From positions 1 to 64,000 of IMG/VR virus record IMGVR_UViG_3300044797_000094: DNA of 64,000 bases; one strand, 5' to 3'. Origin of the DNA: a virus. A model generated the notes under the pieces. That model did no database searches, was not told where the DNA came from, and saw nothing but the letters and a program-made list of their open reading frames with translations. This document shows, piece after piece, positions 1-64,000 of this stretch. Each line of letters starts with the position of its first letter. The first letter of the stretch is position 1. The position numbers and the translations under genes were made by a program.

Positions 1-624
1 ATCGCGTCAGGCGCGTCCAGCAATCTTCTGGCGATTCAAGTGGGCGGCTCAAATCTCTTCACTGTATCGACAGCCGGAAACGTCGCCGCCAGCAATCTCA
101 GCCTTGGGGGAACGTTGACGACGGCTGCGGCCGCGACTCTTTCCGGCGCGTATTCATTCACAGGTACGCTTACCGCCGCGACGAGCGTTACATTTCCAAC
201 CAGCGGAACGCTTCTCACAAGCGCATCCGCAGCCGTGACAAGCGCGGTGGCCATCACCGGCGGAACGATTGACGGCACGACGATTGGCGGAACGACGCCC
301 TGTCAGGCGCAGGTCTATAGTCCAGTCAATGCACAAACAGGGACGACGTACACCTTCGCGTTGAGCGACAACGGGACCACGGTCTACGGGAGCAACTCGT
401 CGGCACAGACGTACACCATTCCAAAGCATACGACGACCGCGCTGCCGGTCGGAGCGGAAATCGTCGTGATGCAATGGGGTAGCGGAAAAATCAGCCCCTC
501 CGGCGCATCGGGCGTGACGCTGAATTTGCCGAGCGGAGTGACCGGATCGAATGGCCAATATACCGCGTTCGTGCTCAAGCAAATGACCACTGATACCTGG
601 GTCGCTTTCGGAAACATGGCATGA
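1..624 (+). CDS. Tail fibre / tail-tip adhesin, C-terminal part (5' end outside window)
   Basis: The frame is open from the first base, so the gene begins before the window; 207 residues are visible. The first half is low-complexity Ser/Thr/Ala/Gly sequence with repeated GG-S-N-L and G-T-L-T turns, as in the shaft of trimeric phage tail fibres. After about residue 100 it becomes a more ordinary domain containing Pro and aromatic residues, probably the distal tip. The stop overlaps the start of the glycine-rich gene (ATGA), so the two are probably translated together. Fibre assignment is from composition and position; the receptor cannot be inferred. Confidence 0.7.
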   Translation: MASGASSNLLAIQVGGSNLFTVSTAGNVAASNLSLGGTLTTAAAATLSGAYSFTGTLTAATSVTFPTSGTLLTSASAAVTSAVAITGGTIDGTTIGGTTPCQAQVYSPVNAQTGTTYTFALSDNGTTVYGSNSSAQTYTIPKHTTTALPVGAEIVVMQWGSGKISPSGASGVTLNLPSGVTGSNGQYTAFVLKQMTTDTWVAFGNMA

Positions 625-1271
625 CGGTCGCTGGAATCATAGGAGCGCTGGTAAAGTCGGGCGGGGGCGGTCCTCCGTCGCCAAACGTCTACACGAGCGG
701 GACCGGCACCGTCACATCGAGCTGGACTGGTACCGTCACGATTGAGGGTTATGGCCCTGGCGGCGGCGGTGCGGGGGGCGACAGTTCAAACCCGGCTGGC
801 GGTTCCGGCGGTGGCGGCGGCGGCTACTTCAAGATTGTGCTGTCGGTGACAAGCGGGCAGCAATTCGTCTATACAGTCGGCACATTGGGGACGGGCGGCA
901 CGACGGCTCCGACGAACGGCGTGGCGGGGACGGCGACGACCGTTGTCAACGGCGTAACAACATACACGGCTAACGGCGGAGGCGGAGGGACAACGGATAA
1001 CGGCGGGGGTGGGGCGGGCGGCACCGCGAGTGGCGGCAGCACGAACACAACAGGGACAGCGGGAAGTGTCAACAATGGATCGAGTAATTCTGGGGGGGCT
1101 GGTGGCGCTGGGGCCGGACCGCTAGGGGGGGCCGGAGGCGCGGGAGTGGCGTCTGGAACTTCCGGGAACAATGGGTCTAGCTATGGCGGTGGCGGTGGTG
1201 GCGCGGGAAAGAACGCCCTGGGCGGAGGCGGATCGTCAGGCACCGGGGCTGCGATCTTCACCTGGTCATGA
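621..1271 (+). CDS. Glycine-rich tail adhesin-like protein
   Basis: 216 residues, dominated by Gly runs (GGGG, GAGG, GGS) separated by short Thr/Val/Tyr strands. It resembles the polyglycine-sandwich adhesins at the fibre tips of several phages. A conserved-looking start to the domain (YFKIVLSVTSGQQFVYTVG, about residues 73-91) precedes the Gly-rich loops. It directly follows and overlaps the fibre gene by four bases, as expected for an adhesin that caps the fibre. No enzymatic motif is visible. The proline-rich frame on the other strand is a by-product of GGC/GGG codons. Confidence 0.65.
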   Translation: MTVAGIIGALVKSGGGGPPSPNVYTSGTGTVTSSWTGTVTIEGYGPGGGGAGGDSSNPAGGSGGGGGGYFKIVLSVTSGQQFVYTVGTLGTGGTTAPTNGVAGTATTVVNGVTTYTANGGGGGTTDNGGGGAGGTASGGSTNTTGTAGSVNNGSSNSGGAGGAGAGPLGGAGGAGVASGTSGNNGSSYGGGGGGAGKNALGGGGSSGTGAAIFTWS

Positions 1272-1329
1272 TCTGATTGTGTATTTGGACCGTTGAGGGT
1301 ATGGAGCAATCACATGGCATTGAAAACTG

Positions 1330-1382
1330 TTGACAAATAGTATCGAATGTCGATCAGAATTTACGTTCCCTCGGCTTGAGGG
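1330..1382 (+). promoter_or_regulatory. Possible weak promoter and short hairpin in the 233-base gap
   Basis: TTGACA at 1330-1335 is followed 19 bases later by CAGAAT (1355-1360), a poor spacing. A short hairpin CCCTC-ggctt-GAGGG lies at 1368-1382, with no T-run after it. Nothing else is recognisable between 1272 and 1504. This may start the lysis-like unit that follows. Confidence 0.25.
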
Positions 1383-1504
1383 ATCATGCCTGTGGACGGC
1401 TCGACAATCCTGAAACCGGCAATGGAATCGGGGCGGAGTCGGTTGAAGCAGGAGCTAAACCGTGTCCACTTTTAGGCACATTTTAGAGAGCAGGACGACG
1501 AATT

Positions 1505-1732
1505 ATGAAAGAAATCTACATCGTGACAATTGGTCTGGCGGCGTGCCTGTTATTCGTTGCCACGATAACACGGCAGCCTGAAGAGATCTGGAGCGACGAT
1601 AAGGAATCGTTTCGCCGCGAATGGGTGGCGAGAGAGGGAAGTCTGGACGAATTCGGTCGACATATCAATCCGGACGGAACGCTCGTGGATCAAGAGGTGA
1701 CTCGAAAGGAACCTGGCGATGACGCCGCTTGA
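1505..1732 (+). CDS. Small single-pass membrane protein
   Basis: 75 residues. Residues 4-20 form one hydrophobic segment (IVTIGLAACLLFVATI), followed by a charged Glu/Asp/Lys/Arg-rich tail. The layout (N-terminal anchor, periplasmic or cytoplasmic charged domain) fits an inner-membrane spanin-like or other membrane-associated phage protein, but no family is recognised. An AGGA precedes the ATG. It overlaps the lipase gene by 14 bases, suggesting that the two act together at the envelope. A lysis role is inference only. Confidence 0.55.
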   Translation: MKEIYIVTIGLAACLLFVATITRQPEEIWSDDKESFRREWVAREGSLDEFGRHINPDGTLVDQEVTRKEPGDDAA

Positions 1733-2339
1733 AGCCGCCAATATCGCGAAAGCCGCCTACAATGCGGGCGACTTCACTGTCGTCGGGAATGTCCTGTCAT
1801 TTCGCGGAAGCGACGATCTTGGCGACTGGATTAAAGACCTGGAACTCTACGAGATTAAACAGCATGTGGAATATCCCGGTCTCGTTCATGATGGATTCGC
1901 CACGCGGCTTGCGTTGCTGTGGCCACGAATAATCTCAAAAATACCACAAAATGGCGATCTCGTTATTGTCGGCCATTCTCTTGGCGGGGCGCTCGCCACA
2001 CTCGCTTCCGTCAGGTTAAAGGATGCCGGTTACGCCACGACAGTCTTCACATTTGGCAGTCCGCGCGTCGGAAACTCCGTGTTCTCGGCGGCTTACAAAT
2101 GCGACCACTTCCGTTTCGTCAATCGGGCCGACATCGTGCCGCACTTGCCGCCATTTAAAGTGATCGGCGAACAGTACTTGCACGTTAATACCTTGAAGTG
2201 GATCGATTTCAATGGTCGATTAGCCTTGGAAAACGAACACTATCTGTTGGAAGCGATCGAATCTCGTGACATGGTGATCGAGGACCACTACATTGAGAAC
2301 TACATCGCGGCCATTGCCAAACTGGGCGTGCAGAGTTGA
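1719..2339 (+). CDS. Lipase class 3-like alpha/beta hydrolase
   Basis: 206 residues, the length of a compact class 3 (fungal-type) lipase domain. The nucleophile elbow GHSLGG puts the catalytic Ser at residue 87. NRADIVP provides the likely Asp at 138 and EDHYIENY the likely His at 190. VLSFRGS (residues 25-31) matches the oxyanion-hole strand of the family, and FTFGSPRVGN follows the nucleophile in the usual place. No signal peptide is present. It could hydrolyse lipid or ester bonds in host membrane or surface polymers during lysis or entry; whether it is a lysis enzyme or a virion part is not shown by the sequence. Confidence 0.85.
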   Translation: MTPLEAANIAKAAYNAGDFTVVGNVLSFRGSDDLGDWIKDLELYEIKQHVEYPGLVHDGFATRLALLWPRIISKIPQNGDLVIVGHSLGGALATLASVRLKDAGYATTVFTFGSPRVGNSVFSAAYKCDHFRFVNRADIVPHLPPFKVIGEQYLHVNTLKWIDFNGRLALENEHYLLEAIESRDMVIEDHYIENYIAAIAKLGVQS

Positions 2340-2418
2340 TTGCCAAAATGACGCATGATGGATAGCATTTGCATCGCTCGTGCTCGGAACTCATTTCCAC
2401 ACGGAGAGGCGGTGATCC

Positions 2419-2853
2419 TTGTCAAATCTCAGCGACTGGCAGGCGTGGGTCGCAAGCTGGGTCAACTGGCTCAAGGCAAAAGACGACGCCTATGATGCGG
2501 AAGACGCATCTCTTGAATCACGAATCGCGACACTCGAAACAAATTTGGGGGCAATCATGACCGGACAAGCGGATATCCTTGCGGCCGAAACAGCGGCGGC
2601 GGCGGCAATTGACACGGCGACACAGCTTCTGACCTCTCTTGTAAGTGTTGCGACGTCATTGCAAAACACGGTAACGTCTCTGCAATCGACGGTAGCGGCA
2701 TTGCAGGCGGCCGCTGCGCCGGAAGATGCGGCCCTTGAAGCGGCCTCCCTGGATCTCAGCACGCACCTTGGAACGCTGAACACGGCAATCTCGACGGCAC
2801 AATCGGCGTTGGCGGCGTTGAACCCGGCCTCATCCGCATCTTCCTCAAGCTGA
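2419..2853 (+). CDS. Ala-rich coiled-coil tail-associated protein
   Basis: 144 residues, starting at TTG with GGAG 12 bases upstream. After a Trp-rich N-terminus (WQAWVASWVNWL) the protein is heptad-patterned, with Ala, Leu, Thr and Ser at core positions and the segment LETNLGAIMTGQ, so a long coiled coil is likely. It ends in a short poly-Ser tail, a style shared with the tail-tip proteins at 52.7-55.2 kb. It may be a fibre hinge, chaperone or small structural protein. No family is recognised. Confidence 0.6.
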   Translation: MSNLSDWQAWVASWVNWLKAKDDAYDAEDASLESRIATLETNLGAIMTGQADILAAETAAAAAIDTATQLLTSLVSVATSLQNTVTSLQSTVAALQAAAAPEDAALEAASLDLSTHLGTLNTAISTAQSALAALNPASSASSSS

Positions 2854-2880
2854 ATCACCACGAAAGATCATGATGATCTT

Positions 2881-2918
2881 CGGCTCGCGCCGGGCGCTCC
2901 AATCCCGGCCGAGTTTTT
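2881..2918 (+). terminator. Rho-independent terminator
   Basis: A GC-rich stem pairs CTCG-cg-CCGGG with CCCGG-c-CGAG around a nine-base loop and is followed directly by TTTTT. It lies just after the coiled-coil gene. A smaller AAGATC...GATCTT hairpin precedes it at 2864-2880. Confidence 0.75.
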
Positions 2919-2937
2919 AATACTCGCGGGTTGTCAC

Positions 2938-3252
2938 ATGTCAATTATCGTCGATCTGAGTGCTCGTCCATTAAATTTCTCCTTCGATGATAATGGAGAA
3001 AGGGAATTTCTCTGGCCTGACAGACCCGATCTGACGCTCGGCGCGGCATTCGCCAAGTTCATACTCGCCGAAGCGACAGATGGCCCGGCGGTCAAATATG
3101 TTATGTGGTGTTACGCTCTCGGCGAGAATCGGCCGATTGAGTTAAACGACAAGGAATACGATCTCCTTTACGACCTAGCGGACAAATCCAAGATCGCTGC
3201 GATTCTGCGAGGTCAGATTCTGATTGCAATGGAAGAGGCCAAAAAATCCTGA
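2938..3252 (+). CDS. Small hypothetical structural-module protein
   Basis: 104 residues, acidic, no hydrophobic segment. The sequence is ordinary globular protein with an aromatic middle (KYVMWCYALGENRPIEL) and a helical C-terminal half. It is the first gene after a terminator and is followed 12 bases later by a probable virion protein. The middle resembles small phage proteins encoded next to tail or decoration genes, but I cannot name a family. Confidence 0.6.
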   Translation: MSIIVDLSARPLNFSFDDNGEREFLWPDRPDLTLGAAFAKFILAEATDGPAVKYVMWCYALGENRPIELNDKEYDLLYDLADKSKIAAILRGQILIAMEEAKKS

Positions 3253-3264
3253 CGGAGTCGCTTC

Positions 3265-4041
3265 GTGGCCAGTAAAATTATTCAAGGCGACATCCCACCC
3301 GGCGGCACGATCACCGGAAAAGTGTTCGATCGAAACACGGGGGCATTGATCAGCACATCTGGAGATTTGTCATTCTCGCAAACCGGAGCGAATCCGCTTT
3401 TCAACCAAGCGACGATGACTGATGCGGCGATCGGAACACAGGTCATTGTCCTGTATAGAAATGGATCTGCGTTCGCGGATTATCTGATCGACTTTCCACA
3501 AACTGAGACGGCGGGGAGCTACGATTTTCAGGATTCTCCTACAGTGGCCGATATTGCCGCCGGAATTGTCGATCTTGACATTAAGATCGTCGTCGCAATT
3601 CCTCCAGCGGTGGCGACCGGAAGCCTTACACCAGGCCAGATCACATGCACTCGCGGCGACACATTGGCCGTGACTAACGGGACGACTGTCGCGCTTTTGG
3701 GAAATATTTCGGCCAGAACGAAGCTGAGTTTCACGGCGAAACTGCCTTGGGCCGTTCAGAATTCAGCGAATACCGATTCTCAGGCAATCATTCAGGTGGT
3801 GGAGGGAATCGGCCTCACAATTCTGAATGGCGCTCCAGCGTCAAATTCAGCTTATGGAAGCCTGGTCGTGACAGACGCCTCAACGGGCGTCTTTACTCTC
3901 ACAATCGCCGCACAAGCCACGGCGGCGATTCCAATTGAGGATCTGCTGTGGGATGTGCAAGTCGAATTCGCATCCAACATTTCGACGCCGATCAACGGGA
4001 CATTCTCGATCGCGCCTGATGTGACGCAGGCGACGAATTAA
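3265..4041 (+). CDS. Probable virion structural protein (beta-rich)
   Basis: 258 residues from a GTG start with GGAG about seven bases upstream. The composition (Thr, Ala, Ile, Ser, few charged residues, alternating polar and hydrophobic strands) is typical of beta-sandwich phage virion proteins. Repeated strand patterns such as GQITCTRGDTLAVTNGT suggest Ig-like or baseplate/decoration folds. It sits between tail-fibre and packaging genes. No enzymatic motif is visible and the exact role is unknown. Confidence 0.6.
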   Translation: MASKIIQGDIPPGGTITGKVFDRNTGALISTSGDLSFSQTGANPLFNQATMTDAAIGTQVIVLYRNGSAFADYLIDFPQTETAGSYDFQDSPTVADIAAGIVDLDIKIVVAIPPAVATGSLTPGQITCTRGDTLAVTNGTTVALLGNISARTKLSFTAKLPWAVQNSANTDSQAIIQVVEGIGLTILNGAPASNSAYGSLVVTDASTGVFTLTIAAQATAAIPIEDLLWDVQVEFASNISTPINGTFSIAPDVTQATN

Positions 4042-4098
4042 TGGGCAATCAAAATGGCATCGCAGTTGACCCGGAGAAATCGAACAGGTTGGAGGAAA

Positions 4099-4422
4099 AT
4101 GCCAGACGAAAGCCTTCGTCTCGTGACTCGTTGCGATGTATTTTATAAAGTCACCGACGAAAGCATCGCAATTCTCTTGTGTTATTGCGGTTACGAATGC
4201 GAAGCGATTGTGTTTGGAGCGTTTAGAATGCAGTTGACGATCAGAAGGGAATCTGTAAGAGCGAAGATTGCTGAAATGGACGAGCGACTTCGAAAATGCG
4301 GCGTGTTCGGAATCGTGGAAAAAGAGTCATTCAGGCCGCAAAAAAACAAGAGAAAGCCGAGACCGACGCATGAAATCATCGGAAACGCTCCTGATTGGTC
4401 CGTAAAAATGATCGCGGACTGA
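4099..4422 (+). CDS. Hypothetical protein upstream of HNH nuclease
   Basis: 107 residues. The ATG at 4099 is preferred over an upstream in-frame ATG because GGAGG sits at 4091-4095. It contains three Cys in the first third (VTRCDVF, LLCYCGYECEA) and a basic C-terminus (RPQKNKRKPRPTH), which could bind nucleic acid. No family is recognised. It lies just before the HNH gene and terminase genes, so it probably belongs to the packaging module. Confidence 0.55.
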   Translation: MPDESLRLVTRCDVFYKVTDESIAILLCYCGYECEAIVFGAFRMQLTIRRESVRAKIAEMDERLRKCGVFGIVEKESFRPQKNKRKPRPTHEIIGNAPDWSVKMIAD

Positions 4423-4427
4423 AAACG

Positions 4428-4754
4428 ATGCGAAATGCCGAGCGAAAGCTGCTTCACAATCTACACGGCGGAATCTGCTTTTGGTGTCATCGTCGAACAA
4501 GGCTGAAACGCCCGAGGCCGAGCGACGGCCAGCTTGATCCACTCGCATCAACGATCGATCATCTGATCAATAAATTGGATCGGCCCCACAAACTCGAAGC
4601 CGTCACCGTCAACTCGTGCCATCAATGCAACCAAAGGCGTGGCCAGGAAACAAATGTCGCCAAGCCAGAGGATCGGCGAAAGAGGATGGAAATCGACGTC
4701 GAAGAATATTTGAAATGGCATGCGGCAATCCGTCGAGATGGAATCCTGTCTTGA
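4428..4754 (+). CDS. HNH endonuclease (packaging-associated)
   Basis: 108 residues. The zinc and metal framework is visible: CFWC near residue 17, then STIDHLINK with the catalytic-type His, and NSCHQCNQRRG with the second CxxC and Asn. This is the standard HNH order C-C, DH, N, C-C. Small HNH proteins beside terL are common in HK97-type phages, where they assist cos-end cleavage or packaging. The start is uncertain: an in-frame ATG at 4395 would overlap the previous gene. A free-standing homing nuclease is the alternative. Confidence 0.8.
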   Translation: MRNAERKLLHNLHGGICFWCHRRTRLKRPRPSDGQLDPLASTIDHLINKLDRPHKLEAVTVNSCHQCNQRRGQETNVAKPEDRRKRMEIDVEEYLKWHAAIRRDGILS

Positions 4755-4901
4755 CGGACGCGACGAGCCATTCGTAAATTGGAGGCCTTGAGTTCATTGG
4801 ACGGAGGAGTCGACGACGCAAAATCGTTGGCCGCCGATTCGATGGTCCGGTTCCAGAACTCGGCAAGCTAAAAAGACGCCGAATAAATTGGAAGGCAATC
4901 A

Positions 4902-5597
4902 ATGCCGGGAAAGAGGACAAGAAAACGAGATCGAATTTGGAAAGAACGCGAACGCGAAGCGAAGCGAGTGGAAGCCGAAAATCAAGCGGCGCCAATTCGG
5001 CCAGAAGAAATAACGACTGCTGATTTAGTCGCCGAAAAGACTGGAAAAAGCGGCGTCACGTATATTCCAGAGATCGTTTCTGGCATGGATGATGGGGAAG
5101 GGGGAAAAGTAATTCGCCCCGCCGAAATCGCGATTGCGAGGCGGGCGATTCGGGAAGACTGGCCGCTCGAACCGGAGAAGCGAAATCAGCTCATGGAAGA
5201 GTTATACAAAGTCGCGATGACGAAGCCGAAAATTGTGGCCGGCGCACCTGATCCAGGTCGGGCAATCCGGGTTTCATCGACGACCCGCGTCCTTGCGATG
5301 CGAACGCTCGTGATGGCCGATGGAATCAACGCCAAACGAGAGCAAATCGACGTAACCGCCGCCAGAGCGAATCTTGGCGTCAAAGTCAACGTAAACGTCG
5401 GCGTCAGCGTGTCTCAGCATGTTCAGGCCGCTGTCGCGGCGGAGCCGGAATATTTGGAGTGGTTGCGTGAGCGAGCCTACCCCGCAGATCGAGACGCCGA
5501 TGCTTTGGGCCGCGACGATCTCAAAACGGAAATTCTTACTGCCGACGCATGTCAGGGTGATGGACAAGGCGGTGACGGACACGATTCAGGGAATTGA
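4902..5597 (+). CDS. Putative terminase small subunit
   Basis: 231 residues with a highly basic and acidic N-terminal helix (RTRKRDRIWKERE), a middle region with helical segments, and a polar, Asp/Gly-rich tail. Position immediately upstream of the large terminase supports the call, but no helix-turn-helix is certain by eye. The last 43 codons overlap the start of terL in another frame. The family role is to recognise phage DNA and hand it to TerL. It could instead be an unrelated packaging gene. Confidence 0.5.
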   Translation: MPGKRTRKRDRIWKEREREAKRVEAENQAAPIRPEEITTADLVAEKTGKSGVTYIPEIVSGMDDGEGGKVIRPAEIAIARRAIREDWPLEPEKRNQLMEELYKVAMTKPKIVAGAPDPGRAIRVSSTTRVLAMRTLVMADGINAKREQIDVTAARANLGVKVNVNVGVSVSQHVQAAVAAEPEYLEWLRERAYPADRDADALGRDDLKTEILTADACQGDGQGGDGHDSGN

Positions 5598-6951
5598 CGG
5601 CATTCGGCGGTTGATGATTTGCATGCCGCCTCGGCACGGCAAAAGTTCGTACGCCTCTCAATATTTCCCGTCCTGGTTTCTCGGTACGTTCCCAGACAAG
5701 CGTGTGATCCTCACGAGTTATGAAGCGTCATTCGCGGCCACATGGGGACGGAAGGCTAGAAACCTTTTGGAAGAACACGGTGGACTCTTTGGCGTTCGCG
5801 TCGCATCGTCGCCCAGTGCCGCCGATCAATGGGACATCGAAGGAAATACGGGCGGGATGGTGACGGCTGGGGTCGGCGGCCCAATTACTGGCCGCGGCGC
5901 GGACTGTGCAATTATCGACGACGCCTTAAAAAACTTTGAGGAAGCGTCATCGCAACTTATTCGGGATAAGATTTGGGACTGGTGGCAGTCGACGTTGTAT
6001 ACTCGCCTTGAGCCTAACGCCGTGGTCGTGATGGTAATGACTCGGTGGCATGAAGACGACCTCTGCGGACGAATCATCGCAAGCGTCAAGTCCGGCGAAA
6101 GTGAACGCTGGCGAATGCTTCGCCTTCCAGCGATAAACAGTCAGAATCTCGCGCTATGGCCAGAGCGATATTCATTGAAGGATCTTCATCAGATTCGTCG
6201 ATCAGTCGGCCCGCATCATTGGGAAGCCCTCTACCAGCAAAATCCGACGGCGAGGGAGGGTTCTTTCTTCAAGGTCAACAAGTTCAATTATGCGCCTTCG
6301 GAACCAATTGGGCTTCGGACTGTCCGAGCGTGGGACTTGGCCGCGACGGAAGGCGACGGCGACTACACGGCGGGAGTGAGGATCGGCATCGACAATGAAG
6401 GGCGAGTTTACGTCTGCCATGTCCAACGCGGCCAATGGGCGACGGACGAACGGGACCGATGGTTGAAATCGACGGCGGTTGAAGACGGCTATGGAACGAT
6501 GATTCATTTGGCGGAAGACCCAGGCCAGGCGTCGAAATCGCAGATGCTGACGCTTTCCCGTCTACTGAACGGATTCAGCGTCAAAAGCCTTCGTGTGACC
6601 GGCAAGAAAACCACGCGGGCCGACTCGTTCAGTTCTCAAGTGAATATGGGAAACGTCTGGCTTGTGAAGGGAAGCTGGAACGGTCCCTACATCGAAGAAT
6701 TGAGGCAATTCGACAAAGGTAAAAATGATGATCAAATCGACGCATCGGCCGACGCCTACAATGAATTGACGCAAACCACAAATCAATATTACGTCGCGAC
6801 CGGAGGCGACAGAGACGACCGAGAAATTGAGCATCATCCCTATGGCGGCATGGTGGAAAAAGACGACGATTTAGAAGAAACTCCGCCTCCAAAAATAGAC
6901 AAGCCCGTTTCGTATCCGTATCACGTGGGCGGCACAGATCGAGTCTACTGA
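5467..6951 (+). CDS. terL: Terminase large subunit
   Basis: 494 residues from GTG 5467, chosen because GGAG lies seven bases upstream; an in-frame ATG at 5419 has no such support. The ATPase part has Walker A MPPRHGKS (residues 53-60) and a Walker B-like DCAIIDDA. The C-terminal RNase H-like nuclease part has RAWDLAATEGDGDYTAG with the first metal Asp, an EDPGQASKSQ motif, and a final NDDQIDASADAY with Asp residues. It packages DNA into the prohead and cuts the concatemer. It is complete, with no frameshift. Confidence 0.95.
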   Translation: MSEPTPQIETPMLWAATISKRKFLLPTHVRVMDKAVTDTIQGIDGIRRLMICMPPRHGKSSYASQYFPSWFLGTFPDKRVILTSYEASFAATWGRKARNLLEEHGGLFGVRVASSPSAADQWDIEGNTGGMVTAGVGGPITGRGADCAIIDDALKNFEEASSQLIRDKIWDWWQSTLYTRLEPNAVVVMVMTRWHEDDLCGRIIASVKSGESERWRMLRLPAINSQNLALWPERYSLKDLHQIRRSVGPHHWEALYQQNPTAREGSFFKVNKFNYAPSEPIGLRTVRAWDLAATEGDGDYTAGVRIGIDNEGRVYVCHVQRGQWATDERDRWLKSTAVEDGYGTMIHLAEDPGQASKSQMLTLSRLLNGFSVKSLRVTGKKTTRADSFSSQVNMGNVWLVKGSWNGPYIEELRQFDKGKNDDQIDASADAYNELTQTTNQYYVATGGDRDDREIEHHPYGGMVEKDDDLEETPPPKIDKPVSYPYHVGGTDRVY

Positions 6952-6990
6952 AAGACAAAGTCAAATGAGAATAAAACGCGACGGACGTTC

Positions 6991-7131
6991 ATGGAAATCG
7001 GCGTTCTCGATGCGCTGAAAAGCGAGCCCATTCCATGTCCGAACTGCTCCAAGCCACGATCCATCGGCATCCGTTTCTGCTCCGCAAGATGCTCGAGTGA
7101 ATTCAGAAGAAAGGCTAAGGCGAATAAATGA
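6991..7131 (+). CDS. 46-residue zinc-finger protein
   Basis: A short frame with IPCPNCSKPR (CxxC) and FCSARCSSEFRRK (CxxxC) followed by a basic tail. This is the usual pattern of a tiny treble-clef or ribbon zinc finger. Its stop overlaps the next start (ATGA), so it is translated as part of this operon. It may bind nucleic acid or another protein; nothing more specific can be said. Confidence 0.65.
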   Translation: MEIGVLDALKSEPIPCPNCSKPRSIGIRFCSARCSSEFRRKAKANK

Positions 7132-7604
7132 ATGATGATTTATCGATGGATGCCATGCGAGATGTCATAATTCCGTTGTATAAGGAAGCGAAACCGAGTG
7201 GTCCACGTGGAATCAAGCCGTGTCCAAAATGCAAGAATCCACAAGTGATGATGTTCTACTGGAAGGACAACCTGATGTCCTGCGGGCGGTGCGAGCATGA
7301 GGAGGTGATGTCGGGAGTTCCAGCTGCCTTCGATATCGGAAAGTTCTTGTCGGAAGCAAAGCCATGCGCATCGGCCGTCAACGGAACGAAGGATTCTGTC
7401 GTGTTTCTCACGCTCCCTGAATCCGTGCGCCTTGATAAAGATCACGCGAACCGTATCGCTGAATCGGTCCAGGAATCATTCAAAGGAACGTCTCTCGAGG
7501 GGGTGAAGTGTTTAGTGTTCGGTTCGGGAGCGAAAATCACGATTTGTCAGAGCGAAGACGAGGCCGCGATCGAGCGTGCGAAAAGACTGCGGGAAGGCAG
7601 ATGA
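7128..7604 (+). CDS. Zinc-ribbon hypothetical protein
   Basis: 158 residues. The N-terminal third has a four-Cys zinc ribbon, KPCPKCKNPQ then MSCGRCEHEE, spaced as in Lar-like or transcription-factor ribbons. The remainder (about residues 75-158) is a predicted alpha/beta domain without known motifs. It overlaps both neighbours by four bases (ATGA). The Lar family restricts host restriction enzymes and has a similar Cys pattern, but the similarity here is too weak to call. Confidence 0.6.
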   Translation: MNDDLSMDAMRDVIIPLYKEAKPSGPRGIKPCPKCKNPQVMMFYWKDNLMSCGRCEHEEVMSGVPAAFDIGKFLSEAKPCASAVNGTKDSVVFLTLPESVRLDKDHANRIAESVQESFKGTSLEGVKCLVFGSGAKITICQSEDEAAIERAKRLREGR

Positions 7605-7915
7605 GTGAACCGAAAACGCTTCTCGGGCTGCCGATCGAATACATCGAGAATCTTGGCGTTCCAAAAGTTGGCTATTTGGAACTGATGCCGGAATTGTTCG
7701 CTGAGATCTGCAAGATCCAAAAGGACGGTCCACCAGGTTTTCTGAAAGTCATCACAAATCCGCTGCCTGATGATGCCGAAGTTGTTGGAATTGAGCGAGC
7801 GGATAACGGCAACCTGAGGATGGCAATCAAATCACGCAGTTACAATGACGGCCAGGTGATCAATCCTCCGCTGCTCTGCCGAGTATTTCAGGGCGACCAA
7901 CCGAAAAGTCATTGA
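7601..7915 (+). CDS. Hypothetical protein, 104 residues
   Basis: The start at 7601 overlaps the previous stop (ATGA), which decides it over an upstream ATG in the same frame. The protein is soluble, with a beta-rich middle (VVGIERADNGNLRMAIKSRS) and no Cys cluster or hydrophobic segment. No family is recognised. It is embedded in a tight operon between a zinc-ribbon gene and a DUF3307 membrane protein. Confidence 0.6.
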   Translation: MSEPKTLLGLPIEYIENLGVPKVGYLELMPELFAEICKIQKDGPPGFLKVITNPLPDDAEVVGIERADNGNLRMAIKSRSYNDGQVINPPLLCRVFQGDQPKSH

Positions 7916-8272
7916 ATGAACGATCCGCTTCTCTATGCGATCATTGGGCACCTCGTCGGTGACTTTATGGTCCAAAACGACTGGCAGGCAGCTAACAAAA
8001 AGACATCATCGATCGCGTGCGGGATTCATGCGTTCCTTTGGACAATGTGTGTGCTCGCTTCATCGATGTGGTGGAACCCGATAATCGCAGCATGGTTATT
8101 CGTGACTCATTTCGGGATTGATCGAACGAACTTCGTCAAACGGTGGATGGAGTTTAATGGTCAATCGCAATTCATGACTGGCCCGCTGTCTCCTTGGTCG
8201 ATTGTGGTCGTCGACAATATCTGGCATATTCTCACAATCGTCGCCTGCGACAGGTATTTGGCTTGGAGTTGA
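7916..8272 (+). CDS. DUF3307-like membrane protein
   Basis: 118 residues with three to four hydrophobic segments (about residues 5-20, 35-60, 65-75 and 95-112). The N-terminal GHLVGDFMVQNDWQAANK matches the conserved start of DUF3307 proteins, which occur in bacteria and many phages and have no established function. The gene begins one base after the previous stop. It may act in the host membrane, for example in lysis timing or superinfection exclusion, but that is speculation. Confidence 0.75.
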   Translation: MNDPLLYAIIGHLVGDFMVQNDWQAANKKTSSIACGIHAFLWTMCVLASSMWWNPIIAAWLFVTHFGIDRTNFVKRWMEFNGQSQFMTGPLSPWSIVVVDNIWHILTIVACDRYLAWS

Positions 8273-8274
8273 GA

Positions 8275-8505
8275 ATGGCGCAATCCAAAACAGAATTCGA
8301 CTTGCGAGTAGCGAGATTATTCAAGGCGTCTCAAAGGCTGCTTGGTTCTGATTTGACTGACAGAAATAAAAGGGCGTTTGCGGAAGACTTATTCGAGGTC
8401 TGCAAGAGCATCCTCAATCATGACTTCGTGGGGGGCGGAGATATTTCGATGAAATCGCTTCCGGCAAATTCGGAGGCAATTGTGAGCCCGGGCGATGAGC
8501 TATAA
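8275..8505 (+). CDS. Small hypothetical protein, 76 residues
   Basis: Starts at 8275 two bases after the DUF3307 stop, which is preferred over a longer version overlapping that gene. It is mostly helical and charged (KTEFDLRVARLFKASQRLL), with no Cys pairs. It overlaps the next gene by 11 bases. No family is recognised. Confidence 0.5.
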   Translation: MAQSKTEFDLRVARLFKASQRLLGSDLTDRNKRAFAEDLFEVCKSILNHDFVGGGDISMKSLPANSEAIVSPGDEL

Positions 8506-8887
8506 AGACGTCAAGATCAGTATTCCCCTCAGGGAAATCATAGCCATGAACGAATCCGTAAAAGCCACGCCGGAAATACGTCGGCGAATCAAACTGAAAT
8601 CAATCCTTGATCGCTGGTCGACCTGCACAATCAGCGTGGAAGACGCGGAAACAGAATTGAGCGATCTTCTGGCGTCGAAGGAACTCGGCCCGCTCGACGT
8701 CCAAAGCGGAAAACTGAAGATCACCTCCGAGCGTGGCATGGCGTTCGATACCATGGTTGAAATCAATGGCCAATCATTCGACTGGGGCGAAAAACTGACG
8801 CTGATCATTGAGGCCGGGATGAAAAATCGTATCCTGATCGAAGGATGCCCGGTTAATTTTGACGGTCCGAAAAAGGAACAATCGTGA
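8495..8887 (+). CDS. Hypothetical protein with CTIS-ED motif
   Basis: 130 residues. A helical segment ILDRWSTCTISVEDAETEL (about residues 37-55) closely matches LLTKWTACTISLEDFNTEM near the C-terminus of the two-repeat Clp_N protein encoded at 11.3 kb, so the two share a small domain. The C-terminal half is beta-rich. It overlaps the next gene as GTGA. Function is unknown; the shared segment may be an interaction motif used by this phage. Confidence 0.6.
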   Translation: MSYKDVKISIPLREIIAMNESVKATPEIRRRIKLKSILDRWSTCTISVEDAETELSDLLASKELGPLDVQSGKLKITSERGMAFDTMVEINGQSFDWGEKLTLIIEAGMKNRILIEGCPVNFDGPKKEQS

Positions 8888-10680
8888 GTGCCACGACGCC
8901 ATATCCGTTCATCGAACCAACGGGCGTCTACGGCTGGCCAACACAATTCATGCCGGCGTCGACCGCAGTACTCGACTGGAACTACCTTGACGATTTTAAC
9001 CCGTCAACAATCGCGGCGGTTCCGGCTCAAGGGTCTGGTTCCTCCATTTTCTCATCGCCGGATGAATATGAACCGGCATCGTTTGTCATCGTGGCGGCGT
9101 CTCAGATGGATGACGTTGTGGTCTCTGTCTCTGATCTCGGCAATGGCGGTGATACAATCCCGTCCGAGAATGTCACGATTCGTCGCGTCGTACGAACTCC
9201 GATGCGGAATCTCTACACTGATGCGGCCCATCTGACGACGGTTGGGCGATTTTTGCCCACATGGTCGGCTCTCACGATTCCCGCTGGTGAGTTTCGCCAG
9301 GTATGGCTGACTGTCCACGTGCCGCCGGGAACGAAGGCTGCAACCTACGCCGGGACGGTCAGGATCAGTTCGTCTCAGGGCTCGATCAATTGGCCGCTGT
9401 CCGTTGAAGTCCTGCCGATTCAACTTCTCAGCGATCCGGGCAAGACGCTCGGAATGCAATACAACCTGCAACAGCGATTGGCCGATGTCAGAACGGGCGC
9501 GGCGACGACGGAATTGATAACGCAGGAAATTGCCGATCTTGCGGCGCATGGCGTGACGTCGATCGTGCCGAGCCTGCAGATCGATTTCTTCAAGAATTCT
9601 TCCGGCGAGCCTTATTACGATCTCACGAACTTCGTGACGGGAATGAATCTCCTGCTAGACGTGGGGATCGAATGGACTGCGATCGTTGTCCTGCCGAACC
9701 TGAACGAATTGGCTCTGTTGTTAGGTCATACCGACGTGTTCGATCCGACGGCGGGAACAATAGGGGACGGCGCTTCGTTGGCGGCGGATGCGACGTTCCA
9801 AATGATTGCGAAGGCGGCGATCCAGGCTTTGCACGGAACAATCAGCGGCCTGAAGCTCTCGTCGAAACAGACATTCGAGGTGATCTATAAGAATCTGGAC
9901 GAGATCTTCGACGACCAATTCGACGGTTCGCAGGCCCCTTTATACGTTCAGTACGCCAAAACATGTCAAAATGTACCGGGATTGACGCTTGGAACGACGC
10001 TTTCCACCAGGAACGCCACAGAGATTTCGGAACTAACGACTGTCGCTCCCTACGTCGCCGTGCCGATCAATCAGGGCTTTACATTTGAATGGTATCTTGC
10101 CACGCCAGGAAGCTCGGTGCAGACGTATCTCAACTTCCTGAAAGCCATGAAGCAGACGGCGTGGTTCTACCATAACGAACGCGGGGCGTATCATACGCCT
10201 GCATGGAAGCGGATCATCAACGGCGTCTACTTCTGGTCGATGCCGTTCGCGTGCCATATTCCGTGGTGCTATCAATACGACGAAGTCGCGAACCCCTTCG
10301 ACGCGAGCGCCGGTGACAAATTCAATGACTTCGGGTTCTCGTTTTCCAATGCGCCAGGGTCGACGACGTTCGTGCCGACGCGAAGCTGGGAAGCCATGCG
10401 TGAAGGATGGGACGACGTCCGGTATTTCCACACGCTTCAACAAGCGATGGCGACGCCGGGAATTTCAGCGGAGAGCCTTGCGTCCGCGCATCAGTTTTTC
10501 TCCAGACTCCAGGCGTTAATCGAGAGTGTAGACCTGGCAGGATACGAGCCGGAGGCGGGACTCGCGAAGGAATCGCCAATCATATCGTGGCTCGCAAGCA
10601 GGATGACGGGGGCTGATTGGCAGTTACTGAGAAAAGAGGCGGCATATTTGATCGTCGAAATACAAGGGTCCGGGACATGA
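8884..10680 (+). CDS. DUF4091 / GH123-like glycan-active protein
   Basis: 598 residues from a GTG that overlaps the previous stop. The N-terminal half follows the layout of GH123-like proteins: a beta-sandwich with PDEYEPASFVIVAAS, then LTIPAGEFRQVWLTVHVP and the strand SINWPLSVEVLPIQL. A TIM-barrel-like part follows, and the C-terminus matches DUF4091 (RSWEAMREGWDDVRYF). GH123 members cleave N-acetylgalactosaminides using a substrate-assisted Asp-Glu pair. I cannot place that pair securely here, so activity is uncertain. It may be a virion depolymerase acting on the host surface glycan. No signal peptide is seen. Confidence 0.7.
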   Translation: MSATTPYPFIEPTGVYGWPTQFMPASTAVLDWNYLDDFNPSTIAAVPAQGSGSSIFSSPDEYEPASFVIVAASQMDDVVVSVSDLGNGGDTIPSENVTIRRVVRTPMRNLYTDAAHLTTVGRFLPTWSALTIPAGEFRQVWLTVHVPPGTKAATYAGTVRISSSQGSINWPLSVEVLPIQLLSDPGKTLGMQYNLQQRLADVRTGAATTELITQEIADLAAHGVTSIVPSLQIDFFKNSSGEPYYDLTNFVTGMNLLLDVGIEWTAIVVLPNLNELALLLGHTDVFDPTAGTIGDGASLAADATFQMIAKAAIQALHGTISGLKLSSKQTFEVIYKNLDEIFDDQFDGSQAPLYVQYAKTCQNVPGLTLGTTLSTRNATEISELTTVAPYVAVPINQGFTFEWYLATPGSSVQTYLNFLKAMKQTAWFYHNERGAYHTPAWKRIINGVYFWSMPFACHIPWCYQYDEVANPFDASAGDKFNDFGFSFSNAPGSTTFVPTRSWEAMREGWDDVRYFHTLQQAMATPGISAESLASAHQFFSRLQALIESVDLAGYEPEAGLAKESPIISWLASRMTGADWQLLRKEAAYLIVEIQGSGT

Positions 10681-10882
10681 TGGAACGTAAAGTCGGACCG
10701 ATGAGGATGCGGTGCAAAAGCCACGTTCTCCGCGATTTCCAGATGAAGCGGGCTTTGCCCAACGCCCCCCCCTGTTTCCCCTGATCTGAATTCACCGCGC
10801 TCGACTAGCTTTCGGCTTGCGATTGAGATTCAATCAGCGACAATGAAAACCGCCGCCGACTGGAACCGGCGACATCAATATT

Positions 10883-11179
10883 ATGAAGAGAACCGCGATG
10901 GTCGAACATATCCTAAAAATCAATGTGTCCGAATTGCAGGTCGTAAGACTGACATGCCGCCAGTGCAAGGCTACCGCTGAGATGAAGATCGATGCCCTGA
11001 CCGACCGGACGACGAAATGCACGTGCCCATTTTGCCAGAAGCCGTATTTGTACGGCGGAGATCGGGCAGGAGGGACGCCGTTTGAGGAATTGAGGCAGTC
11101 TCTGAAAAGTGTGCGAGAAGCTAATAACCTGGATATGGAGTTCGTGATTCCGACCGGTCAGGGCAAGAGCGAATCGTGA
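10883..11179 (+). CDS. Small zinc-ribbon protein
   Basis: 98 residues with LTCRQCKATA and CTCPFCQKPY, a CxxC-x(20+)-CxxC zinc ribbon near the N-terminus, then a charged helix. The start could also be the ATG at 10898. The 202 bases upstream show no gene and no clear promoter. Function unknown; the ribbon suggests binding of nucleic acid or a protein. Confidence 0.55.
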   Translation: MKRTAMVEHILKINVSELQVVRLTCRQCKATAEMKIDALTDRTTKCTCPFCQKPYLYGGDRAGGTPFEELRQSLKSVREANNLDMEFVIPTGQGKSES

Positions 11180-11207
11180 AAACGTTTCTGCCTCAAAACT
11201 ACCCCGG

Positions 11208-11247
11208 TTGCCTAAAAAGTCAGGGTTTGGAAGAGGTTTTAAGGCAA
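11208..11247 (+). other. Imperfect inverted repeat upstream of Clp_N gene
   Basis: TTGCCTAAAA (11208-11217) pairs with TTTTAAGGCAA (11237-11247), with one bulged A, around a 19-base loop. It lies in the 162-base gap before the Clp_N gene. There is no T-run, so it may be an operator or RNA hairpin rather than a terminator. Confidence 0.35.
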
Positions 11248-11341
11248 AGCCCGATCGTCAACCTGTGCAAGCCGCGATCAAGAACGCGCTAATGAAAAAC
11301 CGATGTCCATTAAATCTCGATGATACAAAAAAGGAATAATC

Positions 11342-12190
11342 ATGTGCGGAATGGGATATTGGAACGGGGAAGGATTCAAGCCGGCTGAGGCACGAGCGAA
11401 AATCGCCTTTCTCGCGTTTCATGATGAAAAAGGGTCGACCATGTATGAGAGCTGGACCGACAGATCCCGTAAAGTTATGCAATTGGCGAATCAAGAAGCC
11501 CGGCGATTCAACCACGAGTACATTGGCACCGAGCACATCTTGCTTGGCCTGGTCAAGGAAGGATGCGGCGTCGGGGCGAAGATTCTGGAAGGCCTTGGCG
11601 TCGATATGCAAAAGGTCCGATTTCAAACCGAGAAGATCGTCGGCTCGGCGCCTGATCACATAATCATTGGAAATCTTCCGTTTAATGAAGACGCGATGAC
11701 GGTGATTGATCAATCCGGAAGGCAAGCTTATGTCTTGAATCACAAATACGTCGGAACGGAACACATCCTTTTAGCTATCTCGTCGTGTCCGAGTTCGATC
11801 GCTTATAAGATCCTTGTGGCTCTCGGAGTGGTCGGAGAAACAATCCAGCGTAGCATCGGAGAGATCATGGAGGCAACTCCGGCGATGCCAGGCGAAATGA
11901 CAATCAAACTTCCCGAGTATTTTTCTACCATCCTGTCAAAAACAGAGCCCGTCGCAGTCGGAATCGCCGAACCGAGCGCGAAGAAAGCGTACGAATACGC
12001 AATGAAAGCGTGGAAACAAAAGCGGCTTCAAGATCTTCGCTCTCTTCTTACAAAATGGACCGCTTGCACAATCTCGCTTGAAGATTTCAATACCGAGATG
12101 GAAAAGCTGTACGAATGGATAGACATGGATGCGGCAATCAAGCTGCCGCAGAGCGTCGCTCCGCAATCTGACGTTACGAAAATCGACTGA
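11342..12190 (+). CDS. Stand-alone two-repeat ClpC N-domain protein
   Basis: 282 residues, ATG preceded by AAAGGAA. After a 33-residue lead, two Clp_N repeats follow: the first starts YESWTDRSRKVMQLANQEA and includes EYIGTEHILLGLVKEG, the second includes HKYVGTEHILLAISS. Both are very close to the substrate/adaptor-binding domain of ClpC. The AAA+ modules with Walker motifs are absent, so it cannot unfold proteins by itself. The C-terminal region carries LLTKWTACTISLEDFNTEM, shared with the 8.5 kb gene. It may compete for ClpC adaptors or redirect the host ClpCP protease; that is inference. Confidence 0.85.
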   Translation: MCGMGYWNGEGFKPAEARAKIAFLAFHDEKGSTMYESWTDRSRKVMQLANQEARRFNHEYIGTEHILLGLVKEGCGVGAKILEGLGVDMQKVRFQTEKIVGSAPDHIIIGNLPFNEDAMTVIDQSGRQAYVLNHKYVGTEHILLAISSCPSSIAYKILVALGVVGETIQRSIGEIMEATPAMPGEMTIKLPEYFSTILSKTEPVAVGIAEPSAKKAYEYAMKAWKQKRLQDLRSLLTKWTACTISLEDFNTEMEKLYEWIDMDAAIKLPQSVAPQSDVTKID

Positions 12191-12232
12191 ACTGATTATC
12201 GTCCGTGTCAACCCCGAAATCCGGAGAGAGAC

Positions 12233-15200
12233 ATGGGCAAGCGAGGTCGCAGGTTCCGTAAATCCAGGCAGCAGAACGACGAACGAGAAATCGTCGCGGA
12301 AGTTCCATCGATTCAGAAGTCCTATCACGTCGCGACTTCATCGACGAGCGCCGCTTTGGGGCCTGCCTTGGCGGGTGCCTATGTCGGTGGCGGCTGGATA
12401 AGTGACCACCGTGAAGAGGTGCGTCACTTCCGGCATTTCTCGTACGTCGCAATCCACCAGATCGCGCAGCAGTTGTCGTCAGCGACAGTGACGGCGTTCG
12501 CGGACGAAGATAATCAATGGGACAATCAGTCGCGTAGAAAGTCTCTGCGGGTGAAATTCGGCAGTCTCGATCGATATAAATCCATCTACGGAAAAGAGGA
12601 CGACACATCAACCAAGGCGTTAAATTCCAGTCATGCATTGATGAAGCTGCTGGCCAAGCCGAACCCGTGGGAGTCCGGATACGACTTTCGATATCGGCAA
12701 ACAATCCAAATCAGGCTCACTGGCGCATGCTACATTTGGAACGTGCCAAGTCAATTGCGAACGCCTGACGCTCCGAATGGCGTGCCGTGCCAGCGATTCG
12801 TCATCCCAACGGCGGCCGTCACGCCGATGATGCCAACGGCGGAGTTGCCCTATGGCGGATTTCTCGTTCAGCCGTATTGCTCTCGGTACGCTCCGATCGA
12901 CGAGGACAGCGGATATGTCCGTGGCTCACCTGGCTGGATGCGGCTTCTTGGCCGAGTCGTCGATGCCCGAGAAATCCAGAAGATCGGCTATCCTCATCCT
13001 TTGTGGCTCGATGACTGGCAGAGTCCAATTGCGGCCGGTGATGCGTGGGTCGATATGGAAGAGGCCGTAAATCGAGCGAGGACGGCAAGTACACTGAATG
13101 GCGTTGACCCGTCATTGGTCTGGGAGCTGCCGCCAAACATCAAATTGTCGCCAGACATGATGGACAGGACGCAATCGGCAATCCAGAAAAAGTATGGCGG
13201 TCCATATAATCAGAGTCGAGTTTTGGTGACGGAAAGCGGAACGAAAGTCACGCCAACTTCCGGCGTCCCGAAGGACATGTGCTATCCAGAGGGATTCCAG
13301 GACGTCAAAACGGCGATTCTCTCGCTTCATGGGACGCCGCCAGTCGCGGTCGCGATGCAAGAACCTGGGGCGTACGCGTCGTACATCGCGTCCCTGAAAG
13401 CGTGGAACCACGCGACGATTAATCCACTCTGCGAGAAATTTGGAGAATCCGACACGGCTCATCTCGCTCCATTCTTCGGGGAAGGTTTGACTGTTGAATA
13501 CGAACCAAAAAGTATCCAAGATCCGGACAACGATCTAAAGCTTTTGACGATCCTGGCATCCACTAAAAAGGTCATCAGAGTCAACGAGCTTCGCGCCAAA
13601 TGCGACATGGAGCCGCTGGAAGGACCGGAAGGCGATGCATTCGTCAATGACGACCCGGTTCCAGGAATGCCGCAAGCGAAGCCAAATGGCGTGAATTTGG
13701 GCCGTCCGGACGCGGAAGCGTTGAAGCCGATAGTCAAGCCCGCTGAACCGACCACGCCATTCGAACGCGACGACGGGAACAAGTCACTTTTGGCGGCATT
13801 GGAAGGATTCCGCGAAGAGGACGAGGAATTCGTCCAGCGAAAACTCGGATCGCTGATCGAGAAAGCGGTTGCGGCGAAGCTGAAATCGCTGGAGCCCGGC
13901 GAAGAACCGCGAAAGTACGCGTCGACTCAATTCAATCTGCCGGACGAACTGGCCGATCAAGTACGGAAAATGGGCCAGAGAATCGACCTTGACGACTTGG
14001 CGGAAGACGGACTGGAGGATGAGCCTCACGTGACAATCCTTTATGGACTCACGGAATCCAGCCCCCAATCCGTCAAGCGAGCGTTGTCGGGCTTCCCTGC
14101 TGGTCGGATAGAACTTGGAATGTCGTCTCTGTTCGCGGCGAACGGAACGGAAGCGAGTCGAGGCGGTCCACAATTCGACGTCCTGAAGCTAGACGTTGGC
14201 GGCGATTACATCCATCGAATCCACGATCGACTCGCCGACAAATGCGACTACGAAGTCAGTTGGCCGCTCTACGTGCCACACGTCACGATCGGATACCTAA
14301 GGCCCGGACGAGGCAGAAAATACGTCGGCATGACGGACGTCGAAGGCGAAACATTCCTTGCCGACAAAATGACGTTCTCGAATCAGCAAAAAGACGTGTC
14401 GGTGATTCGGCTGCAACCCCCAGTCAAATCCCGCCAGTCCATCATCGAGCGTCAATTGGCTCATTCCAACGGCAACGGACGAACGAATGAATGGCACGGA
14501 AAAGCGTACGATCCATCGGAGGCGAGGGATGAAAGCGGAGAATGGACGGGGGGGGCTTCGCAACCTGATTCTAAGAAGCCCAATAAGCCGTCAAAAAACG
14601 CTGCGATCTGCCAGATGACCGGGCTGCCGTTCGAAGGTCGCGGGAAGAACCATCCAAAGCTGCGAGAAGTGCTTGACGACGCGATGAAGGATGGCGCCAG
14701 GAATCAGGTGATTGAAGCGATTAAGGACGCTAAAAACCGTGGAACGAACAACATTGAGGATTTTGTCCGCATCGCCAACGAGGCGATTGGAAAAGGCAAG
14801 GAAGATCGACGTCAGGATCGCCGCGAGCAAGTCGAATTGGAGGATGATAGGCGTCGCGAATCACGGGAACGCGACGATCTAAATCGCAAACTACGCGCCG
14901 CTGGATATCGTTGGTCGAAAGAGGGAAATCAAAATTGGCGTGAAACGCCGGAGCAAACTCCGGAATCCCACTTCGAATCCAAATGGGTGCTTCGTAATCA
15001 TCAAGGGGATGTCGTTTCGCTTGATGATGCCAAAAAAGAAATAGCATCCAACGAAAAGTCACTCGGCATGTCAACAGGCGTCGGCGACGACGGCGGCTTC
15101 GCGGTCAAGCCGGAACTGCCGGGCGAACCAAGCAACGAACAGCTCAGAACCCTCTACGGAAACTGTCCGTTCTGTTCTGGCGAAGTCACAGGTCGCGATT

Positions 15201-16597
15201 CCGATCGAATGACTGACACGTGCGATCAAGGTCACTCCTATCCATCGAAGCTGTCAATATTCGATCGACCGTCCGAAGGCGACGTCGCAACAAGCGCTGT
15301 GAATGACGGTCCAATGGGGAACCTGAATGGATTCGCCGATCCATCTGAGAAATCCAACGATCTGATCGACAATACGGAATTCGGGGCGTGCCCTCTGTGC
15401 GGCCAAGACGCGATCATGAGGGAGCGGCGATGGTACGGAAATGTGCCGTATGACTCGTGTTGCAACGGGCACGAGTTCCCGGCTGGAGTCATCGCGACTG
15501 GTGTTCCAAAAGAAAAAACAGCCAAGGCGCATCTTCAGGCTTCACGCAAGTCCTCCGCCTCTGGAGGTCAGTGGATTACACTCAAGCCCCATGGTGGTAA
15601 TGAAGGCGGCTATCTGCATGTCATGATCGATGAGAGTGGCGAGATCCAATCCGGCCCGAAGGAAATGAGAGACAAGAAGCCGAACCAGATTGAATCGCAC
15701 CGTGAGGTCAAGCAGAAACAGAAGTCTCCGCAGAGTCCGCAAGTTGGCACTCCCGATAGCCAAACGGTATCTCAGTCGGAGCAAACAAAAAAAGAATACC
15801 ACGATAGGCTGAGCAATTTGGCATCATCGCCGGTGAAAAGCAGCAAGCCGCTCAGCGGTCATCGAAATCTCAACGAAACACACATCGTGGCGCTGAAAAA
15901 CGGTGACAAGGGAGTTTGGAAACCGGCGTCAGGAGAAACATCATTCGATCACAACGGAGAGCCGATTAGACCCAACATCCCCGCTGGAACACAGCATAAG
16001 AGGGAAGCGGCCGCCAGCGCCGTTGCCGACGCTATTGGACTTCATGATCTAGTCCCAGCCACAACGCTCCGGACGATGGAAAAGGGCGAGAAGAAAGAAA
16101 TCGGATCGCTGCAACATTTCTCCGAACATGGCATTCCGGCGCACGCGACCGCTCGTGACGCGAAATATGATGGCGATCGCGATCTGGCGAGAGCCGCCGC
16201 ATTCGATATTCTGACGTCGAACACCGATCGTCATTTGGGAAACTGGATGGTCACGCACGGGCTAAGTGCACCGAACGATCTGTCATCGGAAAATAAAAAA
16301 TACAATATTGACAAGGAGCATAAGCTCGTTTTGATTGATCACGGGCTGGCATTCCCAGAAAGCGGCGGGAATGGCCGCAGTGGATTAGTCAATATGGCTG
16401 AGCACAAAAAGCTTCCGGTGCCGAATGAAGTTCTAAAATGGGATTCAGCTTCGATCGACGAGGCAATGAAAAAAAACGGCATTGAACCGCGGGCCAGGAG
16501 ACTGGCTCTTGATCGCCTGTCGCAACTCCAGTCTCTTGCGAAAGATGGCAAGACATTCGCGGATGGTTTCAATCAGGACGTGATTCACAGCTATTGA
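12233..16597 (+). CDS. Portal protein fused to 2H phosphoesterase, zinc ribbons and PI3/4-kinase-like domain
   Basis: 1454 residues, two to three times a normal portal. Residues 1-480 are an HK97-type portal (the DNA-entry ring). Two HxT motifs, HVTILYG (599-605) and HVTIGY (683-688), mark a 2H phosphoesterase / RNA-ligase-like domain. Around 765 is a linker with EARDESGEWTGG. Two zinc ribbons of C-x2-C...C-x3-H type follow (CPFC..., CPLC...). The C-terminus is a PI3/4-kinase-like fold of the SCO1664 type: GVWKPASGE with Lys1230, TNTDRHLGNW-type catalytic loop with Asp1332 and Asn1337, and LIDHG with Asp1369. All key residues are present. The frame is continuous; independent initiation or proteolysis cannot be excluded. 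Confidence 0.85.
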   Translation: MGKRGRRFRKSRQQNDEREIVAEVPSIQKSYHVATSSTSAALGPALAGAYVGGGWISDHREEVRHFRHFSYVAIHQIAQQLSSATVTAFADEDNQWDNQSRRKSLRVKFGSLDRYKSIYGKEDDTSTKALNSSHALMKLLAKPNPWESGYDFRYRQTIQIRLTGACYIWNVPSQLRTPDAPNGVPCQRFVIPTAAVTPMMPTAELPYGGFLVQPYCSRYAPIDEDSGYVRGSPGWMRLLGRVVDAREIQKIGYPHPLWLDDWQSPIAAGDAWVDMEEAVNRARTASTLNGVDPSLVWELPPNIKLSPDMMDRTQSAIQKKYGGPYNQSRVLVTESGTKVTPTSGVPKDMCYPEGFQDVKTAILSLHGTPPVAVAMQEPGAYASYIASLKAWNHATINPLCEKFGESDTAHLAPFFGEGLTVEYEPKSIQDPDNDLKLLTILASTKKVIRVNELRAKCDMEPLEGPEGDAFVNDDPVPGMPQAKPNGVNLGRPDAEALKPIVKPAEPTTPFERDDGNKSLLAALEGFREEDEEFVQRKLGSLIEKAVAAKLKSLEPGEEPRKYASTQFNLPDELADQVRKMGQRIDLDDLAEDGLEDEPHVTILYGLTESSPQSVKRALSGFPAGRIELGMSSLFAANGTEASRGGPQFDVLKLDVGGDYIHRIHDRLADKCDYEVSWPLYVPHVTIGYLRPGRGRKYVGMTDVEGETFLADKMTFSNQQKDVSVIRLQPPVKSRQSIIERQLAHSNGNGRTNEWHGKAYDPSEARDESGEWTGGASQPDSKKPNKPSKNAAICQMTGLPFEGRGKNHPKLREVLDDAMKDGARNQVIEAIKDAKNRGTNNIEDFVRIANEAIGKGKEDRRQDRREQVELEDDRRRESRERDDLNRKLRAAGYRWSKEGNQNWRETPEQTPESHFESKWVLRNHQGDVVSLDDAKKEIASNEKSLGMSTGVGDDGGFAVKPELPGEPSNEQLRTLYGNCPFCSGEVTGRDSDRMTDTCDQGHSYPSKLSIFDRPSEGDVATSAVNDGPMGNLNGFADPSEKSNDLIDNTEFGACPLCGQDAIMRERRWYGNVPYDSCCNGHEFPAGVIATGVPKEKTAKAHLQASRKSSASGGQWITLKPHGGNEGGYLHVMIDESGEIQSGPKEMRDKKPNQIESHREVKQKQKSPQSPQVGTPDSQTVSQSEQTKKEYHDRLSNLASSPVKSSKPLSGHRNLNETHIVALKNGDKGVWKPASGETSFDHNGEPIRPNIPAGTQHKREAAASAVADAIGLHDLVPATTLRTMEKGEKKEIGSLQHFSEHGIPAHATARDAKYDGDRDLARAAAFDILTSNTDRHLGNWMVTHGLSAPNDLSSENKKYNIDKEHKLVLIDHGLAFPESGGNGRSGLVNMAEHKKLPVPNEVLKWDSASIDEAMKKNGIEPRARRLALDRLSQLQSLAKDGKTFADGFNQDVIHSY

Positions 16598-16617
16598 TCT
16601 GATGCATCGGGAATCAA

Positions 16618-18198
16618 ATGCAAATAATTCGAGTGTCAGGAAACATCGATGGCGAAGACGTCGATTTCGGCGACGTGTGCCTTGACGACGGCCGACTGCA
16701 CTGTCGCTCGTCGTCAGGTCTTGGCCGACGAGTTATGCAAAGCATTCTTGACGAGCCCGTCTACAGCCCTCGAGGCGACGTTACAGCAATTGAAAATCCC
16801 GAAGAATTCTTTCTGCGGCTGCCGACAACCTACCGATCGTACGCGTTGCGGGCTTACCCAATCGATGACGGCTCGGCAGATGCCGCCGAGAAGGCGTTAA
16901 AGAGGGACGTCACAGGAGAGGCAAGAGATCAAACTGGTGAATGGACCTCGGGAGGCGCTTCGACAAAGCCAAGCGTAACGGGAACTCCACGCGTTCCGAA
17001 GCCTCCGACATCGAAGCCATCAAAGAAACCAAATGCCCCGAAGATTGATGAGGATGACGAAGAATCCGGCGGTCGATTCGCAAAGCCTCCCACGCAACGC
17101 GGAGAGATGGTCTATGCCAAGCGAGTCGGCACTGGCAAGAACGTGAAGATCGTTTTGTCCGACGGATCGACTGCGCCGGAGCACATGCAAAAACTGGCCG
17201 GAAGTATTCCGCCGGACTGGAGTGAAGTCAAGATCGCAAAAGATCCGTCAATGGACGTGCTCGTTACAGCAAGAGACCCAAACGGCAATTCGAAGTTGGT
17301 TTACAACGACGCCTACGAAAAACGGAATGAGGCGATTAAGTTTGTGCGTGCGGCGGATATGGTCGCGAATCATGATGTGATTTTGAAAGAGTTCGCCGAA
17401 GATCGACTCAAGTCGGAAACGAGAGAACAAGCGGACTGTGCTCGATTAATGTTGGCCCAGGCGACGAGACCCGGCAGCGAATCTGACAACAAGGGCGTCA
17501 GCAAATACTTCGGCAAATCATTGACTCCAGATGATGTTGTTCTAACGAAAAGCGACAATCCCAAAATCGCAATCATCGGCAAGCAAACCGACGCGCAAAA
17601 GAAAGCGGCCGCCAGCGGTAAAGATGTCGTCGCAATCAATGTCAATGGATCGCTCGTCGTCATCAAGGATAAGAAAACGAAGGCGGAATTATTGAAACGA
17701 GCCAACGAAGGCGGCGACTTGCACGACTCGACGTACTGGCTGAAATCGCACGGCGCGACGACGCTGGAGGGACGACATGTCGTTGAAGCTCCGGATGGGA
17801 CGCGGCTTAAATTTGTCGGAAAAGAAGGCGTCTTCCACGATCACCTGGTCAAAGATCCGGAAGTCGCGAAGATGCTTTTGGAACGCAAAGCGAAATCCGG
17901 CGACACAGGACAGTTATTCAACACGAACGAGATCAAGCTGCGAGATTACGTCAAGACAAAAGACGGCGGCGACTTCCTCTCGAAAGATCTGCGGACCGCT
18001 CGGGCGAACATGATTGCGATCGACGAAATCAATAAGATTCCGGCCCCGAAAACAGACAAGGAATACAAAGCCAAGCGTGATCTTGTGGGGCAGCGGGTGG
18101 CGCATGTGCTCGGAAACGAAATCGCACAGAGCCTAAAGTCATACATTTCGCCGGAATTGTTCTCAGATTGGAGAATCAACGCGGGCGTGCAGGGATGA
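16618..18198 (+). CDS. Type IB DNA topoisomerase-like protein of the head module
   Basis: 526 residues. The first 100 are unique; at about 104-116 lies EARDQTGEWTSGG, matching the linker in the portal fusion. The C-terminal half has topoisomerase IB signatures in order: TRPGSE (Arg284), KFVGKEGV (Lys402), SKDLRTAR (Arg459), LGNE (Asn500, where poxvirus enzymes have His and bacterial ones Asn) and SYISPE (Tyr509, the nucleophile). The enzyme would relax supercoils by a 3'-phosphotyrosine intermediate. The portal-adjacent position and shared linker suggest it is packaged or acts at the portal. A tyrosine recombinase is less likely because of the GK-x-G hairpin and KDLRT. Confidence 0.75.
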   Translation: MQIIRVSGNIDGEDVDFGDVCLDDGRLHCRSSSGLGRRVMQSILDEPVYSPRGDVTAIENPEEFFLRLPTTYRSYALRAYPIDDGSADAAEKALKRDVTGEARDQTGEWTSGGASTKPSVTGTPRVPKPPTSKPSKKPNAPKIDEDDEESGGRFAKPPTQRGEMVYAKRVGTGKNVKIVLSDGSTAPEHMQKLAGSIPPDWSEVKIAKDPSMDVLVTARDPNGNSKLVYNDAYEKRNEAIKFVRAADMVANHDVILKEFAEDRLKSETREQADCARLMLAQATRPGSESDNKGVSKYFGKSLTPDDVVLTKSDNPKIAIIGKQTDAQKKAAASGKDVVAINVNGSLVVIKDKKTKAELLKRANEGGDLHDSTYWLKSHGATTLEGRHVVEAPDGTRLKFVGKEGVFHDHLVKDPEVAKMLLERKAKSGDTGQLFNTNEIKLRDYVKTKDGGDFLSKDLRTARANMIAIDEINKIPAPKTDKEYKAKRDLVGQRVAHVLGNEIAQSLKSYISPELFSDWRINAGVQG

Positions 18199-18960
18199 AT
18201 AGCCTGTCTGTGGGCCATTTCCTTTCAAGACGGTGATGGAGCGTGCTGTAGGAAATATTATGAATCTCGCACCATTCAATGAGCGTTTTAGATTCTCCGT
18301 TGATCGTAATTGAATCATGTGTTCGAAATAACCTTCGCTTGGTTGACAATGTTTTTTCAACAGACCATCCACGGCGCAGGCGAAGGGAAATAGTTTTCGC
18401 TGTTGTGCCGAGCACTTCGGCCCACTCAGCAATGCAGAGCGATTTACCGGCATGTTTGAGAATGTGATTTGTGCGGCAGTTTCACGCCTGTTGAAGATCT
18501 GTGGCCCAGCGGACATTACCAGGCTCGTAGTTGCCACGCTGATCCGGAAATCTATCAAGAGAATGCTTCGGTGATGGCGCGCGTCCCATGTCATCCAGGA
18601 AATTCTGGAACGAATTATTCCAGTGCCCGCAAACAATAATGCCGTCCGCGCCATAACCTTTCATTGTTTTGTCTTTGCATCGTCGTCGCATCGCCAACCA
18701 GCACCTATATTCGAAGCGGTGCGTGTATCCGAGACGCCGCCGAGAGACTGCCGCTCTGCGTGAGCCGCACTTCAGGCAGCCGGAGGTCTTTCCTGATGTT
18801 AAATTGCCGGAGAACACCTCTTTCGCGGTACCGCAGGGCAGGCGCATTTGCAGTTCCAATATTTGAGGTATTTACGTCGCCCGAAAAACGATTCAACTGT
18901 CCAATTGCCAAATACTTTGCCAATTAAATTCGTATTGAATAAAGCCGGGTCAGATTTCAT
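18176..18960 (-). pseudogene. Broken HNH homing-endonuclease-like gene
   Basis: On the minus strand, AAGGAAG precedes ATG 18960. The three pieces read as one phage HNH protein: an N-terminal zinc part (YWNCKCAC), then MRRRCKDK, GYGADGIIVCGHW, SLDRFPDQRGNYEPGNVRWAT, then repeat-type DNA-binding segments (LCIAEWAEVLG, KTLIEWCEIHNISYSTLHHRL). It is disrupted twice. A tandem duplication of GCAGG (plus strand 18833-18842) shifts the frame in the zinc motif, and a TGA at 18482-18484 interrupts it just after QQA. Restoring both gives about 259 residues. The 3' end overlaps the topoisomerase end on the other strand. Confidence 0.85.
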
Positions 18961-19161
18961 CACGGCGACTTCCTTCAGTGCTTGGGAATGCGAAAATGGT
19001 CTCCCAGAAGTATAACAAAAATAAGACAGTCTTACATAAATCCAGAGCTGTTCTCGTCGTGGTTGACCGCCGTCACTCATTCCTGATCGACGATTGATTT
19101 AGTCGCCCCGCATCATTTCCGAATAAATTCTCAAAATTCTGTAAATCGTCATCAATTTCCG

Positions 19162-19189
19162 TTGACAACAATCCGATATCTGATATCAT
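19162..19189 (+). promoter_or_regulatory. Sigma70-type promoter
   Basis: TTGACA (19162-19167), 16-base spacer, TATCAT (19184-19189). It lies 44 bases before the start of the next gene and begins a new unit after the endonuclease relic. Confidence 0.7.
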
Positions 19190-19232
19190 GTCATCAGCAT
19201 GGTCGGCACGGCCCACAAAAAGGAACAAGAAA

Positions 19233-19481
19233 ATGGCGACAATCACCAGCGCACCAGAAAACGAACTAGATCTAGCCATCACTCGCGTTGAAGCGGGTAG
19301 TTACACAATCGTCTCCGCTGGGGGCGGCGCCGCGATCTATCTAATGCGCGGCGGACGGCAGATAGAGTTCTCTCGCGTGATTGACACTGATTGTGGCGTG
19401 ACATTTATCGTGCCACAACACGTCAACGAATATTGGAGTGGGATCTCTGATATGTCAGTTGAGAGGTCTGGCGGAGATTGA
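19233..19481 (+). CDS. Small hypothetical protein behind a strong promoter
   Basis: 82 residues from ATG 19233, with AGGAAC eight bases upstream; an in-frame ATG at 19188 lies inside the promoter -10. The protein is beta-rich (GSYTIVSAGGGAAIYLMRGGRQIEF) with few charged residues and no Cys pair. No family is recognised. Being first after a promoter, it may be an early or regulatory protein. Confidence 0.6.
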   Translation: MATITSAPENELDLAITRVEAGSYTIVSAGGGAAIYLMRGGRQIEFSRVIDTDCGVTFIVPQHVNEYWSGISDMSVERSGGD

Positions 19482-19508
19482 CTTTTTAGCTATTTTTTTA
19501 CTTTCCCC

Positions 19509-19541
19509 CCTCGGCCAACACTGAGCACGAGTCGGCCGAGG
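19509..19541 (+). other. Hairpin whose 3' arm contains the ribosome site
   Basis: CCTCGGCC (19509-19516) pairs perfectly with GGCCGAGG (19534-19541). The GAGG of the second arm is the only Shine-Dalgarno-like sequence before the ATG at 19543. The fold would hide it. No T-run follows, so it is not a normal terminator. Confidence 0.4.
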
Positions 19542-19542
19542 A

Positions 19543-19941
19543 ATGGTACGATACTTTCCGTGCCCTCTTTGCCATACCGAGTGGCGCGTCGCCGACATGG
19601 TGCGGCGAGCTGACGCTGCGTATCAGGAAGATATGCGACGCGCTGGACATGACGCACTCCTGGAGTGCGATGGAGCGACGTTTGAGGGCCTCGCGGACGC
19701 GGAAGCTACTCGCATCGAGGGCATCATCCGTCGCGGCGAGCGGCCAAACTGCACATGCGTGATCGTGTGCGGTCAGCGCCATTACGGCGATGCTGACGAG
19801 CGTATGACGGTCCGACGCCGCGCTATCACAGTACTGCGCAGACTCGCAAGCGATGGACATTCATCGCTCGACAAGTGTTCCGATGAGCAATTACTCGCTG
19901 AGATCACGCGACGCGGATTAATGCCGATGGCTGATGTGTAA
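19543..19941 (+). CDS. Zinc-finger hypothetical protein
   Basis: 132 residues. CPLC near residue 7 and a later CTCVIVC (about residues 74-80) could form a zinc site. The rest is Arg/Asp/Glu-rich and helical (RMTVRRRAITVLRRLASDG). The start is immediately after a stable hairpin that overlaps its ribosome site. No family recognised. Confidence 0.5.
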   Translation: MVRYFPCPLCHTEWRVADMVRRADAAYQEDMRRAGHDALLECDGATFEGLADAEATRIEGIIRRGERPNCTCVIVCGQRHYGDADERMTVRRRAITVLRRLASDGHSSLDKCSDEQLLAEITRRGLMPMADV

Positions 19942-20078
19942 CAGTGAATACCACCCAACTCGAAAACGGAGAGAGAGAATGAGCGATGCGACACCTACGT
20001 GTCGCCGGACGGGGGGTTAACTTTCATGGGCCGAGAGCCCGATGGCGAAAAACGCGAAGGTTCGCGAGGGGAATTTAT

Positions 20079-20546
20079 ATGAAAATTTATTGTGTAAAAT
20101 GTAACGGCGTGAATAATAACGGATCACTCCACTGCGATGAGGCGACGTCCACCGATGGATGGCATCCATCGTTGCCGCAGGCAATCCGGGATCTTGTAGA
20201 GACCGCAGAGCTGTGCGGCAGTGATTCGGATCAACTACTCTCTCTCGTCTGCCGCGATGTGTCGCTCGGCGTGCTTGACGACGTGGAGGGGCAGGATTTT
20301 GCGGCACTGCTGCGGATTCAGGACGAGATTCTCAAAATCGTTCTCTCATCGGCAACTGTCCCAGATGAATCCGACGACGAACTGTGGTCGGGAACCGGAA
20401 AAGAGGCTGCAAAAATGGAAGTCCTGCATACCGCCTCAGGATATATGCCTGCCTCTGACCCGTCCTCGGACGGGTCCACCGAATATCTCGATAGCGACGA
20501 TGCTTGGGTCGCTGAATTTGAGGCGAATGGCGGCTGTGACAATTAA
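20079..20546 (+). CDS. Hypothetical protein with N-terminal Cys pair
   Basis: 155 residues from ATG 20079, with GAGGGGA at 20066-20072 deciding the start over upstream ATGs. It begins IYCVKCNG, and further Cys are scattered, then an acidic, mostly helical protein ending in Asp/Glu-rich sequence. No family recognised. The acidic character is like small phage DNA-mimic or inhibitor proteins, but that is not evidence of such a role. Confidence 0.5.
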   Translation: MKIYCVKCNGVNNNGSLHCDEATSTDGWHPSLPQAIRDLVETAELCGSDSDQLLSLVCRDVSLGVLDDVEGQDFAALLRIQDEILKIVLSSATVPDESDDELWSGTGKEAAKMEVLHTASGYMPASDPSSDGSTEYLDSDDAWVAEFEANGGCDN

Positions 20547-20660
20547 TTGCGGCGATCCGGAGAGAGGTTTCGCCGGGGCTTACGCCTGAATTTCGTCTGT
20601 CTGACACGCGGCTGCTTGTGCCCGAAACCAGTGACAGAAATCTAAAACGCGAGCACCGCG

Positions 20661-21122
20661 ATGATTAATCTCGCCAATGCCGTCCGAGATCAGGACTATT
20701 GTTTGATCTCTGAATTTATGCAGGCAGAGTTTAAAGTGTCGCTAAATGCGGACGACATACGCCTAATTCTTGACATCCATTATCCCATCAACACGGAACC
20801 GGACGATTACCGGTTCCGGGATTGGACAAACGGAACGTGGGCCATATTCTTTCGGAATCGATTGAATCAACATGGGCTTCTCATCCTCGAAGCGAACAAA
20901 AAGCCGCGTGATATCCGCGTGGCTTGCGAACTCAGCATCGGCTTCGTGGAGATTGTTGAGACGGAAGAAATGAAACAAAGGCTGCGAAACGAGGCGATCA
21001 TTGAGGACCAAGCAACCCCTCGAACAAAATTGACCGCCAGCAATCCACAGATCGTGAATCCGGTTGATCGGATTGCGCGTCGTGTCACAAAGGCAAGATG
21101 CGAGACTCATGATGACAAATAA
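20661..21122 (+). CDS. Hypothetical protein, 153 residues
   Basis: A soluble alpha/beta protein with a Trp/Tyr-rich middle (DDYRFRDWTNGTWAIFF) and a basic C-terminus. It overlaps the following ribbon-helix-helix gene, so both are co-translated. No motif or family recognised. Confidence 0.55.
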   Translation: MINLANAVRDQDYCLISEFMQAEFKVSLNADDIRLILDIHYPINTEPDDYRFRDWTNGTWAIFFRNRLNQHGLLILEANKKPRDIRVACELSIGFVEIVETEEMKQRLRNEAIIEDQATPRTKLTASNPQIVNPVDRIARRVTKARCETHDDK

Positions 21123-21303
21123 AACGCGAGACAGGACTCCAATTCTTCTGCGAATTCCTCCAGAGATCTATGTGCCATTGCGGGAACAGGCTGATCAGAA
21201 TAATGTCAGCATTCAGCAAGAGGCGTTGCAAATCATCGGCGAGAGATTCGGCATTAATGAAATCCCGAAGCGGAAGCCGGGTCGACAGTCGCAGACGGCC
21301 TAA
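21109..21303 (+). CDS. Ribbon-helix-helix (Arc/CopG-like) protein
   Basis: 64 residues. The strand TPILLRIPPEIYVPLREQA and the helix NNVSIQQEALQIIGERFG follow the Arc pattern (beta strand, helix, turn, helix), which binds the major groove as a dimer. It overlaps the previous gene's end. Start could be ATG 21109 or 21112. It is likely a phage transcription regulator; targets may include the nearby promoters at 21594 and 23330, which is inference. Confidence 0.7.
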   Translation: MMTNKTRDRTPILLRIPPEIYVPLREQADQNNVSIQQEALQIIGERFGINEIPKRKPGRQSQTA

Positions 21304-21321
21304 ACCAGAAACGGAGCAAAC

Positions 21322-21588
21322 ATGGCCAAAATCGGAGACATGCCGGGCGACGTCTATTTTGGAAGTCCAGATAAACCGCTCCCGAATTGGCGAGAACATA
21401 TCGACGCCAACGAACCCGACGACATTGACGAGTTCACTCCGTTGAGCCCCGAAGCCCGAGAGAGACTCGCGGCAAAGCTCGGTATTAGTCCCGATGACGA
21501 AATCTTTGACGAGCCTGATCCCGGAGAACCGACGTCGCTCTACAGCGGAGACGGCGAGATTCATGAGCAGGGTGACATCCATTCGTGA
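21322..21588 (+). CDS. Acidic hypothetical protein, 88 residues
   Basis: ATG preceded by GGAG at seven bases. The protein is rich in Asp, Glu and Pro with a short helical core (SPEARERLAAKLGISPDDE). It is probably partly disordered. No family recognised. The next gene begins a new transcript from the promoter at 21594. Confidence 0.5.
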   Translation: MAKIGDMPGDVYFGSPDKPLPNWREHIDANEPDDIDEFTPLSPEARERLAAKLGISPDDEIFDEPDPGEPTSLYSGDGEIHEQGDIHS

Positions 21589-21593
21589 AATTG

Positions 21594-21622
21594 TTGACGA
21601 ATTGCTTGACACAGGGTAGGAT
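21594..21622 (+). promoter_or_regulatory. Promoter with TTGACGA element (copy A)
   Basis: TTGACG (21594-21599), 17-base spacer, TAGGAT (21617-21622), 35 bases before the start of the ribbon-helix-helix gene. A second TTGACA lies at 21606-21611. The paired arrangement is shared with three other promoters in the window. Confidence 0.65.
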
Positions 21623-21656
21623 GCCATCTGGCAGTTAAAATCATCGGAATCCATCA

Positions 21657-21890
21657 ATGAGCGAAGACGCGAAAAACAAAATCATCCATGTCGGCGTCAA
21701 AATGCCGATCAACATCTACGAAGCGGTGATGGCGAAGGCCAAATCGTGCGGCGTCAGTTGTCAGGCGATAATTCTTCGTGTGCTCTCTCGATCGACGAAA
21801 ACGAAATATGAGCCGCCGGTTGTCGGCAGGCCGAAGAAAGTCCCGGAACGAGGTTCAAGCCATGCGAACGAAACAAGCGGCGGAGACTGA
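21657..21890 (+). CDS. Ribbon-helix-helix regulator-like protein
   Basis: 77 residues with a CopG/Arc-like segment: HVGVKMPINIYEAVMAKAK then CGVSCQAIILRVLSRS. The basic C-terminal tail (GRPKKVPERG) may also touch DNA. It is the first gene after promoter copy A and may control its own promoter. It overlaps the acetyltransferase gene by 29 bases. Confidence 0.65.
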   Translation: MSEDAKNKIIHVGVKMPINIYEAVMAKAKSCGVSCQAIILRVLSRSTKTKYEPPVVGRPKKVPERGSSHANETSGGD

Positions 21891-22359
21891 TTGCCAGATT
21901 CGTTGGATGATTCTTCGAGACATGCCAAATATTCTGGCGATTGAAAAACGTGCGTTCGACTTTCCGTGGGATGAAGCCGACTTCAAAACAGCCCTCAAGC
22001 GGCGGTCATGTATCGGGATGGTCGCGGAGGAACACGAAGCGATCGTCGGTTATTTCGTTTACGATTTGTGTGATGGATTTATTCACGTGCTCAATCTGGC
22101 TGTCGATCCGACTCATGCTCGGCGTGGAATCGGAACAAAACTCATCACTCGGTTGATTGAAAAGATCTCGCAGCAACGGCGAACGCGGATTTGCATGGAA
22201 GTTCGAGAGAGCAATCTTGGCGCTCAGTTGTTCTTGAAAAATCAAGGATTCGTCGCTCAATGCATCGTGAAGAATCATTATTGCGACACAGGCGAAGAAT
22301 CCTACAGATTTGAGTACGAGCTGCCAGAATGCGGGATTCCGACGTTTGTTAAACGGTAA
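21862..22359 (+). CDS. RimI-like GNAT N-acetyltransferase
   Basis: 165 residues. The core GNAT motif A is clear: LNLAVDPTHARRGIGTKLI, with RRGIG binding acetyl-CoA pyrophosphate. Later YCDTGEESYRFEY resembles the C-terminal strand of RimI, the enzyme that acetylates ribosomal protein S18 and other N-termini. Start at ATG 21862 is chosen because the longer version lies wholly inside the previous gene. The substrate in phage infection is unknown; it might modify a host factor or small molecule. Confidence 0.85.
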   Translation: MRTKQAAETDCQIRWMILRDMPNILAIEKRAFDFPWDEADFKTALKRRSCIGMVAEEHEAIVGYFVYDLCDGFIHVLNLAVDPTHARRGIGTKLITRLIEKISQQRRTRICMEVRESNLGAQLFLKNQGFVAQCIVKNHYCDTGEESYRFEYELPECGIPTFVKR

Positions 22360-22413
22360 TTATTTGGTCCGAGATCGAGCGAAGCGGCGTGACTTGTGGG
22401 ACGTCCCTGCATA

Positions 22414-23319
22414 ATGGCTGAGTTGCCAAATAGATCCGATCTCGAAGCCCGATTCGCGAAACGGTTCGGCAGAATCGCTAGACGGCACATGCGTGAATTC
22501 CGCCAGCTTCTCGGCGACCCCCCGAACATTGACAACGTTCCTGAAGCCTTCTACGAAAAGATGCAGCGTGAAGTGGACGCGGAAACCTACGCGATTCTGC
22601 TGCTGATCTTCGACGATTCGGCGTTGCTTCACGGATGGAGCGGTCCTGATCAAGCAATGGCGTCATACGGCTGGGCGAAACAGAGAGCCGATGCGTTCTC
22701 TCAATCGTGGGCCGAGTCGACGCGAACGAAGTTGGAAAAAGGCTTTGAGAGACTGGAGGGACCAATTGCTCAACGCGAAGAAACCACAGAAGAGGCTAGA
22801 GAGTCGAATCGCACGATCCCCGCCGAACGAAAACCAGTCACTCAAAAAGAGGTCGATGAACTAATCGATTCGACATGGTCCCCGAAAACGATCGAAAGAT
22901 GGGCGGTCGACGAGACGACGACGGCGCAACACGCCGGCGGTGAAGCTGGCATTGAAGCGACGGTCGGCCTGAACGAAAACGACATTTGGCGTTGCGATTG
23001 GCGGCATGACAACGTGTGCGAGGAATGCTCGCCGCTTGACGAAAAGCCACGTTCTGTTTGGTCGGCAAAGTTCCCAGACGGTCCGCCGTCTCCACATTTT
23101 TTTTGCCGATGCTGGATTCAATATGCCCCAATTGGTGCGAATAAAAGCGCGGCGAGGAAAAGTCTTGAATCAAAAGCATTCGTCGATGCCTGGCACCGCA
23201 CAATCCCCGAAGCCGCCGAATGGCGTGCATATTGCCGAGAGAACGGCGTTGATGTCGAGAATCAAGCGAAATTCAAAGCATTCAATGTCAGCGAACCTCG
23301 GGCTTCAGATGGCGAATAG
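22414..23319 (+). CDS. SPP1 gp7 / Mu gpF-like head morphogenesis protein
   Basis: 301 residues; GTG 22396 is an alternative start. The C-terminal domain has the family hallmark: WRCDWRHDNVCEECSPLDEK, then PPSPHFFCRCWIQY, with paired Cys and the H-x2-CRC motif. The N-terminal part is helical and charged. Such proteins enter the prohead with the portal and help early head assembly or DNA ejection. It is oddly located among accessory genes about 6 kb after the portal fusion, whose end and the topoisomerase share a different linker motif. Confidence 0.8.
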   Translation: MAELPNRSDLEARFAKRFGRIARRHMREFRQLLGDPPNIDNVPEAFYEKMQREVDAETYAILLLIFDDSALLHGWSGPDQAMASYGWAKQRADAFSQSWAESTRTKLEKGFERLEGPIAQREETTEEARESNRTIPAERKPVTQKEVDELIDSTWSPKTIERWAVDETTTAQHAGGEAGIEATVGLNENDIWRCDWRHDNVCEECSPLDEKPRSVWSAKFPDGPPSPHFFCRCWIQYAPIGANKSAARKSLESKAFVDAWHRTIPEAAEWRAYCRENGVDVENQAKFKAFNVSEPRASDGE

Positions 23320-23329
23320 ATCGAAATTG

Positions 23330-23369
23330 TTGACGATTTATTGACATTGAGCCTTCAATCTGCTAAGAT
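23330..23369 (+). promoter_or_regulatory. Promoter with TTGACGA element (copy B)
   Basis: TTGACGA at 23330-23336, then TTGACA (23341-23346), 17-base spacer and TAAGAT (23364-23369). It lies 46 bases before the next gene and is close to consensus. Confidence 0.8.
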
Positions 23370-23414
23370 GAGGTCCGTCAATCACGAAGCCATTAACAAA
23401 ATAAGGAAGCGACG

Positions 23415-23831
23415 ATGTCTAAAGAATTTGGGATCGCAAGAAACACTGCGTCTGCTCAAGCGTGGCTTGATCAATGCGATGCGGTGTCGATCGTCGAAGA
23501 ACTGAACGATGAGTGGTTGGAATTTGCCTTCGATCCGTCAATCGAAGTATTCGCGGTTCCCGATCATCTCGTATGGTTTGATCAAGGGGCGGCTCCCGCC
23601 GAAGCGACTGAGATATTGAATGCTCGTCACAATACGAGCGATGACGAGGAATGGTTGAAAAGGCTTTTGTGTCGCATCGCGAGCGGTGACCAGGATATGG
23701 TCGCTGCGGAATTCCAAAAGATACCTTGTCTTGATAATGGATGGGACTGGGGAGACGTCTTGAATAAATTGCAAACTGGGGAAATCACCAGGGAAGATAT
23801 TGAGTATGCAATTCATGCGCCGCTTTGCTGA
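23415..23831 (+). CDS. Acidic hypothetical protein, 138 residues
   Basis: First gene after promoter B, with AAGGAAG before the ATG. It is acidic, with helical segments and a Trp-rich middle (CLDNGWDWGDVLNKLQ). No Cys pairs, membrane segment or known motif. A strong own promoter suggests high or early expression. Confidence 0.6.
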   Translation: MSKEFGIARNTASAQAWLDQCDAVSIVEELNDEWLEFAFDPSIEVFAVPDHLVWFDQGAAPAEATEILNARHNTSDDEEWLKRLLCRIASGDQDMVAAEFQKIPCLDNGWDWGDVLNKLQTGEITREDIEYAIHAPLC

Positions 23832-23843
23832 TCGGAGAAGGTG

Positions 23844-24029
23844 ATGCTTCTTGGCCGCTTTTACAGATTTCAATGCGATACCTGCGGCAAAACCGTCGAA
23901 TGCACGATCCTTCCAAAGAATTGGGTATGGATTAAAGGCGGACCGGAAGGCTTCAAGAAACACGCCTGCGAAGTCTGCAAATCTACAATTCCGAAAGAGA
24001 TTCGTCGTCCGTCAGGAATTCCGAACTGA
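23844..24029 (+). CDS. Small zinc-ribbon protein
   Basis: 61 residues with FQCDTCGKT and KHACEVCKST, a CxxC...CxxC ribbon. GGAG at 23834 supports the ATG at 23844; a GTG three bases earlier is possible. Function unknown; it is one of several such small proteins in this phage. Confidence 0.6.
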   Translation: MLLGRFYRFQCDTCGKTVECTILPKNWVWIKGGPEGFKKHACEVCKSTIPKEIRRPSGIPN

Positions 24030-24041
24030 AAGATGCGGCCA

Positions 24042-24980
24042 ATGAAAATCCTCGTCACCGGCGGAGCTGGCTACCTCGGGTCCGTGCTCGTAACGGATCT
24101 GCTGTATTCCGGATACGACGTCACAGTCCTGGATTTGTTCAAAGGCGATTCAAGCCGATCTTTGGTTGAATTGTGCGGATCGAAGGAAGTGCGGTTCACG
24201 CCGATCAAGGGGGATGTCCGCAACTTGACTGACCTCAGCGTCGCAATGGCTCGATGCGACATCCTAATTCCATTGGCGGCTATTGTTGGCGCTCCAGCAT
24301 GCGAGGATGATTGGGGCGCGACCAGCACAAACCTCAGCGCCATCGAACAAATGATTGGATTGCGATCGCAGAGCCAGGCAATCCTTTTTCCATGCACAAA
24401 CAGCGGCTACGGAATCAGCAGGCATCATGAAATCTGCGACGAAGAATCGCCACTGGCACCGATCAGTAAATATGGCAGATTGAAGGTAGCGGCCGAGAGG
24501 ATCGTCTTGAATGACGGAAACAGCGTGACATTCCGCTTCGCCACCCTGTTCGGTTGTTCCCCTCGAATGCGACTGGATTTGCTCGTCAATGACTTCGTTT
24601 ATCGGGCCGTGAAAGACCGGTCGATCATCGTGTTTGAGGGACACGCCAAGCGAAACTACTTGCACGTGCGAGATGCCTCAAGAGCCTTTCTCCACGCAAT
24701 CGAAAACTTCGAAGCGATGGAAGGCCGCCCGTACAATGTGGGCCTGTCAGACGCGAACCTGTCCAAGCTGGAGTTGTGCGAGCGAATCAAGCGACATGTG
24801 CCGGAACTGTTTTACAGCGAATCGCCGATTGGAGAAGATCCAGACAAGCGGGACTACGTCGTGTCGAACAAGCGAATTGAAGCGACTGGCTTCAAACCGA
24901 AGTATTCGCTGGACGATGGGATCAGGGAATTGATCAAGGCGTATTTGATGCTGGATGCCGCGAGATACAGGAACGCTTGA
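24042..24980 (+). CDS. NAD-dependent sugar-nucleotide epimerase/dehydratase
   Basis: 312 residues, an extended short-chain dehydrogenase. The N-terminal Rossmann motif is VTGGAGYLG. The active-site region has NSGYGIS and YGRLK (Tyr-x3-Lys), and RNYLHVRDASRAF follows as in epimerases. It acts on an NDP-sugar in the cytoplasm. It overlaps the next gene by one base and begins a sugar cluster with a C-methyltransferase and a second reductase. The exact sugar is not determined by sequence alone. Confidence 0.85.
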   Translation: MKILVTGGAGYLGSVLVTDLLYSGYDVTVLDLFKGDSSRSLVELCGSKEVRFTPIKGDVRNLTDLSVAMARCDILIPLAAIVGAPACEDDWGATSTNLSAIEQMIGLRSQSQAILFPCTNSGYGISRHHEICDEESPLAPISKYGRLKVAAERIVLNDGNSVTFRFATLFGCSPRMRLDLLVNDFVYRAVKDRSIIVFEGHAKRNYLHVRDASRAFLHAIENFEAMEGRPYNVGLSDANLSKLELCERIKRHVPELFYSESPIGEDPDKRDYVVSNKRIEATGFKPKYSLDDGIRELIKAYLMLDAARYRNA

Positions 24981-25156
24981 TGGAACGCTTCAATGAGCGA
25001 GCGATCTGGGTTGCAGCGTGCGGCATTCTCATCGTCTGCAATCTCTTGCTTCGTGCCGATCTCGGAAACACTCAACATGATTTACGGATGGCGATTGAGC
25101 GTGAGCGAACATTGAATCGAATGTTGGACGTCATGATAGACAAGGACAATCGGTGA
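24980..25156 (+). CDS. 58-residue membrane protein
   Basis: Residues 8-25 form one hydrophobic segment (AIWVAACGILIVCNLLL), followed by a charged helix. It overlaps the epimerase by one base and the methyltransferase by GTGA, so it is translated with them. It may anchor the sugar enzymes or a glycan step to the membrane, but no family is recognised. Confidence 0.6.
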   Translation: MERFNERAIWVAACGILIVCNLLLRADLGNTQHDLRMAIERERTLNRMLDVMIDKDNR

Positions 25157-26373
25157 GCCTTACAAACTGCCGCATATGCGATTCCACAAAACTGGATTTA
25201 ATCCTCGATCTCGGCATGCAACCCTGGGCAAATCACTTTCTCAAGAAAGAGGAGTGTGGCACAGAACCGAAATATCCGCTTCGATTGGTTCGTTGCGACG
25301 AATGTTCGCTCGCTCAATTGGATTTCACCGTGCCGAAAGAAACGATGTTCGTCGATCACACGTATCTGAGCGGCACGACGAAATCTCTCGGCACCCATTT
25401 CAAGAAAGTTGCGGATGATGTGGTTGATCGATTCTTCGGACCGTACCCGCGAAATCGATCTGTTCTTGACATTGGATCGAACGACGGGACACAGCTCAGG
25501 AATTACAAGGAGAAGGGATGGCGAGTCCTGGGATGCGAACCGTGCAATAGCGCGGCGAAGATGGCGAACGATTCAGGAATTCCCACATTGATCAATTTTT
25601 TCAGGGCCGGTTTTTCGGAGGCATGTGGGACATTTGACGTCATCAATGCTTCTGGCGTCCTGTTCCATTTGGAGGATCTTCATTCTGTCATGGAGGAAAT
25701 TCGCCGAGCATTGAAGCCGCAGGGGATCTTCGTCGCCCAATTCCTCTACATGCCCAGCATCGTCGAAAACTGCGCCTTCGATCAAATCTATCACGAACAC
25801 TTGCTTTACTACACGATGAAGACGTTTTGCGACCTGATTGAACGACACGGACTACACTGCTTCGATGCTTATTTTTCGCCGATCCACGGAGGGTCAATCG
25901 TCGCGTTCTGTGAGCACAAAAGCATCGACAATCTGACATCGTATCGGCTCGATCAATTGCGGGGCGGAGAAGAAGAAATTGGAGCGAACATGAAAGAGAC
26001 GTACGAAGGGTTCGCCAGGTCAGTGTTTGCGAAGCGACTTGAACAGAGGAAGCAATTAAACGGCTGGCGGATGCTGGACAAAAAGGTGTTCGGATTAGGC
26101 GCTCCGGTTAAAGGCAACACATTGCTGAATTACTGCCGAGTCGGGCCTGAATTGATCGAGTGTCTCGTCGAACGCAATTCGCTCCGTCGCGGACTCTGTG
26201 CCCCCGGCTCGCATATTCCTGTCGTGATGGAGGACGAACTGACGGAAGATCCAGACGTCTATTATGTTCTGGCGTGGAATTACAAGGGTGAGATTCTGGA
26301 ACGGTACGAGGATAAGATCGAAGCGGGCGTCGAGTTTTACTTTCCGATCAATCCGAAAGGTGTCGCATCGTGA
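25153..26373 (+). CDS. Sugar C-methyltransferase (NovU/TylC3 type)
   Basis: 406 residues in the usual three-part layout: an N-terminal zinc-binding part (NCRICDS, RCDECSL), a SAM-binding Rossmann domain with LDIGSNDGTQL, and a C-terminal domain with YHEHLLYYT and GLGAPVKGNTLLN. These are hallmarks of SAM-dependent C-methyltransferases that methylate C-3 or C-5 of deoxysugar nucleotides. GTG start overlaps the preceding stop. With the adjacent epimerases it would make a branched or methylated deoxysugar. Confidence 0.85.
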   Translation: MSLTNCRICDSTKLDLILDLGMQPWANHFLKKEECGTEPKYPLRLVRCDECSLAQLDFTVPKETMFVDHTYLSGTTKSLGTHFKKVADDVVDRFFGPYPRNRSVLDIGSNDGTQLRNYKEKGWRVLGCEPCNSAAKMANDSGIPTLINFFRAGFSEACGTFDVINASGVLFHLEDLHSVMEEIRRALKPQGIFVAQFLYMPSIVENCAFDQIYHEHLLYYTMKTFCDLIERHGLHCFDAYFSPIHGGSIVAFCEHKSIDNLTSYRLDQLRGGEEEIGANMKETYEGFARSVFAKRLEQRKQLNGWRMLDKKVFGLGAPVKGNTLLNYCRVGPELIECLVERNSLRRGLCAPGSHIPVVMEDELTEDPDVYYVLAWNYKGEILERYEDKIEAGVEFYFPINPKGVAS

Positions 26374-26651
26374 GAACAGCATTCAAGAGACCGTGGCCGA
26401 GCGATGCGGTCATCATCGTTTGCGCGTCGCCGGAAGACGCGAATCGAAGCAACATGTCGTCGATCCAGTCCGGAAAGTGTCGAGACTGCGGCGATGACAT
26501 CCTGGTCGATGGAAAATCGATCGACTCGGGGATGCGGATGAATGAGCGATGTGGAAGACCGGTCGAATTCCTGTGTGTGGATTGCGCCGTTGAATACGAC
26601 ATGCATACGATCGAGAAACTGGTTGACCATCGAAAGAAATCCGGAACATGA
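26370..26651 (+). CDS. Small zinc-binding hypothetical protein
   Basis: 93 residues. GKCRDCGDD and FLCVDCAVEY form two CxxC pairs about 40 residues apart. It starts with GTG overlapping the methyltransferase stop and ends overlapping the next reductase. No family recognised. Confidence 0.55.
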   Translation: MRTAFKRPWPSDAVIIVCASPEDANRSNMSSIQSGKCRDCGDDILVDGKSIDSGMRMNERCGRPVEFLCVDCAVEYDMHTIEKLVDHRKKSGT

Positions 26652-27577
26652 ACATCTTCGTCACCGGCGCAACGGGCTTCCTTGGTCGTCATCTTTGCAG
26701 GCGATTAAGCAAGGACGGTCATCGAGTCGCCGAAATCGACTCTCATCAATGCGACCTCACAAAACCGATCGAGCAACAAATCAGACTTGGCTTCGACGTC
26801 GATGTGATCTTCCATCTGGCCGCGTGGACGCAGGCCGGGGACTTTTGCTTGCATCATCCCGGAGAACAATGGCTGATCAACCAAAAGATCAACACGAACG
26901 TCCTGGACTGGTGGCGTCAGGAAAATCCAGAGGCGAAACTGATCTCGATCGGCAGCAGTTGCGCCTACGATCCAGATGGCGACATGCGTGAGGAAAACTA
27001 TCTTCGAGGAACGCCGCACCACGACCTTTTCGCCTACGCGACGGCCAAACGAATGCTCCATGTAGGGCAACTCGCGATGGAGATCCAATACGGGATGAAA
27101 TCCCTGACGCTCGCCCCGGCGACGCTCTACGGCGTCGCTTATCACACGGACGAACGTCAGCCGCATTTTATCTTCGATATCGTCCGAAAGATTCTTAGAG
27201 GAAAACAGAATGCGGAACCTGTCATCCTCTGGGGCTCGGGCTTCCAAAAGCGGGACGCGATTCATGTGGGCGACTTCGTGGAAATCGCCGTCCAATGTCT
27301 TGGGACCTCGCCGTGCGGAATTTTGAACATCGGCCCAGGTTCCGCTTTGACGATCCGCGAATACGCTCGCGTCGTCTGCGATCTTATTGGCTTTGAATCT
27401 GAAATGATTCAGTACGATCACGACGCTTATTCAGGCCAAAAATCAAAAATTCTGGACGTCGGTCGGCTTCGAAGAACGTTCCCTGGATTTCTTAATACGC
27501 CGCTGAACATTGGACTTCAGCAGGTGATTGATTGGTACAAGGCTAATCCGCAACTCCTCGCGCCGAAAGGTGAGTGA
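26648..27577 (+). CDS. GDP-L-fucose-synthase-like epimerase/reductase
   Basis: 309 residues with the Rossmann motif VTGATGFLG, a SSCAYDP segment, catalytic YATAK (Tyr-x3-Lys) and the C-terminal part of fucose-synthase-like SDRs (TLYGVAYHTDERQPHF). These enzymes epimerise and reduce GDP-4-keto-6-deoxy-sugars; in phage and bacterial heptose pathways they also act on GDP-6-deoxy-heptose. The stop overlaps the csf1 start as TGATG, so the sugar operon runs directly into the CRISPR-Cas operon. Confidence 0.8.
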   Translation: MNIFVTGATGFLGRHLCRRLSKDGHRVAEIDSHQCDLTKPIEQQIRLGFDVDVIFHLAAWTQAGDFCLHHPGEQWLINQKINTNVLDWWRQENPEAKLISIGSSCAYDPDGDMREENYLRGTPHHDLFAYATAKRMLHVGQLAMEIQYGMKSLTLAPATLYGVAYHTDERQPHFIFDIVRKILRGKQNAEPVILWGSGFQKRDAIHVGDFVEIAVQCLGTSPCGILNIGPGSALTIREYARVVCDLIGFESEMIQYDHDAYSGQKSKILDVGRLRRTFPGFLNTPLNIGLQQVIDWYKANPQLLAPKGE

Positions 27578-28227
27578 TGTCAATCATTGGAGCGTCAAGC
27601 CTACTCGCGGTAAACGTCGGCGATGATCACTGCTTCTATTGCGGCGACAAGGCTAATCGATCATTGAAAGTCTCCGACACATTTGCCGATGGCTGGTGCG
27701 TCGCGTATCCGCAGTCGAAAATGATGTGCTGCGGCTGTGAGATGAGCCTTGACGAAAAGATCGCGATTGCAGGCAAGGAAAAGCCACAAAAGTTCCGCAA
27801 TTATTCGTGGCATATAAGCCGATCAAAGGCAACCCCCATGACTAAGGCCAACAAGCGGGAGATGACGGGGCTGTTACTTGAGCCGCCGAGTGAGCCTTGG
27901 GCGTTCGCGATTGCCGAGAGCGGCCAGAAGCATCTCGTTTATCGAACACCAGCGAATCTCGGTGACGGGCCGTTCGTCGTTCGTCTTGAAGATGAACTCG
28001 TTGTGTACTCGCCTCGATCGCTGCGTGACAGAATTGATTTGTGCAGAGCTGTCGTGGCTGTCGTCGGCCATAAGGGCGCCAACGATTTCTCGGTGACGTC
28101 CGTGATCGCTCTCGGTTTAGAATTGGCGCTGCAATGGGAAGCGGTCTATCGAGAGCCATTAACACGCCTGGCGTTATTCGTAACGCCTGGGAAATCCGAG
28201 TGTGAAGAAATTGAGGATGACTTATGA
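27577..28227 (+). CDS. csf1: Csf1-like large subunit (type IV CRISPR-Cas)
   Basis: 216 residues from ATG 27577 (GTG 27574 is also possible). An N-terminal zinc-finger is visible: CFYC near residue 20 and CCGC near 52. This Cys layout followed by a mixed alpha/beta body is what Csf1, the Cas8-like subunit of type IV, shows. The remainder has no nuclease motif. Identity rests mainly on the neighbours: the next genes look like Cas11, Csf2, a CysH-like protein and Csf3, all coupled by four-base overlaps. No helicase or nuclease is encoded beside it. Confidence 0.8.
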   Translation: MSIIGASSLLAVNVGDDHCFYCGDKANRSLKVSDTFADGWCVAYPQSKMMCCGCEMSLDEKIAIAGKEKPQKFRNYSWHISRSKATPMTKANKREMTGLLLEPPSEPWAFAIAESGQKHLVYRTPANLGDGPFVVRLEDELVVYSPRSLRDRIDLCRAVVAVVGHKGANDFSVTSVIALGLELALQWEAVYREPLTRLALFVTPGKSECEEIEDDL

Positions 28228-28706
28228 TCAAGATTCTGGACTGTGCGGAGTATCGACGGCAGCTTGCTGGCCTGGCTGACGTCTCGGGGGGCGAAGATTC
28301 ATTCGCCGACGAATACCGGGAGATGACGAGCGAATGCGTGTTGCTACTGGCGATCTGTTTCAATCGACGACAGCTTGAGGCGGTCACGATCTGGAGTCGT
28401 ATCGACGCGGCGATACAGAAGGGCCTCGCTGATTGCGACGGCGAGGACGTCGATCGATTCCTGTCAACGTGTCTGGAGCACGTCCTCGCGAATATCAGCG
28501 TCGTCGCATCACAACCGGACGCGATCAGAATTCAGCAGTCGATCCTGAAGCTGAGCGGCGACGAACGAGTCTATTTCCTCCAGTACCTCGCGAAGCATAG
28601 ATACGTCGCCATCGTGCTCGGTCGAGAAAAGTGGGAGATGCGGAAGGCGGAAATCGCGGCGCAATTAAAGTCGCTCGACACGACGGAAACGGCGGTGTCC
28701 GAATGA
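28224..28706 (+). CDS. Putative Cas11-like small subunit
   Basis: 160 residues, almost entirely helical in character with scattered Leu/Ile heptads (ECVLLLAICFNRRQLEAV). Cas11 proteins are short helical-bundle subunits that line class 1 effector complexes and diverge greatly, so the call depends on position between csf1 and csf2. ATGA overlaps link it to both. No other family is evident. Confidence 0.6.
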   Translation: MIKILDCAEYRRQLAGLADVSGGEDSFADEYREMTSECVLLLAICFNRRQLEAVTIWSRIDAAIQKGLADCDGEDVDRFLSTCLEHVLANISVVASQPDAIRIQQSILKLSGDERVYFLQYLAKHRYVAIVLGREKWEMRKAEIAAQLKSLDTTETAVSE

Positions 28707-29557
28707 AGGTGTTCTGCGCATCGACAAACATTAGTCCGGTCAGTCATCAACTCGGAACCGTTGGCAACGAATCGATCGTGAATGTCGAGGACGTCCGAAC
28801 GCCGCTGGGTTCGAGAAAAGTTCCGGTCCTCAGCGGGAACGCGATTCGGCATCGGATGATCAGGGCTCCCGGCGCGGATTATCTCATTGACGCCCTGGGC
28901 CTTCATGGAAAGCTGTCGCGGGACGTTCTTAATCTTCTTTATCACGGAGGAATCAAACGAGAAAAAGGGAAAAGCCCATCGCTGGCGAGAATCGCGGATA
29001 TGCATCGGTTGTTTCCGCTGCTGCGATTACTCGGTGCTTGCCTGCCGGAAGCGATCGTCGCCGGTGAACTCACGGCGCATCGAGCCATGCTGGCGTGCCG
29101 AGAGAATCAGTCGCGGATCAATGCCATCGCTCCGAAAGGCTGGGAATTTGAAGGACACCTCGCGCCTGCGACGTCGTTCATCGAGAGGTGGCAATACGTG
29201 CGAGGCGTGATGAAGCATTCACTCGCGCATTCGGCCACTGACACGACCGACAAGGATGAATCGACAATGATGCCCTTCGCGGGAACGTGCGTGATTCCCG
29301 GAGCGGTCTGGGTTCATGGGTTCTCGATGTCGATATGTTCGCAAATTGAGTTCGGTTGCCTTTTGCATTGTCTGCGGAAATGGGATGCGGACGGTGCGAC
29401 GATCGGCGGACAATCATCGCGAGGGCATGGTATTCTGCAATTGTCGATTTGGACAGACGCCGAGTTTGATCACGATGAATCGATATCAGCATACGAAGAG
29501 CACGTCGATGACAATAAGGGCGATTGCGTGGAATTTCTTCGAGGTTGCTATTCATGA
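28703..29557 (+). CDS. csf2: Csf2-like backbone subunit (Cas7, type IV)
   Basis: 284 residues from ATG 28703 overlapping the previous stop. It begins with a short RAMP strand and then PVLSGNAIRHRMIR (residues 41-54), the SGNxIR motif at the start of the Cas7 thumb region in type IV Csf2. A glycine-rich segment near residue 240 (IGGQSSRGHGILQL) fits a RAMP RNA-binding loop. Csf2 polymerises along the guide RNA. No catalytic residues are expected. Continuous frame, no truncation. Confidence 0.8.
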   Translation: MKVFCASTNISPVSHQLGTVGNESIVNVEDVRTPLGSRKVPVLSGNAIRHRMIRAPGADYLIDALGLHGKLSRDVLNLLYHGGIKREKGKSPSLARIADMHRLFPLLRLLGACLPEAIVAGELTAHRAMLACRENQSRINAIAPKGWEFEGHLAPATSFIERWQYVRGVMKHSLAHSATDTTDKDESTMMPFAGTCVIPGAVWVHGFSMSICSQIEFGCLLHCLRKWDADGATIGGQSSRGHGILQLSIWTDAEFDHDESISAYEEHVDDNKGDCVEFLRGCYS

Positions 29558-30279
29558 GCCTGATTAAGTCGCCAAAGCACACGGCTTCGGACTTGACTGT
29601 CTGGCGCGAATTGGAATACGCGGATCGAGTCCATGCCAGGCATGGAGCGCTGCGAAGAAAATGGGACAGGTGCTTAAGTCTCGCGAAAGAATTCGCCGAT
29701 GGTGGACCTTGTCACTGCTCGACGAGCTGGGGAAAGGACTCCGTGGTGACGGCATTCGCGGTAATGACTGTCGCTCCGAAAACTCCGCTGTGCTGGATCA
29801 GGGTAGAACCCGTCAAGTCGCCAGAATGCGTTCTTGTGCGAGACGTTTTTCTGAGGAGATTCCCGAAATGCGATTACCACGAGACCGAGGTCGTCTGCGA
29901 GAAAGATGAGGATGGATGGCATGCGACGGGAACGCTCGAAAAAGGAATCAAGATTCTTGATGAGCGATTCGGCCCGCGAACGATCCTCGGTATTCGAGCC
30001 GAAGAATCGTCTCACCGTTTCCTGAGTATCGCATCAAGCGGTTGCAACACGAAGAATAAATCGAGGCCGTGCGGATCGCTGACAGAGAAAGACGTCTTCG
30101 GATTGCTGAGCATGCACGATCTGCCGATCCATCCCGCATATGCGATGACCGGCGGCGGAAGGTGGCCCCGAGAACACTTACGGGTCGCGTCGCTCGGCGG
30201 AAAGCGTGGGCAGGGCTTCGGGCGGCTGGAATGGGAGCGTGAATATTACGCAGACGAACTTCGGAGGATTGGAGAATGA
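29554..30279 (+). CDS. CysH-like PP-loop (PAPS reductase family) protein
   Basis: 241 residues from ATG 29554 overlapping csf2. The PP-loop STSWGKDSV (56-64) binds ATP or PAPS, and GIRAEES (146-152) is a typical PAPS-reductase family motif. The C-terminus (HPAYAMTGGGRWPREHLR) resembles phosphoadenosine-phosphosulfate reductase-like proteins. CysH-like genes accompany type IV-B loci, and here it lies inside the operon, between csf2 and csf3. Its enzymatic role in this system is unknown; sulfur or nucleotide chemistry on an RNA or protein is possible. Confidence 0.85.
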   Translation: MSLIKSPKHTASDLTVWRELEYADRVHARHGALRRKWDRCLSLAKEFADGGPCHCSTSWGKDSVVTAFAVMTVAPKTPLCWIRVEPVKSPECVLVRDVFLRRFPKCDYHETEVVCEKDEDGWHATGTLEKGIKILDERFGPRTILGIRAEESSHRFLSIASSGCNTKNKSRPCGSLTEKDVFGLLSMHDLPIHPAYAMTGGGRWPREHLRVASLGGKRGQGFGRLEWEREYYADELRRIGE

Positions 30280-30989
30280 AGACGCGATTCGTCAAGGTGA
30301 CGGCGCACCTGATATCGCCAGTCGCGTTGTCACCGGAAGGCGAAGCCCCGCATCTGGACGCGATTTGTGAACTTGTTCTCGCTCAGCACACGAGATCGAT
30401 CGCGGCATCCTCCAACGGAAATCGGCATCTTCTCGACGTCGCCAAGATTCGTGGACAGGAAGTGTCAGCTCAGGGGCAATTGCCGATACCGATCGTGCGT
30501 GAGAAGGTCGATGGCATCCCGGTTCCGCGATGTTCGTTCGGCATCATGGAAAAGACTCAAGAAACCGCCGAGCATTACCACTGCGCGTTCCCGATTGAAC
30601 GGGCGATTGAGGTCAGCGAGAAGGAGCGGATTCAGATCAGGACGACGGGCGGCGTCTACAAATCGGTCAGGTTGCCGCTGCGATTGTCGACGACATCGCG
30701 GATTGTCTGGTTCGCCGAACTGCGAGAATCCCCATGCAAATTGCGAAAACTCGTCAATCAAATAGAAACGCTCGGAAAGAAATCGGTGTACGGTTATGGG
30801 CGAGTTTCGGAATGGACCGTGGAAGAAACCGATATCGACGCAAGTTGGTTTCATGGCGGCGTGTTGATGCGTGCTCTCCCGATTTCAGTCGTGTCCGACG
30901 ACATTCAGGGGAAGCGACGATCATACGGAGCTGTCGCAGGCCCGTATTGGCAGCGATCATTTTTTGTCGATCGATACGTCCCGTATTAA
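30276..30989 (+). CDS. csf3: Csf3-like subunit (Cas5, type IV)
   Basis: 237 residues. ATG overlaps the cysH stop. The protein starts with a RAMP-like beta strand (RFVKVTAHLISPVAL) and has the glycine-rich loop GKKSVYGYGRV (167-177) followed by SEWTVEE, as in Cas5/Csf3. It would cap the 5' end of the guide. The conserved C-terminal tail (GPYWQRSFFVDRYVPY) is similar to Csf3 ends. The stop is directly adjacent to the stop of the convergent hddA gene, with no intergenic base. Confidence 0.8.
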   Translation: MKTRFVKVTAHLISPVALSPEGEAPHLDAICELVLAQHTRSIAASSNGNRHLLDVAKIRGQEVSAQGQLPIPIVREKVDGIPVPRCSFGIMEKTQETAEHYHCAFPIERAIEVSEKERIQIRTTGGVYKSVRLPLRLSTTSRIVWFAELRESPCKLRKLVNQIETLGKKSVYGYGRVSEWTVEETDIDASWFHGGVLMRALPISVVSDDIQGKRRSYGAVAGPYWQRSFFVDRYVPY

Positions 30990-31973
30990 CTAAGCCCGAT
31001 AAATAATCTCGCTTCCTTTTGCGTTGATACGTATCGGAACTTCGGGGCAGCCCGGCAAAGCCGCGACGACGGACGCTCGTTTCTCGGGCGGAACGATGAA
31101 CAAAAGGAAGCCGCCGCCTCCGGCCCCGAGAAGCTTTCCGCCCCATGCTCCGTGGCGAATCGCCGTTTCATAGAATTCGTCGATCTTTCCGCTTGAGATC
31201 CCGTCATCAAGCGTTTTCTTGCGAATCCATGTTTGATGCATGAGTGTTCCGAATTGATAAAACTCGCCGCCACGTAAAGCCGCCGCTCCGACGTCGACAC
31301 ATTCGTAAAGCTCTCGCAGAGTTGAAAGATTGTCGCCGATCTTGTCAATCTGCTTCGCGGCGATATCGCTCGCCCGCCTTCGGACGCCGGTGTAAACAAA
31401 AAGCAGATGCGACTCAAAATTGCGGATCAAATCGTCCGACAGATTCAGTGGATGAATGGAAAACTGTTCATGACCGCCAAATCGGACGACATTCAGTCCG
31501 CCGTGCGATGCGGTAATCTGATCCTGATAGCCGACAGATTCACGGAGCGTCGTTCGCTCCACGTCAATCGCACATTCGGCAAGTCGATGATTGCCGCCGA
31601 CAATTCCGAGAAGGCCCCAAATCGTTCTCAGGAGCCCAACGACGAAGCTGGATGATGATCCAGTCCCGGAGAAGCTCGGCAAGTCGGCATGAAGGCTAAA
31701 TTCGAGCCCGGACCGCAATCCGTGGAACTTGAGGATCTCGCGAAATGGCGTGTGTTCCATTTCCTCAAGTTCCTTCACGAGTTCGACCTTGGAATAGGCG
31801 ATGCGAAGCTTGTAGTCGAAAAGTTCCGGATTGAATCGACTCGCGGAAATGAAAATCGATTTGTCAATCGCCGTGGCGAGAACAGCGCCAGGTCCGTACT
31901 TCTCGAAATATTCCGGATAATCCGTTCCTCCGCCAAAAAAGCTGATCCGAAATGGAGTGCGAGAGATGATCAC
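30990..31973 (-). CDS. hddA: D-glycero-alpha-D-manno-heptose-7-phosphate kinase-like (GHMP family)
   Basis: 327 residues on the minus strand from GTG 31973, which overlaps the hddC stop (GTGA). The N-terminus reads RTPFRISFFGGGTDYP, the signature of heptose and related GHMP sugar kinases. The ATP-binding motif SFSGTGSSSSF and the third motif KLLGAGGGGF follow in order. It phosphorylates the 1-OH of heptose-7-phosphate. The C-terminus meets the csf3 end, so the operon runs against the CRISPR-Cas operon. A paralogous sugar kinase of other specificity is possible. Confidence 0.85.
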   Translation of the reverse strand: MIISRTPFRISFFGGGTDYPEYFEKYGPGAVLATAIDKSIFISASRFNPELFDYKLRIAYSKVELVKELEEMEHTPFREILKFHGLRSGLEFSLHADLPSFSGTGSSSSFVVGLLRTIWGLLGIVGGNHRLAECAIDVERTTLRESVGYQDQITASHGGLNVVRFGGHEQFSIHPLNLSDDLIRNFESHLLFVYTGVRRRASDIAAKQIDKIGDNLSTLRELYECVDVGAAALRGGEFYQFGTLMHQTWIRKKTLDDGISSGKIDEFYETAIRHGAWGGKLLGAGGGGFLLFIVPPEKRASVVAALPGCPEVPIRINAKGSEIIYRA

Positions 31974-32731
31974 GAAGGCTGCTTCCAATGCTTCCAGTGC
32001 TTTGCAGTGAACTCGTCTGCGATTGCCAGAGATTCCGGCGTACCAATATCGATGAAATCGCCTTTGACGGGAATGACGCGAATCCGCGTTCCTAGAATCA
32101 GGCAGTTCGGAATCACAACTTCCTCAAAACTGACAGGAGACTCGAGAACACCTTTGCAGATCGGCAGTCCATCCGGAATGAATTCGAACATTTCCGGTTT
32201 GATGAAATAAATTCCAGCGTTGATATAGCCGGGCGTCGATTCATTCTTTCGAATCGATCGCAACATCAGTTCCGCATTGAAGAGCAGCTTGCCAAATCGC
32301 GAACAATCCTCTTGCCAAGCGGCGAGCATCGAGATCCAGGCGTCGGACTGTTTTGGGATCGAGACGGCATATGGCAAGTCGTCGCTGATCAGGAGTGAGT
32401 CTCCGTTGAAGACGATCGCTGAATGATCCTTGTATTGCTCCCAAGCGTTGCGGATCGCTCCGGCCGTCCCTCGCGGGGACCGCTCTTCGGCGACGTTCGT
32501 GAGCGGTGGCAAATCGAGCGTGTTCAAAATCTCGAACGCCTTTTCCCGTTGATAGCCGGTTGCAATCGCGGTTCTCTGAATTCCGAGCGACTTGATCTGC
32601 CAGAGCACACGCTGGATGAACGGATGGCCAGCGACTTCGATGAACGGCTTGGGGATGGTTGGATGCAAATGAGCGATGCGAGTACCTTTTCCGCCCGCAA
32701 GGACGATTGCGACGGGCTCATTCGAATCCAT
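31970..32731 (-). CDS. hddC: Heptose-1-phosphate nucleotidyltransferase-like
   Basis: 253 residues. The N-terminal AIVLAGGKGTRI is the NTP-binding G-loop of nucleotidyltransferases, then KPFIEVAGHPFI and a NGDSLL motif with the metal Asp. It would attach GMP (or another nucleotide) to heptose-1-phosphate, continuing from the kinase. The gene order nucleotidyltransferase then kinase on the minus strand fits a GDP-heptose pathway; substrate is inferred from the partner. Starts at ATG 32731 with no clear ribosome site. Confidence 0.8.
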   Translation of the reverse strand: MDSNEPVAIVLAGGKGTRIAHLHPTIPKPFIEVAGHPFIQRVLWQIKSLGIQRTAIATGYQREKAFEILNTLDLPPLTNVAEERSPRGTAGAIRNAWEQYKDHSAIVFNGDSLLISDDLPYAVSIPKQSDAWISMLAAWQEDCSRFGKLLFNAELMLRSIRKNESTPGYINAGIYFIKPEMFEFIPDGLPICKGVLESPVSFEEVVIPNCLILGTRIRVIPVKGDFIDIGTPESLAIADEFTAKHWKHWKQPS

Positions 32732-32775
32732 AAATCAGCGACTTTCGGAATAATTGTCGATTTGGAATAAATTGA

Positions 32776-32816
32776 TGACGATTTCCATTGACTGCTGATG
32801 AAAAGATAATTAGAAT
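32776..32816 (+). promoter_or_regulatory. Promoter with TGACGA element (copy D)
   Basis: TGACGA (32776-32781), TTGACT (32788-32793), 17-base spacer, TAGAAT (32811-32816), 66 bases before the DUF932 start. It lies in the divergent gap between hddC and the DUF932 gene. Confidence 0.75.
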
Positions 32817-32881
32817 CTCTTTTAACGCATCGCAACGAAATCGTGGTGACGGATGCGGATTCTAAACAAAGGAGAGACGAA

Positions 32882-33628
32882 GTGGCAACAACGCAGTTAA
32901 TCGCTCATCGCGGTTCACGGATCGTGGAACGATCGGAAGTAGACGCTGTTGAACCGGTCGAAGGGACTGACACATGGGTGCCGACACCTCATGGGTTTGT
33001 TTTGGAAACTGTCGAAACAATTTTGATGAACGCCGGATTCGGCATCGCGAAATCGCGGTATGCTTTGTCGAAAGATGACGCCAGGTTCTTCGGAACGCTT
33101 GATCTGACAAGTCCGATTTCGGAAGGCGTCTCTCTCGCTGTCGGAGTAAGGAACTCGATCGACAAGACGTTTCCGATTGGTCTTGTGGCAGGCTCAAGAG
33201 TCTTCGTATGCGACAATCTGGCCTTTAACAGCGATATCTACGTCAGCAAGAAGCACACACGATTTGGCAAGGAACGATTCGATGAAGGAATATCAAAAGC
33301 GTTGGTCGCATTGAGCCACTTCAAGACATTGGAGTCTCGACGGATCGAACATTATCGCAATTTCGAACTGACCGAGACGCAAGCGGCAGCGACTCTGCTT
33401 CATGGATTCGAGAACGGAATTCTGAGCACGCAACTACTGCCGATCGCACTCGAGGAATGGCGGAATTCGAAGCATGAGGAATTTAGGCCAAGAACCGCAT
33501 GGAGCTTATTTAATAGCCTCACGGAAGCGGCGAAAGCGCGTGCCTTGAATCCGCAGAAGTTCGCGGCCATTACAATGAAAATGTATGGTCTAATCGATTC
33601 CGTGTGCGGCTTCAATGTCGCGGTCTGA
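32882..33628 (+). CDS. DUF932-like protein
   Basis: 248 residues from GTG 32882 with GGAGAG nine bases upstream; a longer frame from 32843 lacks a ribosome site. GLVAGSRVFVCDNLAFNSD matches the conserved core of DUF932, found in phages and plasmids and of unknown biochemical function. It has its own promoter in front and a hairpin terminator behind, making a single-gene transcription unit. A role in DNA metabolism or anti-restriction has been suspected for relatives, not shown. Confidence 0.85.
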   Translation: MATTQLIAHRGSRIVERSEVDAVEPVEGTDTWVPTPHGFVLETVETILMNAGFGIAKSRYALSKDDARFFGTLDLTSPISEGVSLAVGVRNSIDKTFPIGLVAGSRVFVCDNLAFNSDIYVSKKHTRFGKERFDEGISKALVALSHFKTLESRRIEHYRNFELTETQAAATLLHGFENGILSTQLLPIALEEWRNSKHEEFRPRTAWSLFNSLTEAAKARALNPQKFAAITMKMYGLIDSVCGFNVAV

Positions 33629-33642
33629 AGTCAATTCAACGT

Positions 33643-33671
33643 GGCCTCGTGTGATGTGAGGCCGCTCTTTC
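33643..33671 (+). terminator. Hairpin terminator after DUF932 gene
   Basis: GGCCTC (33643-33648) pairs with GAGGCC (33658-33663) around a nine-base loop, followed by a weak T-rich tail (TCTTTCT). It probably separates the DUF932 unit from the repeat-protein gene. Confidence 0.6.
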
Positions 33672-33697
33672 TGGTTGAAAACATTTTGGAGAATTCG

Positions 33698-34474
33698 ATG
33701 ACTATGAGAATTGAAAATGGCTTTGTAATCGACGAACGAAACAATCGAGCAAGCATTCCTCAGTATGAATCGGAAGATGCCGCGAAAGCGGCTCTTGAAA
33801 GCTGCTCTGACTGCTCTGACTGCTCTGACTGCTCTGACTGCTATGGCTGCTCTCGCTGCTCTCGCTGCTCTCGCTGCTATGGCTGCTCTGACTGCTCTGG
33901 CTGCTCTGGCTGCTCTCGCTGCTCTCGCTGCTATGGCTGCTCTGGCTGCTCTGGCTGCTCTGACTGCTCTGACTGCTCTGACTGCTCTGGCTGCTCTGGC
34001 TGCTCTGACTGCTCTGGCTGCTCTGGCTGCTCTCGCTGCTCTCGCTGCTCTCGCTGCTCTCGCTGCTATGGCTGCTCTGACTGCTCTGGCTGCTCTGACT
34101 GCTCTGGCTGCTCTGACTGCTCTGACTGCTCTGACTGCTATGGCTGCTCTGACTGCTCTCGCTGCTCTCCAAAACAAATGTCCGAAGAGGCCCCAGTTAT
34201 CGAAAAAATCCACAAAAAGATTTACGAAGCTGCGTCAGCTCCAGGTGCGTTTTGCATGAACGATTGGCATAAATGCAAAACAACACATTGCCGAGCCGGA
34301 TGGACAGTGGAGCTCGCCGGTGAGGCCGGTAAGAAATTGGAAGAGCGAACATCGACGCTGTTCGCGGCAATGCAAATCTACAAGGCATCTGGATATCTGA
34401 TATCTCCATGTCGATTCTTCGACAGCGACGAGAAGGCAATGGAAGACATGAAACGGCTGGCCGAACAATCCTGA
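33698..34474 (+). CDS. Cys-Ser-X triplet-repeat protein with phage C-terminal domain
   Basis: 258 residues from ATG 33698, GGAGAA eight bases upstream. After 35 ordinary residues come 40 tandem triplets of Cys-Ser-Asp, Cys-Ser-Gly, Cys-Ser-Arg or Cys-Tyr-Gly, so every third residue is Cys. After the repeat a globular part follows with IHKKIYEAASAPGAFCMNDW and THCRAGWTVELAGEAG, a domain I know from phage proteins that carry pentapeptide-like repeats instead. The role is unknown; metal binding, a disulfide-linked rod or a beta-solenoid are possible. Other reading frames through the repeat are also open, a by-product of the repeat. Confidence 0.8.
   Translation: MTMRIENGFVIDERNNRASIPQYESEDAAKAALESCSDCSDCSDCSDCYGCSRCSRCSRCYGCSDCSGCSGCSRCSRCYGCSGCSGCSDCSDCSDCSGCSGCSDCSGCSGCSRCSRCSRCSRCYGCSDCSGCSDCSGCSDCSDCSDCYGCSDCSRCSPKQMSEEAPVIEKIHKKIYEAASAPGAFCMNDWHKCKTTHCRAGWTVELAGEAGKKLEERTSTLFAAMQIYKASGYLISPCRFFDSDEKAMEDMKRLAEQS
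33803..34162 (+). repeat. 40 tandem 9-base units (TGC TCT/TAT NGC-type)
   Basis: Exactly 40 units of nine bases, four types only: TGCTCTGAC, TGCTCTGGC, TGCTCTCGC and TGCTATGGC. TAT always precedes GGC. The final partial unit ends in CCA. The array keeps the reading frame, so unit gain or loss never shifts it. Several runs of identical units imply recent slippage or unequal exchange. Confidence 0.95.
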
Positions 34475-34488
34475 AAGGAAACCGGAAT

Positions 34489-34569
34489 ATGGACGCTCAT
34501 CATTACTTCTGCGGAACACTGGTCGTGTTCACGCTTGGTTATTTGTTGTGGCTGTTTGATTGTGTGTGA
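34489..34569 (+). CDS. 26-residue membrane peptide
   Basis: ATG 34489 follows AAAGGA. The peptide is almost one hydrophobic segment (FCGTLVVFTLGYLLWLF). It overlaps nothing coded in the same frame and ends before the next gene. Very short, so confidence is low. Confidence 0.4.
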   Translation: MDAHHYFCGTLVVFTLGYLLWLFDCV

Positions 34570-34580
34570 CAGGCAAAATA

Positions 34581-34916
34581 ATGATTCATCACAGAAAATG
34601 CTGGGCCTGCGGAAATATCGCGGAGCATACGGACAATGTCGTTCCGGCGGTTCTCTGTAAGAAATGCGGATCTCAAGACACGCGACCGCTCCGGAACTTT
34701 CGCGATGAGAAGCCAGAAGTGTTAAAGAACGACGGCCTGCAAAATCTAGCACTGCTCCTCAATGAGCAAATCCAAAAACTGAGAAGTCTGCAACGAGTGG
34801 ACGTCGGTTGTTGGGGCGACGGAGGAATCGACGTCAATGAACGTGGCAATGGCGAATACGTCCACTACCTGGACCTGGATTCGGTCATTCAGGAAATGGA
34901 AGAGAGGGCGAAGTGA
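34581..34916 (+). CDS. Zinc-ribbon hypothetical protein
   Basis: 111 residues with KCWACGNIAE and LCKKCGSQD, a clear CxxC...CxxC ribbon, then a helical part and an acidic C-terminus. ATG 34581 is preferred over an upstream start. It overlaps the next gene as GTGA. Function unknown. Confidence 0.6.
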   Translation: MIHHRKCWACGNIAEHTDNVVPAVLCKKCGSQDTRPLRNFRDEKPEVLKNDGLQNLALLLNEQIQKLRSLQRVDVGCWGDGGIDVNERGNGEYVHYLDLDSVIQEMEERAK

Positions 34917-35143
34917 GCAGTCCATGCGTCGTCGAATTCCGAGGCCAACAAGCCAAAATCGACTTCCACTGGGTCTTTCCATATCCCTGGCCAAGATGGC
35001 TGGAAGACATCGAAGTTGAATGGAACTTCAGCGAGATCGGAATGGAGAAGTCCGAGTTGAATGTGACGCCCGAGGAAGACTTGGCAATCAAATCGGCATG
35101 TATGGAACATGCGTACGATCAATCTTTAACGAATGCGTGGTGA
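34913..35143 (+). CDS. Hypothetical protein, 76 residues
   Basis: GTG start overlapping the preceding stop. Trp/Phe/Pro-rich middle (HWVFPYPWPRWLEDIEVEW) followed by an acidic helix. No family recognised; the aromatic stretch hints at a protein- or glycan-binding surface. Confidence 0.5.
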   Translation: MSSPCVVEFRGQQAKIDFHWVFPYPWPRWLEDIEVEWNFSEIGMEKSELNVTPEEDLAIKSACMEHAYDQSLTNAW

Positions 35144-35324
35144 ACCTGTGCCACTTTCAAAAGAACAATTGGAAACGCGTCTAGATTGGATCGAAGGCCT
35201 GATCACAAAAGAGCGGGACGAAAAGAATCTGCCATATCTCAACGCGACCTATCAAAAGCTGATGGACAAACTCGTCCAGATCGATCTTGCGGAAGAAGAC
35301 AGACGAAAGGCCATCCCTAAATGA
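35133..35324 (+). CDS. Small helical protein
   Basis: 63 residues, strongly charged and helical (KEQLETRLDWIEGLITKER). It overlaps the previous gene by 11 bases and the next by four. GTG 35148 is an alternative start. No family recognised. Confidence 0.5.
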   Translation: MRGEPVPLSKEQLETRLDWIEGLITKERDEKNLPYLNATYQKLMDKLVQIDLAEEDRRKAIPK

Positions 35325-36004
35325 AGAAAACATTCGCCATATTCTCGAATGTTCGAACGACTCGCTTCATGCAAGCGGCGAACGTTTTCGAGAAGTTCAA
35401 GGTCATCGGCATCCATGCGGTTCTGACGTTCGACGACGGAATAGATCCGGCCGACTCATCACGAAAGCTGTTCGACAAATGCAAAGGCCAGCCATTTCAA
35501 CTGGTCGCGTGCTTCGACTTCGATGAAATCTACTTCCGCGACGAGACAGTCAAGGCCGTCAGCGATGGCGATCGATGGGAAACGCTCGAAGATTTGATTG
35601 AACGGAAGCAGTCGGCGAATCCGCTGAGAATAGAAAAAGAAAGCGTGCCTAAACGCGATGCGAGTGATGATTCACGGGACGGTTGTCGATTATCAACTGT
35701 AAGCACGTTTTCGAAAGGCAATGGCATGAAATTCAGAAAATGGGACGTGACGATTGAACGCGGAAAATACATCGACGGAAACAGGATGTGCTTGACACTC
35801 CTCGACGAGAATACCGGCGAGAAAATCGCGGTGGCAACCGTGAATCTGCCGGATCAACCCCTGAAGGAAAATGAAGTCTTCATCAATGACTACAGCGAAA
35901 ACCACGGAATGCTGGAATTCCTGGAATCCAACGGCATCGTCAAATCGACTGGAGAATTCATCAAGTCTGGATACGTCATGATTCCGAAGTGCGTGCTGCT
36001 ATGA
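35321..36004 (+). CDS. Two-part protein with DUF4313-like C-terminus
   Basis: 227 residues from an ATG that overlaps the previous stop. The first 130 residues are an alpha/beta region without known motifs. The last 92 (from about MKFRKWDVTIERGKY) resemble DUF4313, a small beta-rich domain known from phages and mobile elements. An ATG at the domain boundary could make the C-terminal part alone. A terminator follows 23 bases later. Confidence 0.6.
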   Translation: MKKTFAIFSNVRTTRFMQAANVFEKFKVIGIHAVLTFDDGIDPADSSRKLFDKCKGQPFQLVACFDFDEIYFRDETVKAVSDGDRWETLEDLIERKQSANPLRIEKESVPKRDASDDSRDGCRLSTVSTFSKGNGMKFRKWDVTIERGKYIDGNRMCLTLLDENTGEKIAVATVNLPDQPLKENEVFINDYSENHGMLEFLESNGIVKSTGEFIKSGYVMIPKCVLL

Positions 36005-36026
36005 AATGATCTGCGACATTCAGTCG

Positions 36027-36066
36027 AGCCTTCCTGATTCATGGTTGGGAAGGCTTTTTCTTTTGG
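36027..36066 (+). terminator. Strong Rho-independent terminator
   Basis: AGCCTTCC (36027-36034) pairs perfectly with GGAAGGCT (36048-36055), 13-base loop, then TTTTCTTTT. It marks the end of the accessory block. Confidence 0.9.
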
Positions 36067-36068
36067 CG

Positions 36069-36097
36069 TTGTCGAAAAATTAGAAATCTCGGATAAC
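36069..36097 (+). promoter_or_regulatory. Possible promoter of the capsid module
   Basis: TTGTCG (36069-36074), 17-base spacer, GATAAC (36092-36097), 36 bases before the next gene and directly after a terminator. Two mismatches in each box keep confidence low. Confidence 0.4.
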
Positions 36098-36132
36098 CTC
36101 TCTCGCAATGACTTTCAATGCGAGGAGCGTAA

Positions 36133-36366
36133 ATGTTGATCAAGAAAAAAGGGATGGAAGGCCAAAGGGCGAAACGTTCCTACGTGCCGTGGTACCTTCT
36201 CGAAGTCCCCGCTCCACGCTGTCCAATTCATGGCTGCATCTGCCAAGTCGATCACACTGAAAACCGATCTGACGGCAGCGTGATTCAGTACCGCTATTGC
36301 GTCCATGAGGATTGCCCGACCTCGATGAAGACGGTGATCCCCGCTCCGACGTCTGTGATCAAATAG
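36133..36366 (+). CDS. Small Cys/His-rich protein
   Basis: 77 residues, GAGGAG upstream. APRCPIHGCICQ and YCVHEDCP give six Cys/His positions that could bind zinc. It precedes the prohead protease and may be a small assembly or regulatory protein. No family recognised. Confidence 0.5.
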   Translation: MLIKKKGMEGQRAKRSYVPWYLLEVPAPRCPIHGCICQVDHTENRSDGSVIQYRYCVHEDCPTSMKTVIPAPTSVIK

Positions 36367-36458
36367 CGATCGACTCTATTGTCACAATTCCAATCAATTG
36401 GAAAACTCCCTCCCATTGCCGTATCGGCATTTTATCTCAATCCGTCTAATCAGACCGC

Positions 36459-37895
36459 ATGAGTGCGGGCCAATCTTTACCGAGACGTAGAACGGCAGGT
36501 TGGCTGTACTCCATCAAGGCGGAAGGCATCTCGCCGAATTCCTTGATGCTCGACCATGTGGATTCAGTTCCGCCTTACGTCGATCAACAGAAAATGAGCG
36601 TTCGGGCCAGAATCTCGAACGCGGCGATTGATCGAGTCGGCGACGTGCTGGTTCCACGTGGATGCCAGGTCGAAAATTACAGACTCAATCCTGTCGTACT
36701 GTGGAACCACGGACTCGATCCATCGCTCACCAAACCGCTCGGAATGTCTGAAGACGAAGATGGCAATCTTTCTATTGAGATTACTGACGACGACGTATTT
36801 GCAACGTGCTTTTTTAGCCAAAAAGACGCCGATGCCGCTCAGTTTTTCTCTCTCATCGCAGAAAAAATCATCAGGGCCACAAGCGTTCGGGAAACGCCCG
36901 TGGAAGGGTTTTCGAAAGACGTTTGGCGGAATGGTCAACGCGTTAAGCAGGTTGGTCGGTGGGATCTCGAAGAGTGGTCGTTTTGTTCTGTTGGGGTCAA
37001 TCCAGAGGCTATCGCGAAATGCCTTTCTCGTAATCGACTTGACGGAAGGCGAATCTCGGAACCGATTTACAAATCTCTTTCAGCGGTCGCTCCCAAGCCA
37101 CAAAAACCCGGCATCGGCTTTGATTTGAAGGAAACGCCAATGGTCGAAAAACTTCGCATGCCGAACGACATGGACGACGACGGGGAAGAGAAGGATGTCA
37201 CAAAAATGAACGGCCCAACCGACGACAACGACAAAAAAGACCCCGGAGAAGTTCCCGCCGACCAAGCACGTGGAACCGACGTGGAAGACGATTCGGACGA
37301 TGACGAGGACACGACGCAAATCGCTCCTGAGCCCGAGCCCGGCGGAGACCCGAGCAAGCAACCGTATGGCTCGCAAGTCATCAAATGCCTCCACGGTGCC
37401 CTCAAGTCCGCCTGCAAGGCGACGAATGAATGCCTCGGACCGCAATTGGAACACCAAGGCGTCAAAGACGACGTCGGAGCGGTCAATGATGTAATGAAGG
37501 GCCAGATGAAAGCGTTGGAAGGTTCCCACCTGAAGCACTATCCAGCAATGAAATGCGACCTGAAGTCCGACGACATGGATGGCGACGATGACGAAGAATC
37601 CGGCGAAGACTCGACCGGCGATTCCGACATGAAGGCGTTTCTGGCCGGAGCGACAGGACGTCAACATCAGATCTTCGGTGTGGCTCATCGCCTGAAAGAA
37701 CTGTCGAAGTCAAAATCATTGACAGTCGCCGAACGCCGAATGCTCAAGTCCGACATCGAACATCTTGATTGGTTGATGGACCAAGCCAAATCCCAGGCCA
37801 AGGCAATCGCCAAAGCGGCGAGAAAGAAGCCGAGCACGAACGAGGCTCAACGCCTCAAAGCCCTCGAAGACCGATTGAACAAAGCCCTGTCCTGA
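36459..37895 (+). CDS. HK97-type prohead protease fused to acidic scaffold
   Basis: 478 residues. The N-terminal 190 are a U35 prohead protease: VVLWNHGLDPS with the catalytic His84, and DLEEWSFCSVGVNPEA with the likely Ser174 (Ser177 nearby). The long C-terminal part, about 250 residues, is acidic with Asp/Glu runs and ends in a helical coiled-coil segment, as in scaffolding domains joined to the protease. It cleaves the capsid N-terminal delta domain and itself. Position directly before the capsid gene is standard. Confidence 0.9.
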   Translation: MSAGQSLPRRRTAGWLYSIKAEGISPNSLMLDHVDSVPPYVDQQKMSVRARISNAAIDRVGDVLVPRGCQVENYRLNPVVLWNHGLDPSLTKPLGMSEDEDGNLSIEITDDDVFATCFFSQKDADAAQFFSLIAEKIIRATSVRETPVEGFSKDVWRNGQRVKQVGRWDLEEWSFCSVGVNPEAIAKCLSRNRLDGRRISEPIYKSLSAVAPKPQKPGIGFDLKETPMVEKLRMPNDMDDDGEEKDVTKMNGPTDDNDKKDPGEVPADQARGTDVEDDSDDDEDTTQIAPEPEPGGDPSKQPYGSQVIKCLHGALKSACKATNECLGPQLEHQGVKDDVGAVNDVMKGQMKALEGSHLKHYPAMKCDLKSDDMDGDDDEESGEDSTGDSDMKAFLAGATGRQHQIFGVAHRLKELSKSKSLTVAERRMLKSDIEHLDWLMDQAKSQAKAIAKAARKKPSTNEAQRLKALEDRLNKALS

Positions 37896-37952
37896 CCCGT
37901 GGCCGATTGAAGGCCCAGGTTTCACGACCACGATCAAAAGGAATGAATCAAC

Positions 37953-39338
37953 ATGGCTGATCTCGCAACCCTCGAAACTCGCGTCGAAGACCTCGTCAAG
38001 AAGAACGAGGCATTGGCGTCGGAAAATAAGTCCTTTAAGTCGCAAATCGATAAGCTTGCGGAAACTCCAAATCATGCCGGAATCCATGCGGCCCCCGGCG
38101 TCACATCGTCCTTCGACGACAACGACGTCGAATCCGCCACGCTCGTCTACGATTTCACGTCGTCGTATCGCGGGAATATGGCGACCCAGACCGGCGGACA
38201 AACTCGATCAGACCGGCATACGGCGATGAAGTCGATCTGGAAAACTCTGAAATCCAGTGGATATCAGCGATGCGGCGCGACGGGATCAGGCTTCAAGAGC
38301 TTTAAGGATTTCGTGCTCCAGGGACTCGAAGACAACGGGCGCACTCAGGGCTTCCGCGACAACTACAAAAAGCACATGGATCCTGTCTTCAAGACAATTC
38401 AGGGGATGTCCGAATCCATCGGCACTGACGGTGGATTTGGCGTGATTCCTGAATTCAACCTGAAGATCCATGAGCACGTCTACGCAAATAATCTTTTCGC
38501 CCGCACTGACGGCTATACCGTTTCCGGCAACAACATGACGTTTCTGGCGAATGCTGAAACGAGCCGAAAAACGGGCTTCCGGGCTGGCGGCCTGCAAGCC
38601 TATTGGACGGGTGAAGGTTCTTCGATCACCCCGAGCAAGCCGACGATCCGCGAAATCCAGATGAAGCTGCAAAAGCTGGCCGTCGTGGTCTATCTGACGG
38701 ATGAGCTTCTCAAGGACAATGCGATTGCCCTGGAGCAATACGTCACCCGCAAGGTGTCGGACGAATTCGCGTGGATGATGGGCAACAGCCTGTTCAACGG
38801 AACCGGCGCTGGTCAGCCGCTCGGAATCATCAACTGCCCGAGTCTCCTGGTCATCGCGGCGGTCGGAGGCCAATCAACGCTCACGATCGTCAGCGGCAAC
38901 ATCATCACGATGCAAAACCGCCTGTTCGCTCCCTATATGGAAAATGCAAGCTGGTTCGTGAATCAAGACACGATTCAACAGTTGATGCAACTCACGTTGG
39001 CTACTGGAACGTATTCCGGTCAATTGGTCTACATGCCGCCGACAGGGTTGGCGGGATTGCCTTACGGAACGCTGGGTGGTCGGCCTGTCGAGCCGATCGA
39101 ATTCGCGGCGAGCCTCACGACTCAGGGCGATATCACATTGGCTGATTTGGGTCAAATCATCTCGATCACGAAAGGTGGAATTCAGCAGGCGGTTTCCATG
39201 CATGTGGAATTCCTGACCGATCAGATGGCGCTGAGATTCACGATGCGACTCAATGCTCAACCGTGGGAGAACAGCCCGATCACTCCGGCAAACGGCACGA
39301 ACACTCAGTCCAGCTTCATTCAATTGGCTTCGCGATAA
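37953..39338 (+). CDS. Major capsid protein, HK97 fold
   Basis: 461 residues, AAAGGA before the ATG. Residues 3-37 are a coiled coil (ATLETRVEDLVKKNEALA), the delta-domain usually removed by the protease. The body has the HK97 pattern with GTDGGFGVIPEF near the P-domain start, GAGQPLGIINCP and LADLGQIISITKG in the A-domain. It forms the icosahedral head. No frameshift or split is seen. Confidence 0.95.
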   Translation: MADLATLETRVEDLVKKNEALASENKSFKSQIDKLAETPNHAGIHAAPGVTSSFDDNDVESATLVYDFTSSYRGNMATQTGGQTRSDRHTAMKSIWKTLKSSGYQRCGATGSGFKSFKDFVLQGLEDNGRTQGFRDNYKKHMDPVFKTIQGMSESIGTDGGFGVIPEFNLKIHEHVYANNLFARTDGYTVSGNNMTFLANAETSRKTGFRAGGLQAYWTGEGSSITPSKPTIREIQMKLQKLAVVVYLTDELLKDNAIALEQYVTRKVSDEFAWMMGNSLFNGTGAGQPLGIINCPSLLVIAAVGGQSTLTIVSGNIITMQNRLFAPYMENASWFVNQDTIQQLMQLTLATGTYSGQLVYMPPTGLAGLPYGTLGGRPVEPIEFAASLTTQGDITLADLGQIISITKGGIQQAVSMHVEFLTDQMALRFTMRLNAQPWENSPITPANGTNTQSSFIQLASR

Positions 39339-39403
39339 TCCTCGCGGTTTCGATGGTTTTTGACTCGGATCACAAAACGCGGCGAGTCCGCAAAGGATGA
39401 AAC

Positions 39404-39922
39404 ATGTCCGATTTCAATCATGAGTTCAGCGAAATCGCGGATATCATTCCGGCGTTTGTCCCTGTCAATCTGTCGACGGGCAGCAATGCCGGACAATGGG
39501 TCAACATGAGCAAGATCCAGCGCCTTGTCATCGTGTTTTTTAAGGGGGCTGGCATCACCGGCGACGATCCGCAGATTCAGGTCTCACAAGCGACGAACAA
39601 CGCTGGAGCGAACGCCAAGGCACTGAACTTCAATCGAATCCGCACAAAACAGGGCGGAATAAGTTCGAATTCCCAGTACACGTTGACGACATGGACGCAG
39701 GGCTCAAGCAGTTCGACCCAAACCGGAGCGGCGGGAGCGCCTGATTTGGCGGTCATTGAGGTCCAAGCGTCCGACCTTGACGGCAACAACACGACGGTCG
39801 GACCGTACAACCACGTCCTCATGACCGTGGGCCAGACGAATTCGACTCAGTACGGTTGCGGCTTCTACATCGCCTATGGATACCGATATCCGCAATCAAT
39901 CCTGCCGTCGAATATCAGCTAA
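39404..39922 (+). CDS. Probable head decoration or minor structural protein
   Basis: 172 residues directly after the capsid gene with AAGGA upstream. Beta-rich, Ser/Thr/Asn/Gln-rich, and without helices; the end FYIAYGYRYPQS is aromatic. This composition and location fit a capsid decoration protein. No family is recognised for certain. Confidence 0.6.
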   Translation: MSDFNHEFSEIADIIPAFVPVNLSTGSNAGQWVNMSKIQRLVIVFFKGAGITGDDPQIQVSQATNNAGANAKALNFNRIRTKQGGISSNSQYTLTTWTQGSSSSTQTGAAGAPDLAVIEVQASDLDGNNTTVGPYNHVLMTVGQTNSTQYGCGFYIAYGYRYPQSILPSNIS

Positions 39923-39978
39923 TCGAATCGGGGCGGCAATGTGCTCGCCCAATCGTTGTTCTTGCGTGAGTTGAAATC

Positions 39979-40494
39979 ATGGCCGAAGACAAAAACAATT
40001 CCGAACGAGTCCGACTGGCCCGTGAAACCTACATCGCGATGCTCGCCCACGGTGGCGGCCACGCGAATCCGACCGATCTGGCGACGCGGTGCTTCCATTA
40101 TGCCGATGCGTTCATGGAAGTCGAACTTCGGGACGCCTGCGGCGAACTTTCCGGACCGGAAGATTTGAATCCGCTCGACGATGCGTTTGCCCCGAACGTC
40201 CCGAACGCCTTGAAGCATCCCGTGAACATGATCTCGAAAGCGGCAATGAGAGCGGGAGAGACCCCTGAGACCGTGGTCAATCGGGTCGCGAAGCATTGGG
40301 AAAACGTCAAGAATCTTCGCCGAGAACAGTTTAGCGACATGCCGCGTGATGCCGTGGTCTATGCCGAATTGGACTGGCGGCTTGAGCAACTGACGCAGGC
40401 CCAATCGATCTGGCCGGCATTCCTGGCGAAAGCCGAGAAGCTCCAACAGAAGGCGAAGGACCGCAAAGGCGTGGCGAAAACCCTGGCCAAATGA
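39979..40494 (+). CDS. Hypothetical head-module protein
   Basis: 171 residues, helical, with conserved-looking segments HGGGHANPTDLATRCFHYAD and VNRVAKHWENVKNL. It sits between the capsid and the connector genes, so a role in head completion or maturation is likely, but no family is recognised. Confidence 0.55.
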   Translation: MAEDKNNSERVRLARETYIAMLAHGGGHANPTDLATRCFHYADAFMEVELRDACGELSGPEDLNPLDDAFAPNVPNALKHPVNMISKAAMRAGETPETVVNRVAKHWENVKNLRREQFSDMPRDAVVYAELDWRLEQLTQAQSIWPAFLAKAEKLQQKAKDRKGVAKTLAK

Positions 40495-40501
40495 GGATTG
40501 A

Positions 40502-40720
40502 ATGACCCCCGGACAAATCTCCTACGAAGCCTGGTGCGCCGTTCATGACGTGAATGAGCCATATCCGCATCCATCATGGGATAAAGTCCCCGCGAAAGCA
40601 CGGGCGGCATGGGAAGCGGTGGCGTTGGCAAATCAGTCGACGTCCGATGCATCCGTCGTCGCGCAAGTCGACGCGACCGTTGAAAAGGCTGTCGACGCGG
40701 CATTGAAGGCGAAGAAATAA
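40502..40720 (+). CDS. Small helical head-module protein
   Basis: 72 residues, starting TPGQISYEAW, a start also seen (SPGQINYEAV) in the gene at 63.5 kb. The rest contains WDKVPAKARAAWEAVA and an Ala-rich helix. Such small proteins with the pattern W-x(2)-L/V-x(4)-R-x2-WE occur in many phages; role unknown. Confidence 0.55.
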   Translation: MTPGQISYEAWCAVHDVNEPYPHPSWDKVPAKARAAWEAVALANQSTSDASVVAQVDATVEKAVDAALKAKK

Positions 40721-40732
40721 TGAGGCGATGCC

Positions 40733-41386
40733 GTGGCACTGACGAATCGCAACTCAGTGAAAAAGCAGGCGAATATCTCGCCTCAAGACACGTCGCTCGA
40801 CCTTCAGATTGACGCCTTCATAGCTGGCGTATCGGGCCGAATCAAACGCCAGTTCAATCGCAACATCGAAACGCAAACGCTGACGGAATACTATTCAGGC
40901 GACAATTCGCCGATCCTGTTTCTGAAGCAGTTTCCGATCATTTCGGTGGCCTCTGTGATCATTGACGATACATTCTGGTTCGGCCAAGGGCCAGGTTCAA
41001 CGCCGCAGGTTCTCGTCCAAGGAACCGATTATACGATCATGGCCGGATACTACGGAATTGGCTCAAGCGGAGCGTTGCGGCGGATCAACGGAATGTGGTA
41101 CGCATGGGATTCGAGACGCTGGGGGCTTGTCTCAAAACAGCCGCCTTTGCCGAACGGCAACATTCAGGTTGTCTATACGGCCGGGCTTTCGCCTGTTCCT
41201 CCGGAAATCGAGATGGCCGTGAATTTGGCGGTCATGAAGATGATTCAAATGAGCCAGACTGGAACCGCGATCGCGAGCAATAATTATCAAGACGCGGCGG
41301 AATCGTATTTCAGCCCCGAGCTTCAATCGCAGGTATTTGGCTCGATCGAGAATTGTTTGGCTCCGTTTACGATGCCGGTGATTTGA
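40733..41386 (+). CDS. Head-tail connector, HK97 gp6-like
   Basis: 217 residues from GTG. The N-terminal helix bundle (LDLQIDAFIAGVSGRIKRQFN) and the segment LFLKQFPIISVASVII match the gp6-like adaptor family that forms a ring on the portal. A tail of 100 residues with VVYTAGLSPVPPEIEMAVNL follows, also usual. Encoded before further connectors, in the canonical order. Confidence 0.8.
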   Translation: MALTNRNSVKKQANISPQDTSLDLQIDAFIAGVSGRIKRQFNRNIETQTLTEYYSGDNSPILFLKQFPIISVASVIIDDTFWFGQGPGSTPQVLVQGTDYTIMAGYYGIGSSGALRRINGMWYAWDSRRWGLVSKQPPLPNGNIQVVYTAGLSPVPPEIEMAVNLAVMKMIQMSQTGTAIASNNYQDAAESYFSPELQSQVFGSIENCLAPFTMPVI

Positions 41387-41757
41387 TGATTTCCGCGGAA
41401 TCTATCGATTGCAGAGTGTTTAATTCGCGTGAGGAATGCGAGTCTCATGGGAAAGACGCGATTCGTTACTATTATGCGGAACACGGCGATCTGAGCTTTC
41501 CCGAAGATGTCACGCACGTATTGATTATGATGCCCGTGACATATGACCAAGCATACGCTGGAAAAGAAATCGTCGCGGAGTTCATTGGAAAGTTCGTGGA
41601 AGTTGGGTGGGCCGTGAGGCATCGCGAGAACGATGGCCAAAGAAACCAATGGGAACTGTCCGGAACGAGAGAGAAGCCGACGCTTTCGCCGAGTCTGTTC
41701 TGGCTTCCTGATGTCTGGCACGGATTTCTGAGAAACGGTCGATTGGAAAGCTGCTGA
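41386..41757 (+). CDS. DUF6527-like small protein
   Basis: 123 residues, start overlaps the previous stop by one base. The C-terminal KPTLSPSLFWLPDVWHGFLRNG resembles DUF6527, a small family of phage and bacterial proteins of unknown function. It interrupts the connector genes, suggesting a virion-assembly or moron gene. Confidence 0.55.
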   Translation: MISAESIDCRVFNSREECESHGKDAIRYYYAEHGDLSFPEDVTHVLIMMPVTYDQAYAGKEIVAEFIGKFVEVGWAVRHRENDGQRNQWELSGTREKPTLSPSLFWLPDVWHGFLRNGRLESC

Positions 41758-41758
41758 A

Positions 41759-42376
41759 ATGCTGACTCAACGCCAAGCCCGAAGCCATATCCGCCTCGTT
41801 CCAGGTCGCGGAGCGGCGACTGTGACGCTTAACCCGGACTTCATGGCCGTTCCGCAGGCAGGCACGATTTCAGCGTCAGGAAGCACGATCACAGGAGTTG
41901 GAACGGCATTCAAAAGCGGGCCCGTGCCGATCCTGATCGGAAGCGTTTTGGTCGCGAATTCGACGAGCGGCAACCAAAACTACATCTCTGGAGGAACTAA
42001 CGTCGTCACGAATGGAACGCTGTTGAACGTCACGGCCGTTTCGTCGGACACAATCATCACCGTCTCGCAGACCGGGCTTTCCTTCAGCGATGCAAGCTTC
42101 TTCGCCAACAATTCAACAATCGTCCAATGCTACAATGCATGGGAAAAACCAATCAGCAGCAGACTCGCGGACTATGGTCGACTCAAGCTTCAAGGCGACG
42201 AAACGTTAATCAACGTTCCCGATTCCGAACTGAATCCGATTCAAAACGGTCGAGAAATCAGGGCCGAAGACTGGATTCAGTGGAATGGCGTGACATATAT
42301 TGTGACCGACGCGGGAACGACGGAAAAGACCCTGCATACGGACTGGCAGTGCGTGTGCCGAAAATTAATGTCATGA
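41759..42376 (+). CDS. Probable head-tail joining protein
   Basis: 205 residues. The first part is beta-rich and Ser/Thr/Gly-rich; the C-terminal third (IRAEDWIQWNGVTYIVTDA) looks like a head-closure/stopper fold. The location between the gp6-like connector and the tail-completion genes supports a joining role. Confidence 0.6.
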   Translation: MLTQRQARSHIRLVPGRGAATVTLNPDFMAVPQAGTISASGSTITGVGTAFKSGPVPILIGSVLVANSTSGNQNYISGGTNVVTNGTLLNVTAVSSDTIITVSQTGLSFSDASFFANNSTIVQCYNAWEKPISSRLADYGRLKLQGDETLINVPDSELNPIQNGREIRAEDWIQWNGVTYIVTDAGTTEKTLHTDWQCVCRKLMS

Positions 42377-42477
42377 GCGGACGAGTCAAAAATCACGACG
42401 ATGAGCCAGAATCTCTTTCATCGCTCATTGCCGCTTTCGTTATAGTGGTTGCCCTGTATTTCCTCTTGAAACACTGA
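42373..42477 (+). CDS. 34-residue membrane protein
   Basis: ATG overlaps the previous stop (ATGA). A charged N-terminus is followed by one hydrophobic segment (LIAAFVIVVALYFLLKH). Embedded in the joining genes, role unknown; it could be a tiny inner-membrane protein of the infection program. Confidence 0.6.
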   Translation: MSGRVKNHDDEPESLSSLIAAFVIVVALYFLLKH

Positions 42478-42486
42478 AGGAAGTCT

Positions 42487-42963
42487 GTGCCCGGAATCTC
42501 CAACCACTTCGATACGATCACAGTCATCCAGGCCACGATTCAGGCGCTGAACCTGACCGGGTTGAATGGCGGCGTCATTGTGCAGGAGGTCTCAAATTAT
42601 CAGGACGGGCAGTCCGTACTGCCGTTCGTCTCGATCTGCCCATACGGCCCGGAGGTCATGGGCGATGAGCTGAATGACCGAGACGGCGTTTACTACGGAA
42701 CGGCCGTGTTCATTATCGCACAACCACAGGTGACGTCTCTTGAGCAACGTTTGGGCTGGCGTCAATCGATTCGCAGAAATCTGCACAATCAAGCGATTAG
42801 CGACCTGATCGCGAAATATTCTCTGCCGAATCCGGCAATGCCGATGAATTATCAACTCCTCGTCGAACCGGGAGCGGTCGTCGAACCGAAAGCGTGGCTT
42901 GAACGGAAGGCGTTTGTGAGCGGCATGATCATTCGGGCGAAGTTCCAGGAGCCACGGCAATGA
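42487..42963 (+). CDS. Tail terminator/completion-like protein
   Basis: 158 residues from GTG. Contains GVYYGTAVFIIAQP and LGWRQSIRRNLHNQ, with an alpha/beta layout like small phage tail terminators. It is followed by the virion morphogenesis gene, the usual order before the tube. Family assignment is by position and general fold only. Confidence 0.55.
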   Translation: MPGISNHFDTITVIQATIQALNLTGLNGGVIVQEVSNYQDGQSVLPFVSICPYGPEVMGDELNDRDGVYYGTAVFIIAQPQVTSLEQRLGWRQSIRRNLHNQAISDLIAKYSLPNPAMPMNYQLLVEPGAVVEPKAWLERKAFVSGMIIRAKFQEPRQ

Positions 42964-43400
42964 TCCAAGAATCGCAAGCCATCCTCGTCGAACTCGAATC
43001 GCAAGTCCGCAATATGGACTATTTCGACGTCCTGACGGCATTTCAGGAAACCATCGCGGAAGGCGAAGCGGAAGCGTTTCACGAAGAAAGAGAGCCTGGC
43101 GGAAGCCCGTGGGCTCCGTTGGCTCCGTCGACTGTTAAGAAAAAGGGCCACAACATTATTCTGTTCGAAACAGGGACGTTATTGGGATCTCTGGTGACGG
43201 TTGGCGGACCTGGAAACGTGAGTGCTGTCTCGTCTCGCGGATCGATTTTCGGCACCGACGTTCCCTACGCGATTTTCCACGATCAAGGCACGTCAAAAAT
43301 GCCAGCAAGGCCGCCTGTCGGAATTTCCGAGGAGCGTGTAGACTTACTCGCCGAGCGGATCGCGGACGAAACAGTGAGACAATTGGCCAGCGGGAGATGA
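42960..43400 (+). CDS. Mu gpG-like virion morphogenesis / tail completion protein
   Basis: 146 residues, ATG overlapping the previous stop. The family pattern is seen: GGSPWAPLAPSTVKKKG, LFETGTLLGSL, VPYAIFHDQGTS and MPARPPVGIS. These proteins close the tail or join it to the head. Complete in length. Confidence 0.85.
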   Translation: MIQESQAILVELESQVRNMDYFDVLTAFQETIAEGEAEAFHEEREPGGSPWAPLAPSTVKKKGHNIILFETGTLLGSLVTVGGPGNVSAVSSRGSIFGTDVPYAIFHDQGTSKMPARPPVGISEERVDLLAERIADETVRQLASGR

Positions 43401-43403
43401 TCG

Positions 43404-43931
43404 ATGCATATCAATGCGTGTCACCTGATCCACAAGGTCAATGCGGATGGAGTCGAGGGATTTGAGGTTACCGTCTTTCGCTGGGTCGGTCACAGCGACA
43501 ATACGCAAGTGGCCCCGTCGCATCTTGAGAAAGTCGCGAAAGGGCCGTTCTATTCGATTCCCGAGGCGAAGCGCTACGCGAAGTCATGGAAGGATGCGAA
43601 GTCGCCCCCTCCAATGGAAGTCCATCCAACGCTGACGGTCAACGGATGCCTGGTGGAAACGAAGGAAGATGAACGAGCGATTGATGGGGTCGTGACGATT
43701 GTGTCACGCTCGGTGGAAGTGCCTAGCGAAGCGAATGCGGACAATCCGAATCCCGGGCCGACGACGATGAAGGTTGAGCGTGGATTATTTGAGCGGATGA
43801 AAGACGCGGTTGACTTCGCCCATTCATGGAGCGACATTGAAACCCCTCCTCCAATGCCGGCTGAAGGAATTCTTTCAGAACCCGTCGTCGAGGAAGCATC
43901 AAGCTCCGCGGAAGAATCGAAGGTGGCCTGA
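43404..43931 (+). CDS. Structural-module protein with two short repeats
   Basis: 175 residues with GGGAG upstream. Two related segments, SIPEAKRYAKSWKDAKSPPPM and ERMKDAVDFAHSWSDIETPPPM, suggest internal duplication. The C-terminus is Ser/Glu-rich. It overlaps the next gene by one base. Role unknown; position suggests tail assembly. Confidence 0.55.
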   Translation: MHINACHLIHKVNADGVEGFEVTVFRWVGHSDNTQVAPSHLEKVAKGPFYSIPEAKRYAKSWKDAKSPPPMEVHPTLTVNGCLVETKEDERAIDGVVTIVSRSVEVPSEANADNPNPGPTTMKVERGLFERMKDAVDFAHSWSDIETPPPMPAEGILSEPVVEEASSSAEESKVA

Positions 43932-44386
43932 TGTCCTTCAAAAATCTCCGACTACCAATGATTGAAGATGGTCGCACGGTTCTGCGAACGAAAGCGGAAT
44001 TGAAGGCCGACCAACCGACAGTCGGCGGAATGGATGGCTTTGATTCGGCAAAAATCCAAGCGTCAAAAGAAGCATGGGACGCGACAAAACGAGCGAACAA
44101 GCTGACATTGCGAGCCACGGCTGGAACCGGCAAAATTGCGGCGAGATCGAAAGACATCAAAGGGCAGCCGATGACTCAAGGATCGGCGCTGGGGCTTGAT
44201 GACGCCGCAATGATGCATCTGGAAGCCGCGAATGAGCATGGGGCGTGCGCCGACATGCACGACGATTCAGGAATCAGCGGCGGTGGATCTGCAATGGCGG
44301 AATTGCATGACGATGCGGCGGAAGCTCACAGGGCGGCTCAAGCGGCCCACGAGTTCGCGGCGAAAGCGATGACAGCGAAGAAATGA
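43931..44386 (+). CDS. Ala-rich hypothetical tail-module protein
   Basis: 151 residues, helical, rich in Ala, Asp and Met; the C-terminal half has His/Asp clusters (MHLEAANEHGACADMHDD, AELHDDAAEAHRAA) that could bind metal. It ends 53 bases before the tail tube gene. No family recognised. Confidence 0.55.
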   Translation: MSFKNLRLPMIEDGRTVLRTKAELKADQPTVGGMDGFDSAKIQASKEAWDATKRANKLTLRATAGTGKIAARSKDIKGQPMTQGSALGLDDAAMMHLEAANEHGACADMHDDSGISGGGSAMAELHDDAAEAHRAAQAAHEFAAKAMTAKK

Positions 44387-44438
44387 GTCGCAAAGCGATG
44401 AAAACATCGCAGAGGGACGTAGGATAAGGAGTTGACTC

Positions 44439-45302
44439 GTGACAGAGCAGATGGGCTACAGATCGAGGATGACTATCGGCGGCACGCTCGTCGAATTCGT
44501 CTCCGAGTCGATCAAGGAAGTCATTGAAATCGTGCAGGACGATGGTTTGCGTGGCACGAGAACACGTCAGATGGAACGGCTCGCTCAGGGTCTTATCCAT
44601 GTCGCCGGTGATATCGTAATGAATCCGACGCCCGTTGAGCTGGAAGCGGTTCTCTGGCCGGCGCTGAACTCCGCAACCGCCACATACACGCTCACTGATT
44701 CGCTTTCGGATCTTACCGTCGTCGTCGACAACGGAACGGCGACATACACGTATGTGCTTCGCGTCAATGTGATGACGTACGAAGGTGCTCCCGGCGAGAA
44801 AATGAAGTTGACGCTCAGTTGCGTCGGCAAGACTCTGGCGATCACTTCTGGCGGGTCTCTATCGGGCGCTCCGGATGTCACGAATCGCGAATTCATGTTC
44901 TCGGATCTCGGTTCAGGCGTAACGATTGGCGGCACAGCGTACTCAATCGACCGTTTCATCTTGCGATTCGACAACAAGATCATTCCGACATACATGCAAG
45001 GCCAATCGGCGACGGACCTGGAGCCCACAGACCGAGTCATCACGCTCGGACTGCAAACAAAATACACGTCAACCGAAGCGGGTCTCTTGACGGCGAATCG
45101 AAGCCAGCCGGCGATAGGAAGCGCCATTACTGGGAGCCTTGCGTTCACGAACGGATCGGATTCATTGGCGTTTACGATGGCCGCATTGGTCGCGACTTCC
45201 GAAAGCGTTACCGTGCCTGGAAGGCAGCATTTGCGTCTGCCATTAAATTATCAGGTGTTCGGTTTAAGTAGCGTTAAGGAAGTGGTTACGACCATCAATT
45301 GA
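44439..45302 (+). CDS. Major tail tube protein
   Basis: 287 residues from GTG with GGAG upstream. Beta-rich with long strands and segments typical of siphovirus tube proteins: a central DRFILRFDNKIIPTYMQGQ and DRVITLGLQTKYTS. It precedes the tail chaperone pair and tape measure, which is where tube genes lie. It polymerises into rings around the tape measure. Confidence 0.8.
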   Translation: MTEQMGYRSRMTIGGTLVEFVSESIKEVIEIVQDDGLRGTRTRQMERLAQGLIHVAGDIVMNPTPVELEAVLWPALNSATATYTLTDSLSDLTVVVDNGTATYTYVLRVNVMTYEGAPGEKMKLTLSCVGKTLAITSGGSLSGAPDVTNREFMFSDLGSGVTIGGTAYSIDRFILRFDNKIIPTYMQGQSATDLEPTDRVITLGLQTKYTSTEAGLLTANRSQPAIGSAITGSLAFTNGSDSLAFTMAALVATSESVTVPGRQHLRLPLNYQVFGLSSVKEVVTTIN

Positions 45303-45312
45303 TCGACAGTCG

Positions 45313-45549
45313 TTATTGCCTCTTGATATCTTTTTCGAACACGGTCATCGACACCTGTCCGAACTCAAGAGCGTCGACCAATCGATTGTGTGCTATCGCC
45401 AGGTCGAACACACAACTTGCGAGCAGCTTTTCGAGCGTCGTTGAATGCGGATCGTTAAATACGATCTTCGCGTTGTCGAACACGTGCGGATCAACGTGCT
45501 TGCAGCAGGCTTCAAGTTGAAAATGAAGCTTTTCGGAATCGTTGGACAT
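45313..45549 (-). CDS. Lone minus-strand protein in the tail module
   Basis: 78 residues on the minus strand, with GGAGG correctly spaced before its ATG. The protein is helical with a Cys pair (EACCKHVDPH) and LEKLLASCVFDLAIAHNRLV. It is inserted between the tube and the chaperone genes, against transcription. Such lone inserts are usually morons with a host-interaction role; its own promoter is unclear. Confidence 0.65.
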   Translation of the reverse strand: MSNDSEKLHFQLEACCKHVDPHVFDNAKIVFNDPHSTTLEKLLASCVFDLAIAHNRLVDALEFGQVSMTVFEKDIKRQ

Positions 45550-45606
45550 TGTGTGCCTCCGATTCGAATCCTATCAAAACAGTCAACAATTTAGAAGAAG
45601 GAGCCT

Positions 45607-46032
45607 ATGAACAGCGGATATATCCCAGATGGCTACACGCGGCATGATGGATTCGTGAAGGCGTCCGAGGCGAACGAAGCGGGCCAACGGCTCTGGGGCG
45701 ATCTTGAATTCACCTATCGCCCGGCGGCGAGATCAGAGAATGTCCGGCACGACGCGGAGGTCGCGATTGCGTTGCGGGACGAATTCAAAGATCCGTCCTG
45801 CGCCGAGAAGGCTGAAAAGCTCGCCTGCGAATTCGTGGCCAAGAAAATCGTGACATGGACCATGAAAGACTCATTTGAGCAGCCTGTGGCATGCACTGCG
45901 GCGACGTGCGCGAGGATCAATGCGGGCCTGTTCCATCGCGTCTACTCGATCATTCGCGGAAGCCAGTTGAGCGACGTCAAGCCGGGCCAGGAGACGCCCG
46001 TCGAATCTAAGGAAGAGATGCAAAAAAACTGA
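45607..46032 (+). CDS. Tail assembly chaperone G-like
   Basis: 141 residues with AGAAGGAG upstream. Helical, acidic, and located just before the tape measure gene. It ends CAA AAA AAC TGA; the A-AAA-AAC heptamer at 46023-46029 would let ribosomes slip to the -1 frame and extend the protein into the next frame by 118 residues, as in the conserved G/GT arrangement. It chaperones the tape measure while the tail tube forms. Confidence 0.85.
   Translation: MNSGYIPDGYTRHDGFVKASEANEAGQRLWGDLEFTYRPAARSENVRHDAEVAIALRDEFKDPSCAEKAEKLACEFVAKKIVTWTMKDSFEQPVACTAATCARINAGLFHRVYSIIRGSQLSDVKPGQETPVESKEEMQKN
46023..46029 (+). promoter_or_regulatory. -1 ribosomal frameshift heptamer A-AAA-AAC
   Basis: In the G frame the codons read CAA AAA AAC TGA, so the sequence fits the X-XXY-YYZ rule exactly, just before the stop. 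Slipping one base gives CTG AGG GAG in the -1 frame, which is open for 356 bases. Purines GAGGGAGGG follow and may help pausing. Confidence 0.85.
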
Positions 46033-46385
46033 GGGAGGGTATCTGGCTGTTGCTGAGATACCCGAAGGTCGCTACCCGAGATTGTGCCGTTTGTAAGATC
46101 TACGGTTTCGACGAGAATACCGGCCTGATGGAGCTTCTGAGGGATGGTGAGCCAGCGAAGAGGTTGCGGGCGAACCCGGCCCCGTGCGTGACGCGAATTG
46201 GTTGCATGAAAGGGACATGGGAAAGGCCGATCGAACTGAGCGATTCGAATCAACTGTGCTATGAGCATTATTTGGAATGTCGAGCGGTCGGAGTCTTTCC
46301 AGATGATCCGCTCGTAAAAGAAAATGCGGCGGTCATTCGGTCAATTGAGGATCGGCTTGAACGATCAGAGCGGCGAGAGTTCTAA
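46029..46385 (+). CDS. Tail assembly chaperone T extension (made by -1 frameshift)
   Basis: This frame has no good start near its beginning and is read by slippage from the upstream G gene, giving a GT fusion from 45607 to 46385, about 258 residues. The extension has CAVCKIYGFDE and LCYEHYLECRA, Cys residues that may fold on a metal. The GT form binds the tape measure in the known system. An internal start cannot be ruled out. Confidence 0.8.
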   Translation: MREGIWLLLRYPKVATRDCAVCKIYGFDENTGLMELLRDGEPAKRLRANPAPCVTRIGCMKGTWERPIELSDSNQLCYEHYLECRAVGVFPDDPLVKENAAVIRSIEDRLERSERREF

Positions 46386-46414
46386 TCGACCATCATCGGA
46401 CTTGCGGGGCTGAG

Positions 46415-48814
46415 ATGACGACGATACGAGAAGTTGTCGTAAAAGTGAATGTGGAGGCGGGGAGTGTGTCTCTCAATGCCGTGCAAGATCACATTCAAGC
46501 TTGCGTCGACGCGGCGCAGAAGCAGTTGTCGGATATTGGATCGTTTCAAAACACATCATCGTTTCCAGGTCCGGTCGTCGGTGGACTGAATTTTGGCGGC
46601 GGTCGGCCACGTCGACGCGGAGTCATGCAATTGACTCATCCGGGCGGTGACAATACCGTCAGCGAATCCGACGAACGCATGATGCGTGGAGAAGCCGTCA
46701 GCATGTTCGAGCGGCAAGATAGAATTGCTTCGCTCCACACGACACGCGACGCGATGAAGCGCGGCGACGAAACAGCGAAGGCACAAGCCAAGGGCGCGAA
46801 AGAGGCGGCGGATGCGACTGAGGCCGCAAATCAGTCAATGATCAAGCTCAGCAAAGGGCTCGCCCAGGTCGCGGCGTCAGCGTCCAGCACAAATGCGGAG
46901 CTTGTCCGATCAATCGTTGTTATTGAGGGGCTGGCGAATGCGGCGGGGGGATCTAAAGCCGGCGTCATCGCATCAATCGGAGCACAGATCGTTCAGATCG
47001 GCGCGGACGTCGCGAACATCTTCAACGATGCATATCTGCGTGAGGAAGAAATCCGGCACGTCCGCAGCAGGAATGTCGCCGCAACGCAGTCGATGATGTC
47101 GCGTCACGCGGAAGCTCAGTACAGCATTGAGTTGCAGCGCCACATGACGATGGCGATGCAACATCCGACGCTGGAGACCGAAAGATATGTCCCGTGGGCG
47201 ATGAAGCAGCGAATCTCCTACGCCGCGATGAAGTCGTCCTTGAACTCTGACGGTGGAAGCTCTCCCGAAACGCGGGGGCATTTGCGCCATACTCTGGAAA
47301 TTGAGCAATCTGGCATCGACGAAATGACGCAACAGGAGGGCCATATTCGCGGGCTCCTGGAGAAGAAATCGCTTCTTGACGCCACGCCGCAAAACTGGGA
47401 TGAGCGTCGTGCGGGCGTCATTGAGAAGCACAAAAAAGAGCGGGAGGAAATCAAGCGGCGAATCAAGGAAATCCACGACATGCCGGACACGGGAGCGCTC
47501 GGCAATTTGGCCGCATGGACATCGTCTACGGCCGTCGGTGCGTATAAGGGCGTCGTTGACACTGGTCCACAGGCGCTCCGGAGTCCACTTCAGACTCTCA
47601 GATTGGGACAAGAAAAGGAAAAGGCGGCAAAAAGCCACTTAGACGAAGAGCGGGAACTCAACAAAATCGAGGAAGAAAAGAAGTCCTATCTGGAACAACA
47701 AGCAAGACTGCACGAAGACATCTTGAATAAGCTGAACAATGAGCACAAAACAGGCATTCAGATCAAGCAAAACTTCGCCGACAATGTGCGGTCGCTCAAG
47801 GACGCGAAGGACAGCATGCTGGCGCATATTGGCGGCATGGCCCCAGGCCAGCAGTTGCAGGCGATGAATGCACTGAAGCTAAATAAGCAACTCGCGCAGG
47901 CATTTAAAGACCGCGATGCCGGTAAGATGGTTCCAATTCCTGGAGCGGCGGCGAGAAACGCCGCGAAGAAAGCGGCCGCCGACAAGGAAGCGAGACTCGC
48001 CAAGGTTGCGGCGGAGAATGCGGCGGCTCGGCCTAAGAAGGAGATGCCAAACGAGAGAAGCGCCCGACTCGATAAGATCAAATCCGATGCCACCGCGAAA
48101 CGGAAAGCGCAAGAAAACGAACGCCTGGATCGCAATGCGATCGCGAAATTTAAAAAGGCGGAGAAGACATTTACGCGTGCGCAATATCTCGCGATCGATA
48201 GAAATTCCGCAGCCATGAATAAGAAAGGCGCCTCGATACACGAGAAGGTCGAGGCTGCTCAAAAACTTTTTCCAGAAGCATTTGCCGTCAAGAATCGCAC
48301 TCCCGCCGACATCATGAACAAGAGCAAAGCGAATGCTCGTGCCAAAAAAGAGCGCGTCGGAGAACACGAGAAGGAACAGGCATCGGCCGAAGCGATCACG
48401 CCGAAGCCAATTGAGTACGAACCGGAAATGCAATTGACGCCTCGTCCGTATGTGGCCCCATTCCAAAAGGAGCGGATTCAGGCCGCTGGCGGTTCTGATG
48501 AATTAAGAAGGTTGAACATAGAAGAGGCTAAGGAAAAGGGAGCCGAGGATTTAATCCCCGAGGAGCACGACAAGGCGATTGAAGACGCGAAGGCCAAAGA
48601 AAAATCCGGTGGAGCATTCATTGACTCTCTCACGGCCGCCGCCGAAAAACTGGCGCCTGAGATTGCGAAGCGGAATGAAAAGATCGCAGGCCAGATTGTC
48701 GAGGTGTTTTCGAAACTGTTCGGCGGAATGGCCGCGATAGACAAGGCTCTTCAGCGAGTTGAACAGCAGAAAATAGACACCGATACCTCCGTCATCATGA
48801 GGCAGAATCAGTAA
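46415..48814 (+). CDS. Tape measure protein
   Basis: 799 residues, the longest structural protein after the portal fusion. It is rich in Ala, Lys, Glu and Arg with long helical stretches (HLDEERELNKIEEEKKSYLE, RKAQENERLDRNAIAKFKKA). A short hydrophobic segment near residue 180 (ASIGAQIVQIGADVANIF) may insert in membrane during ejection. It sets tail length. By the usual 1.5 angstrom per residue in a helix the tail would be about 120 nm; this is an estimate. Confidence 0.85.
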   Translation: MTTIREVVVKVNVEAGSVSLNAVQDHIQACVDAAQKQLSDIGSFQNTSSFPGPVVGGLNFGGGRPRRRGVMQLTHPGGDNTVSESDERMMRGEAVSMFERQDRIASLHTTRDAMKRGDETAKAQAKGAKEAADATEAANQSMIKLSKGLAQVAASASSTNAELVRSIVVIEGLANAAGGSKAGVIASIGAQIVQIGADVANIFNDAYLREEEIRHVRSRNVAATQSMMSRHAEAQYSIELQRHMTMAMQHPTLETERYVPWAMKQRISYAAMKSSLNSDGGSSPETRGHLRHTLEIEQSGIDEMTQQEGHIRGLLEKKSLLDATPQNWDERRAGVIEKHKKEREEIKRRIKEIHDMPDTGALGNLAAWTSSTAVGAYKGVVDTGPQALRSPLQTLRLGQEKEKAAKSHLDEERELNKIEEEKKSYLEQQARLHEDILNKLNNEHKTGIQIKQNFADNVRSLKDAKDSMLAHIGGMAPGQQLQAMNALKLNKQLAQAFKDRDAGKMVPIPGAAARNAAKKAAADKEARLAKVAAENAAARPKKEMPNERSARLDKIKSDATAKRKAQENERLDRNAIAKFKKAEKTFTRAQYLAIDRNSAAMNKKGASIHEKVEAAQKLFPEAFAVKNRTPADIMNKSKANARAKKERVGEHEKEQASAEAITPKPIEYEPEMQLTPRPYVAPFQKERIQAAGGSDELRRLNIEEAKEKGAEDLIPEEHDKAIEDAKAKEKSGGAFIDSLTAAAEKLAPEIAKRNEKIAGQIVEVFSKLFGGMAAIDKALQRVEQQKIDTDTSVIMRQNQ

Positions 48815-48816
48815 TC

Positions 48817-49533
48817 ATGCAATTTTTCTATGGGGGATTCACGCACGCCGACAATGAGGTCGCCTACGACTCGATTCAGAAGGCGTTCATCCGCGGAGCG
48901 ACTCAGAGAGCCCACTTGCTGCATGTTGTGTGGAATCTGCGTGGAAAGCTGCTCGGCACGCAATCATCGATCTTCTCTCAATACAACACTCTTTTGCTGG
49001 CCTATCAACAGGATGGGTTTAGTGCTGGATTCAATGGAACTCCATTCACGATCAATGGCCAGCAGGCAATCGGCGGGTGCCGAGTCGTGAGTCCGATCAG
49101 TCACGGCGACTTGGGCGGCGCAGAGATGGTGACGTACCTGAAATACACTTTCGCTCTCGAAGCGGATTTCATGTGGGCGTCGCCGACAGATCCACTTTCA
49201 TTTCAGGAGACAACGACGTTCACGGACAACTATGGTTTTCCGATGTATATTGAACTTCTGCCAGTTTCCGGATTGCCGATACTCCAGCAGGTCACGGATT
49301 CATCGTGGTATTTCGGAACGCAATCGGGAAGCCTGACGCAAGCCGGTCCGGGGCCGGTTCCAATGCCACCGCTATTTCCGGGTAATTTGAGGACGTCGGC
49401 AGGCGCGGCCAGAACGCTGAGTTGGGGAAGCCCGAAGATGATCAGAGGAAATCCGATCGAGTATTCCGTGAACTGGCGGTACGAATATATTTCGAGTTTG
49501 CCATTTCAAGCGTACCCGAACCAAGTAGGATAA
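48817..49533 (+). CDS. Distal tail (Dit-like) protein
   Basis: 238 residues, following the tape measure. Segments TYLKYTFALEADFMW and NPIEYSVNWRYEYISS show alternating strands and aromatic residues as in distal tail proteins. Position fits Dit, which closes the tube and carries the hub. No sequence motif proves the call. Confidence 0.55.
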   Translation: MQFFYGGFTHADNEVAYDSIQKAFIRGATQRAHLLHVVWNLRGKLLGTQSSIFSQYNTLLLAYQQDGFSAGFNGTPFTINGQQAIGGCRVVSPISHGDLGGAEMVTYLKYTFALEADFMWASPTDPLSFQETTTFTDNYGFPMYIELLPVSGLPILQQVTDSSWYFGTQSGSLTQAGPGPVPMPPLFPGNLRTSAGAARTLSWGSPKMIRGNPIEYSVNWRYEYISSLPFQAYPNQVG

Positions 49534-49541
49534 TGAGTTAA

Positions 49542-50783
49542 ATGTCAAGCAAGCAATGGGTCGGAAATGCCGCCGCGGTCTTGGACGTCTGGGTCATAAG
49601 TCTCTCAGGCACCGTCACAAGCCAAACCTACAGCGTCACAATCAACAGCAAGTCCATTACGTATGTGGCCGGGAGCGGCGATACGGTGGCGACGATCCTC
49701 GCGGGGCTTGTCACTGCGTGGCAAAACCTTCAGATTCCGCCTCCGGTCGAATTCAGTGAATTGACTCCAGTGGTGTCCGGTACAACGATCGTCGCCACGG
49801 CGAATGCGGCTGGAAATCCATGCGTGATTTCAGTGTCAACGGGCGGTAGTGCGACGTTCACAATCGCGCACACACAATCGGCGACAGGACCGAACGATTT
49901 CGCGAACGCTCAAAACTGGGTTGGGGGCGTCGCACCGGCCAATGGCGACACCCTGATCTTCGACAACGGATCAACAAGCTGCCTGTTCGGACTCTCGACA
50001 TCGCTGACGGGAATCACCGTGAACGTCAATCCGGGATTTTCCGGAAACATCGGGCTGCCGATCATCAACAGCAATAACAGCACTCCGTACGCGGAATATC
50101 GAACTCGGGCATTGACGTTGACCGGTGGGACGGCGGTCATAAATTCCGGTTCACTTTCTCGGTGCAATCTGGCATTCGGATCGACGGCCGCCACGGTGCG
50201 GGCTCAGCAGACGGGCAGGCGAATCGACGCGAATACGCCCGTCGTGTTGATCACGGGTGGAGCGAGCGGAAGTCAACTGGATGTCAGTAAAGGGGATGTC
50301 GGAGTTGCGTTCTATCAGACCGATACAGCGAACTTCCCGACGATCCTGACGACGTATATCAGCAATGCATTGACCGACGTGACGCTCTACTGCGGACCAG
50401 GGGCGACTCTGGGAACGATCACCGCCAATGGCGGGAACATGACGATCAACAGCAATGTGACGACATTGACGATGGGGACCGGAGGCGGAATTCTTCTCAT
50501 CAACGCGGGTGCCGTCACAACACTGACGGCCGACAATGGGACGATCCTATACAACTCGACCGGCACTCTTGGAACATGCATTCTCGCCGGAAACGCGACC
50601 CTTTCATTCGATCAAGATCCGAGAGCCAAGACGTTAACTAATCCTATCGAAGTCTACGGAAACTCCGCGATCGTCGCGGACAACAATAAAGTCGTAAATT
50701 CCGGAACTCTGAGCGTTACGACTTACCTCACGACGGCAATTAATGTTCAGCACGGTGCTGGATCGGCCATGACGTTCACGTGA
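49542..50783 (+). CDS. Beta-helix-like tail protein
   Basis: 413 residues, rich in Gly, Thr, Asn, Ile. After a strand-rich N-terminus, a segment NAQNWVGGVAPANGDTLIFD resembles the start of parallel beta-helix repeats found in bacterial surface proteins, followed by repeated short strands (TLGTITANGGNMTINSNVTT). A tail spike, adhesin or structural tip protein is likely. No catalytic motif is visible. Confidence 0.6.
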   Translation: MSSKQWVGNAAAVLDVWVISLSGTVTSQTYSVTINSKSITYVAGSGDTVATILAGLVTAWQNLQIPPPVEFSELTPVVSGTTIVATANAAGNPCVISVSTGGSATFTIAHTQSATGPNDFANAQNWVGGVAPANGDTLIFDNGSTSCLFGLSTSLTGITVNVNPGFSGNIGLPIINSNNSTPYAEYRTRALTLTGGTAVINSGSLSRCNLAFGSTAATVRAQQTGRRIDANTPVVLITGGASGSQLDVSKGDVGVAFYQTDTANFPTILTTYISNALTDVTLYCGPGATLGTITANGGNMTINSNVTTLTMGTGGGILLINAGAVTTLTADNGTILYNSTGTLGTCILAGNATLSFDQDPRAKTLTNPIEVYGNSAIVADNNKVVNSGTLSVTTYLTTAINVQHGAGSAMTFT

Positions 50784-50799
50784 TACGATGGCATGAATA

Positions 50800-52680
50800 A
50801 TGACGAGCACGAATAAAGGCGTCTTCTCGTATCCAGGTGTTTCACCGGTCGGCTGGCTGTCGTTCAGCTTCACCGACTGGGCCGGTATCAGCCCAGCCAT
50901 CGGCCTTTTGAAGATGGTGCCGCAACTTGGATTTCCAGATCTCAATGGAAACATTGTTCTCACATACAACAACACGACGGTCGTCCTGCAAAACTGTCAT
51001 ATCGATGCGATCTTTTTCGAACGTGGCAGCGGCGGAAAGATCCTCAACGTCCGTTTCTTCGACGAACGATGGGCCTGGAAGGACCGATCGATCACGGGCA
51101 ACTACAATTTCCTTCTACCGAATGGCTGGGTAGATCCGCTACATGAGGCCGATCCGCAGACCTTGGTGTCACTGTGCTTTCAGGCGCTGGGGGTCCAGAA
51201 TTACGACGTGTCGGCTCTGCCGTTGGATGCGAGGCCGATCGTCGACTGGGACCACGCCAATGCGGCCGAGGCGGCGGCCGACATCTGCGATCAATTGGGC
51301 TGCCGGATCGTACCGCAGAGATCAACGGGAGCGTGGGTCGTCTGCTTCACTGGAGTTGGTAACACCCTGCCGAATAACTGGCCGTATCGAGACCCGGGCG
51401 ACGGAATCGATCCGCAGGAAGTTCCGGATTACATTAAAATCGTGTCGGCTCCGATCGACTATCAGATGGCTGTTCGCCTTGAGGCCGTCGGACGTGACCG
51501 AAATCTTGGATGGCAACGGATTGACTATCTGAAGTACGCGCCAGACCCGCACGGTGATAGCCCCTATGGATTCGATTTGGGCTCTGTCGACTTCGCGTCG
51601 CTTAATCCCAATCGATTTCGGCTACCAGATGGCACGGTGACCAGCGATCGAGAATTGGCGTTGCAGACGATCTGCAAATGTTTCCGGATTCGTGATACAT
51701 ATCCGTTTCAATTCGCGGCGACGCCCACGAAGAAAAACCCGATACCCGATCCAACAAAAGCCACAATCACGGTCCCTGGGTATCCGACAAAGGTCTTTCG
51801 AAAGCAGATGATTCTGAGCAATCGCTTGGTCACGACGTATGTCGACGCATGGAACGAGCAACACACCAGGCCGGCATTTATCAGCGGTCTGTTTTGGAGT
51901 CCAAATGGCATGTCGGCTGGCGGCAACTTTCCATTCGGAAAACGAATCGACTCGCAGGTTAAAAACTACGATCAGATCAGCGAGGAAGACCAGACGACGT
52001 TCAGTCTGTCTCTTGACGAAGTCGATTCAGACCGCTCAATCATCACCCTCTCCCAGGCGCTGCGGTACAACAAGAGCGTGAGCTTCCAGGATGTCGATAT
52101 GGACGTGCCACAATTGTGGTTGACGTGCGCCGTGAATGTCCGCGATCTCTACACGTGGCAACCCGTCCGCAACGAGTTCTTTTATCAAATTGGAAACGGC
52201 ACCGACACGACGTTTTGCCGAACCGTGATCCAGGAAGACGTCAAACCCTATTATGTCACGACGTATCTGCCGGAAGTTGACGCCAACGGCGACTTGAAGT
52301 ATTCCACTGTCGAGGGAAATAGCGGAAAGAACATCCCAGGAACCGTCGACAATAGCGATGAAGTGGCGGCGATGAGCCTCTATTACGCTCAGCAAATCGC
52401 ACAAACCTACATCACGCAAAACACGTCCGAGAAAACGTATCTTGGAATTTTCCCTCTTGATATGGACGGAGCGGTCCAGCAAATCAGCTATTCAATCGGC
52501 GGTACAAATGGAGGAACAACGATGAGGGCGTCCCTGAATACCGAACATGATTGGCGGCTGCCGGGATATGACGAACGCCGACAGCGCGACGGACGGCACA
52601 ATATCATCGAGAAAATGATTCTGCAAAAAGAAATCGGCTATCGACGAGCCCAGAGAGCACGTGGAGGCGTCGACACGTGA
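50800..52680 (+). CDS. Tail-tip / baseplate hub protein
   Basis: 626 residues. The N-terminus (KGVFSYPGVSPVGWLSFSF) and segments such as CHIDAIFFERGSGGKILNVRFFD are typical of siphovirus tail-associated hub proteins, with a large mid-part and a basic C-terminus (RHNIIEKMILQKEIGYRRAQ). It overlaps the Ser-rich tail protein by GTGA. A Tal-like or gp27-like role is likely, though no peptidoglycan enzyme motif is seen. Confidence 0.65.
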   Translation: MTSTNKGVFSYPGVSPVGWLSFSFTDWAGISPAIGLLKMVPQLGFPDLNGNIVLTYNNTTVVLQNCHIDAIFFERGSGGKILNVRFFDERWAWKDRSITGNYNFLLPNGWVDPLHEADPQTLVSLCFQALGVQNYDVSALPLDARPIVDWDHANAAEAAADICDQLGCRIVPQRSTGAWVVCFTGVGNTLPNNWPYRDPGDGIDPQEVPDYIKIVSAPIDYQMAVRLEAVGRDRNLGWQRIDYLKYAPDPHGDSPYGFDLGSVDFASLNPNRFRLPDGTVTSDRELALQTICKCFRIRDTYPFQFAATPTKKNPIPDPTKATITVPGYPTKVFRKQMILSNRLVTTYVDAWNEQHTRPAFISGLFWSPNGMSAGGNFPFGKRIDSQVKNYDQISEEDQTTFSLSLDEVDSDRSIITLSQALRYNKSVSFQDVDMDVPQLWLTCAVNVRDLYTWQPVRNEFFYQIGNGTDTTFCRTVIQEDVKPYYVTTYLPEVDANGDLKYSTVEGNSGKNIPGTVDNSDEVAAMSLYYAQQIAQTYITQNTSEKTYLGIFPLDMDGAVQQISYSIGGTNGGTTMRASLNTEHDWRLPGYDERRQRDGRHNIIEKMILQKEIGYRRAQRARGGVDT

Positions 52681-53747
52681 GCGATCGCGATCCGCAAATC
52701 GGCGTACTCGTACAAAACGATTCCGGCTTGGATATTCCGCCAAGATCGGTCGTCGTGATCGATTGGGTGGAAATCACGCCGACGTACGAGATGAATGAGT
52801 CGATCGCGATTCACCACATCGTGCGGTACACCGGTCAAGCGGGCAATCTTCTCGTTACCAGCAACTCCATACTCAAGGCTGGCCAGACCAGTTCGTCAAG
52901 CAGCATTCAGGCCCCACCGTCGACGGCCTCCGCGTCTGACAGCTCGACGGGAATTGGATGGTGGAACCCCGCGAACTCCTATGGACGAGCCTTCGCGGAT
53001 CAACGCATTTGCGTGGCTCTTGATCCAACCGTCGCGCCTCCATTGCCAGGCGAGGAATGGGGGCCGACTCCGAATCAATGGTACATCACAAGAGGCGGAG
53101 TCGGATTTCAGTCGGATGGGTATCCGACCGGGGATGATGGGTCGGCGAGTTCGTCGACGATTTGGATACCGTCCGGGTCATCGTCGTATTCGAGTTCTGG
53201 TTTCACATTTCCGTATGGGCAGTTCGATGTATTCTTTCGCGGAGCCACGGCATCCGGATCAGGAGGAGGAGGAGGAGGCGGGGGTGCGGGCGCCTATGGC
53301 GGTTGTCCAAACTGCTTTGTCTGTCCTGGGACGCCAACGATTTTTTCATGCGATGCAGCCCCGAGCGGGGCGTATCTTCAATATTTCATTCAGAGCATCG
53401 ATTGGGCGGACCCGTATAGCGTTTTTGCTCCTGATGGAACGATCACTATATGGTACGCGGTGGCCAGCGACTGCGGATCATCGGCAAGTGTTGGAAGTTC
53501 CGCATCAAGCAGCGGAAGCGGATGCATCTGGTACTCATGCCCGATCATTATTTGTCAAACTCCATCAAGCAGCTCGAGCTCGGGAAGCTCCAGTAGTTCG
53601 TCAACTTGCGGGACGTACCAATGGCAGATGGAGATCGTCACTATAACAGACGCATTTGGAAACTCAGTTCCGGCGATGCAGATGGTGCCGTTCTTTCTTT
53701 CCGGGACGGATTGGCTGCCGGACGGATTCTCGGAGACGCTCTCATGA
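52677..53747 (+). CDS. Ser-rich tail protein with Cys motifs
   Basis: 356 residues. Long Ser and Ser/Gly tracts (SSSSS, GGGGGGGGAGAYGG) link short folded parts. A CPNCFVCPGTP segment and further Cys pairs occur in the middle. The overall style (Ser-tracts plus Cys pairs) is shared with the three small PLC proteins that follow. GTG start overlaps the hub gene; stop overlaps the next small gene. Confidence 0.65.
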   Translation: MSDRDPQIGVLVQNDSGLDIPPRSVVVIDWVEITPTYEMNESIAIHHIVRYTGQAGNLLVTSNSILKAGQTSSSSSIQAPPSTASASDSSTGIGWWNPANSYGRAFADQRICVALDPTVAPPLPGEEWGPTPNQWYITRGGVGFQSDGYPTGDDGSASSSTIWIPSGSSSYSSSGFTFPYGQFDVFFRGATASGSGGGGGGGGAGAYGGCPNCFVCPGTPTIFSCDAAPSGAYLQYFIQSIDWADPYSVFAPDGTITIWYAVASDCGSSASVGSSASSSGSGCIWYSCPIIICQTPSSSSSSGSSSSSSTCGTYQWQMEIVTITDAFGNSVPAMQMVPFFLSGTDWLPDGFSETLS

Positions 53748-53917
53748 GGGTGCAGTCCCTTCAACCATTCAATCCATTATGTGGATCTAACGTCGTGTTT
53801 TTAAGACGAGAAACGCTGCCACAGCAAATGCCGGTGGCATGCATGACCTGCATCACCCCGTCGACGCCGCCGCCGGCGTCGTCCAGCAGCGACTCTTCAA
53901 GCGGCTCCAGCAGCTAA
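53744..53917 (+). CDS. Small PLC/CxxC tail-tip protein (copy 1)
   Basis: 57 residues from ATG overlapping the previous stop. It contains FNPLCGSNVVFLRRETLP, then CMTCI, and ends in a Ser tail. The same pattern F-x-PLC-x-S...[TS]TLP...CxxC recurs in the next two genes. The pattern looks like a tiny metal-binding or disulfide-linked tail-tip module. Too short for a family match by eye. Confidence 0.6.
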   Translation: MRVQSLQPFNPLCGSNVVFLRRETLPQQMPVACMTCITPSTPPPASSSSDSSSGSSS

Positions 53918-53931
53918 AGCGGCGTCGGAAG

Positions 53932-55017
53932 ATGAAATTCATCAGTACAAAATTATTTGATCCGCTCTGTTCATCGACGTTATCGCTCGTCCGTGCCGAC
54001 ACTTTACCGCCGACAGTTTTAGGCGCTGGCTCAGGATGCATTTTCTGCCTCGGAGCCAATGGATCGCCCCCCTACCAACCATGTCAAGGTGACTCGTTTA
54101 ATGTCAATTGCTGCTGTTCGTGTTTTAACGCTGAATGGCCTGGCGGAGGCGGCGATACGCCGAGCAACGCAGAACCGAGCGTTCCGATTGGTTTTCAGAA
54201 CTCCGTGACGCTTCTCGGCAGCGGACCGCCATACGTGACAGGCAGCACTGTCATAAACGACACGTGTGGTCAATATTACCGGCCCTTCACTTATGCACCG
54301 AACACGCCCTATTGGGGATACACAATCAATCCTGGTGGCATCGGCGATTGCCCATGCGTTTACAATCTTTCTGATGTTCCCACCGGAATGGTCGCAACAT
54401 TGTTTCAACAGCCAGACACGGTAGATTCTGATGGAAATCTCATCTGGGAACTCGGAATCCAATTCGCGACGTGTGGAAGTCTTGAACCCACCTTCTGGCT
54501 GCATTATGCGTGCGACAAATTTTCCTGCAAAAAAGGAGGCGTCTTTATTTTCGATGGGCATCAAAGCGGTACGCTCTATGGCGGCGGAACTATTCCAGAT
54601 CAGGTCACCGTCGTTCCGGCTACGTCATGCAATACGGAGTCATATGACGCGCTCGCGGGCGTCACATCGATCTCATGCACATTCGATTCTACATTTGCCT
54701 CTTCTCCTTTTTATTCTCCGTGCCCAAATCCAATTACGGCTACAGGCGCATTCGGACCTGGTGGGTGGCAGGGGAATTGCGCAGCCAGGTTTGGAATAAC
54801 AATCATCTGTGTTGCTGGTGGCATATACGTTTACGCAGGGTCCAATCCCAGTGGATTCGGGAACGAATTCGCGTATTATTATTCAACAGATGTCTCAAAT
54901 GGCATGACCCTCGACACGTCGAACATTTATCGCGTCCTGGATAACTATTATCCCGACTGCAACACGACGCTGCTGCCGAATACCATTATTCCGTACTCAA
55001 TCCAGTTGAATTGGTAA
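53932..55017 (+). CDS. PLC/CxxC protein with large tail domain (copy 2)
   Basis: 361 residues from ATG 53932; an upstream ATG in frame would overlap copy 1. The N-terminus is FDPLCSSTLSLVRADTLP then CIFCL, a second copy of the small module. After it a long Cys-rich, beta-like domain follows (CQGDSFNVNCCCSCFNAEW, GQYYRPFTYAPNTPYWGY). It may be a receptor-binding or tip protein with disulfides. No known family. Confidence 0.65.
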   Translation: MKFISTKLFDPLCSSTLSLVRADTLPPTVLGAGSGCIFCLGANGSPPYQPCQGDSFNVNCCCSCFNAEWPGGGGDTPSNAEPSVPIGFQNSVTLLGSGPPYVTGSTVINDTCGQYYRPFTYAPNTPYWGYTINPGGIGDCPCVYNLSDVPTGMVATLFQQPDTVDSDGNLIWELGIQFATCGSLEPTFWLHYACDKFSCKKGGVFIFDGHQSGTLYGGGTIPDQVTVVPATSCNTESYDALAGVTSISCTFDSTFASSPFYSPCPNPITATGAFGPGGWQGNCAARFGITIICVAGGIYVYAGSNPSGFGNEFAYYYSTDVSNGMTLDTSNIYRVLDNYYPDCNTTLLPNTIIPYSIQLNW

Positions 55018-55020
55018 TCC

Positions 55021-55200
55021 ATGAGAATCGTGTCAGAGTCAGGATTCAGTCCTCTTTGCAACTCGCTCTTGATTGTGCAAGACCGGAGCACATTGCCGAC
55101 GACGCCCTACGGACTAGGCGGACCATTATTTCCCGCCGGATGCTATATTTGTCTTGTTCCCGTTTCCACTTCAAGTAGCTCGGGAAGCAGCAGTTCATGA
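55021..55200 (+). CDS. Small PLC/CxxC tail-tip protein (copy 3)
   Basis: 59 residues with FSPLCNSLLIVQDRSTLP and CYICL, then a Ser tail. It begins three bases after copy 2 and overlaps the glycosyltransferase as ATGA. Together with the two previous genes it makes a three-copy family in 1.5 kb. Confidence 0.65.
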   Translation: MRIVSESGFSPLCNSLLIVQDRSTLPTTPYGLGGPLFPAGCYICLVPVSTSSSSGSSSS

Positions 55201-56300
55201 ACCGCTATTTCGATCGCACAGTCGTCATTAATCTTCAGCGGCGTCCAGACAGACGGTCGCAGATTCTTGACGAATTCAAAAAAGGCTGGCCGTTCGCTGA
55301 TCCGACGTTCTTCAACGCGATCGATGGCAGGAAACTTATGTGCCCCGTTGGATTCAACGAAGGAAACTTCGCATGGGCGTGTTTTCAGTCGTTTCGGAGA
55401 GTTGTGGAGTTGGCGGTCAATGATGGAATTGAATCGCTTTTGATCCTTGAAGATGACGCCGTTCTGTGCGAAAACTTCTCTGAAAAAGCCTCGGCGTTCA
55501 TGGCCGACGTTCCCGAAGATTGGGACTTCGTCTGGTTCGGCGGCCATCACATGAACACTCCGAAATTCGTGAAGCCGGGTTACATGCAATCCGTCCACAT
55601 GGATCGCAACCACGGATTCGGTGTGCGCGGCAAAGCATTGAAGGAACTCTATCGCTATTGGCATCAATGGCACGTCGGCCATTGCGACTGGGCGATAAGC
55701 CAATGGGTTTCGAGGTGGCGTTCGTATTGCCCTGAAGGCGACTGGCTCATCGGCCAACGCGGCGGCTGGTCGGACATCAAATTCCAGAACAAGCCGCAGG
55801 AATGGTGGAACGCAAGCGGGTACGTTCCGCCGCCGATTCCGAATCCAATACGAAGCGGAATGCCATTTGTTCCGGGTCGTCGTCAATTTGTTGGCAAAAT
55901 TATTCCAGGGGTTGTGATCATGGAAGGCGTCGGAAGAGAAGTTGAAAAGATCCTGAAATCGTTCGGCGTGGCAATGCCGATATGCGGCGAGTGCAGGCTG
56001 TGGATCGATCGCATGAATAAATGGGGGCCAGATGGCTGCGAACAAAATCGCGAGGAGATCCTCAAGCGGCTCCGTCAACACGCGGTCGCACTGAACATCC
56101 GCGATAAATTGCGTATGGGAATCGGCGCGTTCTATACTGGTTTCTGGCGAAAGGTCCGCTGGTACGATCCCGCTCCCGGAATTCTTGATGAGGCGATTCG
56201 AATTGTGAAAGAACGCGAATCCAAGATTGTGACGGATCAGGACTTCGTTTCGTCCATGCTGACGAAGGCCGGAGTTCCGATAGAACTTGCGGAGAAATGA
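55197..56300 (+). CDS. GT25-like glycosyltransferase (copy 1)
   Basis: 367 residues. The N-terminus VVINLQRRPDRR and ILEDDAVL (the GT-A metal site) mark glycosyltransferase family 25, which adds galactose, glucose or other sugars. ELYRYWHQWHVGHCDWAI and WLIGQRGGWSDI are shared with the next gene. It begins in the last codon of the tail-tip gene, so virion glycosylation is plausible, but host surface modification is equally possible. The C-terminal 130 residues are not assigned. Confidence 0.8.
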   Translation: MNRYFDRTVVINLQRRPDRRSQILDEFKKGWPFADPTFFNAIDGRKLMCPVGFNEGNFAWACFQSFRRVVELAVNDGIESLLILEDDAVLCENFSEKASAFMADVPEDWDFVWFGGHHMNTPKFVKPGYMQSVHMDRNHGFGVRGKALKELYRYWHQWHVGHCDWAISQWVSRWRSYCPEGDWLIGQRGGWSDIKFQNKPQEWWNASGYVPPPIPNPIRSGMPFVPGRRQFVGKIIPGVVIMEGVGREVEKILKSFGVAMPICGECRLWIDRMNKWGPDGCEQNREEILKRLRQHAVALNIRDKLRMGIGAFYTGFWRKVRWYDPAPGILDEAIRIVKERESKIVTDQDFVSSMLTKAGVPIELAEK

Positions 56301-56399
56301 ACTGGCGTTGATTTTTTACTCACCTTCATTCATCATTCGTCTCGCAAGTCGAATCCAGCGACTTTACAATGAGAACGCACCGGATTTATTTCCGTCGCG

Positions 56400-56446
56400 G
56401 CCCAAAGTGAACTGCTGGATTCAGTTTGCCGCGGGCTTTTTCTTTT
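56400..56446 (+). terminator. Terminator after first GT25 gene
   Basis: GCCC (56400-56403) pairs with GGGC (56433-56436), and below the loop GTGAACTG (56407-56414) pairs with CAGTTTGC (56422-56429), with two G-T pairs and a small internal loop. TTTTTCTTTT follows. It sits in the 535-base gap between the two GT25-like genes. Confidence 0.75.
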
Positions 56447-56486
56447 GATGGGCTCGCGTAACTGAGAAAAGAGGCCAGTTATGTTT

Positions 56487-56516
56487 CAGAGAACTTTGCA
56501 CGTTAAAAGAACTCTG
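56487..56516 (+). other. Symmetric hairpin in the 56.3-56.8 kb gap
   Basis: CAGAG-aa-CTTT, 8-base loop, AAAG-aa-CTCTG form a stem with a symmetric AA/AA internal loop. The rest of the gap (56301-56835) holds the terminator, no good gene and a weak promoter. It might be a small structured RNA or leader. Confidence 0.3.
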
Positions 56517-56774
56517 CGGGTTCAGCCCCGAATGGATGCGATTCAAATCTCTCGCAGTAAGCTCCGATCGACGAAAGGTATGTTCCGCATCATGCGGTTT
56601 TCCTGGGAACGGGTTGGTAGTTGATCCAACACAAGAGCGACGTCCAGGTCCATATCCGAAAGAAACAAAAACGACCACATTAAGTTGACCGAAGCTTTTT
56701 ACCATAGCACGCCTCTGATTGTGCGAGATCCTTTCTGGACGTTGGCGAAAGCCTTATTCGGAGGGGATGCTCTT

Positions 56775-56803
56775 TTGACTTGAGGCGAATCGCATGCAAC
56801 AAT
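56775..56803 (+). promoter_or_regulatory. Possible promoter of second GT25 gene
   Basis: TTGACT (56775-56780), 17-base spacer, AACAAT (56798-56803), 33 bases before the TTG start. The -10 match is weak; the preceding terminator makes a promoter here sensible. Confidence 0.35.
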
Positions 56804-56835
56804 CCTGACCGACATTTACTCATGAGGAGCTTGAT

Positions 56836-58479
56836 TTGGCTGATCTTCTGAATACTTTCCAGCGTGTTGTCGTCATCAATCTTTCCCGCCGCATCGACCG
56901 TAAGGAATCGGTCACGAAAGAACTGGCGAACTGGCCCTTTAAGCAGCCGATCTTCCAAGTCGGCGTCGACGGAGAAATGGTCACCGCTCCTGATGGATTC
57001 CGAGAAGGCAACAATGTCTGGGGTTGTCTGCAAAGCCACAGGCACGCCTTGGAAGACGCTCTGAACAACGATTGCGACTCATTGCTCGTCCTGGAGGACG
57101 ACGTCGTCCTATGCCCCGATTTCAACGCCATGGCGGAACAGTTCATTTCTGAAATGCCGGAAGACTGGGAAATCTGCTTTCTTGGCGGCCACCATATGGT
57201 TTCTCCGATGGATCTGTCGGAAAACGTCGTCCGATGTGTTCAGATGGACCGCTGTCACGCTTATGCGCTGAAGGGACGCGGACTTCGGGAACTTTACCGA
57301 TATTGGCACCAATGGCATCCAGGCCATTGTGACCACGCAATTTCGAAATGGGTCGCGGACTACAAAGCCTATGCGCCGAAAAGCTGGCTGATCGGCCAAA
57401 AAGGCGGCTACAGCGACATTCTGCGGGACAACGACGAGCAACTGTTGAAGGGCGAGGAATGGTGGAATCCGGGAACGCCAATTCCGTTAGACCGAGTCGC
57501 TCGATCGATCAACGATCTGCCCTGCAAATTTCGCGGAGAATTCGCTGGCGTTCGCGACGTTTATACGCCGATGTGGAAATGCTCCGAAGAATCGAACAAA
57601 CTCGGCCTGACGACGTTCTGGCAGTACAAACTGGATCAGCCGGAATTCAATTGTTCGAGTTGCGATAAGCGACCGAGAACACCAGAGGAAATCCGGTTCG
57701 ACGAAATCAAAATTGCATGGAAGAATCGCAAGGAAGTCAAAACATCGGAGAAGCCGATCCTGACGGCCGCTTTGCCCACAAGGGGCAGGGGCGAGCAATG
57801 CAAGAAATCAATCCAATCGTTCTACGAAACAACCAGGGGCCACGATCGGGAATGCGTCGTGGTAAGTCATCCAGACTCCGCCGTGCCGATTCTACGCGAA
57901 ATGGAACTCCGTCAAGACCTGTATCCGGGACTGCGGGTGTTTGTTGAAGACACAGACGCGATCTCGGCATGGAACATCGCGTTCAAGCATTCGCGTGGGT
58001 TTTTCATTTCGATCTCGGACGATGACCTTGAATACGCATTTGGATGGTTTGAAGCACTATTAAAGAAGTGGGAAGGATACGGCGGACCGGAGGTTGCGCT
58101 TCTGGGCCTGTGGGATCCAGACGCGCGCGTTCAACGCGGGGAATTGTTCACGAGGTCCGTCCTGACGAGGCCGTTTTGCATGACGGTCATGGGGGGCGTT
58201 CTTTGCGTGCCGTATGTCAAAAGGTGGTGGAACGATAACAGCACCACTCTCCTCGCGCGGAAGGCCAATTGTGCGTATCCGTGTTTTGAGGCGGTGATCA
58301 AGCATCATCAAGCGGCGCTCGGGCTTAGTGTCTGGGATGAAACAGCGGAGATCGGAAAACAACGCGGCATCAACGACCAGAGACTGTTTGAGGAATGGAA
58401 GGCGCGTGGAGCGAAGATTGAATGGAAGTCTATATTCGATGAAGCAAATCAAACACAGTTGACGGGAGCCGAGCGCTGA
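56836..58479 (+). CDS. Two-domain glycosyltransferase: GT25-like plus GT2-like
   Basis: 547 residues from TTG 56836 with GAGGAG six bases upstream. Residues 1-270 resemble the previous gene: VVVINLSRRIDRK, VLEDDVVLCPDF, ELYRYWHQWHPGHCDHAI. Residues about 315-540 are a second GT-A domain, with ALPTRGRGEQCKKSIQSF near its start and SISDDDLEY as metal site. Two active sites in one chain would add two sugars in succession. Donors are unknown; the phage's own sugar-nucleotide genes could provide them. Confidence 0.8.
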   Translation: MADLLNTFQRVVVINLSRRIDRKESVTKELANWPFKQPIFQVGVDGEMVTAPDGFREGNNVWGCLQSHRHALEDALNNDCDSLLVLEDDVVLCPDFNAMAEQFISEMPEDWEICFLGGHHMVSPMDLSENVVRCVQMDRCHAYALKGRGLRELYRYWHQWHPGHCDHAISKWVADYKAYAPKSWLIGQKGGYSDILRDNDEQLLKGEEWWNPGTPIPLDRVARSINDLPCKFRGEFAGVRDVYTPMWKCSEESNKLGLTTFWQYKLDQPEFNCSSCDKRPRTPEEIRFDEIKIAWKNRKEVKTSEKPILTAALPTRGRGEQCKKSIQSFYETTRGHDRECVVVSHPDSAVPILREMELRQDLYPGLRVFVEDTDAISAWNIAFKHSRGFFISISDDDLEYAFGWFEALLKKWEGYGGPEVALLGLWDPDARVQRGELFTRSVLTRPFCMTVMGGVLCVPYVKRWWNDNSTTLLARKANCAYPCFEAVIKHHQAALGLSVWDETAEIGKQRGINDQRLFEEWKARGAKIEWKSIFDEANQTQLTGAER

Positions 58480-58778
58480 CGACAACCTTCTGCCTCGATT
58501 TCGACAATACATATACGAAAGACCCGATCATTTGGATGCTGTTCGTTCAGCGAGCGCAGCTCTTCGGTCATCGCGTAATTTGCATCACGAGCCGGACAAA
58601 TCCGAACAAGAGCCTTGTCACAGATGAATTGCCGTCCGGGGTCGATGCTTATTTTGCATTGAATGTTCCAAAGAAACAATTCGCCGAAACTCTTGGAATC
58701 AAAGTCGACGTCTGGATCGACGACGATCCAAAAACAATCGATCCGGCGAGTTATGAAGGGAGAATTGAAAATTCTTGA
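58476..58778 (+). CDS. HAD-like phosphatase with CTG start
   Basis: 100 residues. No ATG, GTG or TTG lies in frame before the first motif; CTG 58476 overlaps the preceding TGA as CTGA and GGGAG lies at 58464-58468, so a CTG start is most likely. The protein reads CLDFDNTYT (HAD motif I) early and WIDDDP (motif IV) late, with CITSRT between. Small single-domain HAD proteins of phages are often phosphatases on nucleotides or sugars. It is too short for GmhB. Confidence 0.6.
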   Translation: MTTTFCLDFDNTYTKDPIIWMLFVQRAQLFGHRVICITSRTNPNKSLVTDELPSGVDAYFALNVPKKQFAETLGIKVDVWIDDDPKTIDPASYEGRIENS

Positions 58779-58980
58779 AGTCATCGCCTGTGGTGAAAAG
58801 GTCTCGATCGGAGCCGATGGCCTAATTACCGGCACGATCACAGCATTCAGTTGCCGCTTCGGCAGGATTCAATACGAGGTCACGTGGTGGAGCGGAGCGG
58901 ATCATAAAACCGAATGGCTTGAAGAATGTGAAGTCATCCCACAAACCCATGTCACAACGCGAATCGGCTTCAAGAGATGA
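58753..58980 (+). CDS. Small beta-rich hypothetical protein
   Basis: 75 residues. Overlaps the HAD gene by 26 bases. Alternating strands and Trp residues (RIQYEVTWWSGADHKTEW) suggest a compact SH3-like or Tudor-like barrel, as in several small phage proteins. No family recognised; start at ATG 58753. Confidence 0.5.
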   Translation: MKGELKILEVIACGEKVSIGADGLITGTITAFSCRFGRIQYEVTWWSGADHKTEWLEECEVIPQTHVTTRIGFKR

Positions 58981-58990
58981 TCGGAAGTTA

Positions 58991-59140
58991 ATGAGAGGTC
59001 TAATTTTCGTATTCGGATGTTTGCTATTCTGGACGTGCGTCGGATGGTGCATCGAAGGGACTCTTGGCGGCGCTGTCGGCGGATTCACGTTTGGACTCGG
59101 AGTTATGCTATTATTCGTCTTCTGCTTCGCCGGAAAGTGA
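58991..59140 (+). CDS. Small two-span membrane protein
   Basis: 49 residues from ATG 58991 with GGAAG close by; an earlier ATG at 58949 overlaps the previous gene. Two hydrophobic segments (LIFVFGCLLFWTCVGW, LGVMLLFVFCFAG) with a Gly-rich turn. Possibly an ion-leak or holin-like protein by size, but this is not supported by location among glycosyltransferases. Confidence 0.5.
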   Translation: MRGLIFVFGCLLFWTCVGWCIEGTLGGAVGGFTFGLGVMLLFVFCFAGK

Positions 59141-59146
59141 AATCCG

Positions 59147-59323
59147 ATGTCCGCCAAGATGGCTCAGTCGCCGCCATGCAAAACATGCGGGAAGCTACCG
59201 AAAATGAATTGGAAATGGGACAACCGGATTTGCGAGTATCTGCCAGCGCCGATCAAATGCGCGTGCTACGATAAGCCAACCGAAAACAGCCCGCGGACGA
59301 CGTCGCCAGCGTTACCGAAGTGA
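59147..59323 (+). CDS. 58-residue Cys-rich protein
   Basis: CKTCGK, then CEYLPAPIKCAC, gives five Cys that could bind one zinc. Basic and Pro-rich C-terminus. It ends five bases before the GT-B gene and may be co-translated with it. No family recognised. Confidence 0.5.
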   Translation: MSAKMAQSPPCKTCGKLPKMNWKWDNRICEYLPAPIKCACYDKPTENSPRTTSPALPK

Positions 59324-59327
59324 TTCG

Positions 59328-60443
59328 ATGCGTAAAAAGCTGCTCTTCATTTCGCGATACGTCCTTGACGAGCCGTGCGCAACCGGGCGAACGATCATTG
59401 ACTTAATCCAATATTGCCAATCACTCAGCTTCAACGTCACCTTCCTGAATCTCGCAAGCTCGCCGTCATTCGATCTTGAGGCCGCGCTCACTTGCAATGT
59501 GATTTCCGCTGGACTGGGGACAAGATTTTACGACTCTCCATCGACAGACACGGAACGCGATTTCGTTCGCGACACATTTCAGCGGATCGAACCGTCGATT
59601 GTGATCACGGACTATGCATGGACGGCGGGTAACTTTGATCTGCTGCCTGGATTTGTCGAAAAGATGATTCTCGTTCACGATCTCAGAACGCGGATTGTTT
59701 CTGGCCTTGAATCGCACGGACATTCGCACGCTCATCATCCGTGGAACAAATCGACCGAGAGCTTTTATCTTCAGAAGGCCGACGCGATTATCGTCCTGAA
59801 TGAGGAAGATGCCGACGAATGCCGGGAAATGGCACAATTCGCGAACGTCCTTCAAATCGGACTGTCATCTGATTTGCGTTTCTCTGGTGGCTCCTCAGTC
59901 GTTCCGGGTCGCGTTCTTTACGTGGCGTCGAGCTTCGGAGCAAATAAGGAAGCGATCGAACGGTTCGTTATCGACTGCTGGCCAACGATTCGGAATCGCA
60001 TTCCAAACGCGACCCTCCACATCTGCGGCGGGGTGTCTGACAGAGTAAATGGCGAGATCGCGAGTGAGAGCAACGGCGTCTTTTTGAGAGGCCGTGTCGA
60101 CGACATTGACACGGAACACATCGAAGCCGCGGTCTGCATTGTGCCAATTCGTCACGTCGGCACGAAACGCAAATTTGCGGATGCGTTGGCACACGGAAAA
60201 GCTGTCGTCTCAACGAAAGTCGGCATCGATGGATTTCCGGAAGCGTATGAAAAATGTGCCTTAATCGCTGACGATATCGGCGAACAGTTTGCGGATCATG
60301 TGGCCAATGTGTTATCGTCCGACGAACTTCGGCACTCATTGGAAAACGAAGCGAGAGCATTGGCGGAGAAGCGGCTTCCGCCTGAAAATGCCTACAGGAA
60401 CCTCGTCGAACATTTCAAAATGAAAAGCCTTTTGGAAACATAG
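59328..60443 (+). CDS. GT-B glycosyltransferase (copy 1)
   Basis: 371 residues in a GT4-like GT-B fold. The N-terminal Rossmann domain starts LLFISRYVLDEP; VEKMILVHDLRTRI and YDSPSTDTERD are shared with the next gene. The C-terminal donor domain has LHICGGVSDR and a HVGTKRKFADALAHGKAVVS loop as in nucleotide-sugar GTs. Acceptor and donor unknown. Confidence 0.8.
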   Translation: MRKKLLFISRYVLDEPCATGRTIIDLIQYCQSLSFNVTFLNLASSPSFDLEAALTCNVISAGLGTRFYDSPSTDTERDFVRDTFQRIEPSIVITDYAWTAGNFDLLPGFVEKMILVHDLRTRIVSGLESHGHSHAHHPWNKSTESFYLQKADAIIVLNEEDADECREMAQFANVLQIGLSSDLRFSGGSSVVPGRVLYVASSFGANKEAIERFVIDCWPTIRNRIPNATLHICGGVSDRVNGEIASESNGVFLRGRVDDIDTEHIEAAVCIVPIRHVGTKRKFADALAHGKAVVSTKVGIDGFPEAYEKCALIADDIGEQFADHVANVLSSDELRHSLENEARALAEKRLPPENAYRNLVEHFKMKSLLET

Positions 60444-60444
60444 A

Positions 60445-61551
60445 ATGCCTAAATCGGTCATGTTCGTCTCCCGCTATCTCGCTGAATCAAACAACGGAAG
60501 CGGCGAAATGAACCTCGGCTTTATTCGCTACCTCAAGCGAATTGGATTCGACGTCACCTTTCTGCTTCTCGGCGGTTCCCGCGCGGTCGGGGAGGAATTG
60601 AAGTCGCTCTGCACGATGATGGCCGGAAACCAAGACGCTCCCTATTACGATTCGCCGGTCACGGACGGAGAAAGGCGAGTCATCCGGTGGGCCGTCGAAA
60701 AGATCAATCCGCAGATCGTGGTCGCCGATTATTCGTGGATTGCCGGATGCCTTGACGAAGTTCCGTCGACCGTTGAAAAGATGATCCTCGTTCACGATCT
60801 TCGAACCCGCATCATCGCCGACTTTGAAAAGGAAGGTTTCTTTCACTGCCATCATCCGTGGGACGAGCGGCAGGAATCGGAGTGCCTCCGAAAAGCCTCA
60901 ACGATCATCGCGATTCAGGACAAGGACGCGGATGAGTGCCGCAGGATGGCTCCTGAGGCGAAGATCATCCAGATCAACCTGTCTGCGGAACTGAAGTTCT
61001 CCGACGAATCGTTAGTCGTTCAAGGTCGAGTGTTCTATGTGGCTTCTGGAGTCGACGAAAACAAAATTGCGATTGAGCGATTCATTGACAACTGTTGGCC
61101 GAAAATTCGGAGTGAGGCCACGAACGCAAGCCTTCATATCGCCGGCGGTGTCTGCGGGCGACTTCAGATCGCTCACGATTCAGGGATCTCGCTTCTCGGA
61201 TATGTGCCGGATCTCGATCAAGAATACGCCGAAGCAGCGGTGTGCATCGTGCCAGTCTTTCACGGAGGAGGAACGAAACTGAAGTTCATCGGCGGACTCT
61301 CGCACGGAAAGGCGATGGTCGGGAACAGTTTCGCAATCGACGGTTTCCCGACGGCGGAGCAGTGCCTGTGTGTGTGCGACGGCATCGCGGAGGAATTCGC
61401 CAATTCAGTGATCATGCTGCTTCAAATGCCAGACATACGAGAAGCGGCGCGGGTCTTCGCGCAACACATCGCCAGCGAGACTCTTCCGATGGAAATCGCC
61501 TACAAAAATCTGACCGACCATTTCCAGTCAAAAGGCTTCGCCGATGCGTGA
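60445..61551 (+). CDS. GT-B glycosyltransferase (copy 2)
   Basis: 368 residues, a close paralogue of the previous gene: MFVSRYLAE, VEKMILVHDLRTRI, YDSPVTDGERR, LHIAGGVCGR. GT4-type motif HGGGTKLKFIGGLSHGKAMV is better preserved than in copy 1, which lacks the GGG, so this copy is more surely active. It starts one base after the first copy's stop. Two tandem GT-Bs suggest sequential sugar addition. Confidence 0.85.
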   Translation: MPKSVMFVSRYLAESNNGSGEMNLGFIRYLKRIGFDVTFLLLGGSRAVGEELKSLCTMMAGNQDAPYYDSPVTDGERRVIRWAVEKINPQIVVADYSWIAGCLDEVPSTVEKMILVHDLRTRIIADFEKEGFFHCHHPWDERQESECLRKASTIIAIQDKDADECRRMAPEAKIIQINLSAELKFSDESLVVQGRVFYVASGVDENKIAIERFIDNCWPKIRSEATNASLHIAGGVCGRLQIAHDSGISLLGYVPDLDQEYAEAAVCIVPVFHGGGTKLKFIGGLSHGKAMVGNSFAIDGFPTAEQCLCVCDGIAEEFANSVIMLLQMPDIREAARVFAQHIASETLPMEIAYKNLTDHFQSKGFADA

Positions 61552-62374
61552 GAAAATCATCATCGCCGGCGCATCTGGGTATATCGGCGAGTTCTTAAGC
61601 CGTCGATTGTCGCAAGATGGGCATAAAATAAAACCTCTGGACAGGACCCACGGATGCGACATCAGAAACAAGCAAAACGTCGCGAATCTATTCGCTGATT
61701 TCATGCCAACTGTCGTTATTGATTGCTTGGATTTCGGAACACTGAAAGAGGTGCAAGAAAACCAAGAAAAGGCATCGTCCGTAATAGTCGGCGGCGCAAA
61801 TACTTTGGCGGGGCTCGCGAAGATCCACGATGCGTACATCATTCAAATGTCGACGTCCTATGTATTCGCGGGGAACGGCATCAAACACAATGAATTTGAC
61901 ACGCCGAAACCATTCAACGCCTACGCGGCACTCAAGCTCATCGCGGAATCGGCGTGTCACAAATCCGGCCTGATTCTCCGCATGAGCGGCGTCTACGGCT
62001 ATAAGCGAGAAAAAAGCGACAATCTTGATTTATGGGCAATCTCCGAATGGAAAAAAGGAAGCATCATCAAGGCGTTTGAACTCTACTATTCGACGCCGAC
62101 ATTCATAGGCGATTTGGCGGATGTGGTTTCCAACGCCATCAAGTCGCGTGCAACTGATCTTTATCATGTCGCCGGACCGGACCGTATGAACCGCTACGAT
62201 TTCTTCCTCAAACTCGCCGAACGAATGGGTCACGACTGGACATGCGTCGTTCCGAGCCGCGAAATTGACGGCTTGCGGCCATTGGACGGCTCGCTTGACT
62301 CAAGTCTCGTCCAGCGGGAACTTGGCGTAGAAATGCACGATGTCAGGGACGGGATGCTGCTGGCGGATTACTGA
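61544..62374 (+). CDS. RmlD-like NDP-sugar reductase
   Basis: 276 residues, ATG overlapping the GT gene. Rossmann motif IAGASGYIGEF, STSYVFAGNG and YAALK (Tyr-x3-Lys) place it with RmlD/NAD-epimerase-like enzymes, which reduce a 4-keto-sugar such as dTDP-rhamnose precursor. It could supply a deoxysugar to the neighbouring glycosyltransferases. Substrate unknown. Confidence 0.8.
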   Translation: MREKIIIAGASGYIGEFLSRRLSQDGHKIKPLDRTHGCDIRNKQNVANLFADFMPTVVIDCLDFGTLKEVQENQEKASSVIVGGANTLAGLAKIHDAYIIQMSTSYVFAGNGIKHNEFDTPKPFNAYAALKLIAESACHKSGLILRMSGVYGYKREKSDNLDLWAISEWKKGSIIKAFELYYSTPTFIGDLADVVSNAIKSRATDLYHVAGPDRMNRYDFFLKLAERMGHDWTCVVPSREIDGLRPLDGSLDSSLVQRELGVEMHDVRDGMLLADY

Positions 62375-62470
62375 CTGGGATGTGCATGCACACGCCTAGC
62401 ACTATCCATCCAAGCCAATCGCAGATGTTACGCAGGTGCTGCGACAAATTGCAAAAAAGCATGAAAATGG

Positions 62471-62509
62471 TTGACGATTATTGACAGGTCGCCGAACCGA
62501 TCGTATAAA
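62471..62509 (+). promoter_or_regulatory. Promoter with TTGACGA element (copy C)
   Basis: TTGACG (62471-62476), TTGACA (62481-62486), 17-base spacer, TATAAA (62504-62509). It is the best match to consensus in the window and lies 33 bases before the next gene. Confidence 0.85.
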
Positions 62510-62541
62510 GCTTCTGTCGACAATTGCGAAAAGGAAGCACA

Positions 62542-62946
62542 ATGGAAACCAGCACGCTCTTGGAAATCCCTGAATCTCTCAAGAATCAGCCGAGCAAAAA
62601 AGTTCCTCAACTACGCAACCGCTGGTTCGCCGAAGCCTCCCATTTTTGGATTCAGTGTGTTAGGTCTGGCGAAGATCCCCACGCGGCCGGGAAACGCATC
62701 GGAGTCTGTCGCGATGCTGTCGGACGCTGGATCAGAGATCGAAGGGCCGACGCTTCCCCGAGACGCTCGCTCGTCGTCAAACGTGCGATGATTTCCGCGA
62801 AGCCGCCTGCCGAGTCAGTCGATAATCTTTGGGAGCGATATTTCGCGTCTGCGCCCGGTTCTGTGGAAGCGGCTAATTTGATGCGTAAGATCCGAGAATC
62901 TAGTCCGTCAATCGACGCGACTGAGGATGATGAGGCCGACGAATGA
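62542..62946 (+). CDS. HTH-like DNA-binding protein
   Basis: 134 residues from ATG 62542, AAGGAAG upstream. The segment HAAGKRIGVCRDAVGRWIRD (about residues 46-65) has a helix-turn-helix-like pattern. First gene after promoter C, so a regulator or terminase-small-type protein is likely. The C-terminus is acidic. It overlaps the next gene by four bases. Confidence 0.55.
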   Translation: METSTLLEIPESLKNQPSKKVPQLRNRWFAEASHFWIQCVRSGEDPHAAGKRIGVCRDAVGRWIRDRRADASPRRSLVVKRAMISAKPPAESVDNLWERYFASAPGSVEAANLMRKIRESSPSIDATEDDEADE

Positions 62947-63497
62947 AGCGACAGGACGCCAAACGACGGCGAAGCCAAAAAAAGAAAAGGGTTGTGGACC
63001 ATTCCGTCGCTGAAGAGTGCATGGAATATCGCAAGCAGTTTAGCGAATTCGTCTGCGAAACGTGTGAGTTTCTTCGAAAACATCCACCAGCGAGAGAATG
63101 GATCGAAGTGCGAAAGGCGGCGCAATTTACCCTTCGAACGGAGGTTCATCACATTTTCCGGCGTGGGAAGGCCCCAGAATTGGGATGGTTCTGCTGTCTT
63201 GTATTGATCTGTCCCGCATGCCACGGCTACGGCCATGATGTCAATGAGTCCCATTTGAAATTGTGCTCATTGATGGCAAAAATTGAACGGCATAAACGAC
63301 ATGAGGAACTTCAGTTGATTGGATTGGAGCCAGCGGAAACACCTCCAGAACGACTGCACAAGAACGTCTCGGCGTGGAACAAGGTCTGCGGAAGCCCAAC
63401 TCTGATAGGCCGAATTGAAGCGTTGCTTTTGCCGAAGATCGATGGAACGGTATTTGAGTCGATGTGCTGTGATTTATTGAAGGAAATTTCGCGATGA
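62943..63497 (+). CDS. HNH-like nuclease or zinc protein
   Basis: 184 residues. EVHHIFRRGK followed 25 residues later by LICPACHGYGHD resembles the HNH core (HH, then CxxCH), with an N-terminal FVCETCEF pair. A full HNH finger is not as clear as at 4.4 kb. The basic N-terminus (KRQDAKRRRSQKKKR) would bind DNA. It may be a small homing or packaging nuclease. Confidence 0.6.
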   Translation: MKRQDAKRRRSQKKKRVVDHSVAEECMEYRKQFSEFVCETCEFLRKHPPAREWIEVRKAAQFTLRTEVHHIFRRGKAPELGWFCCLVLICPACHGYGHDVNESHLKLCSLMAKIERHKRHEELQLIGLEPAETPPERLHKNVSAWNKVCGSPTLIGRIEALLLPKIDGTVFESMCCDLLKEISR

Positions 63498-63787
63498 CCG
63501 AGAAAGATAAATCGCCAGGGCAAATCAATTACGAAGCTGTCTTCGCTCCAAAGAATGGTGTGATTGATGTGGTTGTTCCTCCCGCTATTTATATTTGGGA
63601 GGAAACGGCAGACGAGATTCGGCAGCGGTTTGAATCAGCGGCGCAACAAGTCCGCCAGCCTTTACTGAAAATCATTCGACAGATGCGGGAGGAGCTGCGT
63701 TATCTCGCAATTCTGTCTCGCCAGCAGAAACGAGGTCGCGTCGTAGAGGTCTTAGACAGAGCCGATGCCGAACTGGAGAGGTGGTGA
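63494..63787 (+). CDS. Hypothetical protein with PGQ-YEA start
   Basis: 97 residues. The start SPGQINYEAVF resembles the start of the 40.5 kb gene. The C-terminal half is helical (ADEIRQRFESAAQQVRQ). ATG overlaps the previous stop. No family recognised. Confidence 0.5.
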   Translation: MTEKDKSPGQINYEAVFAPKNGVIDVVVPPAIYIWEETADEIRQRFESAAQQVRQPLLKIIRQMREELRYLAILSRQQKRGRVVEVLDRADAELERW

Positions 63788-63996
63788 AACGGCAAGACAG
63801 CGATCTGAGATACGAAGAACTCCGCAAAATGTTTTGCCGACGAGGCGAGTTCTGCCAAATGCTGATTGCCCAGCAAGATTGCCTTTTGGGTGCCGTCAAG
63901 TTCATTCTGCCGTTCGTGGACGACGCAATGAAAAATTATCTTAGAAACGCGATCGAACGCATTGAATCTCTTGAAGCGACTTACAAGGAAAGGTAA
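63781..63996 (+). CDS. Small helical protein at window end
   Basis: 71 residues from GTG 63781 or 63784, overlapping the previous stop. Mostly helical with two Cys (CRRGEFCQM). No family recognised. The gene is complete, ending four bases before the window end. Confidence 0.5.
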   Translation: MVKRQDSDLRYEELRKMFCRRGEFCQMLIAQQDCLLGAVKFILPFVDDAMKNYLRNAIERIESLEATYKER

Positions 63997-64000
63997 GAAA

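What the first reader, a model, noticed from the sequence alone, without database searches (positions are those of the whole stretch)
12233..16597. Portal protein fused to 2H phosphoesterase, zinc ribbons and a PI3/4-kinase-like domain
The frame continues for 1454 residues past the portal. Two HxT motifs spaced as in 2H enzymes, tandem zinc ribbons and a SCO1664-type kinase with all key residues (Lys1230, Asp1332, Asn1337, Asp1369) follow. Up to twelve copies of each enzyme per virion would sit at the DNA gate and could enter the cell with the DNA. The 2H part may cut cyclic nucleotides used in host anti-phage signalling.
Basis: partly seen in the sequence, partly recalled or inferred. Interest (0 to 1): 0.9.

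Follow-up and report, generated by a model that had tools for sequence, protein, structure and literature searches.

The report
Phage portal carrying fused enzymes inside
A virus of bacteria has built its DNA-gate protein as one long chain that also carries an enzyme resembling phage anti-immunity nucleases and a kinase of the lipid-kinase fold; dozens of other phages carry the same kinase, often attached to quite different head parts, so it is probably a virion-borne weapon that had not been described.

Summary
Window 12233-16597 is one 1454-aa frame with unbroken coding signal: HK97-type portal (Pfam E=3e-26), 2H phosphoesterase with both HxT motifs, two zinc-ribbon motifs, and a C-terminal PI3/4-kinase-like domain with all four key residues. 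It is not an artefact or a one-off. Relatives in IMG/VR show portal-2H fusions in several portal families, and the same kinase at the C-terminus of three portal families, Mu-F head proteins and a prohead protease. One divergent chain (L161) repeats the 2H-kinase order behind a portal-like N-terminus. The kinase model (pLDDT 89.5) matches PI4K type II best, then Fam20C and CtkA. The 2H family's best solved relative is the anti-CBASS nuclease Acb1. The next gene is a topoisomerase IB, also found fused to portals or next to the kinase elsewhere. Portal-2H fusions, and the idea that they cut immune nucleotides, were published in 2017 (PMC5512222). I found no report of the head-borne PI4KII-like kinase, nor of the short motif that repeatedly separates head scaffold from enzyme cargo. 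Delivery and substrates remain inference; portal C-termini should face the capsid interior, so release by cleavage, or action in the producing cell, must be tested.

The parts
12233..16597 (+). single ORF, 1454 aa: portal - 2H - tag - zinc ribbons - kinase
12602..13600 (+). HK97-type portal domain (aa 124-456)
   Evidence: Pfam Phage_portal E=3.3e-26; PHROG portal 1e-24; PDB portals pb7 and Rcc01684
13913..14452 (+). 2H phosphoesterase domain (aa 561-740); H599/T601 and H683/T685
   Evidence: PHROG RNA ligase 1.3e-5, Pfam 2.4e-4; 25-sequence alignment with both HxT histidines invariant; profile best PDB match Acb1 E=2.5e-8
14507..14545 (+). linker tag YDPSEARDESGEW (aa 759-771)
   Evidence: motif found 41 times in the fetched loci, 0.05 expected in shuffles
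15164..15244 (+). zinc ribbon motif 1 (CPFC...CDQGH, from aa 978)
   Evidence: sequence motif only
15389..15481 (+). zinc ribbon motif 2 (CPLC...CCNGH, from aa 1053)
   Evidence: sequence motif only
15560..15667 (+). short segment GGQWITL...IDESGEIQSGP before the kinase; a similar segment precedes the kinase in L132
15785..16594 (+). PI4K type II-like kinase (aa 1185-1454); K1230, D1332, N1337, D1369
   Evidence: Pfam 1.4e-7; 50-sequence alignment; AF2 pLDDT 89.5, pTM 0.88; Foldseek PI4KII E=1.5e-10
16618..18198 (+). topoisomerase IB, 526 aa, with ~80-aa unknown N-terminus and the same tag (EARDQTGEWT at 16918-16947)
   Evidence: Pfam Topoisom_I 3.3e-8; PDB TopIB 2e-4; tag
5419..6951 (+). terminase large subunit (context)
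   Evidence: Pfam 4.9e-14, PHROG 4e-96
37953..39338 (+). HK97-type major capsid protein (context)
   Evidence: Pfam 2.2e-40

Best explanation
The gene encodes a portal subunit whose C-terminus carries enzyme cargo into the capsid. Shown by sequence and structure prediction: an HK97-type portal, an Acb1-related 2H phosphoesterase, zinc-ribbon motifs and a PI4K type II-fold kinase with intact catalytic residues in one chain, and recurrence of these cargo domains on several unrelated head scaffolds. Inferred: about twelve copies are built into each head with the cargo on the inner (crown) side; the cargo is freed by cleavage in the linkers and leaves with the DNA; the 2H domain then degrades cyclic oligonucleotide alarm signals (or 2',3'-cyclic RNA ends), and the kinase phosphorylates a host target, more likely protein than lipid. 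The topoisomerase IB next door probably belongs to the same head cargo set.
For: Domain hits and intact active sites. Kinase family profile: PI4KII alpha E=2.7e-21, Fam20C, PI3KC3, CtkA; Foldseek PI4KII E=1.5e-10. 2H profile: Acb1 E=2.5e-8 as best solved match. The kinase is the C-terminal domain of Portal_Mu (L117, L123), lambda-type portal (L128, L113), HK97-type portal (L152, L158, window), Mu-F protein (L115, L120, L126, L130, L139, L096) and prohead protease (L122, which also has a 2H domain), with scaffold labels as scattered on the kinase tree as in shuffles (MuF 5 changes, shuffled mean 5.2). Portal-2H and MuF-kinase are adjacent genes in L155. Portal-2H-TopIB in one chain (L022), portal-TopIB (L069), TopIB directly downstream of kinase genes (L096, L099). 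The viral search returned 61 kinase loci and the genome-set search 6, with different patterns.
Against: No experiment shows the cargo in virions or in cells. The portal is not ejected, so a release step is required and no cleavage site is established. The window's tag lies between the 2H domain and the kinase, so cleavage there would leave the 2H domain on the portal. The window's 2H domain alone does not match the Acb1 model. Substrate of the kinase is unknown.
Confidence: 0.5

Rival explanations
1. The enzymes act in the producing cell while tethered to the portal during head assembly, late in infection, and are never injected: for example they remove alarm nucleotides or modify defence proteins where the portal and procapsid are being sensed.
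For: In L010 the 2H domain follows the portal with no tag and ends the chain, and in L155 only a short tail follows it; in the window no tag separates portal and 2H. PMC9503650 raises the same alternative for portal-linked effectors.
Against: The same cargo sits on Mu-F proteins and in multi-domain arrays typical of virion effectors, and the recurrent linkers suggest separable modules.
Confidence: 0.25
2. The domains serve virion assembly or DNA handling (phosphorylating head proteins, processing nucleic-acid ends, topology during packaging and ejection) rather than conflict with the host.
For: Topoisomerase IB is part of the same set and could act on the packaged genome.
Against: Cargo combinations vary widely and include Zeta-toxin-like, ADP-ribosyltransferase and acetyltransferase domains on related chains, which points to effectors; most phages assemble without any of them.
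Confidence: 0.15
3. The kinase is a polymorphic-toxin style antibacterial toxin carried by a temperate phage, as proposed for MuF toxins.
For: MuF-fused toxin domains are common in temperate phages (PMC5576092), and many of our chains are MuF-kinase.
Against: No immunity-type gene follows in the window; the next gene is topoisomerase IB. Lysogeny genes were not examined.
Confidence: 0.07
4. Sequencing or assembly artefact joining two or three genes.
For: Only one copy of this exact chain is held.
Against: Continuous coding frame and independent relatives with the same joins: portal-2H, portal-kinase, and 2H-kinase behind a portal-like region in L161.
Confidence: 0.01

Closest known systems
Polyvalent proteins and MuF/portal-fused effectors (Iyer et al. 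2017, PMC5512222; also PMC9503650)
   Same: Head protein fused to effector domains, including 2H domains on portal or MuF, with the proposal that they are injected and may cut immune nucleotides or RNA
   Different: The kinase of the 2017 paper is a truncated Ser/Thr/Tyr-type kinase and the word HipA does not occur in it. The PI4KII-like kinase, the TopIB link and the linker tag were not found there
Acb1 anti-CBASS nuclease (PMC9117128, Pfam PF23474)
   Same: 2H fold family, HxT/HxT tetrad; best solved relative of this 2H family; L009 and L034 pass Pfam's cut-off
   Different: Acb1 of T4 is a separate small protein; here the domain is part of a portal chain, and the window's own copy does not match the Acb1 model
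Phosphatidylinositol 4-kinase type II / Fam20 / CtkA
   Same: Fold and motifs: xxKP, NTDRxxxN, IDxGLxFP
   Different: Found as a domain on phage head scaffolds; lipid activity unlikely but untested
MuF polymorphic toxins (PMC5576092)
   Same: Effector at the C-terminus of a head protein next to portal and terminase genes
   Different: Kinase and 2H domains are not mentioned in that paper's main text; no immunity gene seen here
SCO1664 family (TIGR03843)
   Same: Weak sequence match over the N-lobe and catalytic loop
   Different: Score 28.5 against a cut-off of 172.4

Membership tests
HK97-type phage portal (PF04860) | Significant match over most of the profile | tested here: met
   92.7 bits, cut-off 39.1, profile 27-319/321
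HK97-type phage portal (PF04860) | Genomic place between terminase and capsid genes | tested here: met
   terminase 5419, portal 12233, capsid 37953
HK97-type phage portal (PF04860) | Dodecameric ring in the virion | not testable with these tools
   needs purified virions
2H phosphoesterase superfamily | Two HxT/S motifs about 80-90 residues apart, within the fold | tested here: met
   H599/T601 and H683/T685, invariant histidines in 25 relatives
2H phosphoesterase superfamily | Curated profile score of this protein alone | tested here: not met
   21.6 bits, cut-off 27; several family members exceed it
Acb1 (PF23474) | Match of the window's domain to the Acb1 model | tested here: not met
   no match at E<=1
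Acb1 (PF23474) | Family-level relation | tested here: met
   profile of 25 relatives hits Acb1 structures first, E=2.5e-8
Acb1 (PF23474) | Cleavage of cyclic di- and trinucleotides | not testable with these tools
   needs enzyme assay
PI3/PI4-kinase fold (PF00454), PI4K type II-like | Catalytic residues K, DRxxxN, D | tested here: met
   invariant or nearly so in 50 sequences; positions in the window
PI3/PI4-kinase fold (PF00454), PI4K type II-like | Fold | tested here: met
   Foldseek PI4KII E=1.5e-10, TM 0.63
PI3/PI4-kinase fold (PF00454), PI4K type II-like | Lipid kinase activity | not testable with these tools
   needs enzyme assay
SCO1664 family (TIGR03843) | Equivalog cut-off 172.4 bits | tested here: not met
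   28.5 bits
Virion-delivered polyvalent protein | Several effector domains in one chain encoded among head genes | tested here: met
Virion-delivered polyvalent protein | Presence in virion and transfer to host | not testable with these tools
   needs mass spectrometry and an injection assay

The most novel reading that the evidence does not exclude
Tailed phages share a modular system for loading enzymes onto head proteins: a short motif, specific to each phage but repeated before successive cargo domains (roughly [YFW]D..[QK][PHA]R..[G][RK][FW]..GG), acts as a cleavage or docking tag on portals, MuF proteins, proteases and multi-enzyme chains, and a PI4K type II-like kinase is one of its widespread payloads, along with Acb1-like 2H and topoisomerase IB.
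Probability: 0.3. Interest if true: 0.85.

Novelty: new variant of a known kind. Interest (0 to 1): 0.66.

Why it matters
If the cargo is delivered, the phage would bring a nuclease against immune nucleotides and a host-modifying kinase with its DNA, before any gene is expressed, when signalling defences must be beaten. A PI4KII-fold kinase on so many unrelated head scaffolds suggests a common, unstudied host target. The linker motif gives a sequence handle to find further virion cargo and to test how a fused portal domain could be released.

Tried and rejected
Single-sequence and two-sequence scans for relatives used poor peptide patterns and found nothing; better alignments solved this. A single-sequence structure model of the kinase was useless (pLDDT 44). 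Artefact by frame joining: rejected. Internal translation start giving a free kinase: no ribosome-site-like sequence before it; the single hit (GTG at codon 600) lies inside the 2H motif. SCO1664 membership: rejected by score. Zinc ribbons: no profile support. tblastn of L099 and L117 against cultured phages gave nothing or only Myxococcus phage Mx1. No published virion proteomics was found for the two haloviruses with the kinase. Literature searches found no report of a PI3/4-kinase domain on portal or MuF; only open-licence papers were searchable, and structure databases do hold unnamed or automatically named examples.
Full report
Observation. The frame 12233-16597 is open for 1454 codons with a GGAG ribosome-site-like sequence before the start. 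All fifteen 100-codon blocks score best in this frame, and base composition by codon position shows no break. Pfam gives Phage_portal (E=3.3e-26), PI3_PI4_kinase (1.4e-7) and a sub-threshold 2H match (2.4e-4); PHROGs agree for portal and RNA ligase/2H. The surroundings are a tailed-phage head module: terminase at 5419, capsid at 37953. The source is a 76,387-base virus record.

The 2H part. An alignment seeded with four phage 2H proteins and scanned through IMG/VR returned 80 loci. In many, the 2H domain lies at residue 450-750 of a long chain, and Pfam identifies portals before it: HK97-type in L010 and L033, Mu-type in L009, L017 and L022, and Phage_portal_3 in L155. Both HxT histidines are invariant in 25 members. 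The profile's best solved relative is Acb1 (E=2.5e-8), ahead of other 2H enzymes; L009 and L034 exceed Pfam's Acb1 cut-off. Acb1 uses the HxT/HxT tetrad to cut cyclic oligonucleotides (PMC9117128). The window's own domain fails that model, so the family relation is shown and the activity is inferred.

The kinase part. Two IMG/VR scans returned 17 and 61 kinase loci (overlapping sets) and the genome-set scan 6; the pattern sets differ, so the ratio is only indicative. Fifty sequences align with invariant E, D, DRH and N, and nearly invariant K and ID. AlphaFold2 with this alignment gave pLDDT 89.5 and pTM 0.88. Foldseek places PI4K type II first (E=1.5e-10), then Fam20C, then CtkA; the profile search agrees (PI4KII alpha E=2.7e-21), with the motifs vfKP, NTDR..N and IDnGLaFP aligned. 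CtkA and Fam20C phosphorylate proteins, and most bacteria lack phosphatidylinositol (both from general knowledge), so a protein substrate is the better guess.

Recurrence. Above Pfam's cut-offs the kinase is joined to Portal_Mu (L117, L123), lambda-type portal (L128), HK97-type portal (window, and L152, where the portal is above and the kinase match just below cut-off), Phage_Mu_F (L115, L120, L126, L130, L139, L096) and the prohead protease Peptidase_S78_2 together with a 2H domain (L122); L113 and L158 have portal matches just below cut-off. Local profiles add further MuF chains. Zeta-toxin, ADP-ribosyltransferase and acetyltransferase domains share chains with it. L161 has 2H then kinase behind a portal-like region that Pfam does not call; its identification as portal rests on reading the sequence and on its grouping with L152 and L158. 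On the kinase tree scaffold labels are no more clustered than in shuffles, though many branches are weakly supported. Structure matches in BFVD include a 1201-aa 'Phage portal protein, HK97', two head-morphogenesis proteins, and isolates such as Mycobacterium phage Onyinye and haloviruses HSTV-2 and HHTV-1; the halovirus genes lie among head and tail genes.

Topoisomerase IB. The next gene, 16618-18198, is a TopIB with the same linker. L022 has Mu portal-2H-TopIB in one chain, L069 has Phage_portal_3-tag-TopIB, and in L096 and L099 TopIB follows the kinase gene directly. So the association of these three enzymes with head proteins is not private to this phage.

Linker tag. A motif derived from the first examples occurs 41 times (32 distinct) in the fetched loci against 0.05 expected in shuffled proteins. 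The regular expression was built from some of these instances, so the count is not an independent test, but many hits were new. Copies within one phage are nearly identical (L121 KYSEDQARDDHGRF, L131 [EF][WF]DES[KQ]HPR..DGKF) and differ between phages, and they differ by many synonymous codons, which suggests selection on the peptide rather than recent DNA duplication. It often lies within 0-70 residues before the kinase; in the window it is 412 residues before. Cleavage site, docking peptide or mere linker cannot be told apart here.

Mechanism. In HK97-type portals the C-terminus is on the inner crown (established knowledge), so the cargo should sit inside the capsid. The most likely course is packaging by fusion, release by a maturation protease, ejection with DNA, and early action on alarm nucleotides or RNA (2H) and on a host protein (kinase). 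Fusion, active-site integrity and recurrence are shown; location, release, delivery and substrates are inferred. Action in the producing cell at the assembling portal is the main rival.

Known and new. Portal-2H and MuF-effector fusions, and their proposed role, are published (PMC5512222, PMC9503650). The head-borne PI4KII-like kinase was not found in the literature that could be searched, and the kinase described in 2017 is a different type. I therefore rate this a new variant of a known kind.

Noticed in passing
16618-18198: Topoisomerase IB with an unknown ~80-aa N-terminus and the same linker tag as the portal ORF; TopIB is fused to portals in L022 and L069 and follows kinase genes in L096 and L099.
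   Followed up: partly
11342-12190: Protein with two Clp_N repeats (ClpC N-domain) but no ATPase, directly upstream of the portal; matches phrog_35667 (E=3e-33). Possible decoy of the host Clp protease.
   Followed up: no
8884-10680: 598-aa protein with a glycoside hydrolase 123 N-terminal domain, upstream of the portal gene.
   Followed up: no
L121:3219-13379: Chains of 1818, 973 and 520 aa after the portal gene with eight copies of a tag close to KYSEDQARD.HGRF, several just before a different enzyme domain, and two kinase domains of the same family.
   Followed up: partly
L131:4716-11158: 1354-aa chain with six copies of the tag [EF][WF]DES[KQ]HPR..DGKF ending in the kinase, followed by a 2H domain joined to a head maturation protease.
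   Followed up: partly
L172:9421-12735: HHTV-1 gp13, from an archaeal virus isolate, carries a tag-like WNPALHPRGPDGKF and a divergent kinase (E=1e-5); it lies close to the gpF-like gene.
   Followed up: partly
L069:7791-11072: 2H - MuF - Hint/intein - endonuclease-like chain: a head protein with a possible self-splicing or self-cleaving element; intein/Hint matches also occur in L009 and weakly in L126.
   Followed up: no
L002:6423-12726: Myxococcus phage Mx1: 1479-aa GNAT - ADP-ribosyltransferase - NUDIX chain beside the kinase gene, between capsid and tail sheath genes; a cultured system for testing delivery.
   Followed up: partly
24033-26373: Sugar epimerase and C-methyltransferase genes of surface-glycan type inside the phage.
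   Followed up: no
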